Below, in pieces: positions 1 through 64,000 of a stretch of 64,000 nucleotides of DNA. Numbering within the stretch: the stretch's first letter is position 1; each line of letters opens with the position of its first letter. The notes under the pieces were generated by a model. It worked only from the letters and a program-made list of their open reading frames with translations, was not told where the DNA came from and did no database searches. This DNA is from Vulcanisaeta moutnovskia 768-28. Its GTDB lineage: Archaea > Thermoproteota > Thermoprotei > Thermoproteales > Thermocladiaceae. The position numbers were made by a program, and so were the translations under genes. The stretch is taken from contig NC_015151.1 in the NCBI RefSeq assembly GCF_000190315.1, positions 868,001 through 932,000 of the forward strand. The letters run 5' to 3'.

Positions 1-84
1 ATACGTCTGCTCAAACCTTCTCCTCTTCGCCTTGGCCTTGGCCTCCGTAACTGCCTTCACCATTGCATCAAGGTTGAAGCTCAT
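1..84 (-). CDS. rpl1: 50S ribosomal protein L1 (uL1), N-terminal part only
   Basis: Only the first 28 codons are in the window; the gene runs off the left edge. The visible start is a short alpha-helical stretch rich in Ala, Lys and Glu ending in KRRRFEQTY, which corresponds to the N-terminal helix and the R-x-F-x-Q segment of archaeal uL1, the L1-stalk protein that binds 23S rRNA. Identity rests largely on context: it follows uL11 on the same strand, the usual archaeal order SecE-Spt5-L11-L1. A TATA-like element (CTTTAATAAG on the minus strand, 110-119) sits about 27-30 bp before the ATG, so it may have its own promoter as well as read-through from L11. Confidence 0.8.
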   Translation of the reverse strand, partial: MSFNLDAMVKAVTEAKAKAKRRRFEQTY

Positions 85-185
85 AATCGCGTACTGTAAA
101 AGAAACCCCTTATTAAAGCATTTTTCCCTACTTACTGGGCAAATTTTAAGGATGTTCACTATGGCCTTATTAACCAGGTCCTATG

Positions 186-704
186 TTATAACCTACCTTC
201 CTGTTTAAGTAGTTCCTCATATTTAGATATTATATTATCAAAGGAACCAGTTTCTAGTTCCTTCAAGGTTTGTTTCGGGTCCTTACCGTTAATTGTTATA
301 CCAATGCTCCTGCAGGCACTTATCACTTGTTTAAGGGCGTTCTTGAAATTCTTACTCCTTAGCTCCTCCCACTTTATGTAGGCTATCTCGGCAAGTTTCT
401 CAATACTTATATCGCCAATTAACTCCTTAACTGCTTGGTGACTCCCTGTATCCTTACCAACGGCCTTCATTATTAAATCAGCGAGTGATGGAAGTTCTGG
501 CTTTACTTCAAAGTTCTTTGTATCTTCGTCTACCTCAATTTCAACAAACACATTATTAATGCCATAATTAGCGAGTATCTTCGTCTTTTTATTAATCTCC
601 TCAGTAACCTTACCCACATCAACTCCATACTGGCTTAATTGCTGAACCGCAGGACCGCCTGCCTTACCCGGCGCAATAGCTATCTTAACTACTTTCTTCG
701 CCAT
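186..704 (-). CDS. rpl11: 50S ribosomal protein L11 (uL11)
   Basis: This is the rRNA-binding protein of the GTPase-associated centre. The 172-residue protein has the glycine/proline-rich N-terminal domain (AIAPGKAGG near residues 9-17, which contacts the 23S GTPase centre) and the C-terminal rRNA-binding domain ending in the conserved ISACRSIGITINGKDPK region (about 129-145). The length suits an archaeal L11, which carries a short C-terminal extension beyond the bacterial form. It lies between Spt5 (45 bp upstream) and L1. The ATG is supported by an A/T-rich TATA-like box on the minus strand near 728-737, about 27 bp upstream. Nothing looks abnormal. Confidence 0.96.
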   Translation of the reverse strand: MAKKVVKIAIAPGKAGGPAVQQLSQYGVDVGKVTEEINKKTKILANYGINNVFVEIEVDEDTKNFEVKPELPSLADLIMKAVGKDTGSHQAVKELIGDISIEKLAEIAYIKWEELRSKNFKNALKQVISACRSIGITINGKDPKQTLKELETGSFDNIISKYEELLKQEGRL

Positions 705-749
705 ATCGTAGGACCCGCCTAATGTAGGTATTTAACGTTTTTGCTATTA

Positions 750-1214
750 TTACTTACTTTCAACTTTCCTAACACCCTTAATATTCACGATAATAGGCAT
801 TGTGCTTGATGAGTCAAGTAACTCCAGGTAAACCTGACCTCTCTGTCTATCAATGTCCACGACCTTACCCCTATAACCCTTAAACGGCTCAACAATTATC
901 TCAACAACATCACCAACATTAATCTCCACAGGCTTCGCCAAACTGCTCACTATTTCATCAATACTCATGACGCCTCTAACCATACCCCTATAATGCTTAA
1001 TTCCCGTAGCCAGATCCTGTATTTCATACGGCATGGAACCCTCAACAAAAACAAATCCCTTAAGTGTAGGTAGAACAACTATTGCGGAAATCCTAACCTT
1101 ATCAAGGCCCTTATGCTCAGCCCTAGCCTTGAGCATGAAGGCCACATTATACTCCTGATTACCCACAGCCCTAAGGGCATAAGCCCTACAGCTCATCTGT
1201 TCTGTATTGCTCAT
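750..1214 (-). CDS. spt5: Transcription elongation factor Spt5 (NusG homologue)
   Basis: This archaeal Spt5 should bind the RNA polymerase clamp with Spt4 and increase processivity. The 154 residues contain an N-terminal NGN domain (about 10-95, with the LPTLKGFVFVE strand-turn) and one C-terminal KOW domain (about 98-150, GDVVEIIVEPFKGYRGKV). That is the standard archaeal architecture. It sits between secE and rpl11, as in most archaea. A strong TATA box (GTTTTATAACC, minus strand 1236-1246) is centred 27 bp before the ATG, so the gene probably has its own leaderless promoter in addition to any read-through from secE. Confidence 0.95.
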   Translation of the reverse strand: MSNTEQMSCRAYALRAVGNQEYNVAFMLKARAEHKGLDKVRISAIVVLPTLKGFVFVEGSMPYEIQDLATGIKHYRGMVRGVMSIDEIVSSLAKPVEINVGDVVEIIVEPFKGYRGKVVDIDRQRGQVYLELLDSSSTMPIIVNIKGVRKVESK

Positions 1215-1235
1215 TAACTTCCCCTAAGTCCAATA

Positions 1236-1246
1236 GGTTATAAAAC
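1236..1246 (-). promoter_or_regulatory. TATA box of spt5
   Basis: The minus strand reads GTTTTATAACC, centred at 1241, exactly 27 bp before the spt5 ATG at 1214. That spacing places transcription start at the start codon, i.e. a leaderless mRNA. The surrounding 195-bp gap (1215-1409) holds only this promoter and a weak CCTGG/CCAGG inverted repeat at 1378-1395. Confidence 0.65.
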
Positions 1247-1409
1247 TTGCCTAGCCGTTCTGCGGATTTATGGATGTTTATGAGTACTTATGATGACTTA
1301 GCAACATAAATCACCTATTATCTTTTTCGTTCATTAGATCCTGATTTCCTTGATTTTAAAGTACTTTAGTTAGTAAACCTGGGTCCTAAGCCAGGAGGGA
1401 TTAATGCCT

Positions 1410-1715
1410 TTATTTACGGCCAAGACCTCTCGTACTTAGTAATACCAGTATAAGCATTACGGCCAGTATTATGATTATTGTAAGTATAATAATTAGATTA
1501 AGTGGATATGGCAGGCTAAAGTTGGCGCTACTCGTTAAATACTGCTGGGCAACACTAAATAGGAATGAGTAAACCCCCAAAATTGCTACTATTAATGAGC
1601 CTAGCTTAAGAATAATCATGTAATTGCTCCTGGTGGGCTTCTTGGCAACCTTGAATATCCAGGCTATTGTACTTAACCAATTCACTATTTTCTTACTCCA
1701 ACTTTCGTGACTCAT
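1410..1715 (-). CDS. secE: Preprotein translocase subunit SecE (Sec61 gamma) with an added membrane segment
   Basis: SecE clamps the SecY channel in the cell membrane. The amphipathic helix plus the KVAKKPTRSNYMIILK segment (about 22-37) is the archaeal SecE signature, followed by the expected transmembrane helix (about 34-60). The protein is 101 residues, longer than the usual single-span archaeal SecE of about 60. The extra C-terminal third (about 70-95) is a second very hydrophobic span ending in a basic tail (RGLGRK). Context between ftsY and spt5 supports the call. A TATA box (CTTTATAAT, about 1738-1748, minus strand) lies about 27 bp before the ATG. Confidence 0.85.
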   Translation of the reverse strand: MSHESWSKKIVNWLSTIAWIFKVAKKPTRSNYMIILKLGSLIVAILGVYSFLFSVAQQYLTSSANFSLPYPLNLIIILTIIIILAVMLILVLLSTRGLGRK

Positions 1716-1763
1716 TACATGGATTGTGAATAACCAGTATTATAAAGCCTTTTCTAGCCATAA

Positions 1764-2681
1764 TTATAGGATTAATTGCCTAAAGAATTCCATTTTATTA
1801 AACGGCCTTAGATCATCGTATCCTTGCCCAACGCCCAGGAAGTAAATGGGCTTCTTGAGTTCGTATAGGAAGGTCAGTATGGCACCACCCTTTGGATACG
1901 CATCAACCTTAGTGACTATTAAGCCATCAATCCTCACGTACTTACTGTAGTATTTAGCGATATCTAGGGCTTCATTGCCGAGTAGTGCGTCGGCTATGAA
2001 TATTGACAGGTCCGGCCTACTAACCCTCTGTATCTTACTTAATTCATTCATTAGGTTTATGTCAGTATGCATCCTACCTGCCGTATCAATCATTACGTAA
2101 TCAATACTCCTAACCTTAGCGTGACTTATGGCGTCATAGGCAACCGCGGCTGGGTCTGAACCATAACTATGCTTTATAACCCTAACACCAAGCTTGGTTG
2201 CATGCCCCTCTAATTGCTCAATGGCCCCAGCCCTGTAGGTATCCGCAGCAGCCCAAACAGCCGTATAACCCCTTCTCATTAATTGATATGTTATCTTAGC
2301 TATTGTCGTTGTTTTTCCATAACCGTTAGGACCCAGGAATAGAAGAACTACGGGCTTCTTATTTTGAAGGATTCTCGTGACTTCACCCATGAAATCTACA
2401 TCAGGTATATCATTAAATAACTTATTCATTACATCAAGAATTCCATTCCTAATCATTGATTCCTTATCACCAAACCTAGGCACCTTAATTCCCCTCAAGT
2501 AATTAATTATTGCATCACATATTGCATCAGCGACATCAACAGCCACATCAGACTCAACAAGCTGCATGAATAGCTCGTCACGAATTTCACTAAGTTTATC
2601 TTCACTTAATTCCGTGGTTGTTATCGAATTCACTATTGTGTTTGTGAATGATTTAAAGGCATTTTTCAACTTATCAAACAT
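1764..2681 (-). CDS. ftsY: Signal recognition particle receptor FtsY
   Basis: This GTPase receptor docks SRP-ribosome complexes at the membrane. The 305 residues comprise a short helical N domain (1 to about 90) without the long acidic A domain of bacteria, then the G domain. The P-loop GPNGYGKTTT is at about 117-126, followed by the insertion-box DTYRAGAIEQL, DTAGRMHTD (G3), TKVDAYPKGG (G4, normally TKxDxxAKGG) and the closing GQGYDDLRPF. All catalytic motifs are present. It lies 11 bp downstream of prefoldin alpha, and this LX-pfdA-ftsY order is typical for archaea, so the three are probably co-transcribed. Confidence 0.96.
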   Translation of the reverse strand: MFDKLKNAFKSFTNTIVNSITTTELSEDKLSEIRDELFMQLVESDVAVDVADAICDAIINYLRGIKVPRFGDKESMIRNGILDVMNKLFNDIPDVDFMGEVTRILQNKKPVVLLFLGPNGYGKTTTIAKITYQLMRRGYTAVWAAADTYRAGAIEQLEGHATKLGVRVIKHSYGSDPAAVAYDAISHAKVRSIDYVMIDTAGRMHTDINLMNELSKIQRVSRPDLSIFIADALLGNEALDIAKYYSKYVRIDGLIVTKVDAYPKGGAILTFLYELKKPIYFLGVGQGYDDLRPFNKMEFFRQLIL

Positions 2682-2692
2682 TAAGTAACACC

Positions 2693-3148
2693 TTATTGCG
2701 TAGGTTGTTGCTGCCTAACAGCTGCGCTGATATAGAGTAGGAAGTTATCAATATCCGTTATCCTCTTGGTTATATCGGCTGATTGAGAATCAAGTTTTGA
2801 CTTTAAGTCTTCAAACTCCTTAATCCTTTCATCAATGTAATTAATAGCGTATGGAATATCCATCTCAATTACGAAATTGGCACCAACACTAACCAGAACC
2901 TTCTCGCCCTGAGCTGGCGAAGCCCTGATGAAAATACCTCCACCAACTCCAGCATATGTATCCTGAACCTCACCCTTATTTAATAATGTCAGCATGTCCT
3001 TGGCGCTCCTTAATTCATTTATTGATTGTGTTATTAATGCGAGGTTCTGTCTAATAACATCAAGTAGCGCTGCTAGGGAATTTCTCTCCTCAATTAACCT
3101 CTCAATATCCTCCCTCGTTATTACTATTCGCTGTGGTTGTTGAGACAT
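2693..3148 (-). CDS. pfdA: Prefoldin subunit alpha
   Basis: This is a subunit of the jellyfish-shaped prefoldin hexamer that holds unfolded proteins for the thermosome. The protein is two long coiled-coil helices joined by beta hairpins (central VQDTYAGVGGGIFIRA and KVLVSVGANFVIEM segments), the alpha-class pattern with four hairpin strands. The frame is open to 3163, but I choose the ATG at 3148 (MSQQPQRI). A GGTGA ribosome-binding site lies 8 nt before it, and the longer version would overlap the preceding LX gene. The short tail QQQPTQ is the expected flexible end. FtsY follows 11 bp later. Confidence 0.93.
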   Translation of the reverse strand: MSQQPQRIVITREDIERLIEERNSLAALLDVIRQNLALITQSINELRSAKDMLTLLNKGEVQDTYAGVGGGIFIRASPAQGEKVLVSVGANFVIEMDIPYAINYIDERIKEFEDLKSKLDSQSADITKRITDIDNFLLYISAAVRQQQPTQ

Positions 3149-3156
3149 TGACCAAT

Positions 3157-3405
3157 TCACCACTTAATTAATGATTCCATTGATAATAATTGTAAAATAT
3201 CATTACGTTTAATCTCATCCTTACTTATCTCCTTAACATCCTCAATCCTAATCATACTCCTCTTCAACTTATGCCTACTCCCTAACTCGCTATACGCTAT
3301 CTCTACAGCCTCACTCGGCTTTGTAGCTATCAACTCCAGCGAAAATTTCTGCCACTGCATACCAATCCTCATACGTCCTACAACCTTGTAAATCCTAATC
3401 GACAC
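3157..3405 (-). CDS. rpl20a: 50S ribosomal protein LX / L18Ae (eL20)
   Basis: This small archaeal large-subunit protein is homologous to the N-terminal half of eukaryotic eL20. The sequence IYKVVGRMRIGMQWQKF followed by ELIATKPSEAVEIAYSELGSR matches the LX fold and length (about 80 residues). Start choice: an ATG at 3414 gives 85 residues, but the TATA box (minus strand GATTAAATATT, 3425-3435) is centred about 26 bp from the in-frame GTG at 3405, so I favour the GTG. It heads the LX-pfdA-ftsY-secE-spt5-rpl11-rpl1 series and is divergent from MBF1. Confidence 0.88.
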   Translation of the reverse strand: MSIRIYKVVGRMRIGMQWQKFSLELIATKPSEAVEIAYSELGSRHKLKRSMIRIEDVKEISKDEIKRNDILQLLSMESLIKW

Positions 3406-3489
3406 GTGAAGCATTTAGGCATGAAATATTTAATCTTTTCCCAATATGTTTTTAAAGAAGTGCTGCCCATATTAATTAGGTGATTGGTT

Positions 3490-4029
3490 ATGGTCTTAAC
3501 ATGTGACGTTTGCGGTGCGCCAATAGAGGGTGAACCCGTTATTGTGGAAATTGATGGCGCCGTATTAACACTATGCCAGAGGTGCGCCCGTAAGTACGTA
3601 GGTGTTAAGGGCGTTAAGGTGATTAAGGGCTTGTCACAGGTCCAGGTAACGCAACAACCAATGACTATAGTTAGGCATGAGTCTAGGAGAGGTGTTACGT
3701 ATAGAATTAATAAGCCGAGGATTAATGCTGATAAGTACGAGGTTATTGATAACTATGCTGAGTTAATTAGGGAGGCTAGGGAAAGCCTTGGTATGAGTAG
3801 GGACGTATTGGCTAAGGTCATTGGGGTTAAGGAGAGTATTTTAAAGAGGATTGAGGATGGCCAATTAATACCGGATATTGAACTCGCTAGAAAGCTTGAG
3901 AAGGTTCTCGGTATCAGCCTATTAAAGGAGGCTGAGGATGTAGGCATGGAAACTCAGAAACCTGTTAGCAAGTCTTTAACCTTAGGTGATGTGGTAACCC
4001 TTCGTGAGAAAAATAAAGAGAGACAGTAG
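3490..4029 (+). CDS. mbf1: Multiprotein bridging factor 1 (MBF1), zinc ribbon plus HTH
   Basis: This archaeal MBF1 associates with the ribosome/translation machinery. An N-terminal zinc ribbon (CDVC near 4-7 and CQRC about 30-33) is followed by a flexible linker and a Cro/C1-type helix-turn-helix (LIREARESLGMSRDVLAKV to about residue 145). This is the archaeal MBF1 layout, about 180 residues. The ATG at 3490 is preceded by AGGTGA, a usable ribosome-binding site; an in-frame TTG at 3484 is an alternative leaderless start. It is transcribed divergently from LX with both promoters in the 84-bp gap, and hflX and tfe follow on the same strand. Confidence 0.92.
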   Translation: MVLTCDVCGAPIEGEPVIVEIDGAVLTLCQRCARKYVGVKGVKVIKGLSQVQVTQQPMTIVRHESRRGVTYRINKPRINADKYEVIDNYAELIREARESLGMSRDVLAKVIGVKESILKRIEDGQLIPDIELARKLEKVLGISLLKEAEDVGMETQKPVSKSLTLGDVVTLREKNKERQ

Positions 4030-4103
4030 GGATTCACATCTTTAGTCTCCTTAATTACGGGGTAGCCAGTATATTTACCACTTAAAATGGTCGTTGTGGC
4101 AAT

Positions 4104-4113
4104 AGTTTTAAAT
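4104..4113 (+). promoter_or_regulatory. TATA box that sets the hflX start
   Basis: AGTTTTAAAT is centred at about 4109, 29 bp before an in-frame GTG at 4138. It lies inside the longer reading frame that opens at 4087. No comparable box lies 27 bp before 4087. This is the main reason for preferring the shorter protein. Confidence 0.5.
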
Positions 4114-4137
4114 AACGAATCAAGCCAAAATGCCTTA

Positions 4138-5250
4138 GTGAGTAGTAATAGGGCCAGAGCCTTATTGCTTATTGCTGATGATGTTGGGGAGAATAGGATT
4201 AGGGAATTTCAATTGCTAAGTGAAGCTGGTGGTTATGAAGTTATTAATACGGTAATACAGAGGAGAAGACCTGACACACGTTATTACCTAGGCATTGGTA
4301 AGTTAAGCGAGGTTGAGTCGCTTATTGATTCGTTTAAGCCCGACGTGGTTATCACGTATCATCAGTTAAACCCAATACAGTACGTTAACCTTGAGCGTAG
4401 GTTAAGGACTAGGGTGATGGATCGGGTACTGCTAATACTCGAGATTTTTGGAAGGAGGGCTGGTAGTAAGGAGGCTAAGCTTCAGATAGAATTAACTAGG
4501 CTTAGGCTTGAGATTCCAAGGGTTAGGGAGTTCATTAGGCTTGCCAAGATGGGTGAGCAGATTGGGTTTTATGGTGGTGGTGAGTACGCTATTGAGGCCT
4601 ATTATAGGTATATGATGAGGCGTATTGCGCATATTAGGAGAGAATTGAATGCCATCAAGAGAAGGAGAGAGTCTCTTGTGATTAGGAGGAAGGATTATGG
4701 ATTACCACAAGTCGCCCTTACTGGCTATACATCCGCTGGCAAGACAACATTATTTAATCGACTGACTAAGGAGAATAAGTATGTTGATGGTAAACCCTTC
4801 GCAACACTGGATACTTATTCAAGGCTTGTAAACTTCAATGGGGTTAATGCAATATTGACGGACACTATAGGGTTTATTGATGATATACCACCATTACTCA
4901 TTGAGTCATTTTACGCAACAATTGCCGAGGTACTTAATGCGGATTTAATACTCTTCATGCTGGATGTCAGTGATGATTACCAGGAATTCTCTAGAAAATT
5001 CGTAAGTTCAGCAAAGATATTTAATGATCTAGGGATATCTAGGACTAGTGTTTTACCTATTCTTAATAAAATTGATTTAACCAACGGCATTGATATTACC
5101 GATAAACTAAACCTTGTGGAAAGCGAGTTCAGTAATTACGTAATTATATCCGCTAAGGCCGGTATTGGTATTGATGATTTAAAGAATGCAATAAGGAGTA
5201 GATTAGAACCCTTAATTATTAGTAAGAAGCGTGAAGGTAGTAAGGAATAA
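4138..5250 (+). CDS. hflX: GTPase HflX
   Basis: This ribosome-associated GTPase of the OBG-HflX family splits or rescues stalled ribosomes. The N-terminal HflX domain (RRPDTRYYLGIGKLSEV, then the RVMDRVLLILEIFGRRAGSKEA region) is followed by a helical linker and a G domain: P-loop GYTSAGKTTLFN, DTIGFIDDIPPLLIESF (G3), NKID (G4) and a SAK-type G5. The open frame begins at ATG 4087 (387 residues). I prefer the GTG at 4138 (370 residues, MSSNRARALL) because a TATA box lies 29 bp before it. The TFE gene starts 25 bp after the stop. Confidence 0.93.
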   Translation: MSSNRARALLLIADDVGENRIREFQLLSEAGGYEVINTVIQRRRPDTRYYLGIGKLSEVESLIDSFKPDVVITYHQLNPIQYVNLERRLRTRVMDRVLLILEIFGRRAGSKEAKLQIELTRLRLEIPRVREFIRLAKMGEQIGFYGGGEYAIEAYYRYMMRRIAHIRRELNAIKRRRESLVIRRKDYGLPQVALTGYTSAGKTTLFNRLTKENKYVDGKPFATLDTYSRLVNFNGVNAILTDTIGFIDDIPPLLIESFYATIAEVLNADLILFMLDVSDDYQEFSRKFVSSAKIFNDLGISRTSVLPILNKIDLTNGIDITDKLNLVESEFSNYVIISAKAGIGIDDLKNAIRSRLEPLIISKKREGSKE

Positions 5251-5275
5251 AACTCTTTAGGTTAATGAATCATTA

Positions 5276-5812
5276 ATGGTTGAAGACTTGGAAACATCCT
5301 TATTCCTTGAATACGCAAGGAGAAAGATGGCCTTTGAGTATGATAATGAGGAGGTAGGTGAATTAGCCGTTAAGATACTAAGTACATTAATAGAGAGGAA
5401 TGAGGCAATACCTGATGAAACCCTCGCCCTAATACTGGGCATAAGCGCCACGGAGATTAGGAGGGTATTACACGTTATGCATAAGGCAGGCCTTGTCGGC
5501 CTTATCCGCGAGTCTACTGATCAGTATAGGTATGAGTATAAGTGGTTCATTAATAAGGACTTCATTAGGAAGTTCCTCATTCAACATATTAATGATGTTG
5601 CAGCTAAGCTCATGCGTAGAATAAATACCTTAAGCACAACAACACTCTACATATGCCCAACATGCTTCAGGAGCTACACACTTGATGAGGTTTATGAGTA
5701 TGACTTTAGGTGTCCAAGGGACGACACGGAATTAGTACAGGCGGATGCCCCCTCGGAAATAGCGTTCCTTACGAGTACTGTTAAGAATTTACGTAGGGAA
5801 GAAACTGGATAA
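5276..5812 (+). CDS. tfe: Transcription factor E (TFE alpha) with incomplete zinc ligand set
   Basis: This homologue of TFIIE-alpha helps open promoters and stabilise the clamp of RNA polymerase. The N-terminal winged-helix domain (about 5-95) has the expected ISATEIRRVLHVMHKAGLV recognition region, then a helical linker and a C-terminal zinc ribbon. In the ribbon C127, C130 and C146 are present but the fourth ligand position is Asp149 (CPRDD instead of CPxCG). The downstream DAPSEIAFLTSTVKNLRRE tail is helical. A TATA-like stretch (GGAATAAAAC, about 5243-5252) lies 27 bp before the ATG. Confidence 0.93.
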   Translation: MVEDLETSLFLEYARRKMAFEYDNEEVGELAVKILSTLIERNEAIPDETLALILGISATEIRRVLHVMHKAGLVGLIRESTDQYRYEYKWFINKDFIRKFLIQHINDVAAKLMRRINTLSTTTLYICPTCFRSYTLDEVYEYDFRCPRDDTELVQADAPSEIAFLTSTVKNLRREETG

Positions 5813-5845
5813 TCTAAATTTTACAATCTCACAACTTCACCTAAA

Positions 5846-7198
5846 TCAGTACTTACCTTTAGATAATACCCTGGCAGCTGTGATGAGTGGGTGCCATATG
5901 GGAGCTGTCGGTGGTGAGTATGACAGGTCAGCAAAGAAAAAGTCGTCAATTACCGCTCCCTTACCTATTAATGCGGCGGCAATATCTATGTAACCAGCAA
6001 CTATCTTATCAGGCCCAATAATCTGTACACCAAGGACTCTACCACTTGACTCATCCATTGTCATTTTAATACTAACCTGCACACCACCTGGATAGTAATG
6101 AGCAGTTGTTCTAGCCTTAATACTCGCTGACACCGGTTTAAATCCCTCCTCCCTAGCCTGCCTCTCGGTTAGTCCTGTCCTAGCAACATATAGACTAAAC
6201 ACCTTAGTCACTGCCGTGCCTAATACACCTGGGAACTTCAGGAACCTACCCTTAACAGCATTCGCACCAGCCACCTGCCCCATCTTATTAGCCGGCGGCG
6301 CCAGGGCAATGTACATCCTCTTCCCAGTGATTAGGCTCCAGGTCTCGGCAACATCGCCTGCGGCGTAAACATTCGGTACAGAGGTCTCCATATACTCATT
6401 AACCCAAACAGCCCCCGTCTCACCAAGCTTTACACCAGCCTTAACTGCAAGATCCACGTCTGGCCTAACGCCAACACCCATAATCACCTTATCGACATTA
6501 TACTCACCCTTCTCGGTGACTACCTTGCTCACATGCCCATTAATGCCTTTAAATCCAACAACCTTCTCATTAAGGTGAAGCTCAACGCCATTCCTAGTGA
6601 GTTCATCACGAATTAGTTTAGCCATATCCTCGTCAAATGTTGTCGGTAATACATGAGGCATCATTTCAAACAGAAGTATTTTCTTACCGAGGTTCCTAAG
6701 TGCCTCAGTAACCTCGAGGCCTATATAACCGCCACCAACCACGGCAACAGTGCTCGCCTTCTCAACCTCCTCCCTCAATTTAGGAGCCTCATGTGGAAGC
6801 CTAAGCGTTAATATGCCGTTCAGGTCATGGCCCTCAACGGGGAGCGTTATTGGCTTAGCACCAGTAGCTATTATTAACGTATCCCATTGATACTTAGTGA
6901 TATCATTACCCTCCTTGGCATACACCACCTGACTCTTCAGATCTATGTCATAGACCTCCGCATTAATCTTAACCACTATCTTTCTCTCCTTAGCGAACTC
7001 CTCTGGGGTATATATGGCTAGGTCTTGGGCCTCCTTAACAACGCCGCCAATATAGTATGGTATTCCACAGGGTGCATGACTTATGTATAAACCCTTATCA
7101 AGCATTACTATCTCTGCCTCAGGATCAAGTCTTCTAGCCCTAGCAGCCGCTGAAGCACCGGCAGCACCACCACCCACAATAACAATGCGTTTACCCAT
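5846..7198 (-). CDS. FAD-dependent pyridine nucleotide-disulfide oxidoreductase, CoA-disulfide reductase/NADH oxidase type
   Basis: This flavoprotein probably reduces CoA disulfide (or O2 or sulfur species) with NAD(P)H in the cytoplasm. It has an N-terminal FAD Rossmann motif (VGGGAAGASAA, 8-18), the single redox-active Cys44 in SHAPCGIPYYIGG typical of CoADR/Nox enzymes, an NAD(P)-binding GGGYIGLEV around 175, the second FAD motif YAAGDVAE, and the C-terminal dimerisation domain (residues about 330-450) with the Tyr-rich TAHYYPGG segment. The 450-residue length fits. It is a single gene with a TATA-like CTAATTAAG (7222-7230) 28 bp before the ATG. The physiological substrate cannot be told from sequence. 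Confidence 0.88.
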   Translation of the reverse strand: MGKRIVIVGGGAAGASAAARARRLDPEAEIVMLDKGLYISHAPCGIPYYIGGVVKEAQDLAIYTPEEFAKERKIVVKINAEVYDIDLKSQVVYAKEGNDITKYQWDTLIIATGAKPITLPVEGHDLNGILTLRLPHEAPKLREEVEKASTVAVVGGGYIGLEVTEALRNLGKKILLFEMMPHVLPTTFDEDMAKLIRDELTRNGVELHLNEKVVGFKGINGHVSKVVTEKGEYNVDKVIMGVGVRPDVDLAVKAGVKLGETGAVWVNEYMETSVPNVYAAGDVAETWSLITGKRMYIALAPPANKMGQVAGANAVKGRFLKFPGVLGTAVTKVFSLYVARTGLTERQAREEGFKPVSASIKARTTAHYYPGGVQVSIKMTMDESSGRVLGVQIIGPDKIVAGYIDIAAALIGKGAVIDDFFFADLSYSPPTAPIWHPLITAARVLSKGKY

Positions 7199-7251
7199 AT
7201 ATTACCGAAGGCCTATTATGACTTAATTAGCTTTTCCATTATGTTAGTGCT

Positions 7252-8196
7252 TCATCCACAATTACCATCAAGTCTTTCCAATAATTCATTAATTATCCTC
7301 CTGGCAGTTAACAAATGTCTCCTTTTAATAGGGTATTGAATTACTAAATCATTGCCAGTGTTCACCTTATTTGTAACGCCATACTTAATGCACTCGGCCA
7401 CGTACCTACTCACGTGTGGTGTTAATGTCCATGCTATTAATTCATGAATAATACCATCATCAACCACACTGGGAATTCTTTTCATCATCTCCATAAATGT
7501 TAATGCAACTAGGTATTGCTTATCAAGGAGGTAATGAAGGAATTCATGAACCGCAGTATCAATGATATTACTGATGCTATTTACCGTAGGATTCACCTCA
7601 ATAATGGCGTTGATTATCCTGAGTAAATCCCATATTGATAATGCTATTACTTCATCACCATTTATAGTCATGATCTTACCATAAACAGTTGGATTATGGG
7701 TAAGTACTACCCTTGGAGTCTTAATGCTGAATACATTACTTAATATGGAAATTGCCTTTAATACTAACTGGAAGTAAGTGCTTGAATTATTCCTTGCAGT
7801 ATTTACCTTTTCATCAACATAGTATTCACAGTCACGATTGCATAACACCATTAATTTAGTCATTAATGAGGACTTTGTTCTTATGGTTATGATGTACGTA
7901 CGATCACGCCCATACCTCATGCTGCTTAGGGATATGTACTTATCAATATTATAATCTCTTAGGAGGGACTTCTCAGTATCTTTAATGATTATGATACGTT
8001 CACCTTCATTCGGCATCAACCTAGGGTTACTTGAGCCTAGTAAGTTGAGTATTAGTTCAAGGGTTGATAATGTGATTTTCAATTTAATACGTTGCTTATT
8101 GAATAATAATGCTATTGCATTTATTGCCTTAAGATTTGTTGTGAAGTCTTCCTGAAGTTTCCCAGCGTAAGTCCATGATGAATAATTAAGCAGCAT
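7252..8196 (-). CDS. Uncharacterised HExxH (zincin-like) putative metallopeptidase
   Basis: I do not recognise the family. The 314-residue protein has no signal peptide or membrane span, so it is probably cytoplasmic. Residues 213-221 carry an HExxH motif (DTAVHEFLHYLL, His217, Glu218, His221) preceded by hydrophobic residues as in zinc metallopeptidases. Glu252 in IIHELIAW, 31 residues later, matches the position and ExxA-like context of a gluzincin third ligand. The first 200 residues have alternating strand/helix character with no motif I know. It stands alone between the CoADR-like gene and the divergent ggt. Function as a peptidase is inferred from the motif only. Confidence 0.6.
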   Translation of the reverse strand: MLLNYSSWTYAGKLQEDFTTNLKAINAIALLFNKQRIKLKITLSTLELILNLLGSSNPRLMPNEGERIIIIKDTEKSLLRDYNIDKYISLSSMRYGRDRTYIITIRTKSSLMTKLMVLCNRDCEYYVDEKVNTARNNSSTYFQLVLKAISILSNVFSIKTPRVVLTHNPTVYGKIMTINGDEVIALSIWDLLRIINAIIEVNPTVNSISNIIDTAVHEFLHYLLDKQYLVALTFMEMMKRIPSVVDDGIIHELIAWTLTPHVSRYVAECIKYGVTNKVNTGNDLVIQYPIKRRHLLTARRIINELLERLDGNCG

Positions 8197-8309
8197 GATA
8201 ATTATCCCTAACGGATCTTACTCTACTTAGCCCAATTAAATGATTTCTTTAATGCATTAATTACTTTTTGCGCAATACTCTAAAAGTGTGAAGCAGTGCG
8301 GTTAGGTGC

Positions 8310-9842
8310 ATGTCATTACCAATAATACCCGGAATTAAGCCGCCCTGGATAACTGAGTTAGGTGGTGTGGCCTCTGAGCATCCATTAGCAAGTAAGTTAG
8401 GTGTTGATGTGCTTAGTCTCGGTGGTAATGCCATTGACGCTGCAATAACAACATCACTAGCACTGGCTCTTACGCAGCCTCATTTAGGCGGTTTAGGTGG
8501 GGATTTCTTTGCCATGGTGTATATAGCCAGGGAGGGGAGGGTTTACTTCATAAACGCCAGTGGTTGGGCACCTAGGAGACTAAGTAGGGAGTTATTATTA
8601 CAAAGAGGGTTGAATTCAATACCAATAAGAGGGCCATTATCACCAGTGATTCCTGGACTATTGGCGGGGCTCCATGCATTATGGAAGAGATTTGGAACTG
8701 ATGAGTGGAAATCCCTTGTAAGGCCTGTGGTTGAGACGGCAAAGAGTGGATTCCCAGCAAGCCCAAGCTTCGCTAAAGCCATAGAATTGCTTAGGAATGA
8801 CATTGCTAAAAACAATGACTTTAAGTCCGTATACCCAATAAACGCTAAGCCCTGGGATATAATAAGGATAGAGCCATTAATTAAAACATTTGAGTTGATA
8901 ATGGAGTACGGGCCCGACGCATTCTATCGAGGAGAAATAGGTGAAGCTGTTGTTAATTATGTGCAATCCGCCGGTGGTGTTATGGAGATGAGTGATTTAA
9001 CGGAATATGAGCCTGAGTGGCGTGACCCACTTAGTATTGATTATAAGGGATTGACTATTTACGAATCACCACCCAATACCCAGGGTATAACCACATTAAT
9101 GATATTGAGGCTTCTTGAGGAGTTAAGGGTTAATGTCGATGCGTGGTCACGTAATAGGATTGAGACTTACCTGGGCATTTACAGGATTGCCTATGAACTT
9201 AGAGACTCGTATGTCGGCGATCCAAGGTTTGTTGAAATACCAATTAATAAGCTCCTTGATCCAGGATTCCTGATGTCCGCGTATAAATCAAGAGTTGGCA
9301 AGCGATTGAGTGGTTCTGGCGATACCACGTATTTCGTGGTTGTGGATAGGGAGGGTAACGTCGTAAGTGCCATCCAAAGCCTATACCAGCATTTTGGTTC
9401 GTTGGTTACTGAGCCCAAGTATGGGATCACACTCAATGATAGAGCCTCGGACTTCTCAATGGATGGGCCGAACGCATTAATGCCCAGAAAGAGGCCACTT
9501 CATACATTAAGTACAGTAATAATTACTAGGAATGGAGAACCAAAATACGCACTTGGAACTTCCGGGGCTCATTTCAGGCCACAACAGCATACTTTATTTA
9601 TAACGAACATGGTTGATCACGGCCTAAGTCCTGTTGAGGCAATCGACGCGCCTAGGTTCCTGTGGGATAGAAAGTCACTAATCATCGAGGAAGGTTACGA
9701 AATAACAGGCCTAACAGAACCATACCAAGTAATTAGGTATCCAGGCAGGACCGGCGTGGCCAGTATAGCGGCATTCCTCGATAATGGCAGGAAACTACTC
9801 TACACCGACATACGCGGGGATGGATTAGCCCTTGGTCAATAA
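8310..9842 (+). CDS. ggt: Gamma-glutamyltransferase (Ntn-hydrolase)
   Basis: The enzyme is made as a proenzyme that cleaves itself and then hydrolyses or transfers gamma-glutamyl groups. The N-terminal half begins with the GGT hallmark region (ASEHPLASKLGVDVLSLGGNAIDAA, with GGLGGDFF following at about 65). The processing site is GDTTYFVVVD with Thr339 as the predicted N-terminal nucleophile of the small subunit, followed by NDRASDF and the GTSGAHFRPQQ region near the C-terminus. At 510 residues the length is normal, but no signal peptide is seen, so it is likely cytoplasmic, as in other archaeal members. A TATA-like CTCTAAAAG near 8278-8287 supports the ATG. Confidence 0.92.
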   Translation: MSLPIIPGIKPPWITELGGVASEHPLASKLGVDVLSLGGNAIDAAITTSLALALTQPHLGGLGGDFFAMVYIAREGRVYFINASGWAPRRLSRELLLQRGLNSIPIRGPLSPVIPGLLAGLHALWKRFGTDEWKSLVRPVVETAKSGFPASPSFAKAIELLRNDIAKNNDFKSVYPINAKPWDIIRIEPLIKTFELIMEYGPDAFYRGEIGEAVVNYVQSAGGVMEMSDLTEYEPEWRDPLSIDYKGLTIYESPPNTQGITTLMILRLLEELRVNVDAWSRNRIETYLGIYRIAYELRDSYVGDPRFVEIPINKLLDPGFLMSAYKSRVGKRLSGSGDTTYFVVVDREGNVVSAIQSLYQHFGSLVTEPKYGITLNDRASDFSMDGPNALMPRKRPLHTLSTVIITRNGEPKYALGTSGAHFRPQQHTLFITNMVDHGLSPVEAIDAPRFLWDRKSLIIEEGYEITGLTEPYQVIRYPGRTGVASIAAFLDNGRKLLYTDIRGDGLALGQ

Positions 9843-9884
9843 CTCTACGTTAAGTGTTACGAATGTTTAGGGTGTAGAAAATGC

Positions 9885-9892
9885 TTATAAAT
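9885..9892 (+). promoter_or_regulatory. TATA box of the ABC importer operon
   Basis: TTATAAAT is centred about 26 bp before the ATG of the substrate-binding protein at 9915, which predicts a leaderless transcript. A perfect inverted repeat overlaps its downstream edge. Confidence 0.65.
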
Positions 9893-9908
9893 AGGATGCT
9901 TATCCTAT
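9891..9908 (+). promoter_or_regulatory. Candidate operator: 7-bp inverted repeat between TATA box and start codon
   Basis: ATAGGAT-GCTT-ATCCTAT is a perfect 7+7 inverted repeat with a 4-nt centre. It lies exactly between the TATA box and the predicted transcription start of the importer operon, where a bound repressor would block polymerase recruitment. I see no second copy in the window. The regulator is unknown; metal- or cofactor-dependent control of the importer would be a natural reading. Confidence 0.5.
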
Positions 9909-9914
9909 CATCGT

Positions 9915-10997
9915 ATGTCGAGAGGTATTTCAAAGGCGTTGATCATAGGGGTGGCCATAATTATTGCTGTAGTAATAATAGCCGTGTACTACGCTACCCA
10001 AGTCCATACGTTAAGGCAGGGTATGTCGAGTATTGGTGTTAACTATCCAATAACAGTGATTGATTACTTGGGCCGTAACATCACAATATACTCACAGCCA
10101 AGTAGTGTAGGTACCATAAGCCCTGACTGTACACAAATAATATATGTGCTTGGCTTTGGCAGTAGGGTTATCCTGATCGATGCTTATTCCGAACAACTAC
10201 TTAATTACCTAAATGTCACAATACCAAGTAATGCCACCACCATTAATTCAATATATGGATCACCACCGATAGAACCAATAATAACTGCACACCCATCACT
10301 ACTCTGTGCAGATGCTGGTTTCCAGCCACAGCTGGTGCAGAGCATTAGTACATTGAGCGCGGCTAACATTAACGTGATATTCATAGGCGGTACGAGCAAT
10401 ACAAATGTGACTGGCATAGAAAATGACATAATGCTGATGGCCAAGGCGCTTGGGGTTCCAGGTAGGGGTGAGGAGGTGATAAGTCATATGAATAATGTCA
10501 TTAATTACGTAGAGAGTAAGGTCTCGAATGAGCCTAGGGTTACCGTAGCCTACATATCATGGTATAACCCAATCTATGTTGCAGGTAACTCGTCATTTGT
10601 TGGTTACTACATTAATTTAGCCGGTGGTTATGATCCATTCAACGGCATGTACCCCACTGTAAGTCCAAGCCAATTACTCGCGGTCAATCCTGACTATATA
10701 ATTGTGGATGATTTCATGGGCAACTACACAGCAACTCTTCAGGCAATACTCTCAATACCTGGAATAAACAGTACAAATGCTGTTAAGGAGGATCATATAT
10801 ACATACTTGGTAACTTTGCAGAGAGTCTCATTGAGGAGCCGGGTCCATTATCAGTCTATGGAGCCTTGCTTCTCGCCATGATACTTCATCCAAGCGCCTT
10901 CAGTCTTAACTCAACGGCCATACCACATTACATTAGTGCCCAGTGGGTTGATCAGTACGTTAAGCCCAACTTAAATATTACGTTAAGTGATGGGTGA
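9915..10997 (+). CDS. ABC transporter substrate-binding protein, BtuF/FhuD class
   Basis: This membrane-anchored binding protein captures a metal chelate or cobalamin outside the cell. The N-terminus has one hydrophobic span (about 8-27) acting as anchor, then an extracellular domain opening with ITVIDYLGRNITIYSQPSSVGTISPDCTQIIYVLG, the usual start of PF01497-type proteins, and a C-terminal lobe (PTVSPSQLLAVNPDYIIVDD). Several N-x-T/S sequons fit an extracellular protein. The stop overlaps the permease GTG by 4 nt (GTGA), so the operon is translationally coupled. Nearby B12-dependent genes favour a corrinoid ligand, but iron chelates or molybdate/tungstate (MolA-like) remain possible. Confidence 0.85.
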   Translation: MSRGISKALIIGVAIIIAVVIIAVYYATQVHTLRQGMSSIGVNYPITVIDYLGRNITIYSQPSSVGTISPDCTQIIYVLGFGSRVILIDAYSEQLLNYLNVTIPSNATTINSIYGSPPIEPIITAHPSLLCADAGFQPQLVQSISTLSAANINVIFIGGTSNTNVTGIENDIMLMAKALGVPGRGEEVISHMNNVINYVESKVSNEPRVTVAYISWYNPIYVAGNSSFVGYYINLAGGYDPFNGMYPTVSPSQLLAVNPDYIIVDDFMGNYTATLQAILSIPGINSTNAVKEDHIYILGNFAESLIEEPGPLSVYGALLLAMILHPSAFSLNSTAIPHYISAQWVDQYVKPNLNITLSDG

Positions 10998-11992
10998 TTG
11001 CCACGGTCAGTAACCCAATTGTAAAATTCCTTTGGTTATTTATTCCATTATTATCAATCGGTATTATTCTAAATATTTTCATTGGTGAGGTCATTGTACC
11101 ACTAGGGGCATTGCTGGATCCAACACAGGCATATAGGGTCATAATAATGGATATAAGACTACCTGAGATACTTGCTTGCATAGTTGTTGGGACTGACTTA
11201 GCCGTGGCAGGCGCTGTCATGCAGGCGGTTTTTAGGAACCCTCTTGCCGAACCTTACATAACTGGAACAGCCTCTGGGGCATTATTAGGTGCGTTACTCG
11301 GCCTATTAATAAACGTCCTATTTAAGGTTGGGTCACCATCAATAATACTAATGCCATTACTATCATTCCTAGGCGCTATGCTGGCCACAATTGTCGTTGT
11401 GGCCTTTGGCAGAGGTGGTTGGTTATCGCTCATCCTCGCGGGCATTGCCATTTCAATAATGTTCTCGTCAATAGTCATGATACTTGACACGTACTTACTA
11501 ACAATAATCCCAACACTACCCGCAATAGTTTACTTACTATTTGGCACAGTGAGCGGCATTAATTGGGGTGATGATATTACTATGATTAGCGTAAGTCTGC
11601 CAGTACTTACGTATATAATGGTTAGTGCGCGTGAGGTTAACCTACTGATGATAAGTGATGAGGTTGCGCAAGCCAGTGGTACCAACCCTAAGGCATTTAG
11701 GAACTTATTGATTGTATTAACTGGATTGTTGACTGCCGTATCGGTATCATTCACCGGCATTATAGGTTTCATAGGCCTTGTAACGCCACACTTAACTCGT
11801 TTGTCAATATCAAGCTCCGATAATTCGAGAGTTATACCATTATCGATGATTTCGGGCTCCACAATAATGCTTTACGCGAATGTTGTTAGTAAGGTATTGA
11901 TTACGGGCACGGTAATGCCAATAACAGCAATAACAAGTCTCTTTGGTGTTCCTGTATTACTATTTTTGCTCAGGGGTGGTCGTAATGAGTAG
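10994..11992 (+). CDS. ABC transporter permease, FecCD/BtuC family
   Basis: This multi-span permease has about ten predicted transmembrane segments in 332 residues, the size of BtuC. Family features are RLPEILACIVVGTDLAVAGAVMQAVFRNPLAEPYITGTASGA near the N-terminus (R-L-P plus N-P-L-A-x-P) and TGIIGFIGLVTPHLTR near the coupling helix about residue 260. It starts with GTG overlapping the stop of the binding protein and ends overlapping the ATPase start by 8 nt, so the three form one tight operon. Substrate is inferred only from context. Confidence 0.9.
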   Translation: MIATVSNPIVKFLWLFIPLLSIGIILNIFIGEVIVPLGALLDPTQAYRVIIMDIRLPEILACIVVGTDLAVAGAVMQAVFRNPLAEPYITGTASGALLGALLGLLINVLFKVGSPSIILMPLLSFLGAMLATIVVVAFGRGGWLSLILAGIAISIMFSSIVMILDTYLLTIIPTLPAIVYLLFGTVSGINWGDDITMISVSLPVLTYIMVSAREVNLLMISDEVAQASGTNPKAFRNLLIVLTGLLTAVSVSFTGIIGFIGLVTPHLTRLSISSSDNSRVIPLSMISGSTIMLYANVVSKVLITGTVMPITAITSLFGVPVLLFLLRGGRNE

Positions 11993-12749
11993 TTACATAG
12001 TTAGATTTGTTAATGCTAGGATTGGGTATAATGAGCCCATTATTAAGGAAATAACGTTAAACATACCAAGGCCGAGTCTAACAACAATACTTGGGCCCAA
12101 TGGCTCTGGGAAAACAACCCTGCTTAGGGCTATAATAAAGTACGCAAGAATCTTTGGTGGTTATGCATACATTGATGGTAAGAGTATTGATGAGATTCCC
12201 ATTAGGGATTTGCCGAAGTACGTTTCGTACTCACCTGCCGAGATTTACTCGCAAATGTCGTTAACAGTTCTAGATATTGTCACGAGTTCTCGAAATGGTG
12301 AGGGTTGGATAAATAAGGATGATGCGGTCGCAGTTCTTAAGTACCTGGGTATAAATAATATTGCCAGTAAGAGATTTGATGAACTAAGTACTGGTCAGAA
12401 GAGACTTGTTTTAATAGCAAGGGCTTTGGCTTCAAAGGCGTCATTATTATTATTGGATGAACCGACATCAAACCTAGATCTCAGTAATAAATATAGGGTT
12501 ATCCTAACATTAAGAAGGATTGTTAATGATAAGGGAATTACTGTGATTGCCACTGGGCATGATATTGACCTTGCATTAATTAGCGACTGGGTTATAGCGA
12601 TAAGGAACGGGGATATAATGGCTATGGGTGTTCCAGGTGACATAATTAATAGTAAGATACTAAGTGAATTGTATGATATTGATGTGGAGGTTCTTGAGAT
12701 AAATGGGCATAGGCTTATTTATGTACATAATGAATTTATGAATGATTGA
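11985..12749 (+). CDS. ABC transporter ATP-binding protein, BtuD/FepC class
   Basis: This cytoplasmic ATPase energises the importer. The 254-residue protein (from the ATG at 11985; the frame is open back to 11943, but that part overlaps the permease and is not conserved) has Walker A GPNGSGKTTL, a Q-loop region, the signature LSTGQKR (a variant of LSGGQ), Walker B LLLLDEPTSNLD and the switch His in ATGHDIDLA. This is the pattern of iron/B12-type importers. It is the last gene of the three-gene operon; the AOR promoter follows. Confidence 0.92.
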   Translation: MSSYIVRFVNARIGYNEPIIKEITLNIPRPSLTTILGPNGSGKTTLLRAIIKYARIFGGYAYIDGKSIDEIPIRDLPKYVSYSPAEIYSQMSLTVLDIVTSSRNGEGWINKDDAVAVLKYLGINNIASKRFDELSTGQKRLVLIARALASKASLLLLDEPTSNLDLSNKYRVILTLRRIVNDKGITVIATGHDIDLALISDWVIAIRNGDIMAMGVPGDIINSKILSELYDIDVEVLEINGHRLIYVHNEFMND

Positions 12750-12796
12750 TTGTTTTCTCATTATCCCTATTTATCTTATTTTGACATAATAAGAAA

Positions 12797-12809
12797 GATT
12801 TATTTAATG
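12797..12809 (+). promoter_or_regulatory. TATA box of the first AOR gene
   Basis: GATTTATTTAATG is centred near 12803, 28 bp before the ATG at 12831, predicting a leaderless start. An imperfect inverted repeat (CTTATT-TTGACAT-AATAAG, 12774-12792) lies just upstream, where the TFB recognition element and upstream activators would bind. Confidence 0.5.
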
Positions 12810-12830
12810 CATTTTCACTGAACCACCGTT

Positions 12831-14669
12831 ATGTTTGGATGGGGTGGGCATATATTAAGGATTGATCTTTCCAGAAGGAGGTATGTTGTTCAATCACTAG
12901 ATCCATCCCTTGCACAGAACTATATTGGTGGTAGGGGCTTTGCAATAAAGACTTTATGGGATGAATTGCCGCCAGGAATCGACCCATTAAGTCCACTTAA
13001 TAAGTTAATACTTGCCGTGGGGCCATTGACGGCATTACCAATACCCAATAGTGGTAAGTTACTCGTGGCTGCTAAAAGCCCATTAACGGGTGGTTATGGT
13101 GATGGTAATATTGGTTCATGGTTAGCAGTTCATATGAGGAGGGCGGACCTTGATATGATAATAATTGAGGGTAGGGCTGAGAAACCCACGTATCTATACA
13201 TTGAGAATAAGGGCGAGGAGTTCAGGGTTGATTTTAATAACGCAGATGATTTATGGGGCCTTGACTCATTTACCACTGAGGATAGGTTAAAGAAGGTTCA
13301 TGGTAGTGACGTGGGCATGGTTCTCATAGGCCCCGCTGGTGAGAGGCTCGTGAGATTCGCAACTATCGTTGCCCAGAAGGGACGTAGTGGTGGTAGACCT
13401 GGCATAGGCGCTGTTATGGGTAGTAAAAACTTGAAGGCAGTGGTTATGAGGGGCCATGGCGACATTAAGGTTGCAGATCCAATGCTTAGGAAGATTGGCG
13501 TCGATGCCATAGTGGCCACGAAATCTAAACCAGGTTATCCATTCTGGATGAGGCAAGGAACCACATCAACGGTAGAGTGGGCTCAAGAAGCTAGTGTGTT
13601 GCCCACGTATAATTATTCCGAGGGTCAATTTGATGATTATGAAAAAATAGGTGGTTTTTCTGTTGAGAAAAATAAGATCACGACTAAATCATGTCCGCAA
13701 TGCGTCATGGCTTGCGGGCACGTGGTTAAGGACGCTGAAAACGAACCTGCTGAGTTGGATTATGAGAATATCGCAATGCTCGGTAGTAACCTTGGTATTG
13801 GTGATTTAGCTAAGGTGGCGCACCTAAATAGGATCGCGGATATGATGGGTATGGACACGATAAGCCTCGGTTCAAGCCTAGGTTTTGCAATGGAGGCTTC
13901 AGAGAAGGGGCTTCTTAAGGAGGGAATTGAGTGGGGTGATTATAAGAGAGCTGTTGATGTTGCCATGGATATAGCACTACAAAGAACCGAGCTGGGTAGG
14001 TTACTTGGTAAGGGTGTTAGGGCAGCGTCGATGGAGCTGGGTCAGGAAGCCACTGAATTTGCAATGCATGTTAAGGGTCTTGAAATAAGTGCCTATGACT
14101 GTCACGCAGCGCCAGGTATGGCATTAGCATTTTCTACAAGCCCAATTGGTGCTCATCATAAGGATGCCTGGCTAATATCCTGGGAGGTTCAGAGGGGTAG
14201 GTTTGACTATACCAAGGATAAGGTCGAGAAGCTTGTGGAAATGCAGAACATAAGGGGTGGTCTATTCGAAACAATAGTGACCTGCAGGTTCCCCTGGGTC
14301 GAGGTCGGCCTCGAACTTGATTGGTACTTTAGGTTGTTTAAGGCTGCCACGGGGATGGACATGAACATGGATATACTAAGTACTATAAATAATAGGATTT
14401 ATACATTAATCAGGGCGTTTTGGGTTAGGGAGTATGGACATTGGGATAGGGCGTATGACACACCACCTGTCAAGTGGTTCAAGAGACCATTGAGTAGGGG
14501 CCCACTCAAGGGTGCTAAGCTTGATTATGATGGTTATCAGAGAATGCTCAGTTGGTATTACGAGTTGAGGGGTTGGGATGAGAGAGGTATACCGAGAAAG
14601 GATACCTTAAGGCGTTTAGATCTTGATTTTGTGATTTCGCAACTTGGATCTAAGGTTAACCTTAATTGA
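12831..14669 (+). CDS. Tungsten-dependent aldehyde:ferredoxin oxidoreductase family protein (first copy)
   Basis: This enzyme should oxidise an aldehyde (or aldose-type substrate) to the acid with ferredoxin as acceptor, using tungstopterin and one 4Fe-4S cluster. The AOR N-terminal domain (LRIDLSRRRYVVQSLD; GGRGFAIKTLWDELPPGIDPLSPLNKL) binds the pterin. Cluster ligands are C288-x2-C291-x3-C295 (SCPQCVMAC) with Cys485 (VTCRFPW) as the likely fourth. At 612 residues the length is typical. The gene lies between the importer and the cobalamin adenosyltransferase (41-bp gap), in one direction. The substrate cannot be assigned; AOR, FOR and GAPOR-type members share this architecture. Confidence 0.92.
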   Translation: MFGWGGHILRIDLSRRRYVVQSLDPSLAQNYIGGRGFAIKTLWDELPPGIDPLSPLNKLILAVGPLTALPIPNSGKLLVAAKSPLTGGYGDGNIGSWLAVHMRRADLDMIIIEGRAEKPTYLYIENKGEEFRVDFNNADDLWGLDSFTTEDRLKKVHGSDVGMVLIGPAGERLVRFATIVAQKGRSGGRPGIGAVMGSKNLKAVVMRGHGDIKVADPMLRKIGVDAIVATKSKPGYPFWMRQGTTSTVEWAQEASVLPTYNYSEGQFDDYEKIGGFSVEKNKITTKSCPQCVMACGHVVKDAENEPAELDYENIAMLGSNLGIGDLAKVAHLNRIADMMGMDTISLGSSLGFAMEASEKGLLKEGIEWGDYKRAVDVAMDIALQRTELGRLLGKGVRAASMELGQEATEFAMHVKGLEISAYDCHAAPGMALAFSTSPIGAHHKDAWLISWEVQRGRFDYTKDKVEKLVEMQNIRGGLFETIVTCRFPWVEVGLELDWYFRLFKAATGMDMNMDILSTINNRIYTLIRAFWVREYGHWDRAYDTPPVKWFKRPLSRGPLKGAKLDYDGYQRMLSWYYELRGWDERGIPRKDTLRRLDLDFVISQLGSKVNLN

Positions 14670-14677
14670 TGAATTAA

Positions 14678-14688
14678 ATTTATATAAT
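14678..14688 (+). promoter_or_regulatory. TATA box of the adenosyltransferase/mutase genes
   Basis: ATTTATATAAT is centred near 14683, 28 bp before ATG 14711. It supports a leaderless start there rather than the upstream in-frame TTG at 14702. A second TATA-like ATTTATTAG at 15326-15334 lies 29 bp before the mutase ATG. Confidence 0.55.
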
Positions 14689-14710
14689 GAATAATGTGTA
14701 ATTGATATTA

Positions 14711-15319
14711 ATGAGTGATAATTGTCGTTTACCGTTATTTGCAGACTGTAAAGAGGTAGATAATAGTATTAAGTGTCCTGGCGATAGTGGTTATAGTGTA
14801 ATACCACTGTTTGGCAAGAGAGTTAGAGTGCGTAAGGACTCAGCTCCAATAATGCTCATGGGTTGTTTAGATGAATTATCAAATATAGCCAATAGTACTA
14901 GACTTGATTTTGGAGGCAATGTTATTGGTGAGATAGCCTCAATAGTAATGGCATTATCAATGCAATTAAATGCCTACCTAGTGCAGGGTAGTGATGATCG
15001 ATTAAGTAGGGTTAGGAGTGTTGAGGATTTATTAATGGCAAAGATAGCTGATTTATGCCGTGGATTCAAGGGACCACTTGGTTGGATAATAGCAACAACA
15101 CCCGAGCTTCAGGCTCTCGATACCATAAGGGTTAAGTTGAGGGAGTGTGGTAGAATTGCATCATCAATGCTTGATGACTACCCACCATCAGTAAACGTAA
15201 TTAGTGTTATGAACCATGCCGATAAATTAATAGCCCAGGCCATGTATTGCATGGGTGGTCATGTGTTTAGGTCTGTTGATGATGCTATGAATTATTTACT
15301 AGGCAACATCACGAGATAA
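14711..15319 (+). CDS. Cobalamin adenosyltransferase, PduO type (divergent)
   Basis: It should transfer adenosyl from ATP to cob(I)alamin to make the cofactor of methylmalonyl-CoA mutase. The N-terminal signature is clear: GDSG, FGKRVRVRKDS and GCLDELSNI match the ATP-binding GDxGxT...RVxKDxxR...GxxDELN pattern. The C-terminal motif is degraded: where relatives have R-x3-R-R-A-E-R, this one reads RVKLRECGR, losing the second Arg and the Glu. The start is ATG 14711 (202 residues), set by the TATA box. It lies 39 bp upstream of the mutase, which strongly supports the function despite the divergence. Confidence 0.78.
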   Translation: MSDNCRLPLFADCKEVDNSIKCPGDSGYSVIPLFGKRVRVRKDSAPIMLMGCLDELSNIANSTRLDFGGNVIGEIASIVMALSMQLNAYLVQGSDDRLSRVRSVEDLLMAKIADLCRGFKGPLGWIIATTPELQALDTIRVKLRECGRIASSMLDDYPPSVNVISVMNHADKLIAQAMYCMGGHVFRSVDDAMNYLLGNITR

Positions 15320-15358
15320 GAACAGATTTATTAGTAAATAATTATTTGTAAATTATTA

Positions 15359-17029
15359 ATGGAGAATACGGATAAAATTAAGGAAAAGTATGATGAGTGG
15401 GTTAGGGAATTTCTATTACCAACTCTTAAAAAGGTACCTGAATGGAGGAAGTTCATAACATCATTTGGCGTTGAGATAAAGCCTCTTTATACACCACTTG
15501 ATGTTAAGGATGATTATCTCGATAGACTAGGCTTTCCTGGAGAGTATCCGCTCACTAGAGGTATATACCCAAGTATGTATAGGTCAAGGCTCTGGACATT
15601 TAGGGAGTACTCAGGCTTTGGGTCGCCTGAGGATACGAATAAGAGGTATAAGTTTCTCATATCACAGGGACAGACCGGGTTAAGTGTTGCCTTTGATTTG
15701 CCAACTCAGCTAGGTCTTGATCCTGACCATGAGCTTGCGTATCCTGAGGTTGGTAAGGTCGGTGTTTCGGTTCCTGAGGTTGTTTCCATGTCAATTCTTT
15801 TTGATGATATTGATATTAGCAGAATAACTACCTCGTTCACAATAAATGCCACAGCTGCTGAGATACTATCCATGTATATAACCGTTGCAGAGAGTAGGGG
15901 TATTGATAAGGCAGTGCTTGATGGTACTATTCAGAATGACATACTCAAGGAGTTCATAGCAAGGAACCTATACATATACCCGCCACTGCACTCAATGAGA
16001 TATACAACGGACATAATAGCCTACACATCTAAGAACCTGCCCAAGTGGCATCCAATAAGTATTAGTGGTTATCACTTCAGAGAGGCGGGAGCCACTGCCG
16101 TCCAGGAACTAGCCTTCACACTAGCTGACGCCATTGAGTATACCAATTGGGTCATAAACAGGTGGAGGATGAGTGTTGATGATTTCGCGCCAGGGCTATC
16201 CTTCTTCTTCGCGGCAACAACAAATCTTTTCGAGGAGATTGCAAAGTTCAGGGCTGCCCGTAGACTCTATGCGAGGATTATGAAGGAAAGGTTCGGTGCT
16301 AGGAAGCTCGAGTCTATGAAATTGAAGTTTCACGTACAGACATCAGGTGCGGCACTAACAGCTCAACAGCCTGAGGTCAACATCATAAGGACCACAATAC
16401 AGGCATTAGCTGCCGTACTTGGCGGTGCTCAATCGCTTCATGTTAATGCCTATGATGAGGCATTATCACTCCCCACAGAAAAGTCTGTGAAACTAGCATT
16501 GAGAGTTCAACAAGTGATAGCCTATGAAAGTGGAGTCATTGATTCAATAGATCCCCTGGGTGGTTCATATTATATCGAGTGGCTCACTGATACTATTGAG
16601 GAGGAGGTCATGAAGATAATTGATTATACAGATAAGCTTGGTGGTATGACGAAAGCCGTGGAAATTGGTTACCCACAGAGGGCTATAGCTGAGTCTGCAT
16701 ATAGGTATCAAAAGATGGTCGAGGAGGGCGAGATAGCCGTGATTGGTGTAAACATGTTTAGGGAGGAGGAGAAGCTTCATATTGAGTTTCATAAGGTGGA
16801 CCCAGTATCCAGGGAGAGGAGTATCAAGCGTGTTAGGGAGGTTAGGGAGAACCGCGATAGGGAGGCTTGGGAAAGGGCTCTTAATGAGTTGAGGAGGGCG
16901 GCTGATAGGGAGGATGAGAACGTATTCCCATACATACTGAATGCCGTTAGGGCCAAGGCAACCATCGGTGAGGTATCAAGTGTATTACGTGATGTCTGGG
17001 GTGAGTACAAACCTCCGAGTATTTACTGA
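15359..17029 (+). CDS. mcmA1: Methylmalonyl-CoA mutase, large (catalytic) subunit
   Basis: This is the TIM-barrel subunit that interconverts methylmalonyl-CoA and succinyl-CoA by a radical mechanism with adenosylcobalamin. At 556 residues it has the archaeal split form without the B12-binding domain. Typical segments are [18 protein letters not shown] near residue 60, the [13 protein letters not shown] and [10 protein letters not shown]-like region (here [14 protein letters not shown]), [12 protein letters not shown] (about 235), [18 protein letters not shown] and [14 protein letters not shown]. The separate B12-binding subunit starts 34 bp downstream. An in-frame extension is not needed; the TATA-like box at 15326-15334 suits the ATG at 15359. 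Confidence 0.96.
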
Positions 17030-17063
17030 GGAAAGATTTTTATGGTATGACACGCGGTTAGTG

Positions 17064-17462
17064 ATGCATATGCCTAAGCCTAAAATAATCATTGCCAAGC
17101 TTGGTCTTGATGGTCATGATAGGGGCGCCAAGGTAATTGCAAGGGCGTTGGCGGAGGCAGGCTTTGAGGTTGTTTATACGGGTATTAGGCAGACGCCTAG
17201 CCAGGTTGTTGAAACCGCTATTCAGGAGGATGCTAAGTTAATTGGCATTAGTATATTGTCTGGTTCACACCTGGAGCTTGTGGGTGAGTTAATGAGGATT
17301 ATGAAAGAGAAGGGTGTGAGTATTCCAGTGCTTGTTGGTGGTATAATACCACCTGAGGATAAGGAGGCATTACTTAAGATGGGTATTGCGGGCGTTTATG
17401 GCCCAGGTACTTCACTTAAGGAAATAATTGATATTGTAAAGAAGCTTGTGGGTGTTTCCTAA
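17064..17462 (+). CDS. mcmA2: Methylmalonyl-CoA mutase, small (B12-binding) subunit
   Basis: This 132-residue protein is a flavodoxin-like cobalamin-binding domain. The motif [12 protein letters not shown] carries the D-x-H-x2-G signature whose His replaces the lower base of B12; the later [13 protein letters not shown] and VGGIIPPED loops complete the site. The open frame extends upstream to 16941 into the end of the large subunit, but homology begins at the ATG 17064 (MHMPKPKI). The stop overlaps the next ATG by one base (TAATG), coupling translation to the MeaB-epimerase fusion. Confidence 0.95.
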
Positions 17463-18760
17463 TGAGCATTGATATTAATGAGTTGCTTATTAGGGTGCGT
17501 AATTGGGATAAACTTGCAATTGCAAAGCTAATAACACTGGCTGAGGAGGGTATTGAGGTACCACTAGGTATTCAGCATAGGAGCCATGTAATTGGCATAA
17601 CGGGACCACCAGGTTCTGGTAAAAGCACGTTGATATATACAATGGCTAGGAAAATACCTCAGGAAAAGAGAATTGCAATATTGACTATAGATCCATCTAG
17701 TCCGTTCACTGGTGGTTCATTTATGGGTAATAGGATTAGGATGCAGGAGCTTACCTCAAGGCCGAATATATACATTAGGAGTATGGCTACGAGGGGAATA
17801 CGTGGAGGACTTAACTATGCGACAATAGCCGCGGTTAATGTACTTGAGTACGCAGGTGCGGACTACATATTCATTGAGACTGTTGGTGCCGGGCAATCAG
17901 ATACAGATATTAAGTATGTAGCGGACACAATACTAGTATTAGTACCACCGCTCTCTGGCGATGAAATTCAAGCACTTAAGAGTGGACTTATGGAGATTGG
18001 TGATATTTACGTAGTTTCAAAGTCCGATAACCAAGTATCTGAGTCAACGTATAGGGACTTAATGGCCATGGTTGATATGATGAAGGAAATAAAGGGTAAT
18101 TCATGGAAGCCCATTGTTGTTAAGGTATCTGGATTGTATGGATATGGTGTTGATGATTTATTAAGGTTAATTGATGATAGATTTAGGGAGTTAATTAATA
18201 ATGGTAGATTAAGCGAGTCCTTGATTAGTAGAAGATTACTCGAGATGAGGCTTTACGCGTATGACTTGCTTGAGAAGAGCCTTATTGAGAGGAAGGATCT
18301 GGAGAGTGAGGTCGTTAGTGGTAAGTTAACACCGCAGGAGGCGGCAAGGAGATTACTAGGTATGGAGAGGCCGAGGCTTGATCACGTGGCTATTGCGGTT
18401 AAGGATCTTGATGGTACGATTGAGAAGTTTAGGAAGTTGGGGCTTAGGGTTAGTGATCCTGTAATTGTTGAGGAGCAGGGGGTTAAGGTTGCGATGGTGT
18501 GGCTTGGTAATACAAGGATTGAGTTACTGGAGCCGCTTAATCCTAATTCAACGGTGGCTAAATTCCTAGAGAGTAGGGGCGAAGGTATTCATCATATAGC
18601 CCTTGAGGTTAATGACCTAGAGGAATTTATTAAGAGGGTTCAGGAGGCCGGCCTTGTAATTACTGGTAAGCCGAGTAAGGGTGCTGAGGGCCTTGTCGTA
18701 TTTATCCACCCAAAGAGCCTTAACGGTGTGCTCCTTGAATTGGTGCAGCACAGGGCATAA
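17462..18760 (+). CDS. Fusion of MeaB/ArgK-type mutase chaperone GTPase and methylmalonyl-CoA epimerase
   Basis: Two enzymes of one pathway lie in one 432-residue chain. Residues 1 to about 295 are a MeaB G3E GTPase: P-loop GPPGSGKST (48-56), DPSSPFTGGSFMGNRIRM (78-94), FIETVGAGQSD (137-147) and SKSD (186-189, the NKxD equivalent). MeaB-type proteins protect and reactivate the mutase. Residues about 303-432 are a glyoxalase-fold epimerase: RLDHVAIAVKDLD (His308), RIELLEP (Glu354), IHHIALEV (His377/378) and GVLLELVQ (Glu426), fitting the metal ligands. No stop or frameshift separates the parts; the linker KLTPQEAARRLLGMERP is short. It follows the small mutase subunit with a TAATG overlap. Confidence 0.93.
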   Translation: MSIDINELLIRVRNWDKLAIAKLITLAEEGIEVPLGIQHRSHVIGITGPPGSGKSTLIYTMARKIPQEKRIAILTIDPSSPFTGGSFMGNRIRMQELTSRPNIYIRSMATRGIRGGLNYATIAAVNVLEYAGADYIFIETVGAGQSDTDIKYVADTILVLVPPLSGDEIQALKSGLMEIGDIYVVSKSDNQVSESTYRDLMAMVDMMKEIKGNSWKPIVVKVSGLYGYGVDDLLRLIDDRFRELINNGRLSESLISRRLLEMRLYAYDLLEKSLIERKDLESEVVSGKLTPQEAARRLLGMERPRLDHVAIAVKDLDGTIEKFRKLGLRVSDPVIVEEQGVKVAMVWLGNTRIELLEPLNPNSTVAKFLESRGEGIHHIALEVNDLEEFIKRVQEAGLVITGKPSKGAEGLVVFIHPKSLNGVLLELVQHRA

Positions 18761-18802
18761 TAAGTGATCTTTAAATAATCTAAAAGTGCAGGTTGAGCTT
18801 GC

Positions 18803-20584
18803 GTGAGAAGGGGTAGGTCATTTGAGCATGGCTATACAATAGTGTTTAGGGGAGGGGATTCAATGAAGTACTCATTATTGGCGTTGATAATCATACTACC
18901 TTACTTAATGAGTATATATGTACATGAATCGTTAATTACGTATTTTAAATCACTCATTATTTATGGTGTCATGTTTCTTTCAGTGCTCATAACCTTGAGG
19001 GTAATTGTTTTCGCTAATTCCTATAGAGGCTTCGGCACAACATTATCGCTATTTAGTACGGCGCTCGCGGCAATAGTAGACCTGCTAATTACATTGGCGA
19101 TTCATAAATTCATAGTTGGTTTTGGTGCATTATCATTTGTTTTACCGTTAAGTGCCATGATAATGGTACTGAGGGGTCTTGAGCATAATGGCAAGTCAAT
19201 GAAGAAATATATCCTATATCCACTTTATACTTTACCTGGCATATTAATCATTCAATTAATCTCGTATTTCCTAATCGGTACGGTAAACCCTGTGAAATAC
19301 GCTGCTTTAGATTCTATATTTTATGTATTCTCATTTCTATTTATTTATTATGTGATTTTTAAGTTCGAAGTTTCGTATGGTGGTACTGATATTCTTAAAT
19401 TATTTAGTTCATACCTATACACAGCACTTTTTGAATACTCTGAGCCCTTTGAGAGGGAATTGAGTAAGCGGTCTGTTGTTAAGGATGCTAAGGTGCATTT
19501 ATTCATGGTGAGGAATGATGAAGGTATTTATGCAGTTACTATACCTGAATTGCATGCAGGGCCTATAGCGAAGGTTGGTGGTGGTTATTTAATAAGTGAC
19601 ACTGTTAGTGAGTTAGGTCGTTACGTGAATTCAGTAATTTATCTGCATGGTATTGGTAGTCATGAATTGGATCCAGCAACGAGAATTGACGTACGTAGGG
19701 TTGTTAGGGCAGTTGCCATGAAGGTTAAGGAATACTTGAATGATCAGTATGTCAATAATGAATGTATTGGCAAGATACCGTTCCAAATACAAAGTAGTAA
19801 TTTCAGAATAACGCATGTACCGTTATGCGGTAAGTCTATTGTGATTGTTAGTCGCCTTGTTAAGTCTAGTGATGATATACCTCTTAGGGTTTATGATGAG
19901 TTGAAAAGGAAGGTAAAGCTTGATTGGGATAATATAATACTTGTTGATGCGCAGAATTATTATTCGGATAATAATACGTGGGATGAGGATGACATTAATG
20001 AATTGGTCTCATTGTTGAGTAAGATTGGGGAGTTGGAGGAGCAGAGACTTGAGATTAAGTCGTGTTTTGCTCATATGCCTAAGTATGCGTTTGGGCCAAT
20101 ACAGTTTGAGATTGGTGATAATGGGTTAATAACATGGGGGTTGGAAATAAATGGTAATAAGATATTATTGGTAATATTTGATGGTAATAATTTAAGGAGG
20201 GAGTTAGCTGATGCAATAATTAATGAGTTTAAGAATTACTTTGATATAGTTGAGGTCTTAACAACAGATAATCATCAATATACGGGCATTGCTAGGTTCA
20301 CGAGAAGTAGGGGTTATAAGGTCGTTGGTGATTCAATCAGTCATGATTTAATAATGAGAAATGTAAGAAGAAGTGTTAAGCAGTGTCTGAATGGCTTAAG
20401 GCAGGTTCATGTTAGGTATTACCCGGTTATTGTTGAGGGTGTTAGGTTGGTTGGTGATTCGTTTAATGATATGGTGAAGGCCGCAGAGAGGGGTGTGGTG
20501 GATTGGAAGAAGCATTTTGCGGTCTTGATAATACTACCCATACTAACCATGGTTATTCTAGGGATATTACTTGGTATTCTTTAA
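18803..20584 (+). CDS. DUF2070 family membrane protein
   Basis: This belongs to an archaeal conserved family of unknown biochemical role (COG3356, sometimes likened to ceramidase-type hydrolases). About six transmembrane segments fill residues 20-190; a long soluble domain follows, with the family signatures IPELHAGPIAKVGGGYL, YLHGIGSHELDPATR and LTTDNHQYTG (His and Asp residues that could bind a metal). A final transmembrane helix lies at about 573-593. Start: GTG 18803 sits 27 bp after TTTAAATAA (18770-18778). An alternative is ATG 18863, which has a GGGGAGGGG ribosome-binding site; the mature membrane part begins there. Confidence 0.75.
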   Translation: MRRGRSFEHGYTIVFRGGDSMKYSLLALIIILPYLMSIYVHESLITYFKSLIIYGVMFLSVLITLRVIVFANSYRGFGTTLSLFSTALAAIVDLLITLAIHKFIVGFGALSFVLPLSAMIMVLRGLEHNGKSMKKYILYPLYTLPGILIIQLISYFLIGTVNPVKYAALDSIFYVFSFLFIYYVIFKFEVSYGGTDILKLFSSYLYTALFEYSEPFERELSKRSVVKDAKVHLFMVRNDEGIYAVTIPELHAGPIAKVGGGYLISDTVSELGRYVNSVIYLHGIGSHELDPATRIDVRRVVRAVAMKVKEYLNDQYVNNECIGKIPFQIQSSNFRITHVPLCGKSIVIVSRLVKSSDDIPLRVYDELKRKVKLDWDNIILVDAQNYYSDNNTWDEDDINELVSLLSKIGELEEQRLEIKSCFAHMPKYAFGPIQFEIGDNGLITWGLEINGNKILLVIFDGNNLRRELADAIINEFKNYFDIVEVLTTDNHQYTGIARFTRSRGYKVVGDSISHDLIMRNVRRSVKQCLNGLRQVHVRYYPVIVEGVRLVGDSFNDMVKAAERGVVDWKKHFAVLIILPILTMVILGILLGIL

Positions 20585-20642
20585 TACTTAATAAATACAA
20601 AAGGTTTAATAGAGTGGGTTACGTTTTTACTCAGGAAGGAAT

Positions 20643-21110
20643 ATGAGTTCCGAGGATCTAAAAAGGCAAGCAATTAGGGCTCATATAGCGGGACTAATAA
20701 CTAGGCTTGAGAATTGGGTTAAGGACCAGAGAAAATTCATGGATGAGTTACAGAAGTATGGTGACTACATAGTTAGCCAAGATAGATTATCACTACTGCT
20801 TTCCTCACAGGCAATGCTTTATTACATAGAGAGGACCCTTAAGGACTTTGAGTCTTGGCTGAATAATCCAATGATAACCTCAATAATGCCCATAGACATG
20901 CTAAAGGAATTAGAGGAGAGACTTAGGGATATAGCCATTGAATTTGTGAGGCTCGATATAGATCATACAAGTAGATACGTGGATATACTTAGGAAGATGG
21001 AGAATGAGAATGAGATACCCGACATACTGAGGCTCTATATTGAACAAAGGGGAATTGCGCCACAGAGGGGTCAGCAGGGAGAGCAAGGAGAGGTACCAAG
21101 ATTCATGTGA
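20643..21110 (+). CDS. Small helical archaeal protein, DUF2153-like
   Basis: This 155-residue, almost entirely alpha-helical protein has no membrane span. The pattern NWVKDQRKFMDELQ, then DRLSLLLSSQAMLYYIERTLKDFESWL and a final helix with LDIDHTSRYVDIL resembles the archaeal DUF2153 family as I remember it; that assignment is tentative. The C-terminal 20 residues are Gln/Gly-rich and probably disordered. It is a single gene 58 bp after the DUF2070 gene on the same strand, convergent with the BlaI-like regulator (21-bp gap). No enzymatic motif is visible and function is unknown. Confidence 0.6.
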   Translation: MSSEDLKRQAIRAHIAGLITRLENWVKDQRKFMDELQKYGDYIVSQDRLSLLLSSQAMLYYIERTLKDFESWLNNPMITSIMPIDMLKELEERLRDIAIEFVRLDIDHTSRYVDILRKMENENEIPDILRLYIEQRGIAPQRGQQGEQGEVPRFM

Positions 21111-21131
21111 CCTTAAATTAATTTTAACCTC

Positions 21132-21500
21132 TTATTTTCCGCTAACTTCATTTAAATAGTCCCTAATTATCTGAATGGCATCCTTACCAAACATCTTAAT
21201 TATCAAGCCAATATGCTCCTTAATAATCTCGCTTTTTACGTCATAAGGTATCGAAAGCTCATAAACAAATTGCCTAATATTATTAATCACCTTCTCATGC
21301 TTATTAATAAAACCCCTGGTGTATAATCTACTTAATACCGTTAGTACGGTTGTGTAGGCAGTTTTTCTACCCCTCTTAGTTAACTCCTCCCAAATTGTCA
21401 TTGCCGTAGCCTCCTTAAGCTCATTAAGTATGCCAATAACCTCAGCCTCGAGTGGTCCAATCATTAATAAAAGTCTTCTTTTGCGTTCACCCTGCTCCAT
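21132..21500 (-). CDS. BlaI/MecI/CopY-family winged-helix repressor
   Basis: This 122-residue DNA-binding protein has a winged helix at about 12-85. The stretch GPLEAEVIGILNELKEATAMTIWEEL, then GRKTAYTTVLTVLSRLYTRGFI is the hallmark of the Penicillinase_R family (A-Y-T-T-V-x-T-x-L-x-R-L). The C-terminal helix would serve dimerisation. It has no C-terminal Cys motif for copper. A palindrome TACACGTGTA lies 11-20 bp upstream of its ATG, between TATA box and start, so negative autoregulation is likely. It lies 44 bp after the trm5 stop on the same strand but has its own promoter. The signal and other targets are unknown. Confidence 0.85.
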   Translation of the reverse strand: MEQGERKRRLLLMIGPLEAEVIGILNELKEATAMTIWEELTKRGRKTAYTTVLTVLSRLYTRGFINKHEKVINNIRQFVYELSIPYDVKSEIIKEHIGLIIKMFGKDAIQIIRDYLNEVSGK

Positions 21501-21510
21501 TATATGGATT

Positions 21511-21520
21511 TACACGTGTA
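21511..21520 (-). promoter_or_regulatory. Candidate BlaI-type operator TACACGTGTA
   Basis: TACA-CG-TGTA is a perfect 10-bp palindrome with the TACA/TGTA half-sites known for BlaI/MecI-class repressors. It sits between the TATA box (minus strand TTTATAAAAC, 21521-21530, centred 26 bp before the ATG at 21500) and the predicted leaderless start of the BlaI-like gene. A bound dimer would block initiation. Confidence 0.6.
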
Positions 21521-21544
21521 GTTTTATAAACCTATCACACAGGT

Positions 21545-22390
21545 CTAAAACTTACCAACTTTAATATCTAGCCTAACCTTATACACATATGGAGCATAAT
21601 CCCTAACAACCCTCCTATTAATGACCTGGCATTCATAGCCTAACTCATTGCAATAGTTCCTGACAAGATTCTCCGCATCACCGTAAGGGTTCTCCTCAGT
21701 ACCTAAGTGATAGAAATGTACAATACCACCGTTCCTAACGCACGTTAATGACTGCCTCAGGAATTTATGAGCACCCAATGGCAATGTAAGTATGACCCTA
21801 TCAACACCACAGAATGACTCCATTAATTTCGCAGCATCTCCAAGCAAGGGCAGTACCTTACCCTCAAGTTTATTTAATTTAATATTATCAAGCATATAGT
21901 AATACGCATACTCATTAAGTTCAATCGCAATCACTAATTTAACAAGGGATTGTCTCTTTAGTATAGTAACGGCGTATGGCCCAACACCAGCAAATGGATA
22001 TAGAATAACTTCACCAGGCATTATCTGCCTAGCGATATCCTCCCTATCGCCTTGATCCCTAGGTGAGAAATAAGCCTTCGTGGGATCTACCTTAATTAGG
22101 TAATTACTCTCCTTATGAATGACTTCAGTGGGCCCAGGAACCAAAACCTCATACCTATACAACCTAAACTCGCTCTCCCTTGCTCCAACTCTCCTAAGTA
22201 CGGCCTTAACATGCTTATTCAATTTAATTATGGTCTCACCGATCACGAACTTATAATTCTCAAGCTCTGGTGGTATTTCTATGATAGCTACTGCACCTGA
22301 CCTAGAACCAATTATGTCAAAGCTCCTTGGTACCTTATCCCAAAGCTCCCTAGGGATTAACGGCTTAATAACCTCCTTGAGGGTTGGCAC
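21545..22390 (-). CDS. trm5: tRNA (guanine-37-N1)-methyltransferase Trm5
   Basis: It methylates G37 beside the anticodon using S-adenosylmethionine, preventing frameshifts. The 281 residues begin directly with the D2 domain (AIIEIPPELENY, KAVLRRVGARESEFR), so the N-terminal D1 domain of Trm5a is absent; this fits the shorter Trm5b-like form. The link VDPTKAYFSPRDQGDRE is the family hallmark, then the Rossmann motif YPFAGVGPYA (SAM) and the catalytic-loop region TLPLGAHKFLRQS. It is divergent from atpB and followed by the BlaI-like regulator. Confidence 0.9.
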   Translation of the reverse strand: MPTLKEVIKPLIPRELWDKVPRSFDIIGSRSGAVAIIEIPPELENYKFVIGETIIKLNKHVKAVLRRVGARESEFRLYRYEVLVPGPTEVIHKESNYLIKVDPTKAYFSPRDQGDREDIARQIMPGEVILYPFAGVGPYAVTILKRQSLVKLVIAIELNEYAYYYMLDNIKLNKLEGKVLPLLGDAAKLMESFCGVDRVILTLPLGAHKFLRQSLTCVRNGGIVHFYHLGTEENPYGDAENLVRNYCNELGYECQVINRRVVRDYAPYVYKVRLDIKVGKF

Positions 22391-22488
22391 TGATGCTCTC
22401 CATAATAGTGCGGAAACCCTTAAATTGATTTAGTCCGTGCGCTCGTGTAGAATAAAAATTAATAAGCACTATAAAACTCTGTAAATCG

Positions 22489-23919
22489 ATGAGCAAGATC
22501 ATAGAGTCTGTACCTGGCATTGTATCTTATAGCACGGTTAGGGAGGTTAAGGGGCCATTAATTGTTATTGAGAAGACCAGGGGAGTTGCCTATAACGAGA
22601 TTGGCGAGGTCATAGGCCCTGATGGAGAGCCTAGGATGGTTCAAGTCGTTGAGGTTGGTAGTGATTATGCAGTGGCTCAGGTACTTACGGGTACACTCGG
22701 TTTGCCTGCCAAGGGCAGTACTGTGAAGTTTTATGGAAGAACTCTCAGGATGCCTGTCACTGAGGACTTATTAGGTAGGGTTCTTGATGGTAAGGGACAA
22801 CCAAGGGATGGATTACCACTGCCTCCAGCCGAAGAGTACCTAGACATAAATGGTGAACCGCTAAATCCATATGCAAGGGAATATCCTGAGGAACCAATAG
22901 AAACTGGCGTCAGTGTTATTGATGGTTTAAACACAATGGTTAGGGGTCAAAAGCTACCTATATTCAGTGGCACGGGATTACCGCATAACATGCTAGCTGC
23001 CCAGGTAGCTAGGCAGGCAACAGTTAGGGGACATGAGGAGGAGTTCGCAATAATCTTCGCCGCAATGGGCCTTAAGTCTGAGGAGGCTTTATTCTTCTTG
23101 AATGAGTTCAGGAGGACTGGTGCGTTGAGGAGACTTGTCATGGTCCTTAATCTAGCAAGTGATCCAATTGCCGAGAGAATACTAACACCAAGAACCGCAT
23201 TAACAATTGCTGAGTACCTGGCGTGGTATAGGGATTATCACGTGCTAGTAATATTGACAGATATGACGAATTATGCGGAGGCCCTTAGGGAATTATCATC
23301 ATCGAAGGGCGAATTACCTGGCAGACGTGGTTATCCAGGCTACATGTACACGGACTTCGCAACTATTTACGAGAGAACAGGTAGGGCTAAGGGTAAGAAG
23401 GGCAGTATTACGCAGTTCCCAATACTGACGATGCCTCACGACGATATAACGCACCCAATACCTGACCTGACGGGTTACATAACCGAGGGACAGCTAGTGC
23501 TCAGTAGGACCCTGTGGGGTAAGGGTATTTACCCGCCATTTGATGTTATTATGAGTTTATCAAGGCTTATGAAGGATGCGGTTGGTGAGGGTAAGACGAG
23601 GGATGACCATAAGTATGTGGCCAATCAATTAATTGCCGCCTACTCGAGGTCATTAGATGTTAGGAACCTAGCGTTACTAGTTGGTGAGACTAACCTAAGT
23701 TGGCGTGAGAGGAGGTATCTCAGGTTTGCTGAGCAGTTTGAGCGTAGGTTCATTAACCAGGGTTATTATGAGAGGAGGACCTTTGAGCAGACTCTTGATA
23801 TTGCTTGGGATGTTATTAGTGTATTACCTGAGGATGAACTCACGAATGTACCACCAGATATATCTAAGAGGTATTATAGGCGCTCGATTTTTGAGTCCAT
23901 AAAGGACGTAGGAGCGTAA
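22489..23919 (+). CDS. atpB: A-type ATP synthase subunit B
   Basis: This is the non-catalytic nucleotide-binding subunit of the A1 head that alternates with subunit A. At 476 residues it has the usual beta-barrel start ([18 protein letters not shown]), a central domain with the degenerate P-loop region [19 protein letters not shown] (GTGLPHN in place of GxxxxGKT), the [16 protein letters not shown] segment and the C-terminal [18 protein letters not shown] region. All are expected for subunit B. None of the other ATPase subunits is in this window, so the gene stands alone; a TATA-like AAATTAATAAG precedes the ATG by about 27 bp. Confidence 0.96.
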
Positions 23920-23955
23920 AATTAGTACTTTGTAAATAATGTTAATATCCTCGAT

Positions 23956-23969
23956 TGTAAATATTTACA
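23956..23969 (+). promoter_or_regulatory. Candidate operator: 14-bp perfect palindrome upstream of the RHH gene
   Basis: TGTAAATATTTACA is a perfect palindrome 50 bp before the ribbon-helix-helix gene start (24019). A half copy, TGTAAATA, lies 25 bp upstream at 23931-23938. The TATA-like CTTAATAAATC (about 23988-23998) lies between palindrome and gene. RHH proteins commonly bind such inverted repeats at their own promoters, so autoregulation is a reasonable reading. Confidence 0.45.
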
Positions 23970-24018
23970 GAATTCACGGTAGAGAATCTTAATAAATCCT
24001 GTAATTATCTAGTTCTCT

Positions 24019-24231
24019 ATGCCAAAGACCAAAGCAAAGGAAAAAATGGTACTGATAAGCGTGCACATACCGAAGCAAATGCTTGAGGAGTTGGATGAAT
24101 TCGTAAAGCAAGGCGTATTCCCAAGCAGGAGTGAGGCAATCAGAATTGCAATAAGGGACCTGCTGTATAGGGAGAATTCAAGGAGTAAGACGCAGAACGT
24201 TGAAGACCTGATATTATTACCAGGTAGGTAA
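24019..24231 (+). CDS. Ribbon-helix-helix (CopG-type) DNA-binding protein
   Basis: This 70-residue basic protein has strand VLISVHIPKQML, helix EELDEFVKQ, turn GVFPSRSEAIRIAIRDLL: the classical RHH fold with the F-P/S-R-S-E-A-I-R signature of archaeal CopG/NikR-N relatives. There is no ligand domain, so it works as a small dimeric regulator. It stands alone after atpB (99-bp gap) and before an A/T-rich gap with no further gene, so there is no toxin partner. The perfect palindrome upstream suggests that it represses itself. Target genes are unknown. Confidence 0.85.
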   Translation: MPKTKAKEKMVLISVHIPKQMLEELDEFVKQGVFPSRSEAIRIAIRDLLYRENSRSKTQNVEDLILLPGR

Positions 24232-24380
24232 TGATAACCATGGTTCCAGTAAAATCATTAGAAATATTAAAATGTGACGATCAAATACTTCTTTTAAAAT
24301 AATTTTATATAAATATATATAACATATATAATTAATCGAACTAAGCAATAATGTTATTTATTAGCGCCTTATAATTAACT

Positions 24381-24959
24381 ATGATGAGAAAGATCGTCGT
24401 CGGTATAACTGGGGCAAGTGGTGTGATTTATGGCGTAAGGTTTCTAGAGACCGTCAGGAAATACTCAACCAATACTGAGATTCACCTTGTCATGAGCAAT
24501 ACCGCAATTAACATCATAAAGCATGAGGTCGGTCTTGATGGGGAGTCCTTATCAAGACTTGCTGATAGGGTTTATGGTGAGGATGAGTTAGGCGCGCCAA
24601 TAGCCAGTGGTTCCTTTAAGCATGATGGCATGGTGATTATACCGTGCTCAATGAAGACCTTGGCATCCATAGCTCATGGAATAACCGACAATCTAATCTC
24701 AAGGGCAGCCGATGTAACGCTAAAGGAGAGGAGGAAGTTAATATTAGTCATTAGGGAGACGCCACTTAATCTAGTGCATATTAAGAACATGGAATTAGTT
24801 ACTCTAGCAGGTGCCATAGTAATGCCCGCAGCTCCAGCATTCTATAATAAGCCGAGGACCATTGATGATATGGTGAATTTCATAGTTGGTAGGGTTCTCG
24901 ATCTATTGGGTATTGAGAATGAGCTTTATAGGAGATGGGGCGGTTATTCTGAGGAGTAG
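24381..24959 (+). CDS. ubiX: Flavin prenyltransferase UbiX
   Basis: It makes prenylated FMN, the cofactor of UbiD-type decarboxylases. At 192 residues it shows [16 protein letters not shown] at the N-terminus (FMN-binding loop), then [27 protein letters not shown] and the catalytic-region [16 protein letters not shown]; all key residues appear intact. No ubiD lies in the window, so its client is elsewhere. An A/T-rich gap with a TATA-like TTATTTATT (about 24353-24361) precedes it. A second in-frame ATG at 24384 is equally possible as start. Confidence 0.93.
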
Positions 24960-25005
24960 CATAGTAATTTAAGAGTGTGTTTGTTAAAACGATGTCAATA
25001 GAGTT

Positions 25006-26022
25006 ATGGATGTGCCAATGTGTACGAGATGCGGCAGGAGACCAGCGAATTATTATAGAGTATCTAGTGGTGAGAAATTATGCTTTAATTGCCTGTTTAG
25101 ATCCATTGAGGATACTGTGATCAAGACAATTAGGAGGTATCGATTAATAAATGAGGGCGACAAGATTGGTATTGCAATAAGTGGTGGTAAGGATAGCCTA
25201 ACACTTATGTATCTGCTGGGTAAGTTTAGGAAGCAGGGTAAATTACCGAAGAATGTTGAGCTAATGGCATTCAGTATTAATGAGGGTCACCCATATAGTT
25301 GCTTTTATAGAATGGCTAGGAGTGATTATGTACAGAAATTAAGTGAGGAATATGATATACCATATAAGGTCTATACATTTAAGGAGTTGTTTGGTGTAAC
25401 GGCTACTGATGTTGCCCATGGACTGTGGTCTAAGGGCATTAATGTGCATATGTGCACGATAGACGGCGTACTAAGGCGTAGGGCAATGAATATCATTGGT
25501 CACAAATTAGGCCTAACAAAAATCGCGACTGGACATAATCTAGATGATGAGGCACAAACCGTATTACTTAATGTACTTAGTAATGACCTAGATAGATTCG
25601 CTTGGTTTGGACCTAAGCCGGAGATAGATAGAGAGGGCTTCATACCCAGGATTAAACCACTCCGTTTCGTTAGGGAGGAGGAAATTGCAATATATGCGCA
25701 TTACCATGGTATACCATTAATGGAGTTGGAGTGTCCATTCGTGTATAGTAATCCTAGGTATGAACTTAAGTTCACGCTAGCCCGCTGGGAAAGGGATAAC
25801 CCAAACATCAAGTATTCCTTAGTGGCATTCGGTGACTCATTGGCTAAACTCATGAGTGATAAGGCGGTAAGAACACCATTGAGGAAATGCAAGTATTGCG
25901 GTCAGCCAACGTCTGGTGACGTGTGCAGGGTTTGTGAATTAATGAGGAAAGCTGGTTTGATGGAGAAGTACTTAGCTCATTTTAAAACTTTGAAACTTAT
26001 GGATACGCAGTCATCTTCATAG
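25006..26022 (+). CDS. tRNA 2-thiouridine synthetase, TtuA/Ncs6 (TtcA) family, with Cys-to-Asp change in the cluster motif
   Basis: This family adenylates and thiolates uridine in tRNA (position 34 or 54) with sulfur from a ubiquitin-like carrier. The layout is an N-terminal zinc finger (C6, C9, C26, C29), PP-loop SGGKDS (59-64), the nucleotide region TGHNLDDEAQT (175-185), and a C-terminal zinc finger (C295, C298, C307, C310). In relatives a C-x2-C motif before the conserved GVLRRR segment plus a later Cys bind an essential Fe-S cluster. Here the motif reads C150-T-I-D153, with Cys243 (LECPF) retained, so one cluster ligand is replaced by Asp. The 3' end overlaps the convergent ACT gene by 46 bp. 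Confidence 0.9.
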   Translation: MDVPMCTRCGRRPANYYRVSSGEKLCFNCLFRSIEDTVIKTIRRYRLINEGDKIGIAISGGKDSLTLMYLLGKFRKQGKLPKNVELMAFSINEGHPYSCFYRMARSDYVQKLSEEYDIPYKVYTFKELFGVTATDVAHGLWSKGINVHMCTIDGVLRRRAMNIIGHKLGLTKIATGHNLDDEAQTVLLNVLSNDLDRFAWFGPKPEIDREGFIPRIKPLRFVREEEIAIYAHYHGIPLMELECPFVYSNPRYELKFTLARWERDNPNIKYSLVAFGDSLAKLMSDKAVRTPLRKCKYCGQPTSGDVCRVCELMRKAGLMEKYLAHFKTLKLMDTQSSS

Positions 26023-26666
26023 CTTCTATTTGTGGCTTCAACATTGCTCTTTAGGATTTGTGATAAAAAGCCGGTGTAATATTCAACCATTAATTCCTCA
26101 ATTACGTGCTTACCACTCAGCTCGGAACAGGATCTTATGGTAATTACCCCATCTCTTTCTGTAAGTGTTATCTTGCCTAATCCCCTGAATTGCCCTATCT
26201 TGATAAGTTCACCTAGGTTACTATTACGTAGGAGTGATGCATCGTAAATCCCTAAATCCCTAATGATTCTCCTAAATTCAGGGCTTGGTAATAAGTTCTT
26301 GATCTTATCAAGTTCAATTGCCAGGACCTGGTTATCCCTAAATGTTGGTAGTATCATTGATGGTACCATGAATGCCTCTTTTTCAACAATTCTATACCTG
26401 ACCCACTCAACGAAGGAGAACTTTTTCAATTCCTTCTCTAAGTCATTTAGTGAGGTATCCATATTCGTGAGATCAAGAACAAAATGGAGAAGTAGTTGGG
26501 TCCTATTTACGGATATATTTAGTATGTTTATACCGTGATCTGCAAAGACGTTGGACAATGCTGCAAGTATGCCTGGTTTATCTGCCGTAAACTTAACCAG
26601 GAATTCACCAAGTACTTTATCCTTGCCTTCAAATGCCATTGCAAAGTCTCTATACAATGCCTCCAC
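25977..26666 (-). CDS. ACT-domain protein of unknown function
   Basis: An ACT domain fills about residues 15-90 (GEFLVKFTADKPGILAALSNVFADHGINILNISVN), the fold that binds amino acids or other small ligands to regulate enzymes. The remaining 140 residues (including the ITLTERDGVITIRSCSELSGKHVIEEL region) match no family I know. It could be a stand-alone regulator. Start: the frame opens at a TTG (26672), but GTG 26666 lies 28 bp from the TATA-like GTTTTTAAG (minus strand, 26690-26698); an ATG at 26639 is a further option. The 3' end overlaps the convergent tRNA-thiolation gene. Confidence 0.72.
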   Translation of the reverse strand: MEALYRDFAMAFEGKDKVLGEFLVKFTADKPGILAALSNVFADHGINILNISVNRTQLLLHFVLDLTNMDTSLNDLEKELKKFSFVEWVRYRIVEKEAFMVPSMILPTFRDNQVLAIELDKIKNLLPSPEFRRIIRDLGIYDASLLRNSNLGELIKIGQFRGLGKITLTERDGVITIRSCSELSGKHVIEELMVEYYTGFLSQILKSNVEATNRSYEDDCVSISFKVLK

Positions 26667-26814
26667 AAGCAACCCCCAAAAACCATGGCTTAAAAACTTA
26701 TTTGCTTATGTAATTCGTGGAGGAATTTCAACAGGTATTCACGTATTATTGCGCAACATGAATGAGTTATCTTTTAAAGGTGCTCTTATGCTGTGTATTG
26801 GGACCTTTATTGGT

Positions 26815-29247
26815 ATGGAGTTCAAACCAAGACTTCAGGAGAAGAGATGGGATATTTCAAAGGAAATAGACTTAATTAAGGAGTGGGAGGAGGAGGGGTT
26901 GTTTAACATTAAGATCGATGAGAAGAAACCAACCTTAGTAATCGATACGCCACCGCCATACCCATCAGGAAGGCCCCACATTGGTGGTATAGCTCATTAC
27001 GCCCAAATAGACATGATAGCCAGGTTCTTCAGGATGAGGGGTTACAACGTAATATTCCCATTCTACGCTGACAGGAATGGGTTACCTGTAGAGGTTCAGG
27101 TGGAGAGGACTTATGGCATAAATATGTACGAGGTTCCAAGGGAGAGGTTTCTTGAATTATGTAAGAGGTTCCTTGATGAGTATGAGGGTGAGTTCGTAAC
27201 GATATTTAGACGTTGGGGTGGATCATTTAACTACTGGAGAAACGGAACGGATAGTGAGGAGTATAGGAGGGTTACTCAGGAGACATTCATTAACCTGTGG
27301 AATAAGGGTTTGATTTACGAGACGAGTAGACCAACTCTTTGGTGTCCAAGGTGTAGGACAGCATTAGCCGAGGCTGAGGTTGAGTATAAGGATGAAGATA
27401 CGTATCTAAATTACGTAAAGTTTAGAGTAAGGGAAACTAGTGAGGACATAATAATAGCCACCACGAGGCCTGAGTTATTGCCTGCCACGGTAGCTGTGGC
27501 CTTCAACCCAAGTGATGATAGGTATAAGAGATTGGAGGGCCTTCATGCGATAGTTCCACCGTTAAATCAAGAGGTTCCCATAGTGTCACACCCATCTGTA
27601 AAACCTGACTTTGGTACTGGTCTTGAGATGATAAGTACGTTTGGCGATACCAGGGATTTGATGGTTGTTAATGAGTTGAAATTGCCCATGAAGATTGTGG
27701 TTAATCCTGATGGTACATTGAATGAGTTGGCTGGTAAGTATAAGGGATTGAATGTTAGGGATGCAAGGGAGATAATAATTAAGGATTTACAAGCAGTGGG
27801 TTTATTGGTCAAGAGGGAGCCGCTTAGGCATACAGTGCCTATTTGCTGGAGGTGTAAGACACCGATAGAGATAATAGTGACTAAGGAGTACTTCCTGAAG
27901 CAACTTCCGTTTAAGGATGAATTAATTAAGCTCGTGAAGAATGAAATGGTGATTAAACCACCAGAATACGCACAAACACTCATTGACTGGATAAAGTCAT
28001 TAGAATTCGATTGGCCAATATCAAGGCGTAGGTATTATGGCACTGAAATACCAATTTGGTACTGCATAGACGAAGAGGGGAATGCAAAGCCTATTGTTCC
28101 CAAGCCAGGTAAGTACTATAGACCGTGGAGGGATGAACCACCACCGGAGGTTAAGGAGCAATGTCCAAGTGGTAAGTTAGTTGGCGAGGATAGGGTGCTG
28201 GACACATGGTTTGATTCGTCAATATCCTGGATATATGCAACGGGCTATACAAAGCCTGAAATCAGAGCCTTTGAGAAGGTTTATCCGCACAGTATACTTA
28301 GGCCTCAGGGCTACGACATAATTAGGACCTGGCTTTACTACTCGGTGGTTAGGGCATACCTACTCTACGGCAAACCGCCCTTTAAGTACGTTAGGATAAG
28401 CGGCATGGGACTTGATGAGAGAGGTGAGGCAATGCATAAGTCCAAGGGTAATATAATAGACCCAATACCACCCGTGGAAAAATACGGTGCAGATGCAACT
28501 AGGTTCTGGGCCGCGGCATCAGCTAAGTTGGGTAGTGATTATAGGTATAGTGAGCAATTGATTAGGACTGGTCACGATTTCGCGATCAAGCTTTGGAACA
28601 TTGCGAGGTTCGTGTCATCATTTCCAGAGGTTAATGATGACTATGAATTAACATCGTTAGATTTGATGATACTGGCTAAATTGAATGATGTTATTAAGAC
28701 CTCCTTAAATGCGTATAGTGAGTTTGATGTTTATGTACCGGCGAATATATTGTATGACTTTATGTGGCATGTCTTTGCTGATCATTACCTTGAGGCTGTT
28801 AAGTCGAGGGCCTATAATAGGGATGGGTTATTCACGGAGAAGCAACAGAGGGGTGCTTGGTATACACTATATAGGGTATTAAAGACTGTGCTTAAATTAT
28901 TGGCGCCCATAATGCCTTTCGTGACTGATCAAATATGGAGAAGTCTATATGGCGGATCAATACATAGGCAATTAATTGACGATCCGGATCCAAGGTTTGA
29001 TAATGAGGAATACCTAAAAATGCTTGAGCCGTTCATGGAGTTCAACAGGGCAATATGGACATATAAGAATAAGGCTGGTTTAAGCTTGAATGAATCTATA
29101 AACGGGATAGTATATGCACCGGAAGTACTCAAGTCGCTGGAGTTTGAGTTAAAGGTTATGCATAAAATTAGGGAGATTAGGTTCGGAAAACCTGAAGGAA
29201 ATTATGAGGTATTGAATGATTCATTGCCTGTATATCTTATTAAGTAA
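26815..29247 (+). CDS. valS: Valyl-tRNA synthetase
   Basis: This is a class I synthetase charging tRNA-Val. The protein is 810 residues from ATG 26815 (MEFKPRLQEKRWD, the usual archaeal ValRS start). It has HIGG in the HIGH position (PYPSGRPHIGG), a CP1 editing domain (ATTRPELLPATVAV), zinc-type Cys pairs (CPRC, CWRC), DTWFDSSISW, RPQGYDIIRTW and MHKSKGN in the KMSKS loop. The frame is open upstream to 26551, but that part overlaps the divergent ACT gene and is not ValRS-like. The 3' end overlaps the convergent MFS gene by 27 bp. Confidence 0.94.
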   Translation: MEFKPRLQEKRWDISKEIDLIKEWEEEGLFNIKIDEKKPTLVIDTPPPYPSGRPHIGGIAHYAQIDMIARFFRMRGYNVIFPFYADRNGLPVEVQVERTYGINMYEVPRERFLELCKRFLDEYEGEFVTIFRRWGGSFNYWRNGTDSEEYRRVTQETFINLWNKGLIYETSRPTLWCPRCRTALAEAEVEYKDEDTYLNYVKFRVRETSEDIIIATTRPELLPATVAVAFNPSDDRYKRLEGLHAIVPPLNQEVPIVSHPSVKPDFGTGLEMISTFGDTRDLMVVNELKLPMKIVVNPDGTLNELAGKYKGLNVRDAREIIIKDLQAVGLLVKREPLRHTVPICWRCKTPIEIIVTKEYFLKQLPFKDELIKLVKNEMVIKPPEYAQTLIDWIKSLEFDWPISRRRYYGTEIPIWYCIDEEGNAKPIVPKPGKYYRPWRDEPPPEVKEQCPSGKLVGEDRVLDTWFDSSISWIYATGYTKPEIRAFEKVYPHSILRPQGYDIIRTWLYYSVVRAYLLYGKPPFKYVRISGMGLDERGEAMHKSKGNIIDPIPPVEKYGADATRFWAAASAKLGSDYRYSEQLIRTGHDFAIKLWNIARFVSSFPEVNDDYELTSLDLMILAKLNDVIKTSLNAYSEFDVYVPANILYDFMWHVFADHYLEAVKSRAYNRDGLFTEKQQRGAWYTLYRVLKTVLKLLAPIMPFVTDQIWRSLYGGSIHRQLIDDPDPRFDNEEYLKMLEPFMEFNRAIWTYKNKAGLSLNESINGIVYAPEVLKSLEFELKVMHKIREIRFGKPEGNYEVLNDSLPVYLIK

Positions 29248-30369
29248 GTTACGATCATTAAACAGTAATATCGCCCCAATAACCACTAGTACCATTGATA
29301 TAATGCCTATGGCCAATAATGTCTCCGTAAAGTTATAATATTGAAGTAAAAAGCCTATTACATAAGGCGATACTGATCCGCCTAATTGGCTCATGAAATT
29401 AAGGAATCCACTTGTTGCGCCGATATTTGTTGTGAATTTCGAGATGGCAATCGATGGCGCTGCGTAAAAACCATAGAAGAAGCCTAGAAGGAGCATTAAT
29501 AGCATTAATAGGTATATAACTGATGATCTAGGTATTATGGAAACAATGATCGCCAATGACAATGAGGATAAAATACTTGGCCATGTATAACCAGCCCTAT
29601 CACCTAAGTACCCACCGATTATGGCCCCGGCTGAACCCATTATTGAGGCTAGGAATGCATAGAGTCCGCTTAATGATGGGCTAACATTGAGTACATGCAC
29701 AACGTAGTAAGTTGACCAACTTAGGAAACCTAGATAGGAGAAGCCTGAGGATAATCTAATAAAACCCATGCCAAGGATACCCATGTTCTCAGGACCTATA
29801 GTGATAGTGCTATTAATTCTCCTATTTCCTGGGACCTTAACTAATGGTATTATTGATAAGGCAACAAGCGTTGAAAACGCAATGAAAGGTATATACTTAT
29901 TTATCGAGAATAATAATGGTGACAGTATTATTGATATTGATGATGCTAAAAAGAACATGCTTTGATAAATCCCAGCCCCAAGTCCACCCCTACCATAATT
30001 CGACAGTACTATGCTTATTAGGGCCACATAAGTTATTGCTAATAACGATCCCATTACAAACTGAACAAGTAATAACAAGTAATATTGAGTAATGATAATT
30101 GGGTAAAGGGCATTTAGTACAGCAATAAGTATTAATACATAGAGTACCACATTATACCCATACCTATCGACCATTAACCCACCAATTATTTGAAAAATGG
30201 TATAGCCTATCCAGAGGAATGAGATTAATAGGCCTCCCATTACCGTATTGATACCATTTCTTCCAACCATGTACGGTAGCAATGATGGTATGGAGAATCT
30301 AACGAGTACAACCGAGAAGAAGGCTAGGGAGGCCGTTAATACAATTACAAGTCCTTTTTTCATTTTCAT
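29221..30369 (-). CDS. Major facilitator superfamily transporter
   Basis: This membrane transporter has 382 residues and about twelve hydrophobic spans. The loop after the second span (GGLMVDRYGYN) is the MFS signature D-R-x-G region, and the equivalent loop in the second half reads GGYLGDRAGYT. Substrate cannot be told. The ATG at 30369 (or the second at 30363) lies 24-30 bp from a TATA element at 30387-30400 that appears to serve the divergent aEF1B gene too. The C-terminal end overlaps valS by 27 bp. Confidence 0.87.
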   Translation of the reverse strand: MKMKKGLVIVLTASLAFFSVVLVRFSIPSLLPYMVGRNGINTVMGGLLISFLWIGYTIFQIIGGLMVDRYGYNVVLYVLILIAVLNALYPIIITQYYLLLLVQFVMGSLLAITYVALISIVLSNYGRGGLGAGIYQSMFFLASSISIILSPLLFSINKYIPFIAFSTLVALSIIPLVKVPGNRRINSTITIGPENMGILGMGFIRLSSGFSYLGFLSWSTYYVVHVLNVSPSLSGLYAFLASIMGSAGAIIGGYLGDRAGYTWPSILSSLSLAIIVSIIPRSSVIYLLMLLMLLLGFFYGFYAAPSIAISKFTTNIGATSGFLNFMSQLGGSVSPYVIGFLLQYYNFTETLLAIGIISMVLVVIGAILLFNDRNLLNKIYRQ

Positions 30370-30386
30370 GTTCCGTCCTTAGAAGG

Positions 30387-30400
30387 GTTAATAAATACTT
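30387..30400. promoter_or_regulatory. Shared, bidirectional TATA region (MFS / aEF1B)
   Basis: The sequence GTTAATAAATACTT in the 51-bp gap contains TATA-like boxes on both strands. Its centre (about 30394) is 27 bp from the aEF1B ATG (30421) and about 25-30 bp from the two possible MFS starts (30369, 30363). No second TATA box is visible, so one element may drive both genes as leaderless transcripts. Confidence 0.5.
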
Positions 30401-30420
30401 AATTCTACCGCGTCATTACT

Positions 30421-30699
30421 ATGGCAGAGGTATACCTGATCTATAGGGTTACTCCAAGTAAATCAGATGTTAATTACGAGGAGTTGAAAAATGAAATAAA
30501 GAAAGCCCTTGAACCTAAGTATAGGGTTGATAAGGTTGATGAGGAGGACATAGGCTTTGGGATAAAGGCTATTAGGGTCTACATAAGGATGCCCGAGGAG
30601 TCAGAAGAGCACTCAAGTGATGAGGTTGAGAACATATTAAGTGGGATAGAAGGAATTGGAAGCATCGAACTTGAGTATTTCACGAGACTTGGTTTCTAA
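30421..30699 (+). CDS. ef1b: Translation elongation factor 1-beta (aEF1B)
   Basis: This is the guanine nucleotide exchange factor for aEF1A. The 92-residue protein has the ferredoxin-like alpha-beta fold of the EF1B exchange domain: [19 protein letters not shown] at the start, [16 protein letters not shown] in the middle, and the conserved end [12 protein letters not shown], whose aromatic residues insert under the EF1A switch. Length and motifs are typical of archaea. It is divergent from the MFS gene and followed by cdc48 on the same strand (82-bp gap with its own TATA and ribosome-binding site). Confidence 0.93.
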
Positions 30700-30769
30700 T
30701 TTTGCCTAAAAATAAATGATAAGCGAAAATTAATAACGCAATAAGTTTTTTAATTCTACGGAGAAATAA

Positions 30770-32995
<2,226 letters not shown>

Positions 32996-33042
32996 AATAA
33001 AAATTAAAACTATGTTTTAGTAATTACCGTGACTTAGTAATT

Positions 33043-33270
33043 ATGAGAAGGCCAGTACCTATCGAGGCATTGATTATGGATTTAATAAGGGAGAAGAATG
33101 ACATATGGTTTAATGACTTAATACAAGCCTTAAGAGCTTGGTATCCTGATATTACGGAGAAGGAGGTTTTAATGGCACTCATGAAGCTTGAGCTCAGTAG
33201 GTTAATAATTACTCAGAAGATTGTTAGGAAGGATGGTGTGACATACCATATAAGGGTAGTTAAGGATTAG
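33043..33270 (+). CDS. Small winged-helix-like protein
   Basis: This 75-residue protein has three predicted helices (IEALIMDLIREK; WFNDLIQALRAW; EKEVLMALMKLELSRLII) followed by a beta hairpin (IITQKIVRKDGVTYHIRVV): the order of a winged-helix DNA-binding domain. I do not recognise the family. The strand-helix organisation and basic wing suggest nucleic-acid or protein binding. It lies 47 bp after cdc48 and 57 bp before fen, all on the plus strand. Its position next to a DNA repair nuclease is suggestive, but function is unknown. Confidence 0.6.
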   Translation: MRRPVPIEALIMDLIREKNDIWFNDLIQALRAWYPDITEKEVLMALMKLELSRLIITQKIVRKDGVTYHIRVVKD

Positions 33271-33327
33271 TAAAAACTAGGGAAAAGAGATAAAGGGGTC
33301 TTTCACCATTTAACTTGGGTTACCTAA

Positions 33328-34377
33328 ATGGGCGTTACTGAACTTGGTAAGTTGATACCTGATAGTATTAGAAAGGCTGTAGATTTCATGCAATTATCAA
33401 ATAGAATTATTGCGATGGATGCCTATAATGCTCTCTATCAATTCCTCGCATCAATTAGGCAACCCGATGGTACACCCCTCATGGATACTAAGGGAAGAAT
33501 TACAAGTCACCTAAGTGGTCTCCTATACCGAACAATAAACTTCCTTGAGAATAGAATCTGGCCTGTATATGTATTTGATGGAAAACCACCCGAGGAGAAG
33601 ACTCTTGAAATTGTAAGAAGGAGAAGAGTTAGAGAAGAGGCTATGGATAAGTGGGTTAAATTGCTTGAGGAAGGTAAGAGAGAGGAGGCAAGAAAATACG
33701 CACAAAGGGCCTTATTTCTTACTGATGATATGGTTGAAGACGCGAAGAAACTCCTGGTATTAATGGGAATACCCGTGGTTCAGGCTATGGCTGATGGTGA
33801 GGCCCAGGCAGCGGTTATAGCTAAGGAAGGTAAGGCATGGGCCGCTGGTAGTCAGGATTATGATTCATTACTATTTGGAGCACCCAGGCTAGTTAGGAAC
33901 CTTGCCATAACTGGGCGTAGGAAGTTACCAAATAAGGATGAGTATGTGGAGATCAGGCCTGAAATAATTGAATTGAATGAGATACTTAGGGCATTGAAGC
34001 TTAAGGATAGAATACAACTAATAGATTTAGCTGTTCTACTGGGTACAGACCTAAATCCAGATGGTGTGCCTGGTATCGGACCACAAAGAGCCCTTAAGCT
34101 AATTCAGGAGTTTGGGAGTCTTGAGAAGTTACTTCAGGGACCACTAAAGAATGCGCAATTCCCAATGGATCCACTAAAGATACGTGACTATTTTCTAAAT
34201 CCACCATATAACCCAAACTATGCCATAGAATTTAGGCAATCGGACGAGAGAGGAATAATTGAGTTCTTAGTGCATGAACATGACTTCAATGAGGAGAGGG
34301 TTAGGAATGCGATAGAGAGGCTTAGGAAGGCTATGGGTAAAAGGAGGGAATCAACCCTGGATTCATTCTTTGGTTAG
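33328..34377 (+). CDS. fen: Flap endonuclease 1
   Basis: This structure-specific nuclease removes 5' flaps during Okazaki fragment maturation and repair. The 349 residues contain the N domain (MDAYNALYQFLASIRQ; VYVFDGKPPEEK), the I domain (ADGEAQAAVIAKEGKAWAAGSQDYDSLLFGA, with the Glu/Asp metal ligands) and the helix-hairpin-helix GTDLNPDGVPGIGPQRAL. The C-terminus ESTLDSFFG is a PCNA-interacting (PIP-like) tail, with Glu where Gln is usual. Everything expected is intact. It is followed by nuoH on the same strand. Confidence 0.96.
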   Translation: MGVTELGKLIPDSIRKAVDFMQLSNRIIAMDAYNALYQFLASIRQPDGTPLMDTKGRITSHLSGLLYRTINFLENRIWPVYVFDGKPPEEKTLEIVRRRRVREEAMDKWVKLLEEGKREEARKYAQRALFLTDDMVEDAKKLLVLMGIPVVQAMADGEAQAAVIAKEGKAWAAGSQDYDSLLFGAPRLVRNLAITGRRKLPNKDEYVEIRPEIIELNEILRALKLKDRIQLIDLAVLLGTDLNPDGVPGIGPQRALKLIQEFGSLEKLLQGPLKNAQFPMDPLKIRDYFLNPPYNPNYAIEFRQSDERGIIEFLVHEHDFNEERVRNAIERLRKAMGKRRESTLDSFFG

Positions 34378-34437
34378 GATCATTGACCGGGTTAAACTTA
34401 AAATAATTGAGGTCCTTAACCATGCTGGGTTACTTGC

Positions 34438-35625
34438 ATGAAGTTAATATTATCAATAATTGGCTGGGCAATCAGTTGGGTATCAGGTATAATTTCATCT
34501 GCAATTCAGTTACTTTATTCAATAATCCAATACATACTGACAAGGCCTGAGGTTAATATACCATTCCTATGGCCAATAATTAATTTCCTAAACCACGTAC
34601 CCATAATAAACATCATAGTACACCTAATACTCTGGAGACCAATATTCGACCTACTCTTCGCACCTGGATTAGTCTCGGTTCTGATAGCTATAATTTATAT
34701 AATATGGTTCGAGAGAAAGTTAACGGCCAAGGTTCAATGGAGGATTGGGCCGCTCGAGGTTTCAAGGCCCATAGGTGGTTTTCTCCAGCCCTTCGCTGAC
34801 TTATTCAGGTATATGTTCCAGGAATTTGTGGTACCAATGCATGCAGACAAGAATTACTTTATCCATGCGCCAGCAATTGTATTCATGCTATCCACATTAC
34901 CTGTGTTTTTTATACCAATTGGACCTATTCAATCTAATGGAGTCGTTAATGGAATTTACGGCATATACACAGGCTATGATGTGCTAATAGCCATAGCCCT
35001 AATAACACTATTCAATATAGGGATAATACTAATTGGTTGGGCTAGTAATGATAGGTTCACGTACATAGGCACCGTAAGGGAGGCATTACTGTACACTGGT
35101 TATGAGGTGGTCCTAATACTATCAGTGGTGGCAATTCTTCTAGTATATGGAACGGCAGATCCATTCAAGATTGTTAATTGGCAAGTAACACACTTGCCAG
35201 GCATAATAGCAAACCCACTGGCTTTCCTTGCCTTCCTAATAGCCACACTCATGGCAACATCAAGATTCCCCTTCGAAATACCTGAAGCCGATACCGAGAT
35301 AGTACTGGGTCCATACACAGAGTATAGTGGTATTGTGTATGGCTTGGTGATGACAATGAGCTATGAAAAACTATATGTACTAAACCTACTAATGGTCATA
35401 TTGTTCCTAGATGGTTGGGCGGGACCATACATACCGCCTCTTGGAGCCTTATCATATGCAATATGGTTTGGTATAAAAACATACATTGTAATGATGATAA
35501 TGGTATTCACGAGATCCGTATACGGCAGGTATAGACCCGATCAAGCCGTAAAGATGAGCTGGACATCACTACTTGGATTAGTAATAGTGGCGCTCCTTCT
35601 TTCCCTGGTAATTAAGATTTTCTAA
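34438..35625 (+). CDS. nuoH: Complex I subunit H (NuoH/ND1-like), stand-alone gene
   Basis: This membrane subunit of NADH dehydrogenase-like complexes helps form the quinone site. The 395-residue protein has about nine spans. Conserved segments are FERKLTAKVQWRIGPLEVSRPIGGFLQPFADLFRYMFQEF (family: Q-R-R-x-G-P ... LQPxADxxK) and SRFPFEIPEADTEIVLGPYTEYSG (family: APFDLPEAExELxxGxxTEYSG). The N-terminal 70 residues are extra hydrophobic sequence. No other complex I gene is nearby; fen is upstream and an A/T-rich gap with small unknown genes is downstream. A related hydrogenase subunit is less likely because the PEA-D-TE signature fits complex I. Confidence 0.88.
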   Translation: MKLILSIIGWAISWVSGIISSAIQLLYSIIQYILTRPEVNIPFLWPIINFLNHVPIINIIVHLILWRPIFDLLFAPGLVSVLIAIIYIIWFERKLTAKVQWRIGPLEVSRPIGGFLQPFADLFRYMFQEFVVPMHADKNYFIHAPAIVFMLSTLPVFFIPIGPIQSNGVVNGIYGIYTGYDVLIAIALITLFNIGIILIGWASNDRFTYIGTVREALLYTGYEVVLILSVVAILLVYGTADPFKIVNWQVTHLPGIIANPLAFLAFLIATLMATSRFPFEIPEADTEIVLGPYTEYSGIVYGLVMTMSYEKLYVLNLLMVILFLDGWAGPYIPPLGALSYAIWFGIKTYIVMMIMVFTRSVYGRYRPDQAVKMSWTSLLGLVIVALLLSLVIKIF

Positions 35626-35785
35626 TTATTTTAAATTTAAATAATATTTAATAATAAATAAAAATATTAAAACTAATTAAGGTATATCTCATTAATTATT
35701 AATAAATATTTTCATTAACCGCTTGAATCATTAATAATTAGGCTAACCACTAAATTAATAAGGAGGCTTTCCAGGGTTCAAGACA

Positions 35786-35992
35786 ATGGTCATTTGCCCC
35801 GTATGCGGTAAGGAATATGCAAATTCAAGTTCGTTATTGAAGCATGTTAAGTTGAAGAGTAGATATGACCCAATGCACATGGCCTTTTGGCTTGAGTTCC
35901 AGAAATACATGAGCACGCCAAAGGAGGATTGGGCAATGTTAACAAAGACAGACCTATTCAGGGAGTTCCTACGTGAGAAGGGACTGCTTTAA
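35786..35992 (+). CDS. Small protein with a C2H2-type zinc finger
   Basis: In 68 residues the N-terminus reads VICPVCGKEYANSSSLLKHV..., with Cys4, Cys7, His20 and His31 spaced as an extended C2H2 finger (second His after a longer loop). The rest is two helices (HMAFWLEFQKYM; KTDLFREFLREKGLL). The A/T-rich leader has a TATA-like AAATTAATAAG about 27 bp before the ATG. It may be a nucleic-acid-binding protein. It is separated by 160 bp of A/T-rich DNA from nuoH and followed by two small unknown genes. I do not recognise a named family. Confidence 0.65.
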   Translation: MVICPVCGKEYANSSSLLKHVKLKSRYDPMHMAFWLEFQKYMSTPKEDWAMLTKTDLFREFLREKGLL

Positions 35993-36061
35993 AACTATTA
36001 ATCAGCACTACATCATTAACTTAACTAATAACCTAATTAATAACATAGTATTACTAATTCC

Positions 36062-36439
36062 GTGGCCAGGAGAAGAGTTAGGGAATTAACTCAGGAAACC
36101 CTTGATTATCAATTAAACTGGCCAATTAAGTTAAGAGAATTATCAATAAAACTTCAGGATAGATCATACAAAATAGTCCGAGAAGCAATTAGGCTCTACA
36201 CCAATGGATTATTAAGCAAAGATGCACTTATGGAGATAGTAAGATTGAGTGGGATTCCTCTAAATAAGTATGTAAGTCCAAAGAAATACCTGATTTATGA
36301 GAATAATGAAGAGACTGTAGAGGACAATGAGGATGTTATATTTAATGATTTTGAGGAGGTTAATGATAATATTAAGGAGGTTAAGGAGGAATACATTGGC
36401 CAGGGAGTAATTAGGAGGTTGATGGATTATGATCGATGA
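36062..36439 (+). CDS. Unrecognised small protein, acidic C-terminal half
   Basis: The 125-residue protein starts with GTG; a TATA-like CTAATTAATAA (36032-36042) lies about 27 bp upstream, so the start is probably leaderless. The first 75 residues are basic and helical (RRRVRELTQETL; IVREAIRLYTNGLLSKDALMEIVRLSGI). The centre is a very acidic stretch, residues about 81-108, then RRLMDYDR. No family is recognised. The 3' end overlaps the next gene by 11 bp, so the two are probably co-translated and may form a complex. Confidence 0.55.
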   Translation: MARRRVRELTQETLDYQLNWPIKLRELSIKLQDRSYKIVREAIRLYTNGLLSKDALMEIVRLSGIPLNKYVSPKKYLIYENNEETVEDNEDVIFNDFEEVNDNIKEVKEEYIGQGVIRRLMDYDR

Positions 36440-36797
36440 GTTAATACGTAAGTATGGGAAGTACATGGGAGGAATAAATTATGAGAAAGTGCTTAATGAT
36501 TTAATGGGTGAGGAGGATATACTTAGGGAGATGGAGAGGAGACTAATAGGCATAGAGACAGGGCCTCAAATAGACCATAGGAAGATGAGGGATTTAGAAA
36601 GAAGACGATTAATCCTTAAGTACGTAGAATTGAAGAACCAGGAATTGAGGTCGCTTGAGTTGATTAAGGAATTAAAACTAAGAGGATACACAAAGACCGA
36701 AATAACAAAGGCAGTGAAAAAACTAAGAAAAATAAGGAGACAAATGCGTCAAATTAGGCAGGAACTAAAATCAATAAGTGAAAATGTACAGCCATAA
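36429..36797 (+). CDS. Unrecognised small basic coiled-coil protein
   Basis: The 122-residue protein has helical segments throughout: an N-terminal IDELIRKYGKYM, then an Arg/Lys-rich second half (KMRDLERRRLILKYVELKNQ; TKAVKKLRKIRRQMRQIRQE) with heptad-like spacing that could bind nucleic acid. It is overlapped by the preceding acidic-tailed protein, an acidic/basic pair suggestive of a heterodimer. tRNA-Glu starts 39 bp after the stop. I recognise no family and cannot assign a function. Confidence 0.55.
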   Translation: MIDELIRKYGKYMGGINYEKVLNDLMGEEDILREMERRLIGIETGPQIDHRKMRDLERRRLILKYVELKNQELRSLELIKELKLRGYTKTEITKAVKKLRKIRRQMRQIRQELKSISENVQP

Positions 36798-36836
36798 CAA
36801 AAGGCTTAAAAATCGACGTGTTTCTAATGATTACGA

Positions 36837-36929
36837 GCCCCGGTAGTATAGCCCGGTCAAGTATGCGGGCCTCTCGAGCTTAGGCGAAGAAAGCCCGTGA
36901 CCCGGGTTCAAATCCCGGCCGGGGCACCA
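36837..36929 (+). tRNA. tRNA-Glu (CUC) with a 15-nt intron, CCA encoded
   Basis: Acceptor GCCCCGG pairs with CCGGGGC; discriminator A and encoded CCA follow (36927-36929). The T arm is CCGGG-TTCAAAT-CCCGG. Anticodon stem CGGGC/GCCCG closes the loop CTCTCG...A with anticodon CTC at 36873-36875 (Glu). An intron at 36877-36891 sits at the canonical position 37/38, giving a 78-nt mature tRNA. The permease reading frame opens within this tRNA but starts translation at 37089. Confidence 0.93.
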
Positions 36930-37088
36930 GTTTGCGTTCAATCTTATGACTGTGAGAATAATGTCGCCTTACTCTTTTGCAGTTATTATTTCCTAAACTT
37001 TAATTTATTTATGCTTAGTGAGTATAATGATATTTTTATTTTCATTAAAGGGATAAAGCTTTTATTTTCACGTGTAAATAGGGATATA

Positions 37089-38891
37089 ATGGGTTCGTCA
37101 CAATCCCAGGTTAGGCTTAGGAGGGCCTTAACCATGACTGACTACTTCATGTTATCGTTCACAGGTATGGTTGGTAGTGGTTGGTTATTCGCTGCACTTG
37201 GCGCCTCCGGCGCCATGGGTCCAGCATCACTCCTATCTTGGGTAATAGCAGGTATATTCTTTATATTCATGATATTCCCCTTTGCAGAACTCGGTGGTCT
37301 CTTTCCATTCAGTGGCTCCCTGGCTAGGTATAATCATTACAGTCATGGAACAATTAGTAATTACCTACTGGCCTGGGCATACACGCTGGGCGCCATTACT
37401 ACAGTCAGTGTTGAGGCCGTAGCAATCATTGAGTACGCCAGTTACTACGTACCACAATTCTGGAATTCAACACTAGGCGTATTAACACCACTTGGTCTAG
37501 TCGTTGCTGCGGCATTAATACTCCTTTTCTTTGCAATTCAATTAATTGGTGTTAATATTTTTGGCTGGTTTAATAGGGTGGTAACGGCCTGGAAAATACT
37601 CATACCTGGCCTAACAATAATACTATTAATCGCCCTATACTTCCACCCAAACTATGTAATTGGTAAGTTACCAGGTGGTTTCGCACCATACGGCTACTCA
37701 GCTGTTTTTGCTGGCATGATTACCACAGGCATTGTCTGGGCGTATGAAGGTTTTAGGCAGGGCCTTGAGTATGCTGGTGAGGGTAAGAATCCGCAGAGGG
37801 ATGTGCCGTTAGGATCAATACTCGCGTTAATAGCTGCTATAATACTTTACATATTACTTGAGGTTGCGTTTATTGGAGCCGTCAATTGGCAAGCAGCTGG
37901 TGTGAAGATCGGTGATTGGCAGGCACTTGCATCGAGTAGTTGGCAGGCTCATCCGTTCGCCAGTGAGGCTATGGCAACCGGCATACCAATACTAATGGGT
38001 CTTGCTGTATTGCTCCTTATTGATGCTGCTGTATCCCCAGCAGGAACATTAGCCGTTTATGTCGGAACTAGCGGTAGGAATGTATACGGTATGTCCAGGG
38101 TTGGTTACATACCAGAGTTCTTCTCACGAATACACAGGAAGTTCCAAACACCCTGGGTAGCTCTCACGGTCGCTACAGTAATAGGTATTGCATTCATGGC
38201 ACCATTTCCAACATGGTACGCGATAATGTCCTATTCAACGGTAATGACCGTTTATGGTTATTTGCAGGTTGGTATAACCAATCACGCCCTTAGGAAGATA
38301 GCCCCTGACCTAAGGAGACCGTTTAACCCACCTGCCTGGTACATATTCTACCCACTTAGTTTCATTGTTGCATCACTGCTTATTTACTGGTCTGGTTGGT
38401 CCTACGTTAACGCGATAATAGCAGGCGTTGTGCTTGGATTCCCACTATTGCTTCTCGGTCCGTATAGGTCGGAGATCAAACTTACGCGTGCCGCATCAGT
38501 GGTGTTCGCGGTGGTTTACTGGACAGTCTCATCACTATTAATTGCTGGTTGGTACCTGAATTGGTTCGCGAGCCTAGGCATGATTGGTTCATTCGTGGCT
38601 TACTGGACATTAATAACCCTGGTTCAAGTAATAAGCTTACTATACCTATGGTTCAGATCTAAGCACCCAGATATTAGGGCTGCCTTCTGGGTGCCAATAT
38701 ACAATGTGTTATTGGGAATAGTATCATACATAGGCTCGCTAGGTCCATTATCAACGCCGTTAATACCATATCCATGGGACTACGTAGTAGCCGCAATACT
38801 AAGCCTAATAGTATACTTTATAGCCATAAACCTAGCCTACGAAACAAAGGATCTAAGGCAGGTAAGGGAGAAGGGACTGCCAATAGAATAA
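37089..38891 (+). CDS. APC-superfamily amino acid permease (first copy)
   Basis: This membrane transporter for amino acids or similar solutes is 600 residues long with about 14 hydrophobic spans. The conserved first span with GMVGSGWLFAALGASGAMGPASLLSW (G-x-G-S-G-W) and FAELGGLFPFSGSLARYNHYSHG is typical of the archaeal APC group. The start is the ATG at 37089 (MGSSQSQVRLRRALTMTDY). The frame runs open to 36897 through the tRNA, which cannot be coding. A related 628-residue permease lies 383 bp downstream; they look like diverged duplicates. The substrate is not known. Confidence 0.88.
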   Translation: MGSSQSQVRLRRALTMTDYFMLSFTGMVGSGWLFAALGASGAMGPASLLSWVIAGIFFIFMIFPFAELGGLFPFSGSLARYNHYSHGTISNYLLAWAYTLGAITTVSVEAVAIIEYASYYVPQFWNSTLGVLTPLGLVVAAALILLFFAIQLIGVNIFGWFNRVVTAWKILIPGLTIILLIALYFHPNYVIGKLPGGFAPYGYSAVFAGMITTGIVWAYEGFRQGLEYAGEGKNPQRDVPLGSILALIAAIILYILLEVAFIGAVNWQAAGVKIGDWQALASSSWQAHPFASEAMATGIPILMGLAVLLLIDAAVSPAGTLAVYVGTSGRNVYGMSRVGYIPEFFSRIHRKFQTPWVALTVATVIGIAFMAPFPTWYAIMSYSTVMTVYGYLQVGITNHALRKIAPDLRRPFNPPAWYIFYPLSFIVASLLIYWSGWSYVNAIIAGVVLGFPLLLLGPYRSEIKLTRAASVVFAVVYWTVSSLLIAGWYLNWFASLGMIGSFVAYWTLITLVQVISLLYLWFRSKHPDIRAAFWVPIYNVLLGIVSYIGSLGPLSTPLIPYPWDYVVAAILSLIVYFIAINLAYETKDLRQVREKGLPIE

Positions 38892-39274
38892 ATAGGCATA
38901 AATAGCTCATAAAAACCTAGTATATTCCTTGATTCATTTTTCATAAATTAAATGGTAATGATAATTTGACTATTTTATTTAATTTTTGTAATTAAGTTCA
39001 ATATACTTTTAAATTAATATAGAATAGACAATATTTAAATTTAAATGTTATATTATTGGGATAATTTATATCTTTTGTCGTTTATTTGGCGCATTATATA
39101 CCAGTATATTTTTCAGTAGATTTAATTAATATAATTCCTTGCTTTTTTAATTTTTCTATTTCTAATAACCATTATCTATATATTAATACATAGAAAAATA
39201 TTCATGATCTTCATGATTTTTGTATATTCTATAACGGAGAAAATACTTTAAAAGATCTTGATAGAGGTAATTCT
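38892..39274. other. A/T-rich 383-bp intergenic region between the two permease genes
   Basis: I see no reading frame of meaningful length, no tRNA and no strong repeat here. The region is rich in A/T runs (TTTAAATTTAAATG around 39033-39048). The only supportable signal is CTTTAAAAG at 39246-39254, a TATA box 25 bp before the second permease ATG, with AGAGGTAA just before that start. Confidence 0.6.
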
Positions 39275-41161
39275 ATGGCGAATCCACCTGAGGCTGGGCC
39301 TGAGGTTGGTGAAAAGATAGCTGTTCAAAGTGATAAGCAGTTAAGGAGAGCCTTAAGTCAATGGGATATCGCGTTTTTAGTTATCGGTGCAATGATCGGT
39401 AGTGGTTGGTTATTTGGTTCGCTTGGTGCAGCGGCCACGGCAGGGCCTGCAGCCATACTATCCTGGTTAATAGCCGGTTTCTTAATGGTTTTCATAGCCC
39501 TTGCCTACACTGAAATCGGTGGTATGTTACCTAAGAGTGGTGGTATTGTTAGGTACCCACAATATACACATGGTGGCTTTGCCTCATTCATAATGGGTTG
39601 GGCCTACTTCTTAAGCGCAACAACTGTTGCGCCATCTGAGGCTATAGCTGCTGTGACCTACATGTCAAGCTATTTACCGCAGCTAATGTCTAATGGCTTA
39701 TTAACCCCACTAGGCACCCTGGTGGCTGCCGTTTTAGTAGTGTTCTTCTTCCTGCTTAATTGGTATGGTGTTCATGTTATGGGTAAGACGAATACGGCTG
39801 TTGGTTGGTGGAAGCTAATAATACCATCACTGACCTTCATTCTATTGATGGCATTGGCAATGCATACGGTTAATTATACGGGCTTAGCTGGTGGGTTCAT
39901 ACCATATGGCTGGTCTGCTGTTTTTCTGGCAATACCAACCACGGGAATAGCCTATGCCTACCTAGGTTTTAGGCAAGGCATTGACTATAGTGGTGAGGCT
40001 AGGAAGGCAACTGATGTTGTTTGGGGTACGATACTTGGTTATGTAATTGTAATGCTCATATACGTAATGCTCCAGTTATCGTTCGTTGGTGCAGTCAATT
40101 GGAGTGCGGCTAAGGTTAGTCCAGGTAATTGGCAAGCCCTATCCTCCTCAGTACTCAGTAGTGGTCCATTCTATGAGATAATGGCCACGAGTGGTATAGC
40201 AATACTCGCGGGTTTTGCAGTGATACTTCTCATTGATGCCATAATTTCGCCATCAGGCACTGGCTGGATTTACATAGGTACGACGGCGAGGACAATTTAC
40301 GGCATGGCCGCTGATGGTCACCTACCACAAGCATTCCTGAAACTTAATAGGTATAAGGTTCCACTATGGCCTATGATAACGGCCTTAGTACTTGGATTAT
40401 TATTCCTGTTACCGTTCCCGAGCTGGTTTGCAATATCATCTTTCATAACAACGACAACAGTATTCACATACATAATAAGCGGTCCATCATTAATGACCCT
40501 TAGAAGGACAGCACCAAATGCCAATAGGCCAATTAAGTTACCCATAGCCTCGATTATTGGCGCAATAGCCACGATAGCTGCCTTCCTAATTGTTTATTGG
40601 TCTACTTTCTACTACTTATGGTTTGCAACAGCCCTTATACTCTCTGGGTTGCCACTATTCTATATGTATACAACAGTTAATAGATATGGAGCGAGTAGAA
40701 TTGCGGCAATAATTTCAGGGTTGATATACTGGGTAGTGTTGGTTATATCAACTTACTACTTAATATATGTGCCATTTGCTGCACCAACTGGTTGGCCTGC
40801 TTCATCACCGATCACAATGCTAAAGTTGGAGCCTACTCATATAATTGATTTCGTAACTTACGTAATAATAATGATTGGTGCTACGGTCGGATTAACGCTG
40901 TACGTTATATCAACGTCTAAGGATCGTGAAATCGCAATGAAGCATGTGAGGGCTGGTTGGTGGGTTGTGGCAACTATATTTTCAGCGTTTATATTATCAT
41001 TCCTAGGTTCGTTCAGTGTCTTCCAGACGCCAATAATACCATTCCCATGGGACACCGTTATAGCGGCGTTAGTGGCGCTTGGTCTGTACCTCTATGGTTC
41101 TTATAGTGGGATTCTTACTGAGGATCTTGTTGTGGCTTTGAGGGAGCTTGGAGGCGTTTAA
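39275..41161 (+). CDS. APC-superfamily amino acid permease (second copy)
   Basis: This 628-residue membrane protein is related to the preceding permease: AMIGSGWLFGSLGAAATAGPAAILSW and YTEIGGMLPKSGGIVRYPQYTHGG are the family first-span and second-span segments. A hydrophilic N-terminal extension (about 30 residues) precedes the first span. About 14 hydrophobic segments follow, and the C-terminus (GILTEDLVVALRELGGV) is short. A TATA element at 39246-39254 supports the ATG. It is followed after 85 bp by a dihydrolipoamide-dehydrogenase-like gene. Substrate unknown; amino acid is likely by family. Confidence 0.88.
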   Translation: MANPPEAGPEVGEKIAVQSDKQLRRALSQWDIAFLVIGAMIGSGWLFGSLGAAATAGPAAILSWLIAGFLMVFIALAYTEIGGMLPKSGGIVRYPQYTHGGFASFIMGWAYFLSATTVAPSEAIAAVTYMSSYLPQLMSNGLLTPLGTLVAAVLVVFFFLLNWYGVHVMGKTNTAVGWWKLIIPSLTFILLMALAMHTVNYTGLAGGFIPYGWSAVFLAIPTTGIAYAYLGFRQGIDYSGEARKATDVVWGTILGYVIVMLIYVMLQLSFVGAVNWSAAKVSPGNWQALSSSVLSSGPFYEIMATSGIAILAGFAVILLIDAIISPSGTGWIYIGTTARTIYGMAADGHLPQAFLKLNRYKVPLWPMITALVLGLLFLLPFPSWFAISSFITTTTVFTYIISGPSLMTLRRTAPNANRPIKLPIASIIGAIATIAAFLIVYWSTFYYLWFATALILSGLPLFYMYTTVNRYGASRIAAIISGLIYWVVLVISTYYLIYVPFAAPTGWPASSPITMLKLEPTHIIDFVTYVIIMIGATVGLTLYVISTSKDREIAMKHVRAGWWVVATIFSAFILSFLGSFSVFQTPIIPFPWDTVIAALVALGLYLYGSYSGILTEDLVVALRELGGV

Positions 41162-41246
41162 TGAGTTTCATGGATGAAGACTTATCAAAAGGAAGTCATA
41201 TTTTTGACTATAAAACAAATAAATCCAGAACTTTTTTGTCATATTC

Positions 41247-42701
41247 GTGCTTGGGAAATACCCAGTATTTCCACCCACCGATCAGGAGTTTGAGGATCAA
41301 CCAAGGCTAGGTAAGTACGATGTTATTGTGATAGGTGGTGGAGGAGGTGGTTATCACGGTGCCTTTGAATTGAGCAAGGGTGGCCTTAAGGTTTTGATGG
41401 TTGATGATAAGGGTAATTTAGGCGGTAATTGTCTTTATGAGGGTTGTATACCATCTAAGTCTGTTTATATGACGATTTACCTAATGGAGAAGATAAGGGG
41501 CATACTAAATAGTGTTGGTAATAAGGATATAAATGCTGTTAGGGTTCTTTGGGAGAATGCTATTGATCATAAGGATCATGTTCAGTACATTAGGTATCTA
41601 CAGCATATTAGGGAGATTAAGGAGCATGAGAATGTGGATTTTGTGAAGGGCATTGCGGAAGTCATTGATGCTAATAGGGTTAGGGTTAAGGCTATTGATG
41701 GTTCCTGGACTAAGGATGTTGAGGCAAGGCAGCTATTAATAGCTACAGGATCAATACCAATAAAAATACCAGTACCTGGTGCTGATTTAACGATTGGTAG
41801 CCAGGAATTATTCGGCTATAAGACAAATTATAGAAAGATTCCTAGTGATGTCTTGATTATTGGTGGTGGTTATATAGGAGTTGAGGTTGCCTCAGTCCTT
41901 GGTTCTATGGGGATTAAGGCCACAATAGTTGAGATGCTACCTAGAATACTGGCTGGTTGGGATAATGAGATTGTATCAAGAATTGAGGAAAAGCTTAGAT
42001 CTAAGGGAGTTGAAATATTCACTAACTCTAAGGTCGTTGGTATTAAGAAGGAAAGTGGTCAGAAGATTGTTGAATTCGAGAGACCGGATGGTAGTAAGGG
42101 TTATGTTACTGGTTCTGAGGTTATAATGGCAGTTGGTAGGAAACCGTATGTCGAGGGCTTGGATAGGCTTGGCATTGTTGAGAAGGGGCGTGTTGAGGTT
42201 GAGTCATCAATGAGGACTAAGGCGCCAAACATATACGCCGCAGGCGATGTCTTGGGTAAGTACATGCTTTATCACTCTGCTGTTAAGGAATCCGTAGTCG
42301 CTGCATGGAACATACTCCACGGCAAGCCCATTTATGAGATTAACTTCAACTCAATACCAATGACAATATTCACAGAACCTGAGGCTGCAATGGTGGGTTT
42401 AAATGAAGAGACTGCCAAGGCCAGGGGTATTAATTACGTAACCGTTTCATACCCACTTGAGGATGATGCGTATGCGCAAATAATGGGTGTTAGGGAGGGT
42501 TGGGTCAAGTTGATTATTGAGAGGGAGAGCCAGAGAATTATTGGTGGTGTTATTTATGGCGAGGCAGCCTCATTATTAATTAATGAGATTGCTTTAGCTA
42601 TTGCTGTTAATGCTAGGGTTAAGGATATAGCCCTACTTGCTCATCAGCATCCAACGATCTTTGAGTCCATTGATAGAGCAGCCATTAGGTTTGCTTTATA
42701 A
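41247..42701 (+). CDS. Dihydrolipoamide dehydrogenase-like flavoprotein
   Basis: This class I pyridine nucleotide-disulfide oxidoreductase has 484 residues from a GTG start. FAD motif VIGGGGGGYHGAFE (28-41) has an unusually glycine-rich loop. The redox disulfide is C62-x4-C67 in GGNCLYEGCIPSKS. NAD site IIGGGYIGVEVA follows, then YAAGDVLG, and the partner His/Glu pair in AHQHPTIFESID near the C-terminus. It could be dihydrolipoyl dehydrogenase, but no 2-oxoacid dehydrogenase genes are nearby, so a related disulfide or metal reductase is possible. A TATA-like TATAAAAC (41208-41215) is about 35 bp upstream. Confidence 0.85.
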   Translation: MLGKYPVFPPTDQEFEDQPRLGKYDVIVIGGGGGGYHGAFELSKGGLKVLMVDDKGNLGGNCLYEGCIPSKSVYMTIYLMEKIRGILNSVGNKDINAVRVLWENAIDHKDHVQYIRYLQHIREIKEHENVDFVKGIAEVIDANRVRVKAIDGSWTKDVEARQLLIATGSIPIKIPVPGADLTIGSQELFGYKTNYRKIPSDVLIIGGGYIGVEVASVLGSMGIKATIVEMLPRILAGWDNEIVSRIEEKLRSKGVEIFTNSKVVGIKKESGQKIVEFERPDGSKGYVTGSEVIMAVGRKPYVEGLDRLGIVEKGRVEVESSMRTKAPNIYAAGDVLGKYMLYHSAVKESVVAAWNILHGKPIYEINFNSIPMTIFTEPEAAMVGLNEETAKARGINYVTVSYPLEDDAYAQIMGVREGWVKLIIERESQRIIGGVIYGEAASLLINEIALAIAVNARVKDIALLAHQHPTIFESIDRAAIRFAL

Positions 42702-42790
42702 TTTTACATAAAATTTGTCATCATTAGGTTAAGAGACTCATAATTAAATGCATTCTCTTAGGTATTAGGGATAGGAATTCTATGGCAACG

Positions 42791-42798
42791 TTTAAATT
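42791..42798 (+). promoter_or_regulatory. TATA box that sets the start of the RavA-like gene
   Basis: TTTAAATT is centred 27 bp before an in-frame GTG at 42821. It lies inside the longer open frame that begins at ATG 42782, so the upstream ATG would not be on the transcript. Confidence 0.5.
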
Positions 42799-42820
42799 CT
42801 GGTATTTAGTACTTTATGCC

Positions 42821-43957
42821 GTGAGTGAGAATTACTTTGATAGGATTAGGAGCGTTTATATGAAATTGAATAATATGTTCTTTAAATATGAAAACGAAGT
42901 TCTCGGCGCATTAATGGCAACATTATCAAGGGAAAATTACCTACTTGTTGGTCCACCAGGTACTGCAAAGACTACACTGGTGTATGCATTATCTAAGTTG
43001 CTAAATGCCAAGTGGTTTTATAGGCAGTTGACGAGATTCACGGATCTCGAGGAGATTCTCGGGCCAATAAACATAGCCAAGCTTCTGGATGGTAAGGTAG
43101 AGAGGATATATGCAAATTCAATAGTCGAGAGTGAGTTTGCATTGCTTGATGAGATATTTAATGCATCGAGCGCAATATTAAATACATTATTATCAATACT
43201 TAATGAGAGAGTTGTCTATGATGGTGAGAAGGTAGTGCCCGTAAAGACCTGGACCGTCTTTGGAGCAAGCAATAGAATTCCGGATGAGGAGGAATTGCAA
43301 GCGCTCTATGATAGATTTCCACTGAGGGTGTTCACGGAGTGGGTTAGTCCTGATGATACTGAGCCGTTAATAGTAAAGGGTTGGGAGTTGAGAATGGATC
43401 TTGATAGGATGGAACCATTGGCTACAATGGATGATGTTCAGGCTGTTAATAAGATAATAACAGAGTACGTTTATGATCATATAAAGGATATATCAAAGGT
43501 CATAAGTCCCATAATAGCCAATTACGTGGAGCACATACCAATTAGTAATAGGACCAGGGTTAAGGTGCCCATGTACGTGGCCACATACCTAATGCTCCAT
43601 GGGATAGATATTGGGCGAACTGAGTTAAGTTCATCATTATTGAGGGTAGGTACGATAAAGGTACTGAGGTATTTAGTTAGTAATAAGGATCAGCTAAATG
43701 AGTATTATTCCTTTGCAACAGTTCACATGCCCGAGGACCTATTAAGGCTTAGCGAGCTACTTAGTGAGGCTAAGGCATTGATTAATAACGAGGTCTATGA
43801 TGAGGCTAAGCAGAGAATAAGGGATGCCAAGGAATTACTAAGCCAATTAAGGAGTAGGTGGGATATTGTAATGACTAGGTTATATGCCGATGAAATAAAT
43901 GATCTAGAGGAATTACTGAAAAGACTTGAGGATGCGGTAACCGAGAGCAAGCAATAA
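42821..43957 (+). CDS. RavA/MoxR-type AAA+ ATPase
   Basis: MoxR ATPases act as chaperones that activate or insert cofactors into partner complexes, usually with a VWA-domain partner. This one has Walker A GPPGTAKTTL, the RavA-like TRFTDLEEILGPINIAKL segment, Walker B FALLDEIFNASSAILNTLL, and the sensor region GASNRIPDEEELQALYDRFPLR with its Arg finger. A helical C-terminal part (about 200-378) includes a coiled coil (LSELLSEAKALINNEVYDEAKQRI). Start at GTG 42821 (378 residues) is set by the TATA box; the frame is open to ATG 42782. No VWA gene is adjacent. Confidence 0.87.
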   Translation: MSENYFDRIRSVYMKLNNMFFKYENEVLGALMATLSRENYLLVGPPGTAKTTLVYALSKLLNAKWFYRQLTRFTDLEEILGPINIAKLLDGKVERIYANSIVESEFALLDEIFNASSAILNTLLSILNERVVYDGEKVVPVKTWTVFGASNRIPDEEELQALYDRFPLRVFTEWVSPDDTEPLIVKGWELRMDLDRMEPLATMDDVQAVNKIITEYVYDHIKDISKVISPIIANYVEHIPISNRTRVKVPMYVATYLMLHGIDIGRTELSSSLLRVGTIKVLRYLVSNKDQLNEYYSFATVHMPEDLLRLSELLSEAKALINNEVYDEAKQRIRDAKELLSQLRSRWDIVMTRLYADEINDLEELLKRLEDAVTESKQ

Positions 43958-44332
43958 TTAGTGCCTACTATATAAACGTAATACATCACGTATAAGGAAT
44001 ACCACCGCGTTCATTAACTCAGACGGTGCATTATATAGCCTCATATCCGTAAGGATATCACTCATTAATTCATTAATGCCCTCAACAATAATATTTAAAT
44101 CCCCTAACTCCCTTAACTCCTGATTTAGCACCTTCAGGTATATGTACGAAACCACAAAAAACCTAGTCCTAAAGTCATCACCCTCACCTGGCGGGCAGTT
44201 AAACACCCTAATAGGTTTCTCCCTGCAAAGTTCATTAATATCAATGCCAAGATCCCTCAAATAATTAATCAATAACTGTGGATTCCTAACCATGGACCAA
44301 AAGGATTCACGGACATTAACCACAAAGATCAC
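43958..44332 (-). CDS. Unrecognised 124-residue protein
   Basis: The predicted protein is mostly helical, with no signal peptide, membrane span or known motif. The sequence CREKPIRVFNCPPGEGDDF in the middle holds two Cys; a C-terminal helical part follows. Its start overlaps the end of the upstream glycosyltransferase by 4 nt, so the two are likely translated together and the small protein may act with that enzyme. Its stop abuts that of the convergent RavA-like gene. I cannot assign a function. Confidence 0.6.
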   Translation of the reverse strand: MIFVVNVRESFWSMVRNPQLLINYLRDLGIDINELCREKPIRVFNCPPGEGDDFRTRFFVVSYIYLKVLNQELRELGDLNIIVEGINELMSDILTDMRLYNAPSELMNAVVFLIRDVLRLYSRH

Positions 44333-45516
44333 CCAAGGGGTTTCTCTCTCATCAGCCTTACTGCATCAATCACCGTGAATACACGGCCTCTCCAATTAAT
44401 CGATTTAGTGAACATAGTCTTAATTATTGCAAGCCAGGAGAAGTATACATTCAATATTGAGGTTAACGCCAACAGTATTGAATATCTCCTAGTTATATTA
44501 ATGCCATAGAATTGATCAAGCGCCCTAATACTACTTATCCTTACATAATCCTTGATCACGCCAAGAATAAAGGGTAGAAGCCCAAGGGCGAGAAACCACG
44601 TATTAATGATGGAGAGAGATATGACAATGGGTAGTGTGATAGCATATAATGTGTAGGAAACTGCATATAACAAGAACCCCCTAAACCCATAAACCCTGAC
44701 ATACCACAATTGCCTAACGGACCAGGTAAAGGCCTCCCTAATGTCTATATCCTCGAGAGATAAGACGAGGGATTCAGGAACAAAGTCTATGGCCAAGCCC
44801 TCCCTATGTACGAAGTGCGTAATTACATAATCATCACTCAGATAGTAAGGCAGGTAATCACGAACACCCCACTTATCGAGAATTCTCCTCCAAACCGCTG
44901 TAGAGCCACCCCAGGTAAACCTAGCCACTGGGTTCTGCATTGCCGTAATGCCAATCATGTTAAAACTAGCCCTTAATAATGATCCGAGGCTAAGTCTCCT
45001 AAGTGGTATGTAAAATCTATACGTTGTGGCGGCGCCCGAGCCATTAATCAATGATGAAACTAGGTCCCTAAGCCAATGCCTATGAACAAGTACGTCACTA
45101 TCAACGAAGACCACAACATCACTAGCCACGTGATCTAGGGCAAAGGCCAACGCCTCACCCTTACTGCGACCCCTATTAATTAACACTGAGATCTTAACAT
45201 TAAACTCCTTAACTAAGTCCTTAATAATGCCGTATGCTGGATCATCCTCACTATCGAGTACAAAGATGTAGTTTCTACGACCTGGATAGTCCTGGCTTAA
45301 GACACTGGCGATATTGTTCCTAAGATTCTGGTCCAGACCTCTCACGGGCATTATCACGGTGATCCAGGGATAATTACTATCATTGATCAGTCTATTGGTA
45401 TTCTTCCTATCTCTCCAGAACCTAATTTCGAAGTAGAGGGATAGTAATGATGATAGTGCCGAGGCAGTAGTGATTAATGTGCCAATGATTATTAATATTA
45501 ATAATGGTATTATCAT
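44329..45516 (-). CDS. Membrane-bound glycosyltransferase, GT2/GT21-like
   Basis: This inner-leaflet glycosyltransferase probably transfers a sugar to a lipid carrier. It has an N-terminal membrane span (about 2-25), a catalytic domain of the GT-A fold beginning WITVIMPVRGLDQNL, DSEDDPAYG (first Asp motif), VVFVDSDVLV (D-x-D metal site), LSDDYVITHF (third Asp) and RQLWYVRVYGF (the (Q/R)xxRW-type motif of processive and ceramide-type enzymes), and two or three C-terminal spans. At 395 residues it fits GT21. It lies in a short operon with the downstream 124-residue unknown. The acceptor is unknown; lipid or polysaccharide glycosylation is inferred. Confidence 0.82.
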   Translation of the reverse strand: MIIPLLILIIIGTLITTASALSSLLSLYFEIRFWRDRKNTNRLINDSNYPWITVIMPVRGLDQNLRNNIASVLSQDYPGRRNYIFVLDSEDDPAYGIIKDLVKEFNVKISVLINRGRSKGEALAFALDHVASDVVVFVDSDVLVHRHWLRDLVSSLINGSGAATTYRFYIPLRRLSLGSLLRASFNMIGITAMQNPVARFTWGGSTAVWRRILDKWGVRDYLPYYLSDDYVITHFVHREGLAIDFVPESLVLSLEDIDIREAFTWSVRQLWYVRVYGFRGFLLYAVSYTLYAITLPIVISLSIINTWFLALGLLPFILGVIKDYVRISSIRALDQFYGINITRRYSILLALTSILNVYFSWLAIIKTMFTKSINWRGRVFTVIDAVRLMREKPLG

Positions 45517-45549
45517 TAGTGGATGATTACGATAACGATTTTTAAGCTA

Positions 45550-46428
45550 TTACTGCTTAGTCAATACCTTCAGAACGACTGCGAAATCCTCCTCAGAAAG
45601 ACCCAGCCTCTCGGCCATCCTATAAAACTGAAGTGCAAGGGAAGCCATTGGTATTGGAACACCACGTACCGAGGCCTCCTTATTAACGATATCCAGGTCC
45701 TTACGCATATGCTTAAGGGCAAACTGAACCGAATAATCACCACTGAGCATCTTAGGAACCTTCAACTCAGAGGTCGGTGACCTCGCACTCGATAACTTAG
45801 TCAATACGTCTAGAATGACGGAGTCACTCAACCCAAAGGCCTTACCTAACTGAACAACCTCGGCCAGTGCAACAACGTAGGAACCGAGCAATGCATTGTT
45901 TATGAGCTTAGCGTAGAGTCCGAAGCCGTTTGGTCCAACGTGGATTATGGTCTTAGCAGTGTATTGCAAGACATCCTTAGCTCTGTTAAATGCCTCTTCA
46001 GAACCGCCAACAAGCACCACTATTTCCTTCCTCTCAACGGCCACGGAAGTACCAATCACCGGCGCATCAACCATGTCACTACCCCTAGACTTAACAATAT
46101 TGGCTAGTTCTATTGAAACGCTTGGCGATATCGTGGACATATCTATAACTAGGGAACCAGGCCTTAAGTCATTTAATACACCGTCACTACCCGCGATAAC
46201 ATTTCTAACAGCATCATCATCACTTAGCATGGTGATTACCACATCGGAGACCCTGGCAAGCTCGCTTGGCACCTTAAAGGCCTCAACACCAAACTCCCTA
46301 CTAAACCTTAGGGCTTTGTCGAAGGACCTGTTATATACCCCAATCAATAACCCCGCATCCCTGAGATTCTTTGCTATTCTCCACCCCATCACACCAAGAC
46401 CCGCTAGTCCAACCTTAACGTTGACCAT
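45550..46428 (-). CDS. Beta-hydroxyacid dehydrogenase (3-hydroxyisobutyrate dehydrogenase family)
   Basis: This NAD(P)-dependent enzyme of the 6-phosphogluconate/beta-hydroxyacid superfamily has 292 residues. The N-terminal Rossmann domain has GLGVMG at 10-15, and the substrate-binding segment DAPVIGTSVAVERKEIVVLVGG has Ile-Gly-Thr where Ser-Gly-Gly is usual. Catalytic Lys174 lies in GLYAKLINNALLG. The C-terminal helical domain completes the fold. The substrate may be a small hydroxy acid or aldehyde; the unusual IGT variant makes a guess unsafe. It stands alone on the minus strand, next to a gap holding a dead MFS gene. Confidence 0.88.
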   Translation of the reverse strand: MVNVKVGLAGLGVMGWRIAKNLRDAGLLIGVYNRSFDKALRFSREFGVEAFKVPSELARVSDVVITMLSDDDAVRNVIAGSDGVLNDLRPGSLVIDMSTISPSVSIELANIVKSRGSDMVDAPVIGTSVAVERKEIVVLVGGSEEAFNRAKDVLQYTAKTIIHVGPNGFGLYAKLINNALLGSYVVALAEVVQLGKAFGLSDSVILDVLTKLSSARSPTSELKVPKMLSGDYSVQFALKHMRKDLDIVNKEASVRGVPIPMASLALQFYRMAERLGLSEEDFAVVLKVLTKQ

Positions 46429-46533
46429 ACAATGCTCAATATTACCTCCAGTTTAAATACTAATTTCGGATTGTAATTATCCAAAATGCATGGAGTAAGT
46501 GATTTATATTTTCTAAGTCATAAGCATGACTTG

Positions 46534-46780
46534 ATGTAGTATAAATGGTTTGTCCTATCGAATACTACCATTAGCACACTGCTATCGTTCATGATCAACA
46601 CAATCGTCATATTCTCACTACCAGCTATATTCAATGAAAACAGGATAAATCCACTAAGCCCAAGCGCCTTCCAATACCTACTATAGGTTTTGATGGGTTA
46701 TAACTTGGTCACCCTGGTCAGACATGTTTAGGCTTGAGTTCTTCAGGATTAGAATGTTTACAGCAGGCACATTAGCGACG
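46534..46780 (+). pseudogene. Decayed DHA2-type MFS transporter gene (N-terminal remnant)
   Basis: In one frame from 46534 the DNA reads M-stop-YKWFVLSNTT, then FSLPAIFNENRINPLSPSAF, QYLL, stop, VLMGYNLVT. This matches the N-terminus of EmrB/QacA-type MFS exporters (family: KWxVLSNTT, SLPAIF, INPLxPxSFxYLLWxLMGYxxVTA). Stops at 46537-46539 (codon 2) and 46684-46686 (where the family has Trp, TGG to TAG) are clear. After VTL the frame shifts and WSDMF...RIRMF follows, the equivalent of RLSDMxGRVRLF, with about 30 bp missing. The rest of the gap (to 46978) shows no recognisable homology. Not translated as it stands. Confidence 0.75.
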
Positions 46781-46978
46781 ACGTTCAAGTTCCTGGCCTC
46801 ATTACACCTACCCTTTTGCATAAACTCAGCCTAACCTTCACAGTGGCGGTAGCTCTGCATTGAGAGGGCAAGTATACATATACGATGAGGAGACACAATA
46901 CGCAAGTAAGTAGGACTAACGTTCTGACATAAGCAATGAACAAAAAACTTAAATTCTTCATGAAGCCAACACTTAGCT

Positions 46979-47077
46979 GGGCCCGTAGTCTAGCCTGGTT
47001 AGGATGTCCGCCTTACGAGCGGGAGGTCCCGGTCGCGGTTAACCGCGGGGAATGTTCAAGTCCCGGCGGGCCCACCA
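46979..47077 (+). tRNA. tRNA-Val (UAC) with a 21-nt intron in the T-arm
   Basis: Acceptor GGGCCCG/CGGGCCC, D-stem GTCT/GGAT, anticodon stem TCCGC/GCGGG with loop CTTACGA (anticodon TAC, Val), encoded CCA at 47075-47077. The T-stem is split: CCGG is followed by 21 extra bases (47033-47053, including the perfect palindrome CGCGGTTAACCGCG) and then G-TTCAAGT-CCCGG. Removing them restores CCGGG-TTCAAGT-CCCGG, so this is a non-canonical intron between positions 52 and 53. The mature tRNA is 78 nt. Confidence 0.9.
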
Positions 47078-47143
47078 ATTTGTGTTAGTTGTGTCTATTA
47101 CAATGTACTTAATTCGTTGGATTGTGATAGTAACTTGATGCGT

Positions 47144-49201
47144 TTATTGTGAAGTCTCAATAATGCTACCAACCTTAACGTTAACTTTACCTAGTGTATT
47201 ATCCCTAACGTATAGTAGTGTACCTGCATCCTTGGTTCTTACCATAATTTTACTATCAATCTTAATGAATTCCAATGGGTACGGTGGTAATGCCTTCTCC
47301 ATTATACCTATTACGGCATTACCGTTAATTAATGGTGCCAGTACTACTATCTCTACTTCAAGTTCGTTCAGTTCAACTTTGACTGAGCCATTAGCCTCAA
47401 TAATACCCCACTCACCACTGATAACTTTATAATATACGTACTTACTGCTTAATTCCATGGGCATATTGCTCAGCCTAAACTCCTCGCTAATCCTTAAACC
47501 ACCTCTGTTGATATTCATGAAGGCTATTACTGGGTATCCATTAACTGCTGACGCGAGTTTAAGTAGTACGGCTTCATTATATGGATCCCTAAATAAAATG
47601 TCCCTAGTGGGTAGTGCAGGTTCATTAACCCTAACAACCTCACCATTACTGAGTGTGATCCATTTAATTAATTCAACGTTTGTCTTTTCAGGCTCACGGT
47701 CAGTAATGTAGACCGGACCTCCACTGAATATCCTCGTTACAGCCATCAACCTGGCTGATGGATCATAGCTCATCCACATATCGTAGTCTGGGTATGCAAA
47801 GTGGTTATAGAGTAGGCTATTGTAGGCGTTCCATAACGTGTGCAACTTAGCATCTGCACGCCACATTGGGATGTAGTCCTGTGAAGCTCTCATGACGTTG
47901 CTTAAGGCATAATTACTGTAGTTTCCAGGGGACATATCCATGCAGTTCAGTATGTCAATTCCATTTGAGGCAGCAGCCAATTGAAGGGCTAGTTCAACTG
48001 CTCTGGACGCCTCGGCATCATTCGCAAAACCCCAGTAAAGCCTATGAACAATCCACTGGTTATCAACCTTAGCAAAACTAAATCCCTCACTTTTAAGTAT
48101 CCTGAACCAAGTATCATAAAGCCTAAACGCACTATCAAGGTTAGGCATGGGTACATAACCCGCGCCTGTCTTATAACCCTCCACGCCGAGCGAGTTTAGG
48201 AAGTCCTCAGTAACACCCCTCCAGTACATGTTTATTGTGAACCACAACCCAGCATCCTCAATACCCAGAGCCTTCAACTCATTTACAAGGGCCTTAAAAC
48301 CCCTGGGGAATTTAGAGGGGTCCGGTTTAACGTTGTTGAGGGATCCATTCCTTAATTCCTGCCATCCATCATCAATTATAATCCACCTAATAGGCACTCC
48401 CTTATCCATAAGTCCTTTAATGATCCTTATGACACTTTCATGGTTTAAGTCATCAGTTAACAAGGCATTCCAGCTACACCATCCTAATCCATTCATGAAC
48501 TTTGGCTTAGCCTTACTTTTCCTATGCTTAATGGGAGCCACAATTGAGGCTAGCTTAACAGCATTGTCAATAGCCTCATAAGGATCCTTACTGACGCCTA
48601 TTACCAAGGGCCAGCCCTTAATACCCTGGCTTGGTCTACCAGTGAATATTATTAACCTAAGCCCAGGCCCTATGAATCCCGTTAATTGACCCGAGGACAA
48701 TGCTAGATAAGCCTCATATGAATCACCTAGTTTAGCTAATAGAAATACTGTGTATGGTGGTATTTCATTAAGGCCTCCTGGAAACGTCGGATATGCCCAA
48801 CAACTGACCGGATCGTGCTCCCACTTACCAACATAGTTAACCTTACCTGGGTACTCAGGTCTTTCAGGCGGTGGTTCAGACCTAGGCGCCTTACCCTGGG
48901 CGACATAGCTATAGTAATTAAAGGCTCTGTCCATGAATGGACCTGCAAGGTTTAAGAGAGTCAAAGCCAGTAGACCCTGGGGCTGTCCACCAGGATTAAG
49001 GCTTATTGAGACCGGGTACTCACTTAAATCAACTCCTTTGGATTTTACGGATAATTCAACTATGCTTCCATAATCATACCTCAATATATTAAGAAAAAGC
49101 TCAGAGTTACATAGCTTGAGAGAACCTTCAAAAAACTTAGATGTGCATTTCTCACCATTAATGAAACTTACGGTCAATGATCCTTCGAATGAAGTCCACA
49201 T
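47144..49201 (-). CDS. GH36 alpha-galactosidase / raffinose synthase family protein
   Basis: This glycoside hydrolase acts on alpha-galactosides, probably in the cytoplasm (no signal peptide). The 685 residues contain an N-terminal beta-domain, then a TIM barrel with NGLGWCSWNALLTDD (238-251), RWIIIDDGWQ (272-281), SFAKVDNQW with Asp380 as predicted nucleophile, and RASQDYIPMWR with Asp442 as likely acid/base. Spacing between the two is like that in the Sulfolobus enzyme GalS. The C-terminal beta-domain is present. The TATA box GTTTAAAAAT (49225-49234) supports the ATG at 49201. Raffinose synthase function is unlikely in archaea. Confidence 0.88.
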   Translation of the reverse strand: MWTSFEGSLTVSFINGEKCTSKFFEGSLKLCNSELFLNILRYDYGSIVELSVKSKGVDLSEYPVSISLNPGGQPQGLLALTLLNLAGPFMDRAFNYYSYVAQGKAPRSEPPPERPEYPGKVNYVGKWEHDPVSCWAYPTFPGGLNEIPPYTVFLLAKLGDSYEAYLALSSGQLTGFIGPGLRLIIFTGRPSQGIKGWPLVIGVSKDPYEAIDNAVKLASIVAPIKHRKSKAKPKFMNGLGWCSWNALLTDDLNHESVIRIIKGLMDKGVPIRWIIIDDGWQELRNGSLNNVKPDPSKFPRGFKALVNELKALGIEDAGLWFTINMYWRGVTEDFLNSLGVEGYKTGAGYVPMPNLDSAFRLYDTWFRILKSEGFSFAKVDNQWIVHRLYWGFANDAEASRAVELALQLAAASNGIDILNCMDMSPGNYSNYALSNVMRASQDYIPMWRADAKLHTLWNAYNSLLYNHFAYPDYDMWMSYDPSARLMAVTRIFSGGPVYITDREPEKTNVELIKWITLSNGEVVRVNEPALPTRDILFRDPYNEAVLLKLASAVNGYPVIAFMNINRGGLRISEEFRLSNMPMELSSKYVYYKVISGEWGIIEANGSVKVELNELEVEIVVLAPLINGNAVIGIMEKALPPYPLEFIKIDSKIMVRTKDAGTLLYVRDNTLGKVNVKVGSIIETSQ

Positions 49202-49224
49202 GCTTGCTTATGGCAAAGCTTCGA

Positions 49225-49234
49225 GTTTAAAAAT
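49225..49234 (-). promoter_or_regulatory. TATA box of the GH36 gene
   Basis: ATTTTTAAAC on the minus strand is centred near 49229, 28 bp before the ATG at 49201, predicting a leaderless mRNA. Confidence 0.55.
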
Positions 49235-49380
49235 GCCACTTCTTTTAACAGGTATAATTTATGCAGTGACTCTTGTAAAGCACGTACGTCTCTGATGAAA
49301 CCATATATCGTTAATTCCTTAAGTTATTAATAATGATTTAACTTATTTTAATTACGGCCAGGGATTAATAGAAAACGAAT

Positions 49381-49481
49381 TGGTGGGCCCGCCGGGATTC
49401 GAACCCGGGACCTCCCGGTATCTGCGTTATTTTATTATATCATATCAGCCGGGCGCTCCAACCTGGCTGAGCTACGGGCCC
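49381..49481 (-). tRNA. tRNA-Ile (GAU) with a 23-nt intron, CCA encoded
   Basis: Read on the minus strand: acceptor GGGCCCG/CGGGCCC, D-stem GCTC/GAGC, anticodon stem CCCGG/CCGGG with loop CTGATA...A (anticodon GAT at 49444-49446, Ile), T arm CCGGG-TTCGAAT-CCCGG, then A and CCA (49381-49383). An A/T-rich intron at 49420-49442 interrupts the canonical position 37/38. The mature length is 78 nt. Confidence 0.93.
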
Positions 49482-49575
49482 TCGAGTTAATCCTTATTCG
49501 TGTTTTTATGCTTTTCTTCCCTGACCTTTGTTGTGGAAAACCTTTATTATTTATTGCCTTATTTTGTCATTACGT

Positions 49576-50502
49576 ATGGGTAGTAATGTTGTTAGTGTTG
49601 GTAGGCTTGTTGTTAGGTTGTTACTTGAGTGGATTCTTCTTGCCATAATTGGTGTTTTGATTTATGTTCTATACATAAACATTGTTTTTTACATAATACC
49701 CATTAGTTGGAAGAGTGTTCTTTTGACCTATGATAGTGTTGTTAGGTCTATAATCATTGTAACAATTGGTGTCGTTCTTGTTTGGGACACAGGGAGGAGG
49801 ATTAGTGATTATATTAGCAAGTATGATAGTGTTAAGGGTACAGTACTTAAGTTCGTGCTTGATACCATACTAATCGTTGCAATACTGATAGCGTTGGCAG
49901 TAACCTTTGAGAGATTTGGGCTCTCCGTAGCGGCTTTCTCAGGCACTGCGGTTGGTATTATTGTTGGTCTCGCGGCGCAGCAGACCCTATCAAATGTCAT
50001 TGCGGGTATTGTCATCATAATGACTGGTAGGTATAAGCCTGGTGATAGGGTTACTATTGTTAATTGGAGGTATGGTATAATAAGGGTTATGTACCCACAT
50101 GAGGGATTACCAAATGGTTTCACCGGCATCATTAGGAACATAACCCTAATGTTCACTGAGGTAGTTAGTGATGCTGGTTGGGAGTATACGATTCCTAATT
50201 ACGTAATGCTTGACGCCTTAATAATACACAGGAATTTAGCGCCATTTAAGCGTATTAGGGCTAGAATTGACATGCCATCGAGCATTGATCCATGGATCTT
50301 TGAAGAGAGAATTAAGGAGTCGCTTAAGGATGGTAGGATTAAGAGTATTAAGATTAAGGTTGGTGAGACCTGGCAAAGCACTAACCTGTATCAAGCGATC
50401 ATTGAGGTTCTGGCTGATGGCAAGGCTGACGGTGAGGAAATAAAGGATTTAGTGCTTAGGGAGGCTGTGAGGATTAGGAATGAATTAAGTAAACAGCAAT
50501 GA
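49576..50502 (+). CDS. mscS: MscS-family mechanosensitive channel
   Basis: This membrane channel should open under osmotic shock. The 308 residues include about three to four spans (SVGRLVVRLLLEWILLAIIGVLIYVL; SIIIVTIGVVLVW; LDTILIVAILIALAVTFE), the pore-lining helix GTAVGIIVGLAAQQTLSNVIAGI (MscS TM3 pattern of small residues), then GRYKPGDRVTI and the beta domain. The start is taken as ATG 49576 (MGSNVVSVGR); the frame is open to 49528 but adds only a hydrophobic stretch close to the tRNA. It lies convergent with the second AOR. Confidence 0.9.
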   Translation: MGSNVVSVGRLVVRLLLEWILLAIIGVLIYVLYINIVFYIIPISWKSVLLTYDSVVRSIIIVTIGVVLVWDTGRRISDYISKYDSVKGTVLKFVLDTILIVAILIALAVTFERFGLSVAAFSGTAVGIIVGLAAQQTLSNVIAGIVIIMTGRYKPGDRVTIVNWRYGIIRVMYPHEGLPNGFTGIIRNITLMFTEVVSDAGWEYTIPNYVMLDALIIHRNLAPFKRIRARIDMPSSIDPWIFEERIKESLKDGRIKSIKIKVGETWQSTNLYQAIIEVLADGKADGEEIKDLVLREAVRIRNELSKQQ

Positions 50503-50519
50503 TTATTTTAAATTAAAGC

Positions 50520-52376
50520 TTATAAGAGGTATTCAAACTCCTCAAGCCCTAATTTCTTCAGCGTATCTCTCATAGGCTTGCCATCGACCCAACCCCTCAA
50601 CTTATAGTACACCTTTATACCCTCATCAAACATCTTAGCTGCTGAGTGTCCCTTGGCAGGCCCATCTGGTATTGGTTCCCTCATTCTAGGCGGTAACTCA
50701 TCCTTAATCCACTTACCCTCTCTAACCCAATGTAGTCTCTCAACATTGAATATCCTCTCGCCGATAGTGAGCACATCCTGCGGTGTTAGATCCCAGCCGA
50801 AGGCTGCATTGTATAAGTCTGCGAAGTCCTTCTCGGTATCTATATTGGGCATTAGGTTCTCGAATTTGCAGAAGACCGTGGAGTCGACAACGGCAAATAT
50901 ATCCTGGTTCCACTTAACTATTCTGGCTTGCTTCTCAATACATTCCTGGGTCTCACAGAATGGATCAACTTTTTCAGGAACTCCGAATATCTCCCATGTT
51001 GGTGTGTATGCCTCCAAGTGATCACCACCCCTATTAGCTGTGTAATAGGCTATGGCAAAGCCCTTGAGTGCCCTTGGGTCATAGGCAGGCAATCCCTGAC
51101 CCCTCGAACCAACAAAGAGCTGTGGCATTCCGTACTTAACAGCAAGTCTATAATCGCCTTCAGCTAAGTCGTCACCGATGCCATCCCTATACGCAATCTT
51201 GTATATTAGGTATTCAAGAGCACCTGCATCGCCCCAGTCAACATCTAGGTTCAACTTACCATTTTTGGCTAGTTCCACAGCCATGGATAGTGTATTGCCT
51301 AGGCTTATTGTATCGAGACCGAGTTCATTAGCGAGCTTCTGGAACTTCATATTTGCCTCGGGATCCGTCAAGCCAACATTTGGTCCAAGGGCCCAAGTAT
51401 TTTCGTACTCCTGCTTGACGTATTTCTCAGTAACTGTAAATTTGAATGGTCCCGACTTAACTGTCGGCATTTGTGTGCAGGCTATTGGGCAATTGTAGCA
51501 ACCGTGGGTCTCCGTTGGGTAATGATCCTTTATGTACTCCTCACTAACTGGTGTTACATCCTTAAGCTTCCCAGTACCACTAAAGTTATAGTGAGGTAGT
51601 GCACCTATTGACTGTACAATGTTCATTAACACGTTTGTACCGTACTTATGAAGGACCTTTGTCGTATCATGTGTCGCTATTCTCTTTACAATGTCCGTGT
51701 TAACCTTCATGAACTTAGCCCTATCAACAAGTTCCTTATTTAGGTCCCTAGTTCCCCAAACCAATATGCCCTTGAGTAGCTTACTACCCATCACAGCGCC
51801 AACGCCGCCCCTGCCCGCGAACCTCTCATAATCACTCATCCTAATACCCGCAAACTTAACCAGGTTCTCACCTGCTGGTCCAACCACTGCAACACCTGCC
51901 TTTGTCTCATCAGGTGGAAATCCGTTCTCCTCAAGTATTATCTTAGTAGATGCCCCAGTCCACTTACCCCAAATGTGCTTTGCTGGTCTTAGCTTTGGTT
52001 CACCATCCTTAATAACCAGGTATACCGGTTCATCCGACTTACCCTCAATTATTAAGCCATCATAACCAGATTTCCTAAGCCAATATGAGAAGTTACCACC
52101 TGCATTTGCGTGAGTATAAACGCCATTTAATGGTGATCTAGTGGTTACATTTACCCTGCTTGAGGATATTGTGGCTATGCCACTCAACGGCCCTGAGAAT
52201 ATGAATAACTTATTGCTTGGACTTAATGGATCAATACCCCTTGGTATCTCCTTAAGAGCCATGTATGCTGCTAACCCCCTACCACCAAGGAACCTCTTTA
52301 GAAGATCCTCCTTTATCACCTCCTCAGTGAAATGCTCCCTTGATAAGTCGACTCTCAGTATTCTGAAAACCGTCAT
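50520..52376 (-). CDS. Tungsten-dependent aldehyde:ferredoxin oxidoreductase family protein (second copy)
   Basis: This 618-residue paralogue of the AOR at 12.8 kb has LRVDLSREHFTEEVI, then LGGRGLAAYMALKEIPRGIDPLSPSNKL (pterin domain), the cluster motif C293-x2-C296-x3-C300 (CYNCPIAC) and Cys503 (VFCKFEN) as the probable fourth ligand. The two proteins share the domain layout but differ in loop sequences, consistent with different substrates. It stands alone, convergent with mscS, divergent from the phosphatase gene. The TATA box GTATATAAG (52398-52406) supports the ATG at 52376. Confidence 0.92.
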   Translation of the reverse strand: MTVFRILRVDLSREHFTEEVIKEDLLKRFLGGRGLAAYMALKEIPRGIDPLSPSNKLFIFSGPLSGIATISSSRVNVTTRSPLNGVYTHANAGGNFSYWLRKSGYDGLIIEGKSDEPVYLVIKDGEPKLRPAKHIWGKWTGASTKIILEENGFPPDETKAGVAVVGPAGENLVKFAGIRMSDYERFAGRGGVGAVMGSKLLKGILVWGTRDLNKELVDRAKFMKVNTDIVKRIATHDTTKVLHKYGTNVLMNIVQSIGALPHYNFSGTGKLKDVTPVSEEYIKDHYPTETHGCYNCPIACTQMPTVKSGPFKFTVTEKYVKQEYENTWALGPNVGLTDPEANMKFQKLANELGLDTISLGNTLSMAVELAKNGKLNLDVDWGDAGALEYLIYKIAYRDGIGDDLAEGDYRLAVKYGMPQLFVGSRGQGLPAYDPRALKGFAIAYYTANRGGDHLEAYTPTWEIFGVPEKVDPFCETQECIEKQARIVKWNQDIFAVVDSTVFCKFENLMPNIDTEKDFADLYNAAFGWDLTPQDVLTIGERIFNVERLHWVREGKWIKDELPPRMREPIPDGPAKGHSAAKMFDEGIKVYYKLRGWVDGKPMRDTLKKLGLEEFEYLL

Positions 52377-52397
52377 AAAGTAATCAATTAATGAGTA

Positions 52398-52406
52398 GTA
52401 TATAAG
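52398..52406 (-). promoter_or_regulatory. TATA box of the second AOR gene
   Basis: CTTATATAC on the minus strand is centred at 52402, 26 bp before ATG 52376. The remaining divergent gap to the phosphatase (52512) is A/T-rich, with no clear second TATA box. Confidence 0.6.
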
Positions 52407-52511
52407 TGCGTTGTTATCGGTAATTTAATAATATTCAGTTAAATATATTCATATAAATTGCATTCATACATCTAAGTAAAATTGATTATTCCTTAAGGAT
52501 AAGTATTAAAA

Positions 52512-53051
52512 ATGACAGGGCCATGTATGATGATTAGAGAAGCGATGGTGAAATTCCCGTATTGGGTTATTGAAGGTGCGTTGGCAGGCTCATCAATGCC
52601 CCTTGATGAGGATACAGTGGCCATGTGGCATAGGATGAGGATTAGGGCCGTGGTGATACTTGTTGAGGAGTGGGAGTTCGCTATGGAGGGTTGGGATTTT
52701 CATGAATATATAAATGCCTTGAGGAAGTTTAACATGGATTACTTACACGTACCAACAAGAGATGGCTATTCACCACCTGAGGATGTTCTTTACAATATCG
52801 TTACCTGGATTGATAAGAGTATAATGAGTGGTAAGCCAGTCCTTGTTCATTGTCATGCAGGCATTGGCCGGTCACCAACTGTAATAGCAGCCTACTTGAT
52901 GTATAGGAGGGGTTTAAGCGCCGATGATGCCATTGAAATTGTTAGTAGGTATAATGATGAATTAACAATAACTAATGAGCAGTACCTAGCCCTTGTAGCC
53001 TTTGAGCACTACTTACGAAACATTAAGAATGGTAGTACTAATACTCCCTAG
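52512..53051 (+). CDS. Dual-specificity-type protein phosphatase
   Basis: This 179-residue member of the DUSP/PTP superfamily has active site HCHAGIGRS with Cys114 and Arg120, and Asp84 in PTRDGYSPP as the probable general acid. The N-terminal PYWVIEGALAGSSMPLDEDT is the entry strand of the fold. It should dephosphorylate phosphotyrosine or phosphoserine/threonine. Several ATGs lie in the first 12 codons (52512 is the first). It is convergent with the downstream MFS gene with a 14-bp overlap, and has no obvious partner kinase beside it apart from Rio2 two genes on. Confidence 0.9.
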   Translation: MTGPCMMIREAMVKFPYWVIEGALAGSSMPLDEDTVAMWHRMRIRAVVILVEEWEFAMEGWDFHEYINALRKFNMDYLHVPTRDGYSPPEDVLYNIVTWIDKSIMSGKPVLVHCHAGIGRSPTVIAAYLMYRRGLSADDAIEIVSRYNDELTITNEQYLALVAFEHYLRNIKNGSTNTP

Positions 53052-54345
53052 TTCTTATTAGGGATCCTAAAACCACTAGTAATGCGCCAATAACCATTAT
53101 TATTGAGCCATATATGGCAAGTGCTATGGGATTACTTGGCGCTAGTTCTAGGAGTAGTATTACGGCAATTGTGGTTAATGGGCCGATTGATGCATTTAAG
53201 TTCCATCCAAAGGCTACGGCACTCCACCTAACCTCCGTCGGGAATATTGACGTGAAGTAAAGCGTCTGAGGCGCAGCGGTTAGGCCAAATAGGATACCCA
53301 TTAATAGGCTCGTGTATGTTGATAAGGGGTTCAATGTAAATGCTAAATAAGCAATGAATGGACTCGACACTAATAGAAGTGCTGATGGCGTAATGAAGGA
53401 TCCCCTGATGCCTAACACCCTTATTAAGAATCCACTGAGTAATTCGCCAATCACTGCCCCTATACCACCATACATACCAAGTACCAAGGCCCAGGTATAG
53501 GCCTTATTGGCAGATAATTGGAGCTTTGGTGCAATTAATTTCGGCATTACGTAGGCCCAATAACCTGATCCACCGTAGTAATAAATAGTTAATCCAAGGT
53601 TAATCAGTATTAATGCTATAAATGGCACCCAGTAGCGAGATAAAACAACACCTAATGGTACCTTAACAACACCCCTAGACTTAACCTGTTCAATCCATTC
53701 AAGTGATTCCGAGCCCCAAAGTCTAATTATTAGGGCTATTAAGGCTGGTACTGCGCCTGTTATGAAGAGTATTCTCCAGCCATAGATACTAAAGGTTTGG
53801 GGCATTGCTGACTTTACGCTTAGTGTTACGAATGATGTTAGGAACACAGCCCAGGAAAGCCCTGAGTACATGACACCATTAATGTAAGGCCTAATGTTCC
53901 TAGGAGTTAATTCAAGTGCCCATGTGGCGCCGCCACCAGCCTCACCACCAAGTCCAATACCCTGAAGAATTCTCATTAAGTACAATAGGATTGGCGCTAA
54001 TACTCCGGCGGTACCGTATGTTGGTAGTAATCCTATGAAGAGTGTTGCTAACCCAACAAGTGCTGCGTCTAGTATAGTGGCTAGTCTTCTGCCATGTACA
54101 TCGCCAATCCAACCAAATATTATTGCGCCAATGGGCCTGACGAAGTATGTTGTGGCGAAGGCACCCCAAGTCTCTATTGCGCCTATTATGGCGATTTTTG
54201 ATGGGAAGAAGTACATCTCCAGTATTGGTGCTAGTGATGCGAAGAGTATAATGTCGTAGTACTCAAGGCCCCAAACAAGCATTGTACTGATGGCGGCAAG
54301 TAGGCTCTGTCTAAGTGTTAATTGCTTTGGTGCACTACCAAACAC
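53038..54345 (-). CDS. Major facilitator superfamily transporter, metabolite:H+ symporter type
   Basis: This 435-residue protein has about twelve spans. The MFS signature FGWIGDVHGRRLATI lies after span 2 and RILQGIGLGGEAGGGATWALE in span 4-5, the pattern of the metabolite-H+ symporter family (related to ShiA/ProP). The substrate may be an organic acid or polyol. The start is GTG 54345 with an A/T-rich TATA-like ATATTAAATAG about 22 bp upstream. It overlaps the convergent phosphatase by 14 bp and is divergent from rio2. Confidence 0.86.
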   Translation of the reverse strand: MFGSAPKQLTLRQSLLAAISTMLVWGLEYYDIILFASLAPILEMYFFPSKIAIIGAIETWGAFATTYFVRPIGAIIFGWIGDVHGRRLATILDAALVGLATLFIGLLPTYGTAGVLAPILLYLMRILQGIGLGGEAGGGATWALELTPRNIRPYINGVMYSGLSWAVFLTSFVTLSVKSAMPQTFSIYGWRILFITGAVPALIALIIRLWGSESLEWIEQVKSRGVVKVPLGVVLSRYWVPFIALILINLGLTIYYYGGSGYWAYVMPKLIAPKLQLSANKAYTWALVLGMYGGIGAVIGELLSGFLIRVLGIRGSFITPSALLLVSSPFIAYLAFTLNPLSTYTSLLMGILFGLTAAPQTLYFTSIFPTEVRWSAVAFGWNLNASIGPLTTIAVILLLELAPSNPIALAIYGSIIMVIGALLVVLGSLIRTREY

Positions 54346-54446
54346 GTGGATTCATTTCAATACTATTTAATATGCTTTTTCCCTAAATTCATATGGTAGT
54401 TTGATTTAAATTAGGCATATTAATAAGTCAATAATGTGGTGATTAA

Positions 54447-55445
54447 TTGAGTATTAAGAGCCTTGTTGATGCGTATGATCAATTGGATTCCTTCGATTTA
54501 AGGGTACTTAGGGTTATTGAGATTGGTCATAGGAGGTTTGAATTTGTTCCTCTTGAGGTTATTGTTGATTGGAGTAAGAAGTCTGAGGAGCTGATTGATA
54601 GGTCCCTTAAGAAGCTTAATGCCCTTGGCATGGTGATTAGGTACAGGGGTAATTACACTGGTTATAGGTTGACCTTTATGGGTTATGACTCGCTTGCACT
54701 ACATACCCTGGCTAAGAGGGGGATTCTCGAGAGGGTTAGCCCGACGCCGATAGGTGTCGGTAAGGAGTCCGATGTATATGCTGGTGATGCCGTTGGTGAT
54801 GGTAAGGTTGTGCTTAAGTTCCATAGGCTTGGTAGGACGAGCTTTAGGCAGATTAGGAGGTTTAGGTCTTGGATTGGTAATAGGAGGCACATAACCTGGC
54901 TCTACGAATCGAGACTTTCGGCGCATACTGAGTATAAGGCATTGGTTCTTGCCTATAATGCTGGGCTTAATGTACCTAGGCCAATAACGGTTAATAGGCA
55001 TACTGTGGTCATGTCGTATATAAATGGTGTACAATTGTCTGAGGTTGGTGATGTTGAGGATTCCGAGGATTTGTATTGGAGTATTATTGAGAATATTAAG
55101 AGGTTATTTGCTGATGTGGGTATTGTGCATGGAGACTTAAGCGAATTCAATATAATGATTGACTTAGATAGTGGTGATCCTTATATCATTGATTGGCCCC
55201 AGTGGGTTCCAAGGAATGCACTTGGTGCTTTGGATATGTTACGTAGGGACATAATAAACATAACTAGGTATTTCATGAAGAAGTTCAAACTTGGCATTGA
55301 TTCTAATGAGGTTTATAATTACGTTGTTGGTAATGTGGAGGTTAAGGAGGAGAGTCTTGAGAAGGCGCTTGAGGAGTTGCTTGGTAATGAGGGATTGAGT
55401 GAACTCATGGGTTCCGAGAAGGAGGAGGAATTTGAAGACACCTAG
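54447..55445 (+). CDS. rio2: Serine/threonine kinase Rio2
   Basis: This atypical kinase is needed for late maturation of the small ribosomal subunit. It has 332 residues: an N-terminal winged helix (about 18-90), then the RIO domain with GVGKESDVYAG (nucleotide loop), the Lys strand VVLKFHRLGRTSF, the catalytic loop VHGDLSEFNIM and the metal-binding IIDWPQWV. A short acidic tail ends EEEFEDT. The start is TTG 54447 since no ATG or GTG precedes the homology in frame. It is followed by the DUF460 gene after 60 bp. Confidence 0.94.
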   Translation: MSIKSLVDAYDQLDSFDLRVLRVIEIGHRRFEFVPLEVIVDWSKKSEELIDRSLKKLNALGMVIRYRGNYTGYRLTFMGYDSLALHTLAKRGILERVSPTPIGVGKESDVYAGDAVGDGKVVLKFHRLGRTSFRQIRRFRSWIGNRRHITWLYESRLSAHTEYKALVLAYNAGLNVPRPITVNRHTVVMSYINGVQLSEVGDVEDSEDLYWSIIENIKRLFADVGIVHGDLSEFNIMIDLDSGDPYIIDWPQWVPRNALGALDMLRRDIINITRYFMKKFKLGIDSNEVYNYVVGNVEVKEESLEKALEELLGNEGLSELMGSEKEEEFEDT

Positions 55446-55505
55446 GGATAATGTGAGTAAACAAATTTAAGGCGTGGTAATTACTGAATTTGATAAATAA
55501 TTACT

Positions 55506-57464
55506 ATGTTTATTGAGGAATTGAGTTCAGGCCCTGTAATTGGGATTGACATTAACGGTAGGAAGTTCTCATATGCAATACTCAATAATGGTGAAATAAT
55601 TGAAAGGGGCGTTATTGAACCTCAAGACTTAATAAAGATTGTTAAGAAGGTAAGGCCTAAGGCCATAGCCATTGATAATATTGGTGAATTAATGGAATTA
55701 AGCCCCTCCGTCATCAAAAAACTTGGTAGGCTTCCATTCAATGTTTACTTAATCCAAGTAACTAAGGTTAGGCCTGATGTTGATGAGACCATGGAATCCC
55801 TTGTAAACAAGTACTTTGGGTTAAATATCACGAAACTTGATCCAGATACCACGGCCGAATACCTGGCGAGACTTTGTACAATGGGTGTTGGGTCCATTGT
55901 TAAGGTTTATGAACCTGAGACTAAGATAGTCGTTAAGGCTGTGGTATCAACAACACCAGGTGGCATGAGTAGGAATAGGTTTGAGAGAAATATTGCCCAT
56001 AGGATTAGGTACCTGGCCAAGGAGATTAAGGAGAAACTTGAGGGTAGTGGCCTTGATTATGACATGTTCATAATGCCTGAAAGTGAGGGATTGAGATCCG
56101 TAGTATTCATCGTGTATGCTGATAGGGGTGCTGTTAGGTCCGTAGTTAGGCCTCGTAAGAGTATGGACATTAAGATAATAATTGAGTCCGTACCTACTGA
56201 CTCAATAAAGTTTGTTGAGTTAACGGAACAGGAGAGTGCGGAGAGTATCAGTGCAGTTAAGGATAGGAAGTTGATTGTTGGTATTGATCCAGGCATAGTC
56301 ACTGGTGTGGCTGTGCTTGATTTGAATGGTAATGTATTGGCATTACATAGTGGTAAGAACCTAAGCAGGAGACATGTGCTCAAGATTGTTTACCAATACG
56401 GCATACCCATCCTAATTGCAGTGGACACCGCCAAGCCCTCTGATTACGCTAAGAAACTTGCTGCAATGGTCGGTGCGGTACTTTATAACCCAGACAGGGA
56501 CTTAAGCATTGCTGAGAAGAGTGAGATTGCCATTAAGATTTCCCGTGAGCAGGGAGTTACAGTTAAGGATCCACACATGAGGGATGCACTTGCGGCCGCC
56601 TATAAATCATTCATTCAACTAAAGCCGAAGCTTGATAGAGTTGAGGAGGAGGTTAAGAGGGCGTATGTGAGGGCTATTGATGATGCAAAGGCGCTTGTGA
56701 TAAAGGGTATGTCAATAAAGCAGGCAATTGATGAGGTTAGCGGAAGGATTGAGGTTCAACCTCAACAGGAAGTTAAGTTGGTTAGTCCTGAGAAATGCGA
56801 ATGTGAATGTGATAAGTTGCGTGATGAGTACGAGAATGTTATAAAGGTTCTAAATGCCGAGATTGAGAGACTGAATAAATTATATAATGAAACTAGGGAG
56901 AGGGTTGAGGAATTAATTAATAATTATGATATTGAGGTTAGGAAGGACCAAGTTGTTAGGTCTTTATATGCTAGAATTGACATGCTTGAGGGTGATATTG
57001 AGAAGTATAAGCTTAGAATTAAGGATCTTGAGAATAATATAAGGAACTTAATGAGCAATTTCCTAGAGTATCTTAGAGGTAATAAGTACGTATTAATAAG
57101 GTATTCCGAGGGACTTGATCTTAATTCTATTGTTCAAATACATAATTCCATCCTGGTTATGAGTATAGGCGAGTTAATGAATGTGGGTATTGACAAGTTG
57201 ATAAATATTGGTGTGAATTCCATAGTATTGACTGACATTAATGATAAAAATGTATTAAGGCCCGTATGGAAGAGGGGACTAAGGGTAATACCGCTTGGTA
57301 TGGTTTATGATGGGTCATTAAGTGATGTTATGTTCATAGACAGGGCTGTGGTAAATAATGCAATAGAAAATCTTGGTAAGGAATTCCTTAGTGCTCTTGA
57401 TGAGGATCGCTTAAGAAGAATGATTAATGATTATAGACGTTTAAGGAGTGGTGCATTAGAATAG
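55506..57464 (+). CDS. DUF460 protein with two RNase H-like domains and a coiled coil
   Basis: This 652-residue archaeal conserved protein (COG2433) has unknown function. The first 180 residues hold an RNase H-like fold beginning VIGIDINGRKFSYAIL. A second at about 257-380 begins LIVGIDPGIVTGVAVLDLNGN and ends MRDALAAAYKSF, resembling Holliday-resolvase/RuvC-type nucleases with Asp at the active positions. A Cys cluster ECECDKLRDE (about 438) precedes a coiled coil (about 440-525) and a C-terminal alpha/beta part. It might process nucleic acid. The 3' end overlaps the convergent SAM synthetase by 9 bp. Confidence 0.8.
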   Translation: MFIEELSSGPVIGIDINGRKFSYAILNNGEIIERGVIEPQDLIKIVKKVRPKAIAIDNIGELMELSPSVIKKLGRLPFNVYLIQVTKVRPDVDETMESLVNKYFGLNITKLDPDTTAEYLARLCTMGVGSIVKVYEPETKIVVKAVVSTTPGGMSRNRFERNIAHRIRYLAKEIKEKLEGSGLDYDMFIMPESEGLRSVVFIVYADRGAVRSVVRPRKSMDIKIIIESVPTDSIKFVELTEQESAESISAVKDRKLIVGIDPGIVTGVAVLDLNGNVLALHSGKNLSRRHVLKIVYQYGIPILIAVDTAKPSDYAKKLAAMVGAVLYNPDRDLSIAEKSEIAIKISREQGVTVKDPHMRDALAAAYKSFIQLKPKLDRVEEEVKRAYVRAIDDAKALVIKGMSIKQAIDEVSGRIEVQPQQEVKLVSPEKCECECDKLRDEYENVIKVLNAEIERLNKLYNETRERVEELINNYDIEVRKDQVVRSLYARIDMLEGDIEKYKLRIKDLENNIRNLMSNFLEYLRGNKYVLIRYSEGLDLNSIVQIHNSILVMSIGELMNVGIDKLINIGVNSIVLTDINDKNVLRPVWKRGLRVIPLGMVYDGSLSDVMFIDRAVVNNAIENLGKEFLSALDEDRLRRMINDYRRLRSGALE

Positions 57465-58691
57465 TGATACCTTGCTCTTAACCACTAGCTCCGTTAATGT
57501 CGTTATATTATCTAGCTCCTCATTAACTATTCCCTCAGCCTCATTCCTAATTTCACCACTTAATGTAATACCGGGTTCTGGAATAACCTCCACATTAGCC
57601 ACTAACGGTTCGTTTATCGGCTTACCGATCTGGCTTAGTAGGTAAACATAGACTTCTCTCAATCCCTTAACCTCACCATGGATTCTCTCAGCAATCTTAT
57701 TAGCAAGTACGTTATAGAGCTTACCAATGTGACTAACTGGGTTCTTACCTGCTGTAGCCTCCATAGTCATTGGTCTCATGGGTGTTATTAAGCCATTAGC
57801 TCTATTACCGCGTCCCGTGGCTCCATCATCACCATGCTCCGCCGAGGTACCAGTGACTGTTAAATAGAATATTCCATGTTCAGGTTTATCAGCGGCATTA
57901 ATCGTTACATCGACCGTTAAATTCGGCGTAATCTTCGCGGCTAGGTCAAGTACCTTATTCTTAATTTCATCCTTAACATTTAAGTAATGATCCTTATCCT
58001 TAACGAGTGATGATATTATTGCTGAGGCTATTGTTAACTTTATATCCTTTCCAATCCTGAGGCCCATAACCTTCACGTCCTCGCCAACCTCAGGAAGCTT
58101 AGCCTTAAACTCCCTGGAATTAAGTAACCTCTCAGTCTCAAGTACTAGTCTCTCCGTATCCGTTAATGGCGCAAAGCCAACGCCAATTGATGTATCATTA
58201 GCCAATGGAATCCTTGTTGCCTTAACGCCAAGCTCATAAACACCTACTAAATCAGTGGAACCCATACCAACTCTATAATCAATGACTACGTGCTTATCCG
58301 GATCAAGAAATCTAAGGTTATTCCTTATCCAATCCTTAATTGCTGATATTATTATTGTACCAACGGGGACCTTCTCAACACCAGTGGTCGTCTTAATCTC
58401 CGTGGTTACCCTACCAGCCACAAGTATGTATATTGGCTGAATAACATCGCCACCACCAAACCGTGGACTAGCCTGACCACCAACAATAAGCACCTTATCA
58501 ACATTATGGTGAAGGATTACGCCGTACTTCTCCAGGTAATAACTTGATAAGGCCCTACTCACGGCCTCAGATGATGCATCAGCAATATAGTCTGGATGAC
58601 CAAGGCCCTTCCTCTCAACCAACTCAACATTTAGCTCAGAAACAGGTTTCCTATCTATTGTATTTATGGTTATTGTCCTAGCCATGCCCAT
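57456..58691 (-). CDS. mat: Archaeal S-adenosylmethionine synthetase
   Basis: This archaeal-type methionine adenosyltransferase, only distantly related to bacterial MetK, makes SAM from methionine and ATP. Its hallmark segments are [25 protein letters not shown] (near the N-terminus), [38 protein letters not shown] and [15 protein letters not shown]. The 411-residue length is right. The start is the ATG at 58691, whose A is also the last base of the LSm stop codon (TGATG), so the two genes are translationally coupled; a GTG one codon upstream is an alternative. Confidence 0.95.
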
Positions 58692-58936
58692 CACCCCATA
58701 GTCTCCTCCGACGTTATATACAATACCTGTGTCCCCCTAATAACTAACCTACCATATTTAACAACCACATTCTCACCCTTTTGGTCAAGCTCCTCACCCT
58801 CATCAATTATCAAGTTCATACAATCGTCATAATTCACAAGAACGCCTCTCAAGACTTTATTGTTCTTAAGCCTTATTGTTACATGCTTACCAACCAGCTT
58901 TTGCAACGTTTTCATTGGTTGTTGGGGTCTCTCCAT
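58691..58936 (-). CDS. Sm-like archaeal protein (LSm/SmAP)
   Basis: This 81-residue ring-forming RNA chaperone has the Sm1 motif KHVTIRLKNNKVLRGVLVNYDDCMNLII and the Sm2 motif GRLVIRGTQVLYI, the complete Sm fold. It should bind U-rich RNA as a heptamer. Its stop overlaps the start of SAM synthetase (TGATG). The TATA box at 58958-58968 is centred 27 bp before the ATG, implying a leaderless dicistronic mRNA with SAM synthetase. Confidence 0.94.
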   Translation of the reverse strand: MERPQQPMKTLQKLVGKHVTIRLKNNKVLRGVLVNYDDCMNLIIDEGEELDQKGENVVVKYGRLVIRGTQVLYITSEETMG

Positions 58937-58957
58937 TAATGACGTGTCGAGAAAGCC

Positions 58958-58968
58958 TATATTTAAAT
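58958..58968 (-). promoter_or_regulatory. TATA box of LSm/SAM synthetase
   Basis: ATTTAAATATA on the minus strand is centred at 58963, 27 bp before the LSm ATG at 58936. It lies in the 96-bp gap after rpoN. A further A/T-rich stretch (TATATATAGTATATAC, about 59010-59025) may aid termination of rpoN. Confidence 0.6.
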
Positions 58969-59032
58969 CTTAGCACCCTCTAAGAGTGTTAAAAGTAACA
59001 ATGTTAGGGCTATATATAGTATATACTATGTG

Positions 59033-59239
59033 TTACTCACTTTCAATTCTAGAGTACTCAAGAACCCTATCGATTAACTCAATATGAGCAAGTAAAGTCC
59101 TTCTGCAGCAATAACGCGTAACGCCCAAGTCATCAAGGACCTTCTCAGGATTCTCACCCTTAAGAACCCTCTGTCTAAATGGCTCCCAAAGATGACCAAG
59201 TGGTCTTCCACAAGTCCAGCACCTAATGGGTACAATCAT
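59033..59239 (-). CDS. rpoN: DNA-directed RNA polymerase subunit N (Rpb10)
   Basis: This small zinc-binding subunit lies near the D-L platform. From [11 protein letters not shown] (ATG 59239) it is 68 residues: C-x2-C (CWTC) and CC in [12 protein letters not shown] bind zinc, the standard RpoN pattern. The frame is open to 59254 but the homology begins at this ATG. It is the last gene of the rpoD-eL18-uL13-uS9-rpoN cluster, 67 bp after uS9. Confidence 0.95.
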
Positions 59240-59306
59240 TAAGGAACGCAGCAATGAGCCCCTTTAAATTATTTTTGTGCTAGATTGAGGAATATATTAC
59301 GAAGAA

Positions 59307-59783
59307 TCATCTATACGCTTTTTGCCTCTTGCTTCTGGCGTGTTTTAGACCTGGTTTCTTGGGTTCGGTTCTTCTTGGGTCTCCCTTAATCATCGATGGG
59401 TCATAAGTCATGTAGAGCTCAAGAAGCTTAGAATCCTGGAAATACTCAGCTAAGCCCCTTGCAATAGCCATCCTAACGGCTGTTGCTTGTCCCATGAAGC
59501 CGCCACCCCTAACGTTAACATCAATATCAACCTTACTCATTAATTCCTTACCAGCGAGTAATAATGGTTCCATCATCCTCATCCTAGCCATCTCAATGGG
59601 CCAAATCTCAATTGGTACGCCATTAACCCTAACCCTACCAATGCCAGGTTTAATTACGGCCTTGGCAATAGCCGTCTTCTTCTTACCAACAGCAATAACT
59701 ACCCTAGTCCCTGCAACCTCCTGTGCTGTTGCATTCGGTATCGACCTAGGCAATACTGAAGACTCGCTACCCTGTTCACTCAT
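59307..59783 (-). CDS. rps9: 30S ribosomal protein S9 (uS9)
   Basis: The 158-residue protein has a divergent polar N-terminal tail, then the conserved RVVIAVGKKKTAIAKAVIKPG, VNVRGGGFMGQATAVRMAIARGL and the basic end KKPGLKHARSKRQKAYR, whose final Arg reaches the P-site tRNA. It overlaps the end of uL13 by 4 nt, a coupled start. The slightly long N-terminus is typical for thermoproteal S9. Confidence 0.95.
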   Translation of the reverse strand: MSEQGSESSVLPRSIPNATAQEVAGTRVVIAVGKKKTAIAKAVIKPGIGRVRVNGVPIEIWPIEMARMRMMEPLLLAGKELMSKVDIDVNVRGGGFMGQATAVRMAIARGLAEYFQDSKLLELYMTYDPSMIKGDPRRTEPKKPGLKHARSKRQKAYR

Positions 59784-60337
59784 GCCTTATCACCCTTACC
59801 TTGAGCCCTTTTAAGTCTAGCCTCCCAAGCATCCTTAGCCTTCTTCCAAGCTTCATATTGTATAGGCTCTATGTGGCTCCAGAGTTCCTCAAGTGTCACG
59901 TACTTAGCGCCAGGTCTAATAGATAGCAATGCACCCTTAATAATGACCTTATCGACGTTCATATACTGCGGAGGAACACCCATGAAAACCTTAATTCTCT
60001 TATAGGCCTGCTTACCTCTGAGTTCCTTTCTTGGTAACATGCCTCTAATGATCCTTCTCAATATCCTATCAGGCTTCCTAGGTATCTTTGGACCAGCCTT
60101 CTCAGGGTTATAGTGCGTTAGCCACTCACTTATCCTAGTCTTATACCAATTAAGCACCATGTTGAAGTCACCGGTAACGACAGCTCTCTCGGCATTGACA
60201 ACGATAATCCTCCTACCCTCAAGCGCCCACTTAGCCACCACTGACGCGAGCCTACCAACAACGTGATTAGTAGCATCGATAACGATCTCATCTAGCTGTG
60301 GAGGATTCCTATCAATAATTATTACTTTATTGCTCAT
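59780..60337 (-). CDS. rpl13: 50S ribosomal protein L13 (uL13)
   Basis: The 185-residue protein from ATG 60337 (MSNKVIIID) has the expected IDATNHVVGRLASVVAKWALEGR and IVVNAERAVVTGD at the start, then GMLPRKELRGKQAYKRIKVFMG, the rRNA-binding region. The reading frame is open upstream to 60424, but that part lies over eL18. It is followed by uS9 with a 4-nt overlap. Confidence 0.95.
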   Translation of the reverse strand: MSNKVIIIDRNPPQLDEIVIDATNHVVGRLASVVAKWALEGRRIIVVNAERAVVTGDFNMVLNWYKTRISEWLTHYNPEKAGPKIPRKPDRILRRIIRGMLPRKELRGKQAYKRIKVFMGVPPQYMNVDKVIIKGALLSIRPGAKYVTLEELWSHIEPIQYEAWKKAKDAWEARLKRAQGKGDKA

Positions 60338-60347
60338 GGCAATCACC

Positions 60348-60716
60348 CTAAATAATGATCTTAACATTGCTACCCTTATTATTCCTCCTAACAAGCTCAG
60401 GTATTGTAATCGCCTCAGCACCAACCCTCTTAATTACGTTAACTGCGCCTCTGGAAAAGGACCAAGCAGCTATTGTGATCTTCTTATTCAATGTTCCATA
60501 ACCAAGTACCTTACCAGGTACAATAATCACATCACCATCATTAGCAAGCCTATTAATCTTACTAATATTAACTTCAACTCTATGCCTAGTTGGCTTCTCA
60601 AGGAGGTCAGCCACGTAGTCCCAAATTGCGGCCTTATACTCATTAGCTGCACGCCTAAGGAATCTAATCAACATACGAAGCTCCACGTTAGTAGGCCCCG
60701 TTGGATTTGGCGACAT
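60348..60716 (-). CDS. rpl18e: 50S ribosomal protein L18e (eL18)
   Basis: The 122-residue archaeal/eukaryotic ribosomal protein starts at ATG 60716 (MSPNPTGPTNVELRMLI). GDVIIVPGKVLGYGTLNKKITIAAWSFS is the characteristic core, ending in the GSNVKII strand. The frame extends upstream to 60806 over the end of rpoD, but no homology is there. It lies 58 bp after rpoD and 10 bp before uL13. Confidence 0.95.
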   Translation of the reverse strand: MSPNPTGPTNVELRMLIRFLRRAANEYKAAIWDYVADLLEKPTRHRVEVNISKINRLANDGDVIIVPGKVLGYGTLNKKITIAAWSFSRGAVNVIKRVGAEAITIPELVRRNNKGSNVKIII

Positions 60717-60774
60717 GCGTGATAACGCCAATACAACCCTTTTTAAATAATTCGCAGCCGTAATTACTAATACT

Positions 60775-61677
60775 TCACTCCTCAGTAAAGCTCTCCTCTC
60801 CACCAAACTCCTCCGGTACTTGGGTCGCTTTCTCAGTCTCCTCAGTCGTTAATTCACCGCTCGATGCCTGGCCTCTTGATAATTCAAGTTCCAGTTCACT
60901 AACGAGTTCCTGGAATTTACCCTTGAGTATCCTAAAGCCCTCCCTAACCATATCCTCAACGGGCATGTTTCCGAAGCTCTCAACCCAAAACACGTACTTA
61001 TTCTCATCCCAATCAACCTTCAACGCTGAACAAACCTGTTCGCAGGTCTTCCACTTATTGAATGTACACTTGAGTACGTCATGAATCATTATCGAGCCAT
61101 CATCCTTAATCTCAAGGGCGCCATTACATATCTCGGTACATGTCATGCATTTATCATTGGCCTTATCAACAACACTTACCTTAGGATAGTAATAATAGGC
61201 TGCTAAACCGGCCTGCCACTTGGCATGGTTCCTAGCCCTACCAAGCTTTGCGTAGGCCTCAAGAACTATCTTCTGGCCAGGTACTAACTTAACGATGGGT
61301 ACATCCTCATAAACAGGCCTGACCTCCGGATCATCGGACTTTAAATCTCTACCATAAACGACAACTGGTTCCTTAGCTTCCACATTAAGTTCAAACCTAA
61401 CCTGGCATAGACTTGGATCAACAAGCTCCTGTTCGCATTCCTCAATCTTAGGCAGCTTCTTTAGGTCTGTCTTTATTGGTATCATGGAGAGCCTATGTGC
61501 AAGTACCTCGTCGTAGAGGACCGAGGTGTTATCCAATATTATTACCTCATCAATTGCTAAAACAGGCACATCGGAAATGAATACCCTACGTAATGCATTA
61601 ATTAGCGGTGGAGTAATCCCGTCCACTACCGCCTTCATGTATAAGTCTGACTTCTCAATAACCTTTACTAAGACCAC
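60775..61677 (-). CDS. rpoD: DNA-directed RNA polymerase subunit D (Rpb3)
   Basis: This assembly platform of the polymerase works with subunit L. ITPPLINALRRVFISDVPVLAIDEVII is the classical alpha/Rpb3 start. A ferredoxin-like insertion follows with Cys clusters KCMTCTEIC and KCTFNKWKTCEQVC, the kind that bind Fe-S clusters in archaeal RpoD. The C-terminal dimerisation domain includes FWVESFGNMPVEDMV. A long acidic tail follows. I choose the GTG at 61677 (MVLVKVIEKSDLY, 300 residues), because it aligns with RpoD N-termini; an ATG at 61728 adds 17 residues. Upstream of it lies a symporter, not the S13-S4-S11 genes common in other archaea. Confidence 0.93.
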   Translation of the reverse strand: MVLVKVIEKSDLYMKAVVDGITPPLINALRRVFISDVPVLAIDEVIILDNTSVLYDEVLAHRLSMIPIKTDLKKLPKIEECEQELVDPSLCQVRFELNVEAKEPVVVYGRDLKSDDPEVRPVYEDVPIVKLVPGQKIVLEAYAKLGRARNHAKWQAGLAAYYYYPKVSVVDKANDKCMTCTEICNGALEIKDDGSIMIHDVLKCTFNKWKTCEQVCSALKVDWDENKYVFWVESFGNMPVEDMVREGFRILKGKFQELVSELELELSRGQASSGELTTEETEKATQVPEEFGGEESFTEE

Positions 61678-61741
61678 GAGATGAAGGATTGCGGTTTTGA
61701 GTAAATAAACATTTCTTGCCCTATGCATTTAATGGCTTCCA

Positions 61742-63265
61742 CTAAGCACTGCGTCTAATTGCCATGGCTATGCCAGTGCCAATAAGCACTATCAGTAGGT
61801 TCACGGCAAGGGCTATAATGGCTATAAAAACGAGATGCCCAGCTATTGGGTATAATGGGGACATTGCAGAGGGCTTATGAGGCGTTATGAACATGTAAAT
61901 ACCGAGTCCTAGCCCAACAGCCCAACCAGTCATGAGGGAATATTTATCGAGCTTATCCGTAACTAGGCCTAGGAATACGGCAGGTAAAGTCTGTGTGATT
62001 ATTATGCCACCCAATAATTGAAGCCATATTGCGTAGGTTGCTGGAACGATGAAAACAAAGCCCAGGGCTAGGAACTTGAAGATCACGGATGCCCATTTAG
62101 CAGCCCTTGTTTCTCCCGGTGGCGTTATTCTTGGATGTAACGGCTTAATTATGTTCCTAACCAATAGGTTCGCCTGAGCCATTGCCATTATTGCGGCGGG
62201 TACGAGACCACCAACGAAAACACCAAGTAGGGCTAAAGCCGCAAGCCACTCAGGCAATGCAGTTACTGCCAGTGTCGGTATTACCAAGCTACCCCTGGCT
62301 GATGCTGGGAATAGACTTAGTATTTTCATGGCCTCTGGACTACCGTATACTAATATACCGTACATTGCAAGTAATGCCAGTGCGATACCATATATAGGCA
62401 GTAGGGCGGTGCTCATGGCAAGCTTTTTATCGCTCTCGGCACTTAAGGCACCATTGACAGAGTGTGGGTATAGGTATAGGGCAAGGCTACTACCCATCCA
62501 AAGTGTTGTGTATGTTATGAAGAATGGGCTCTTCAATGTGGATACTCCAGTTGGTAATGCCTTAAGTGTTGCGGCCTTAAAAGCTGCTGCAAAGCCGCCG
62601 GGAATTACGAAGGGGACAGCCACGAGTATTGCTATGACACCTAGGAACACGAGTACGTCCTTAAAAACGGCTGTTAGGGTAGCGCCTCTAAGTCCGCTGG
62701 TGTATACGAAGGCTGCTAATATTATGAAGGAAATTGTTAATGCTATATCGCTTACCATCTTAACGTTCTTAACAATGCCAAGGAGCATTATCGTTAGGAC
62801 TGCCTGCATACCAACTATTTGTAGGGCTATGTATGGGAATTCAGCAACAACTCCAGTGGCGGCAATAAAACCAGCCAGTAACTTGCTCTTGAACCTATCC
62901 TGAACAAAGTCAGCGGCCGTAACATAATTTCTTAGCCTACTCCACCTCCAGAGTGCTGGCATTGTAACCGCGGCCAGTGCAAATACCGTAGCTACGTATG
63001 GAACGGCATAGAAATAAAGAGCACCACTGGCAAATACGCCGGATGGTACTGCAACGAATGTATAGGCCGTATAGAGGTCAGCACCGACAAGGAACCAGAC
63101 AAGGAATGTACCTAACCTACGACCGGCCAAAGCCCATTCATGTAGTTGGTTAAGATCACCCCTACGCCATCTAGCGCCATAGAAACCGAGGAATATGAAC
63201 ACTATAAAGAATCCAAGAAATATACCCCAGCCCAGAGGACCAACTAATGGGCTTGCCATACTCAT
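61742..63265 (-). CDS. Sodium:solute symporter (SSS family)
   Basis: This 507-residue transporter has about thirteen spans. WALAGRRLGTFLVWFLVGADLYTAYTF is the first-two-helix signature of SSS members, and YVTAADFVQDRFKSKLLAG the third-helix motif. It could carry organic acids, amino acids or sugars; the presence of a small DUF3311-like partner upstream is typical of a subset of these symporters. The start is ATG 63265, sharing the A of the upstream TGA (TGATG), with AGGTG as ribosome-binding site. It lies 64 bp upstream of rpoD. Confidence 0.88.
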   Translation of the reverse strand: MSMASPLVGPLGWGIFLGFFIVFIFLGFYGARWRRGDLNQLHEWALAGRRLGTFLVWFLVGADLYTAYTFVAVPSGVFASGALYFYAVPYVATVFALAAVTMPALWRWSRLRNYVTAADFVQDRFKSKLLAGFIAATGVVAEFPYIALQIVGMQAVLTIMLLGIVKNVKMVSDIALTISFIILAAFVYTSGLRGATLTAVFKDVLVFLGVIAILVAVPFVIPGGFAAAFKAATLKALPTGVSTLKSPFFITYTTLWMGSSLALYLYPHSVNGALSAESDKKLAMSTALLPIYGIALALLAMYGILVYGSPEAMKILSLFPASARGSLVIPTLAVTALPEWLAALALLGVFVGGLVPAAIMAMAQANLLVRNIIKPLHPRITPPGETRAAKWASVIFKFLALGFVFIVPATYAIWLQLLGGIIITQTLPAVFLGLVTDKLDKYSLMTGWAVGLGLGIYMFITPHKPSAMSPLYPIAGHLVFIAIIALAVNLLIVLIGTGIAMAIRRSA

Positions 63266-63489
63266 CACCTTTTACCAGGGTAAAGGAGTAATACTCCAAT
63301 TACAAAGAGTATTGCCGATATTAATAACCATAATGTCTGAAACCAATAGAAGAACGGAACGCCACCAAGCTCAGGCTGTATGGTGTTATATATTGGTAGT
63401 AACGTGTAGAGTACCCATGGTATTACAAACAATATACCAGCAACAAACTTACGTCAAGTAGGTATATTTTTACTTGTTTCCGTTGTCAT
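63265..63489 (-). pseudogene. Small two-span membrane protein (DUF3311-like), interrupted by an in-frame TGA
   Basis: Translation from ATG 63489 gives MTTETSKNIPT, then TGA at 63454-63456, then RKFVAGILFVIPW...LLPIYNTIQPELGGVPFFYW and a second span ending LLLYPGKR: the layout of the small DUF3311 partners found beside SSS symporters. The reading frame continues without other stops to 63265, where it overlaps the symporter start (TGATG). The promoter region has a TATA-like TTTTTAAG near 63511-63518, 26 bp before the ATG. Either the TGA kills the gene, or translation begins at a TTG at 63432 within the first span, giving a 55-residue product. Confidence 0.6.
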
Positions 63490-63571
63490 AATGATTACTA
63501 TATAATAATGATTTTTAAGTAATACCTTTGCAGACAAATTTATTTAGGATTAGGTAATTTTAATAATATTA

Positions 63572-64000
63572 ATGGGCATTAAAATATTGCATATATCCGA
63601 TATTCATGGTGATATGCATTATATAGACTCAATAGGCAATATCGCAGAGAATGCCGATGCAATAGTCATTAGTGGTGATTTTGAGGATTCGGAGATACTC
63701 AATTTATTGAGTAATTACGGCAAGCCCGTATATGTGGTTACGGGGAATATGGACCCAATAAATATTAGGACAAGAATTCAGAGGTACTTAATAGAGGGGC
63801 GCGTAATACTCACTGGGTCAATATACCTGGCTGGTTATCCAATAGGCACCGAGACAATTAAAGATCTAGGGTCTAGATTAATACTTGTATCGCATTATCC
63901 GCCTTATGGAACTAATGTTGATATGGCATGGAATGGGGCGCATATTGGTAGTAAATCAGTACGGAAATTGATTGAGGAGGTTAAGCCATTAGCCGTATTG
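63572..64000 (+). CDS. Metallophosphoesterase (partial, runs off the right edge)
   Basis: The first 143 codons are present. The calcineurin-like motifs are in order: DIHGD (residues 10-14), GDFED, GNMD and SHYPPYGTNVD, covering four of the five metal-binding blocks; the last (GHxH) should lie outside the window. It probably hydrolyses a phosphodiester or phosphomonoester in the cytoplasm. The TATA-like AATTTATTTAGG (63537-63548) is 28-30 bp before the ATG. It is divergent from the interrupted DUF3311-like gene. Confidence 0.88.
   Translation, partial: MGIKILHISDIHGDMHYIDSIGNIAENADAIVISGDFEDSEILNLLSNYGKPVYVVTGNMDPINIRTRIQRYLIEGRVILTGSIYLAGYPIGTETIKDLGSRLILVSHYPPYGTNVDMAWNGAHIGSKSVRKLIEEVKPLAVL

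Follow-up and report, generated by a model that had tools for sequence, protein, structure and literature searches.

A fusion of the G-protein MeaB with methylmalonyl-CoA epimerase conserved in Vulcanisaeta and Thermocladium

The window, a stretch of 64,000 nucleotides (positions 868001-932000) from the single-contig, 2,298,983 bp genome of Vulcanisaeta moutnovskia, contains an open reading frame that joins a complete MeaB G-protein (residues 1 to ~300) to a complete methylmalonyl-CoA epimerase (residues 304-432) with a linker that is nearly nil. The fusion is real and is conserved across two genera of hot-spring archaea, Vulcanisaeta and Thermocladium. Each half is a member of a known family, and fusions involving MeaB-like G-domains are known (IcmF), while the pairing of MeaB with the epimerase is a new domain combination. 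A published MeaB-epimerase fusion was not found in the open literature searched, though databases may list the architecture, nor was a complex of the epimerase with either the chaperone or the mutase found in the open papers searched. The genome has no copy of MeaB and no copy of the epimerase other than those in the fusion, such that both functions, if needed, must come from this protein.

The fused gene and its two halves

The fusion gene (432 amino acids) opens with ATG and has no internal stops, and both of its halves score above curated equivalog cut-offs, adopt the expected folds, and keep the key residues (Table 1). The MeaB half matches PF03308 over residues 40-276 (238.8 bits; cut-off, 23.1; E 7e-71) and TIGR00750 (249.9 bits; cut-off, 240.75), the latter match extending to residue 298, and possesses a P-loop (GPPGSGKS, 48-55), the switch I (D77) and switch II (E139) residues, switch III (D167/Q170/K173), and a base-specificity motif (SKSD, 186-189). 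Amongst the 11 fused proteins, down to 53-54% identity, the P-loop (G48-S55), D77, E139, D167, Q170, K173, S186, K187, and D189 are invariant. The switch III residues align to D182/Q185/K188 of the MeaB from Methylobacterium extorquens, which link GTP hydrolysis to cofactor delivery (PMC9974510). In the AF2 model of the fusion (pLDDT 83), the MeaB half resembles MeaB structure 8dpb (Foldseek; TM(target) 0.78) and its C-terminal helices correspond to the dimerisation arm, the region that MMAA uses both to dimerise and as the hinge when it rearranges on mutase binding (PMC10356863). The G-domain, the switch I/II/III residues, the C-terminal arm region, and an operon shared with methylmalonyl-CoA mutase are all features in common with M. 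extorquens MeaB and human MMAA, but the known MeaB/MMAA proteins stop after the arm, whereas the Vulcanisaeta protein continues into the epimerase.

The epimerase half matches TIGR03081 over residues 305-429 (131.4 bits; cut-off, 114.95), with the two intact Thermocladium copies scoring just under the cut-off (112.5 and 106.7 bits). Its AF2 model is close to 3oa4 (Foldseek; TM(target) 0.89, rmsd 1.2 Å). The metal ligands are H308, E354, H378 (with H377), and E426, four positions that nearly all of 62 homologues conserve and that are invariant across the fused proteins; in human MCEE the metal ligands are His50, His122, and Glu172 (PMC6525113). The position of the catalytic Glu43 of the Streptomyces coelicolor enzyme is occupied by V343, and 46 of the 62 homologues, as well as the human enzyme, likewise have valine here. 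This position is valine or isoleucine in the human and Bacillus proteins and in most homologues, so that Glu43 is not a family-wide requirement and the valine need not be a sign of decay. The vicinal-oxygen-chelate fold, the metal ligands, and the TIGR03081 score above cut-off are shared with MCEE/Mce (human 3RMU, S. coelicolor 6WF6, and Metallosphaera Msed_0639), which elsewhere is a stand-alone protein of 130-150 amino acids and here is a C-terminal domain.

The two domains meet right after the region equivalent to the dimerisation arm/hinge of MMAA. In the AF2 model, the last arm helix (291-298) passes almost straight into the first strand of the epimerase (305-312) through a junction of 5-7 residues, with no long flexible linker, and amongst the fused proteins the junction is very short and nearly constant in length. 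Across MeaB, epimerase, and junction, dN is far below dS.

The preliminary description, which had read the gene as a single chain of a MeaB/ArgK GTPase and a complete epimerase, with all G motifs and the expected ligands and with no stop or frameshift between the domains, agrees with the PF03308/TIGR00750 and TIGR03081 matches in one open frame, with the GTPase, switch, and metal-ligand residues conserved in the 11 fused proteins, and with a frame that is intact in nine Vulcanisaeta and two Thermocladium independent genomes. The chance that a sequencing or assembly artefact joined two genes is negligible. Several JCM drafts do carry frameshifts in the region, but the frame is whole in complete genomes and in independent assemblies of different species, errors of this kind disrupt a frame and do not create one, and the 11 intact frames exclude such an origin. 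Four fusion copies are broken (G012, G017, G020, and G021), every one in a low-completeness draft, and in three of these four genomes the mutase frame is likewise broken. Many genes, including the fusion and the mutase, are frameshifted in three JCM drafts (L037, L038, and L048); these frameshifts are probably sequencing errors and may hide the fusion in annotations.

Table 1. Features of the fusion gene and its surroundings in the window, with the two bacterial fusions
Feature	Position	Strand	Extent or evidence
FecCD/BtuCDF-type ABC importer (binding protein, permease, ATPase)	9915..12749	+	best permease model BtuC, under equivalog cut-off
Tungsten aldehyde oxidoreductase, FOR type	12831..14669	+	PF01314/PF02730; closest structure 1b25
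Divergent PduO-type ATP:cob(I)alamin adenosyltransferase (predicted), 205 aa	14702..15319	+	weak PF01923; AF2 and Foldseek
Methylmalonyl-CoA mutase large subunit	15359..17029	+	PF01642 (MM_CoA_mutase), 702 bits; alignment with 4r3u and human MMUT
Methylmalonyl-CoA mutase B12-binding (small) subunit	17064..17462	+	PF02310; TIGR00640, 161.7 bits
MeaB-epimerase fusion, 432 aa	17462..18760	+	
MeaB/MMAA-type G-protein domain	17462..18355	+	residues 1 to ~298; profiles, alignment, AF2
Junction	18356..18373	+	residues ~299-304; AF2 secondary structure, alignment
Methylmalonyl-CoA epimerase (vicinal oxygen chelate fold) domain	18371..18757	+	residues 304-432; TIGR03081, Foldseek
Bacterial MeaB-epimerase fusion L105	434-1945 of L105	minus	Met at epimerase start
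Bacterial MeaB-epimerase fusion L106	3081-4484 of L106	plus	Met at epimerase start

The mutase locus and the source of methylmalonyl-CoA

The fusion gene directly follows the genes of both mutase subunits, with its ATG (17462-17464) sharing one base with the stop codon TAA (17460-17462) that ends the B12-subunit gene, in the overlap TAATG given in the preliminary description. An alternative in-frame start for the B12-subunit is possible upstream at 16941. Substrate specificity of the methylmalonyl type is marked by Tyr89 and Arg207 (Propionibacterium shermanii numbering), while Ile90 and Asp117 are the HCM residues. The large subunit possesses the methylmalonyl-type tyrosine (REYSGF) and arginine (ARNLY) and an alanine at the HCM Asp117 position. 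Its closest PDB match is a 2-hydroxyisobutyryl-CoA mutase (4r3u), an identity that was rejected on the presence of the methylmalonyl-type residues and the absence of the HCM residues.

Upstream of the mutase genes, where an adenosyltransferase had been proposed, the protein at 14702-15319 is a divergent PduO-type protein and a putative adenosyltransferase. The fold bears out the proposal, with all 16 Foldseek matches of the AF2 model (pLDDT 84.5) at E<1e-3 being PduO-type adenosyltransferases, while the sequence is divergent, scoring under the Pfam cut-off (17.5 bits against 24 for PF01923); it is 73-84% conserved among Vulcanisaeta. The gene of the FOR-type oxidoreductase ends 33 bp before that of the adenosyltransferase, an adjacency present in every Vulcanisaeta locus examined, and possibly belongs to the same operon as the mutase genes. 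The encoded protein scores 715 bits to 1b25 (Pyrococcus furiosus FOR) versus 310 to AOR. As a constant partner of the fusion this gene fails, being absent from both the fusion locus and the mutase locus in Thermocladium. A second tungsten aldehyde oxidoreductase, 31% identical to the first, is encoded at 50520-52376. The ABC importer directly upstream, whose permease is best matched by the BtuC model, possibly carries corrinoids. In Thermocladium (L012/L013/L039), the B12-subunit and fusion genes occur alone, beside the genes for ribosomal proteins L19e and L18, and the large subunit is encoded elsewhere, about 30 kb away in one genome (G014), such that the fusion need not be translated together with the whole mutase.

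Biotin-type propionyl-CoA carboxylase, transcarboxylase, and sodium-pumping decarboxylase all use a PF01039 carboxyltransferase domain. This domain was found in none of the 15 Vulcanisaeta and Thermocladium genomes, which rules out all three enzymes, and its only occurrence in the order was in a single genome (G001); the same search of control genomes returned a match in 12 of 14, including Sulfolobus acidocaldarius. As a replacement for propionyl-CoA carboxylase, crotonyl-CoA carboxylase/reductase was also rejected, with no match over the cut-off and only generic dehydrogenase matches far under it. Judged from these searches, the usual source of (S)-methylmalonyl-CoA appears to be missing from the fusion genomes and the reaction that requires the epimerase is left without a known partner. 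The epimerase thus does not stand between a propionyl-CoA carboxylase and the mutase, a difference that concerns the pathway and not the enzyme family, and the (S)-methylmalonyl-CoA that the mutase would receive, as first suggested for this protein, has no evident source.

Distribution and origin of the fusion

Within the order, the fusion is present in all 12 Vulcanisaeta and all three Thermocladium genomes and in no other (four of the 15 copies being the interrupted ones), with the Thermocladium proteins about 54% identical to those from Vulcanisaeta. The mutase has the same distribution, and this exact co-occurrence supports a bifunctional role for the fused protein. In a survey of 398 Thermoproteota genomes, the epimerase was detected at E<=1e-15 in 147. 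Among the matches listed outside of the fusion group, all epimerases are stand-alone frames (<=232 amino acids), which bears out the earlier statement that the two genes are separate in most organisms. The MeaB matches outside the group likewise occupy their own frames, and the few long ones that were checked lack an epimerase. These rejected candidates include the long MeaB frames of G399, G179, G251, and G096 and several from bacteria, none with an epimerase in the same frame, and plasmid-borne matches in which MeaB and the epimerase are merely neighbours.

Among 300 genomes related to one Bacillota genome, an unbroken MeaB-epimerase frame occurs in two (L105 and L106), while in others of this set the meaB and epimerase genes are adjacent with at least one stop between them. 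The suggestion that the fusion might be a trait of the Thermoproteales was accordingly too broad on one side and too narrow on the other: within the order only Vulcanisaeta and Thermocladium have it, and it occurs independently in at least two bacteria. Phylogenetically, the MeaB parts from Vulcanisaeta and Thermocladium form one clade (100/100) among the archaeal MeaBs; those of L105 and L106 are placed separately from one another among the bacterial MeaBs. The epimerase tree agrees, with the Vulcanisaeta and Thermocladium parts in one clade (98/90). As the trees set L105, L106, and the archaeal clade apart, at least three independent fusions from operon neighbours are indicated, and the two bacterial fusions appear to be recent and independent. 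The bacterial operons of Ilyobacter and Acetoanaerobium contain the same genes in the same order as the Vulcanisaeta locus (mutase large subunit, B12 subunit, meaB, and mce), but as separate genes, L105 and L106 being among the rare exceptions that are fused. From this shared order, the probable origin of the archaeal fusion is that neighbouring meaB and mce genes lost the stop codon separating them, probably in a single event in the ancestor that Vulcanisaeta and Thermocladium share. One MeaB sequence from a record titled 'Euryarchaeota archaeon' (L046; JAFMDM010000030.1) groups with the Sulfolobales (95/96), and the relatives of that genome include Metallosphaera; the record is probably mislabelled.

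Possible function of the fused protein

The fused protein is probably bifunctional, a MeaB that bears a methylmalonyl-CoA epimerase on its C-terminus and would be tethered to the mutase through the dimerisation arm of MeaB, with the activities, the assembly, and the tethering all predicted from its parts. The MeaB half would act as a GTP-driven, switch III-dependent gate that opens the mutase for the loading and repair of adenosylcobalamin, and the epimerase half would interconvert (R)- and (S)-methylmalonyl-CoA, so that a single gene product could suffice to recruit both functions to the mutase. Since the separate domains are homodimeric and the dimerisation arm leads into the epimerase, the likeliest assembly would be a dimer in which both dimer interfaces are satisfied and which is held at the mutase by MeaB. 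Such a dimer would place the epimerase near the mutase and might either limit or exploit the movement of the MeaB arm. That the fusion channels substrate is put forward as a hypothesis only.

A simpler account, to which a substantial probability somewhat short of even is assigned, is that the fusion is neutral: a stop was lost between neighbours, the domains work independently, and the gain is at most equal stoichiometry. Bacteria with the same gene order and unfused genes are consistent with this, as are L105 and L106, which keep a methionine at the start of the epimerase and look recent, and the junction and arm are more variable than the MeaB core, with dN of the segment 277-310 up to two to three times the MeaB value. 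Neutrality fits less well with a fusion that every Vulcanisaeta and Thermocladium genome retains across a divergence reaching 54% identity, that was never seen to have split again, and whose junction is so short and so nearly constant in length. That an internal start also yields an epimerase on its own, alongside the full-length chain, is improbable; an in-frame ATG does occur three codons ahead of the epimerase in the window, and similar codons are found in L002, L003, L008, and L009, but in L005 and L006 the 18 codons ahead of the epimerase include no ATG, GTG, or TTG. Equally improbable is that the epimerase domain now serves MeaB in a structural or regulatory role (e.g., as a dimer lock) and lost epimerisation for want of propionyl-CoA carboxylase. 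The lack of a PF01039 protein in the fusion genomes would suit such a role, and so might the valine at the Glu43 position were it not common to the human enzyme and most homologues; the invariance of all four metal-ligand positions and the strong purifying selection on the epimerase half argue against it.

The bifunctional protein has its nearest parallel in IcmF (fused isobutyryl-CoA mutase), in which a MeaB-like G-domain is also joined to a partner of the same B12 system. In IcmF, however, the mutase polypeptide itself contains the G-domain, placed between its B12 and substrate domains, whereas in the present fusion the G-domain is paired with the epimerase and each mutase subunit has an open reading frame of its own. 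The fusion offers a natural, presumably heat-stable, tether of an epimerase to the G-protein chaperone of the mutase, and with it two matters become testable: whether the epimerase normally works beside the mutase, and the large rotation of the MeaB dimer when the arm bears a second dimeric domain.

The absent biotin carboxyltransferase raises the question of the source or sink of methylmalonyl-CoA. A bolder and rather unlikely reading, slightly less so than the internal start or the dimer lock, is that the fusion is the sign of a mutase pathway that runs without propionyl-CoA carboxylase, with an undescribed non-biotin feed or drain of methylmalonyl-CoA and an epimerase on a hinged arm mechanically coupled to the GTPase cycle. 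In Vulcanisaeta, one example of a non-biotin route might be the oxidation of methylmalonate semialdehyde to methylmalonate by the FOR-type oxidoreductase, followed by activation with CoA; this route is speculation, as the FOR-type gene is not beside the Thermocladium fusion and mutase genes. Elsewhere in the window, a protein of the 3-hydroxyisobutyrate dehydrogenase family, under the equivalog cut-offs, is encoded at 45550-46428; it might belong to a route in which methylmalonate semialdehyde is derived from valine.

Follow-up and report, generated by a model that had tools for sequence, protein, structure and literature searches.

BlaI-type repressors are known from bacteria, where they take part in antibiotic or copper sensing. 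A gene for a protein of this type is found in the 64-kb stretch of Vulcanisaeta moutnovskia DNA analysed here (the window), with a palindrome in its promoter. The locus thus raises the question of whether the archaeal protein represses its own gene through the palindrome, whether it controls other genes as well, and what kind of signal would release it. We consider in turn the protein and its promoter, the conservation of the site, the likely extent of the regulon and the relatives of the repressor in other archaea.

The BlaI-like protein and its promoter

The 122-aa protein matches Penicillinase_R (PF03965) in a profile search with 43.2 bits against a curated cut-off of 22.6 (E=6e-11), the match spanning only positions 1-56 of the 115 in the profile. 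Its nearest solved structures by sequence are those of MecI (1sd6/1okr). An AlphaFold model of the protein (pLDDT 89), with two C-terminal helices, has MecI and BlaI as its best PDB matches (probability 1.00, TM about 0.6), and the structures matched include the DNA complexes 1sax, 1xsd, and 2d45. Profile, sequence relatives and fold all bear out the BlaI/MecI-like assignment made in a preliminary description of the locus, and the model predicts a winged-helix fold followed by a C-terminal helical region, as in MecI/BlaI. Among close relatives, the recognition segment YTTVLTVLSRLYTRG and an N-terminal GPLEA are nearly invariant in the alignment and the C-terminal half is variable; the BlaI-type DNA-binding half has been retained and the C-terminal half has diverged. 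The features of the locus are collected in Table 1.

Table 1. Coordinates, strand and supporting evidence for the features of the blaI-like locus (window numbering).
Feature	Position	Strand	Evidence
blaI-like gene, 122 aa, winged-helix repressor	21132..21500	-	ORF with ATG start at 21500
Palindrome TACACGTGTA, predicted operator	21511..21520	.	Sequence; conserved in Vulcanisaeta; -20..-11 from ATG
TATA box TTTATAAAA	21522..21530	-	Sequence; 7-bp core TTTATAA invariant in promoter alignment
trm5b/taw22-like gene (TRM5-TYW2 methyltransferase)	21545..22390	-	PF02475 8.4e-40

A second, weak PF03965 match in the genome (G000:182165; 24.1 bits, L085:2097-2594, minus strand) was discounted as a possible BlaI paralogue on inspection alone, being of the MarR-like winged-helix type. 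Its ORF combines a winged-helix domain with an apparent membrane segment at the N terminus and resembles a membrane-anchored regulator more than a BlaI.

A perfect palindrome had been described between the TATA box and the start of the blaI-like gene, and it is confirmed at that place. On the gene strand TTTATAAAA (21530-21522) is followed by a C, the 10-bp palindrome TACACGTGTA, the 10-bp AATCCATATA and the ATG. The TATA box lies some 26 bp ahead of the ATG, as is expected where an archaeal transcript is leaderless. Bacterial BlaI promoters often carry two sites, and the blaI promoter of the window genome has one predicted site. A further palindrome around the TATA box (TAGGTTTATAAAACTA) was discarded, as the TATA sequence is self-complementary and accounts for it.

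The palindrome belongs to a known operator style. The pattern TACANNTGTA corresponds to the classical cop box, published as the core of the CopY operator, and has been ascribed to BlaI and MecI too (PMC7253601, PMC5772342), so that the match of operator style to regulator family proposed for this locus holds. O'Brien et al. found the ten bases to be necessary but not sufficient, extended them to the 16-bp RNYKACANNTGTMRNY, and cautioned that TACANNTGTA by itself predicts binding poorly (PMC7253601). In its context, AACTACACGTGTAAAT, the window site agrees with RNYKACANNTGTMRNY at 16/16 positions. Both the operator core and the 16-bp RNY-flanked consensus are shared with the CopY/CopR copper repressors (TIGR02698; PMC7253601). 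Membership of the protein in the CopY family was, however, rejected: it contains no cysteine and therefore no CopY-type CxC metal site, and it scores 19.4 bits with TIGR02698 against a cut-off of 121.95.

Counts of TACANNTGTA are at or below chance, and the decamer alone is therefore weak evidence. The palindrome is its sole instance in the window, where 1.50 +/- 1.28 are expected by chance; genome-wide there are 17 instances, fewer than the 40 of a reversed control pattern. The best palindrome of the blaI upstream region is likewise unremarkable when compared with shuffles. For a match within some 20 chosen positions, on the other hand, we calculate a chance of roughly 1.5e-4 from the 17 sites per 2.3 Mb. 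The case for an operator is carried by the position of the site and its conservation, not by the rarity of the decamer.

Conservation of the site in Vulcanisaeta

Orthologues were surveyed in 81 genomes of the class, 12 of them from Vulcanisaeta. Relatives of the gene are present in 17 of the 81, among them all 12 Vulcanisaeta genomes; outside the genus, they turned up in a single one of the three other family genera sampled and in one additional genus of the order. The preliminary description had staked its prediction on the presence of the site upstream of orthologues, and in every one of the 12 Vulcanisaeta genomes it is found directly after the blaI TATA box, as TACRCGYGTA in 11 and as TACACCCGTA in the other. 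The palindrome starts at -20 from the ATG (-19 in two of the genomes). Its variants are TACACGTGTA (five genomes, that of the window included), TACGCGCGTA (three genomes, by a symmetric double substitution), TACGCGTGTA (three) and TACACCCGTA (one). The TACA/TGTA half-sites first proposed are thus exact in 5 of the 12 genomes; since the other seven deviate in one half-site or both, the conserved motif is TACRCGYGTA. The TACG variants of the relatives break the KACA core, which suggests that the specificity in this lineage is probably TACRCGYGTA as well. Half-site covariation (5 A/T, 3 G/C, 3 mixed G/T, and 1 A/C with a broken centre among the 12 genomes) was rejected as proof of a dimer site, the counts being too mixed for significance.

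The site persists where its surroundings have changed. In the five most divergent Vulcanisaeta genomes, the DNA 41-70 bp upstream has fallen to 29% identity, which is background, yet the palindrome keeps its outer TAC and GTA, and the TATA box its core. In one genome (G011) the neighbouring genes are rearranged, yet the promoter and palindrome remain with blaI. The trm5b/taw22-like gene, the immediate same-strand upstream neighbour of blaI in most Vulcanisaeta genomes and in a sister genus (L086), is not adjacent to it in G011; it is a neighbour only, not linked by the operator. Conservation of this kind makes a good prediction of what had been a guess.

Three draft Vulcanisaeta genomes have an intact operator before a blaI-like gene with frameshifts or stops in it (L027/L037 in G003, L028/L036 in G004, L029/L035 in G002). 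These frameshifts are probably sequencing errors and possibly signs of decay.

Proposed autoregulation and the extent of the regulon

The best explanation of the locus is an orphan BlaI-type autorepressor that would act as a homodimer on TACACGTGTA in its own promoter, giving single-gene negative autoregulation; we put the probability of this reading at about 0.78. A dimer of the BlaI-like protein seated between the TATA box and the leaderless start would clash with RNA polymerase, blocking either its recruitment or the start of transcription. Repression of a presumed leaderless blaI transcript in this manner would amount to negative autoregulation of one gene.

The preliminary description had also expected a genome search to uncover further regulon sites near TATA boxes. 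This expectation failed: no other conserved promoter site was found, and the prediction is therefore one of self-regulation only. Exact TACRCGYGTA occurs 28 times in the 12 Vulcanisaeta genomes, 11 times at blaI promoters and 17 times elsewhere; 16 of the latter are inside ORFs, and one is outside ORFs without a near gene start. The motif occurs once in the genome of the window. As the other exact sites fall in ORFs or away from gene starts, a dedicated autorepressor is the best reading, and on the simplest interpretation the BlaI-like protein controls no gene but its own. The looser TACANNTGTA was ruled out as a regulon predictor, as it is not enriched over the control; 13 of its 17 sites in the genome lie inside ORFs and one is intergenic without a near gene start. 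BlaI regulons of such small size have a precedent in bacteria: the two BlaI proteins of Clostridium thermocellum, which bind inverted repeats and their own promoters, control three and one operons, their own included (PMC8457756).

The protein might instead be a BlaI-type regulator with a wider regulon, reached through looser or longer sites, of which the blaI promoter would merely be the best. Degenerate sites do escape exact-match searches, and distant relatives of the protein seem to have several envelope genes under their control in addition to blaI. Matches to the TATA box plus site with up to three mismatches, however, number 9 against 7 in the control (counted in this genome alone), and the two promoter-proximal TACANNTGTA sites other than that of blaI are not conserved in congeneric genomes. 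We consider a wider regulon possible but doubtful.

It is improbable that the palindrome serves a different regulator or is itself a promoter element, such as part of the melting or initiator region. This reading draws on the promoter alignment, in which the conserved block takes in the TATA box and its GTTAGG flank and to some extent reflects the TATA box itself. It draws also on the relatives outside Vulcanisaeta: none of the five that were examined retains the palindrome, orthologues in two further genera have no more in common than a left CTACA half behind the TATA box, and those of the sister genus lack the palindrome with a nearly identical recognition helix. The site, however, has just the operator style that goes with this family, and a promoter element would be expected to recur, yet the palindrome turned up at no other promoter in the genus. 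A chance palindrome retained through common descent is very unlikely, for all that TACANNTGTA is common by chance and several of the compared genomes are closely related, as the flanks are saturated (29% identity) in G001, G006, G009, and G011 and the site has been kept or has changed mostly within TACRCGYGTA.

Possible modes of release and protease-linked relatives

The autorepressor proposed here resembles BlaI/MecI of Staphylococcus aureus (PF03965) in its winged-helix DNA-binding half, its size, the TACA/TGTA style of its operator and the predicted autoregulation. It differs in a C-terminal half that is both diverged and shorter, in an archaeal TATA-type promoter with a single operator, and in the apparatus of release. 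No M56 sensor protease of the BlaR1/MecR1 type was detected, there being no PF05569 match at E<=1e-3 in the genome, and the only protease candidate is a distant match of M48-like type, some 189 kb off. The absence of the sensor protease, noted earlier from the window, thus holds for a BlaR1/M56 homologue. The staphylococcal cleavage site is Asn101-Phe102 (PMC9834060). At the expected position in an extended MecI alignment, which is approximate because the region has diverged, the Vulcanisaeta protein has Ile-Ile (111-112), and there is no Asn-Phe dipeptide anywhere in its 122 residues. Judged from the sequence, BlaR1-type cleavage and copper are both unlikely release signals; release would probably come about by ligand, heat or protein turnover rather than by cleavage of the BlaR1 type.

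More distant homologues occur elsewhere in the phylum, where 31 of 398 genomes in all have a match, and include a group with a linked protease. In G094, G086, G108, and G341 (loci L166, L167, L171, and L172), the blaI-like gene is followed directly by a gene for an M48/M56 membrane metalloprotease, which is polytopic, has a HELAH motif and scores above the cut-off for both Peptidase_M48 and Peptidase_M56. The repressors of these operons are homologous to that of Vulcanisaeta (33% identity), and, distant as these relatives are, their blaI genes again have palindromes next to the TATA box. The operators are, however, longer than in Vulcanisaeta: TTACTAY-N5-RTAGTAA or close variants lie beside the TATA box, often twice and about 35 bp apart. 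This pattern occurs 16 times in seven genomes, against none for the reversed control, and 12 of the 16 are at blaI promoters. Among the remaining four, one falls within an ORF and three stand just ahead of genes for trypsin-PDZ (HtrA-like) proteins or for a secreted-looking protein of 173 aa; in two further genomes, an HtrA-like gene has a near-identical site in front of it. The protease-linked group is likely an archaeal BlaI/BlaR1-type system, and the sites before the HtrA-like and secreted-looking genes suggest a cell-envelope stress regulon. The Vulcanisaeta protein could be a reduced form of such a system, having lost the protease and the other targets to become a stand-alone autorepressor that directly senses heat, a ligand or its own turnover as its signal; we regard this derivation as rather unlikely.

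The predicted Vulcanisaeta autorepressor is a sound but fairly ordinary regulator. Its interest lies in being a conserved archaeal member of the family with a predicted operator and with neither an M56 protease nor cysteines, which suggests that the DNA-binding module can work apart from antibiotic and copper signals. It also offers a clean case, confined to one gene, for testing how repression works at an archaeal TATA box. Taken with the protease-linked relatives of the same phylum, the protein suggests a broader family of BlaI regulators in archaea; the literature searched yielded no experimental work on such a family, and none on an archaeal BlaI operator or on the BlaI of Vulcanisaeta. 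In the protease-linked group, the palindrome or a near match before the HtrA-like and 173-aa protein genes was located at L166:2488, before the HtrA-like genes of L167 and L171, at L170:781 and at L169:2409.
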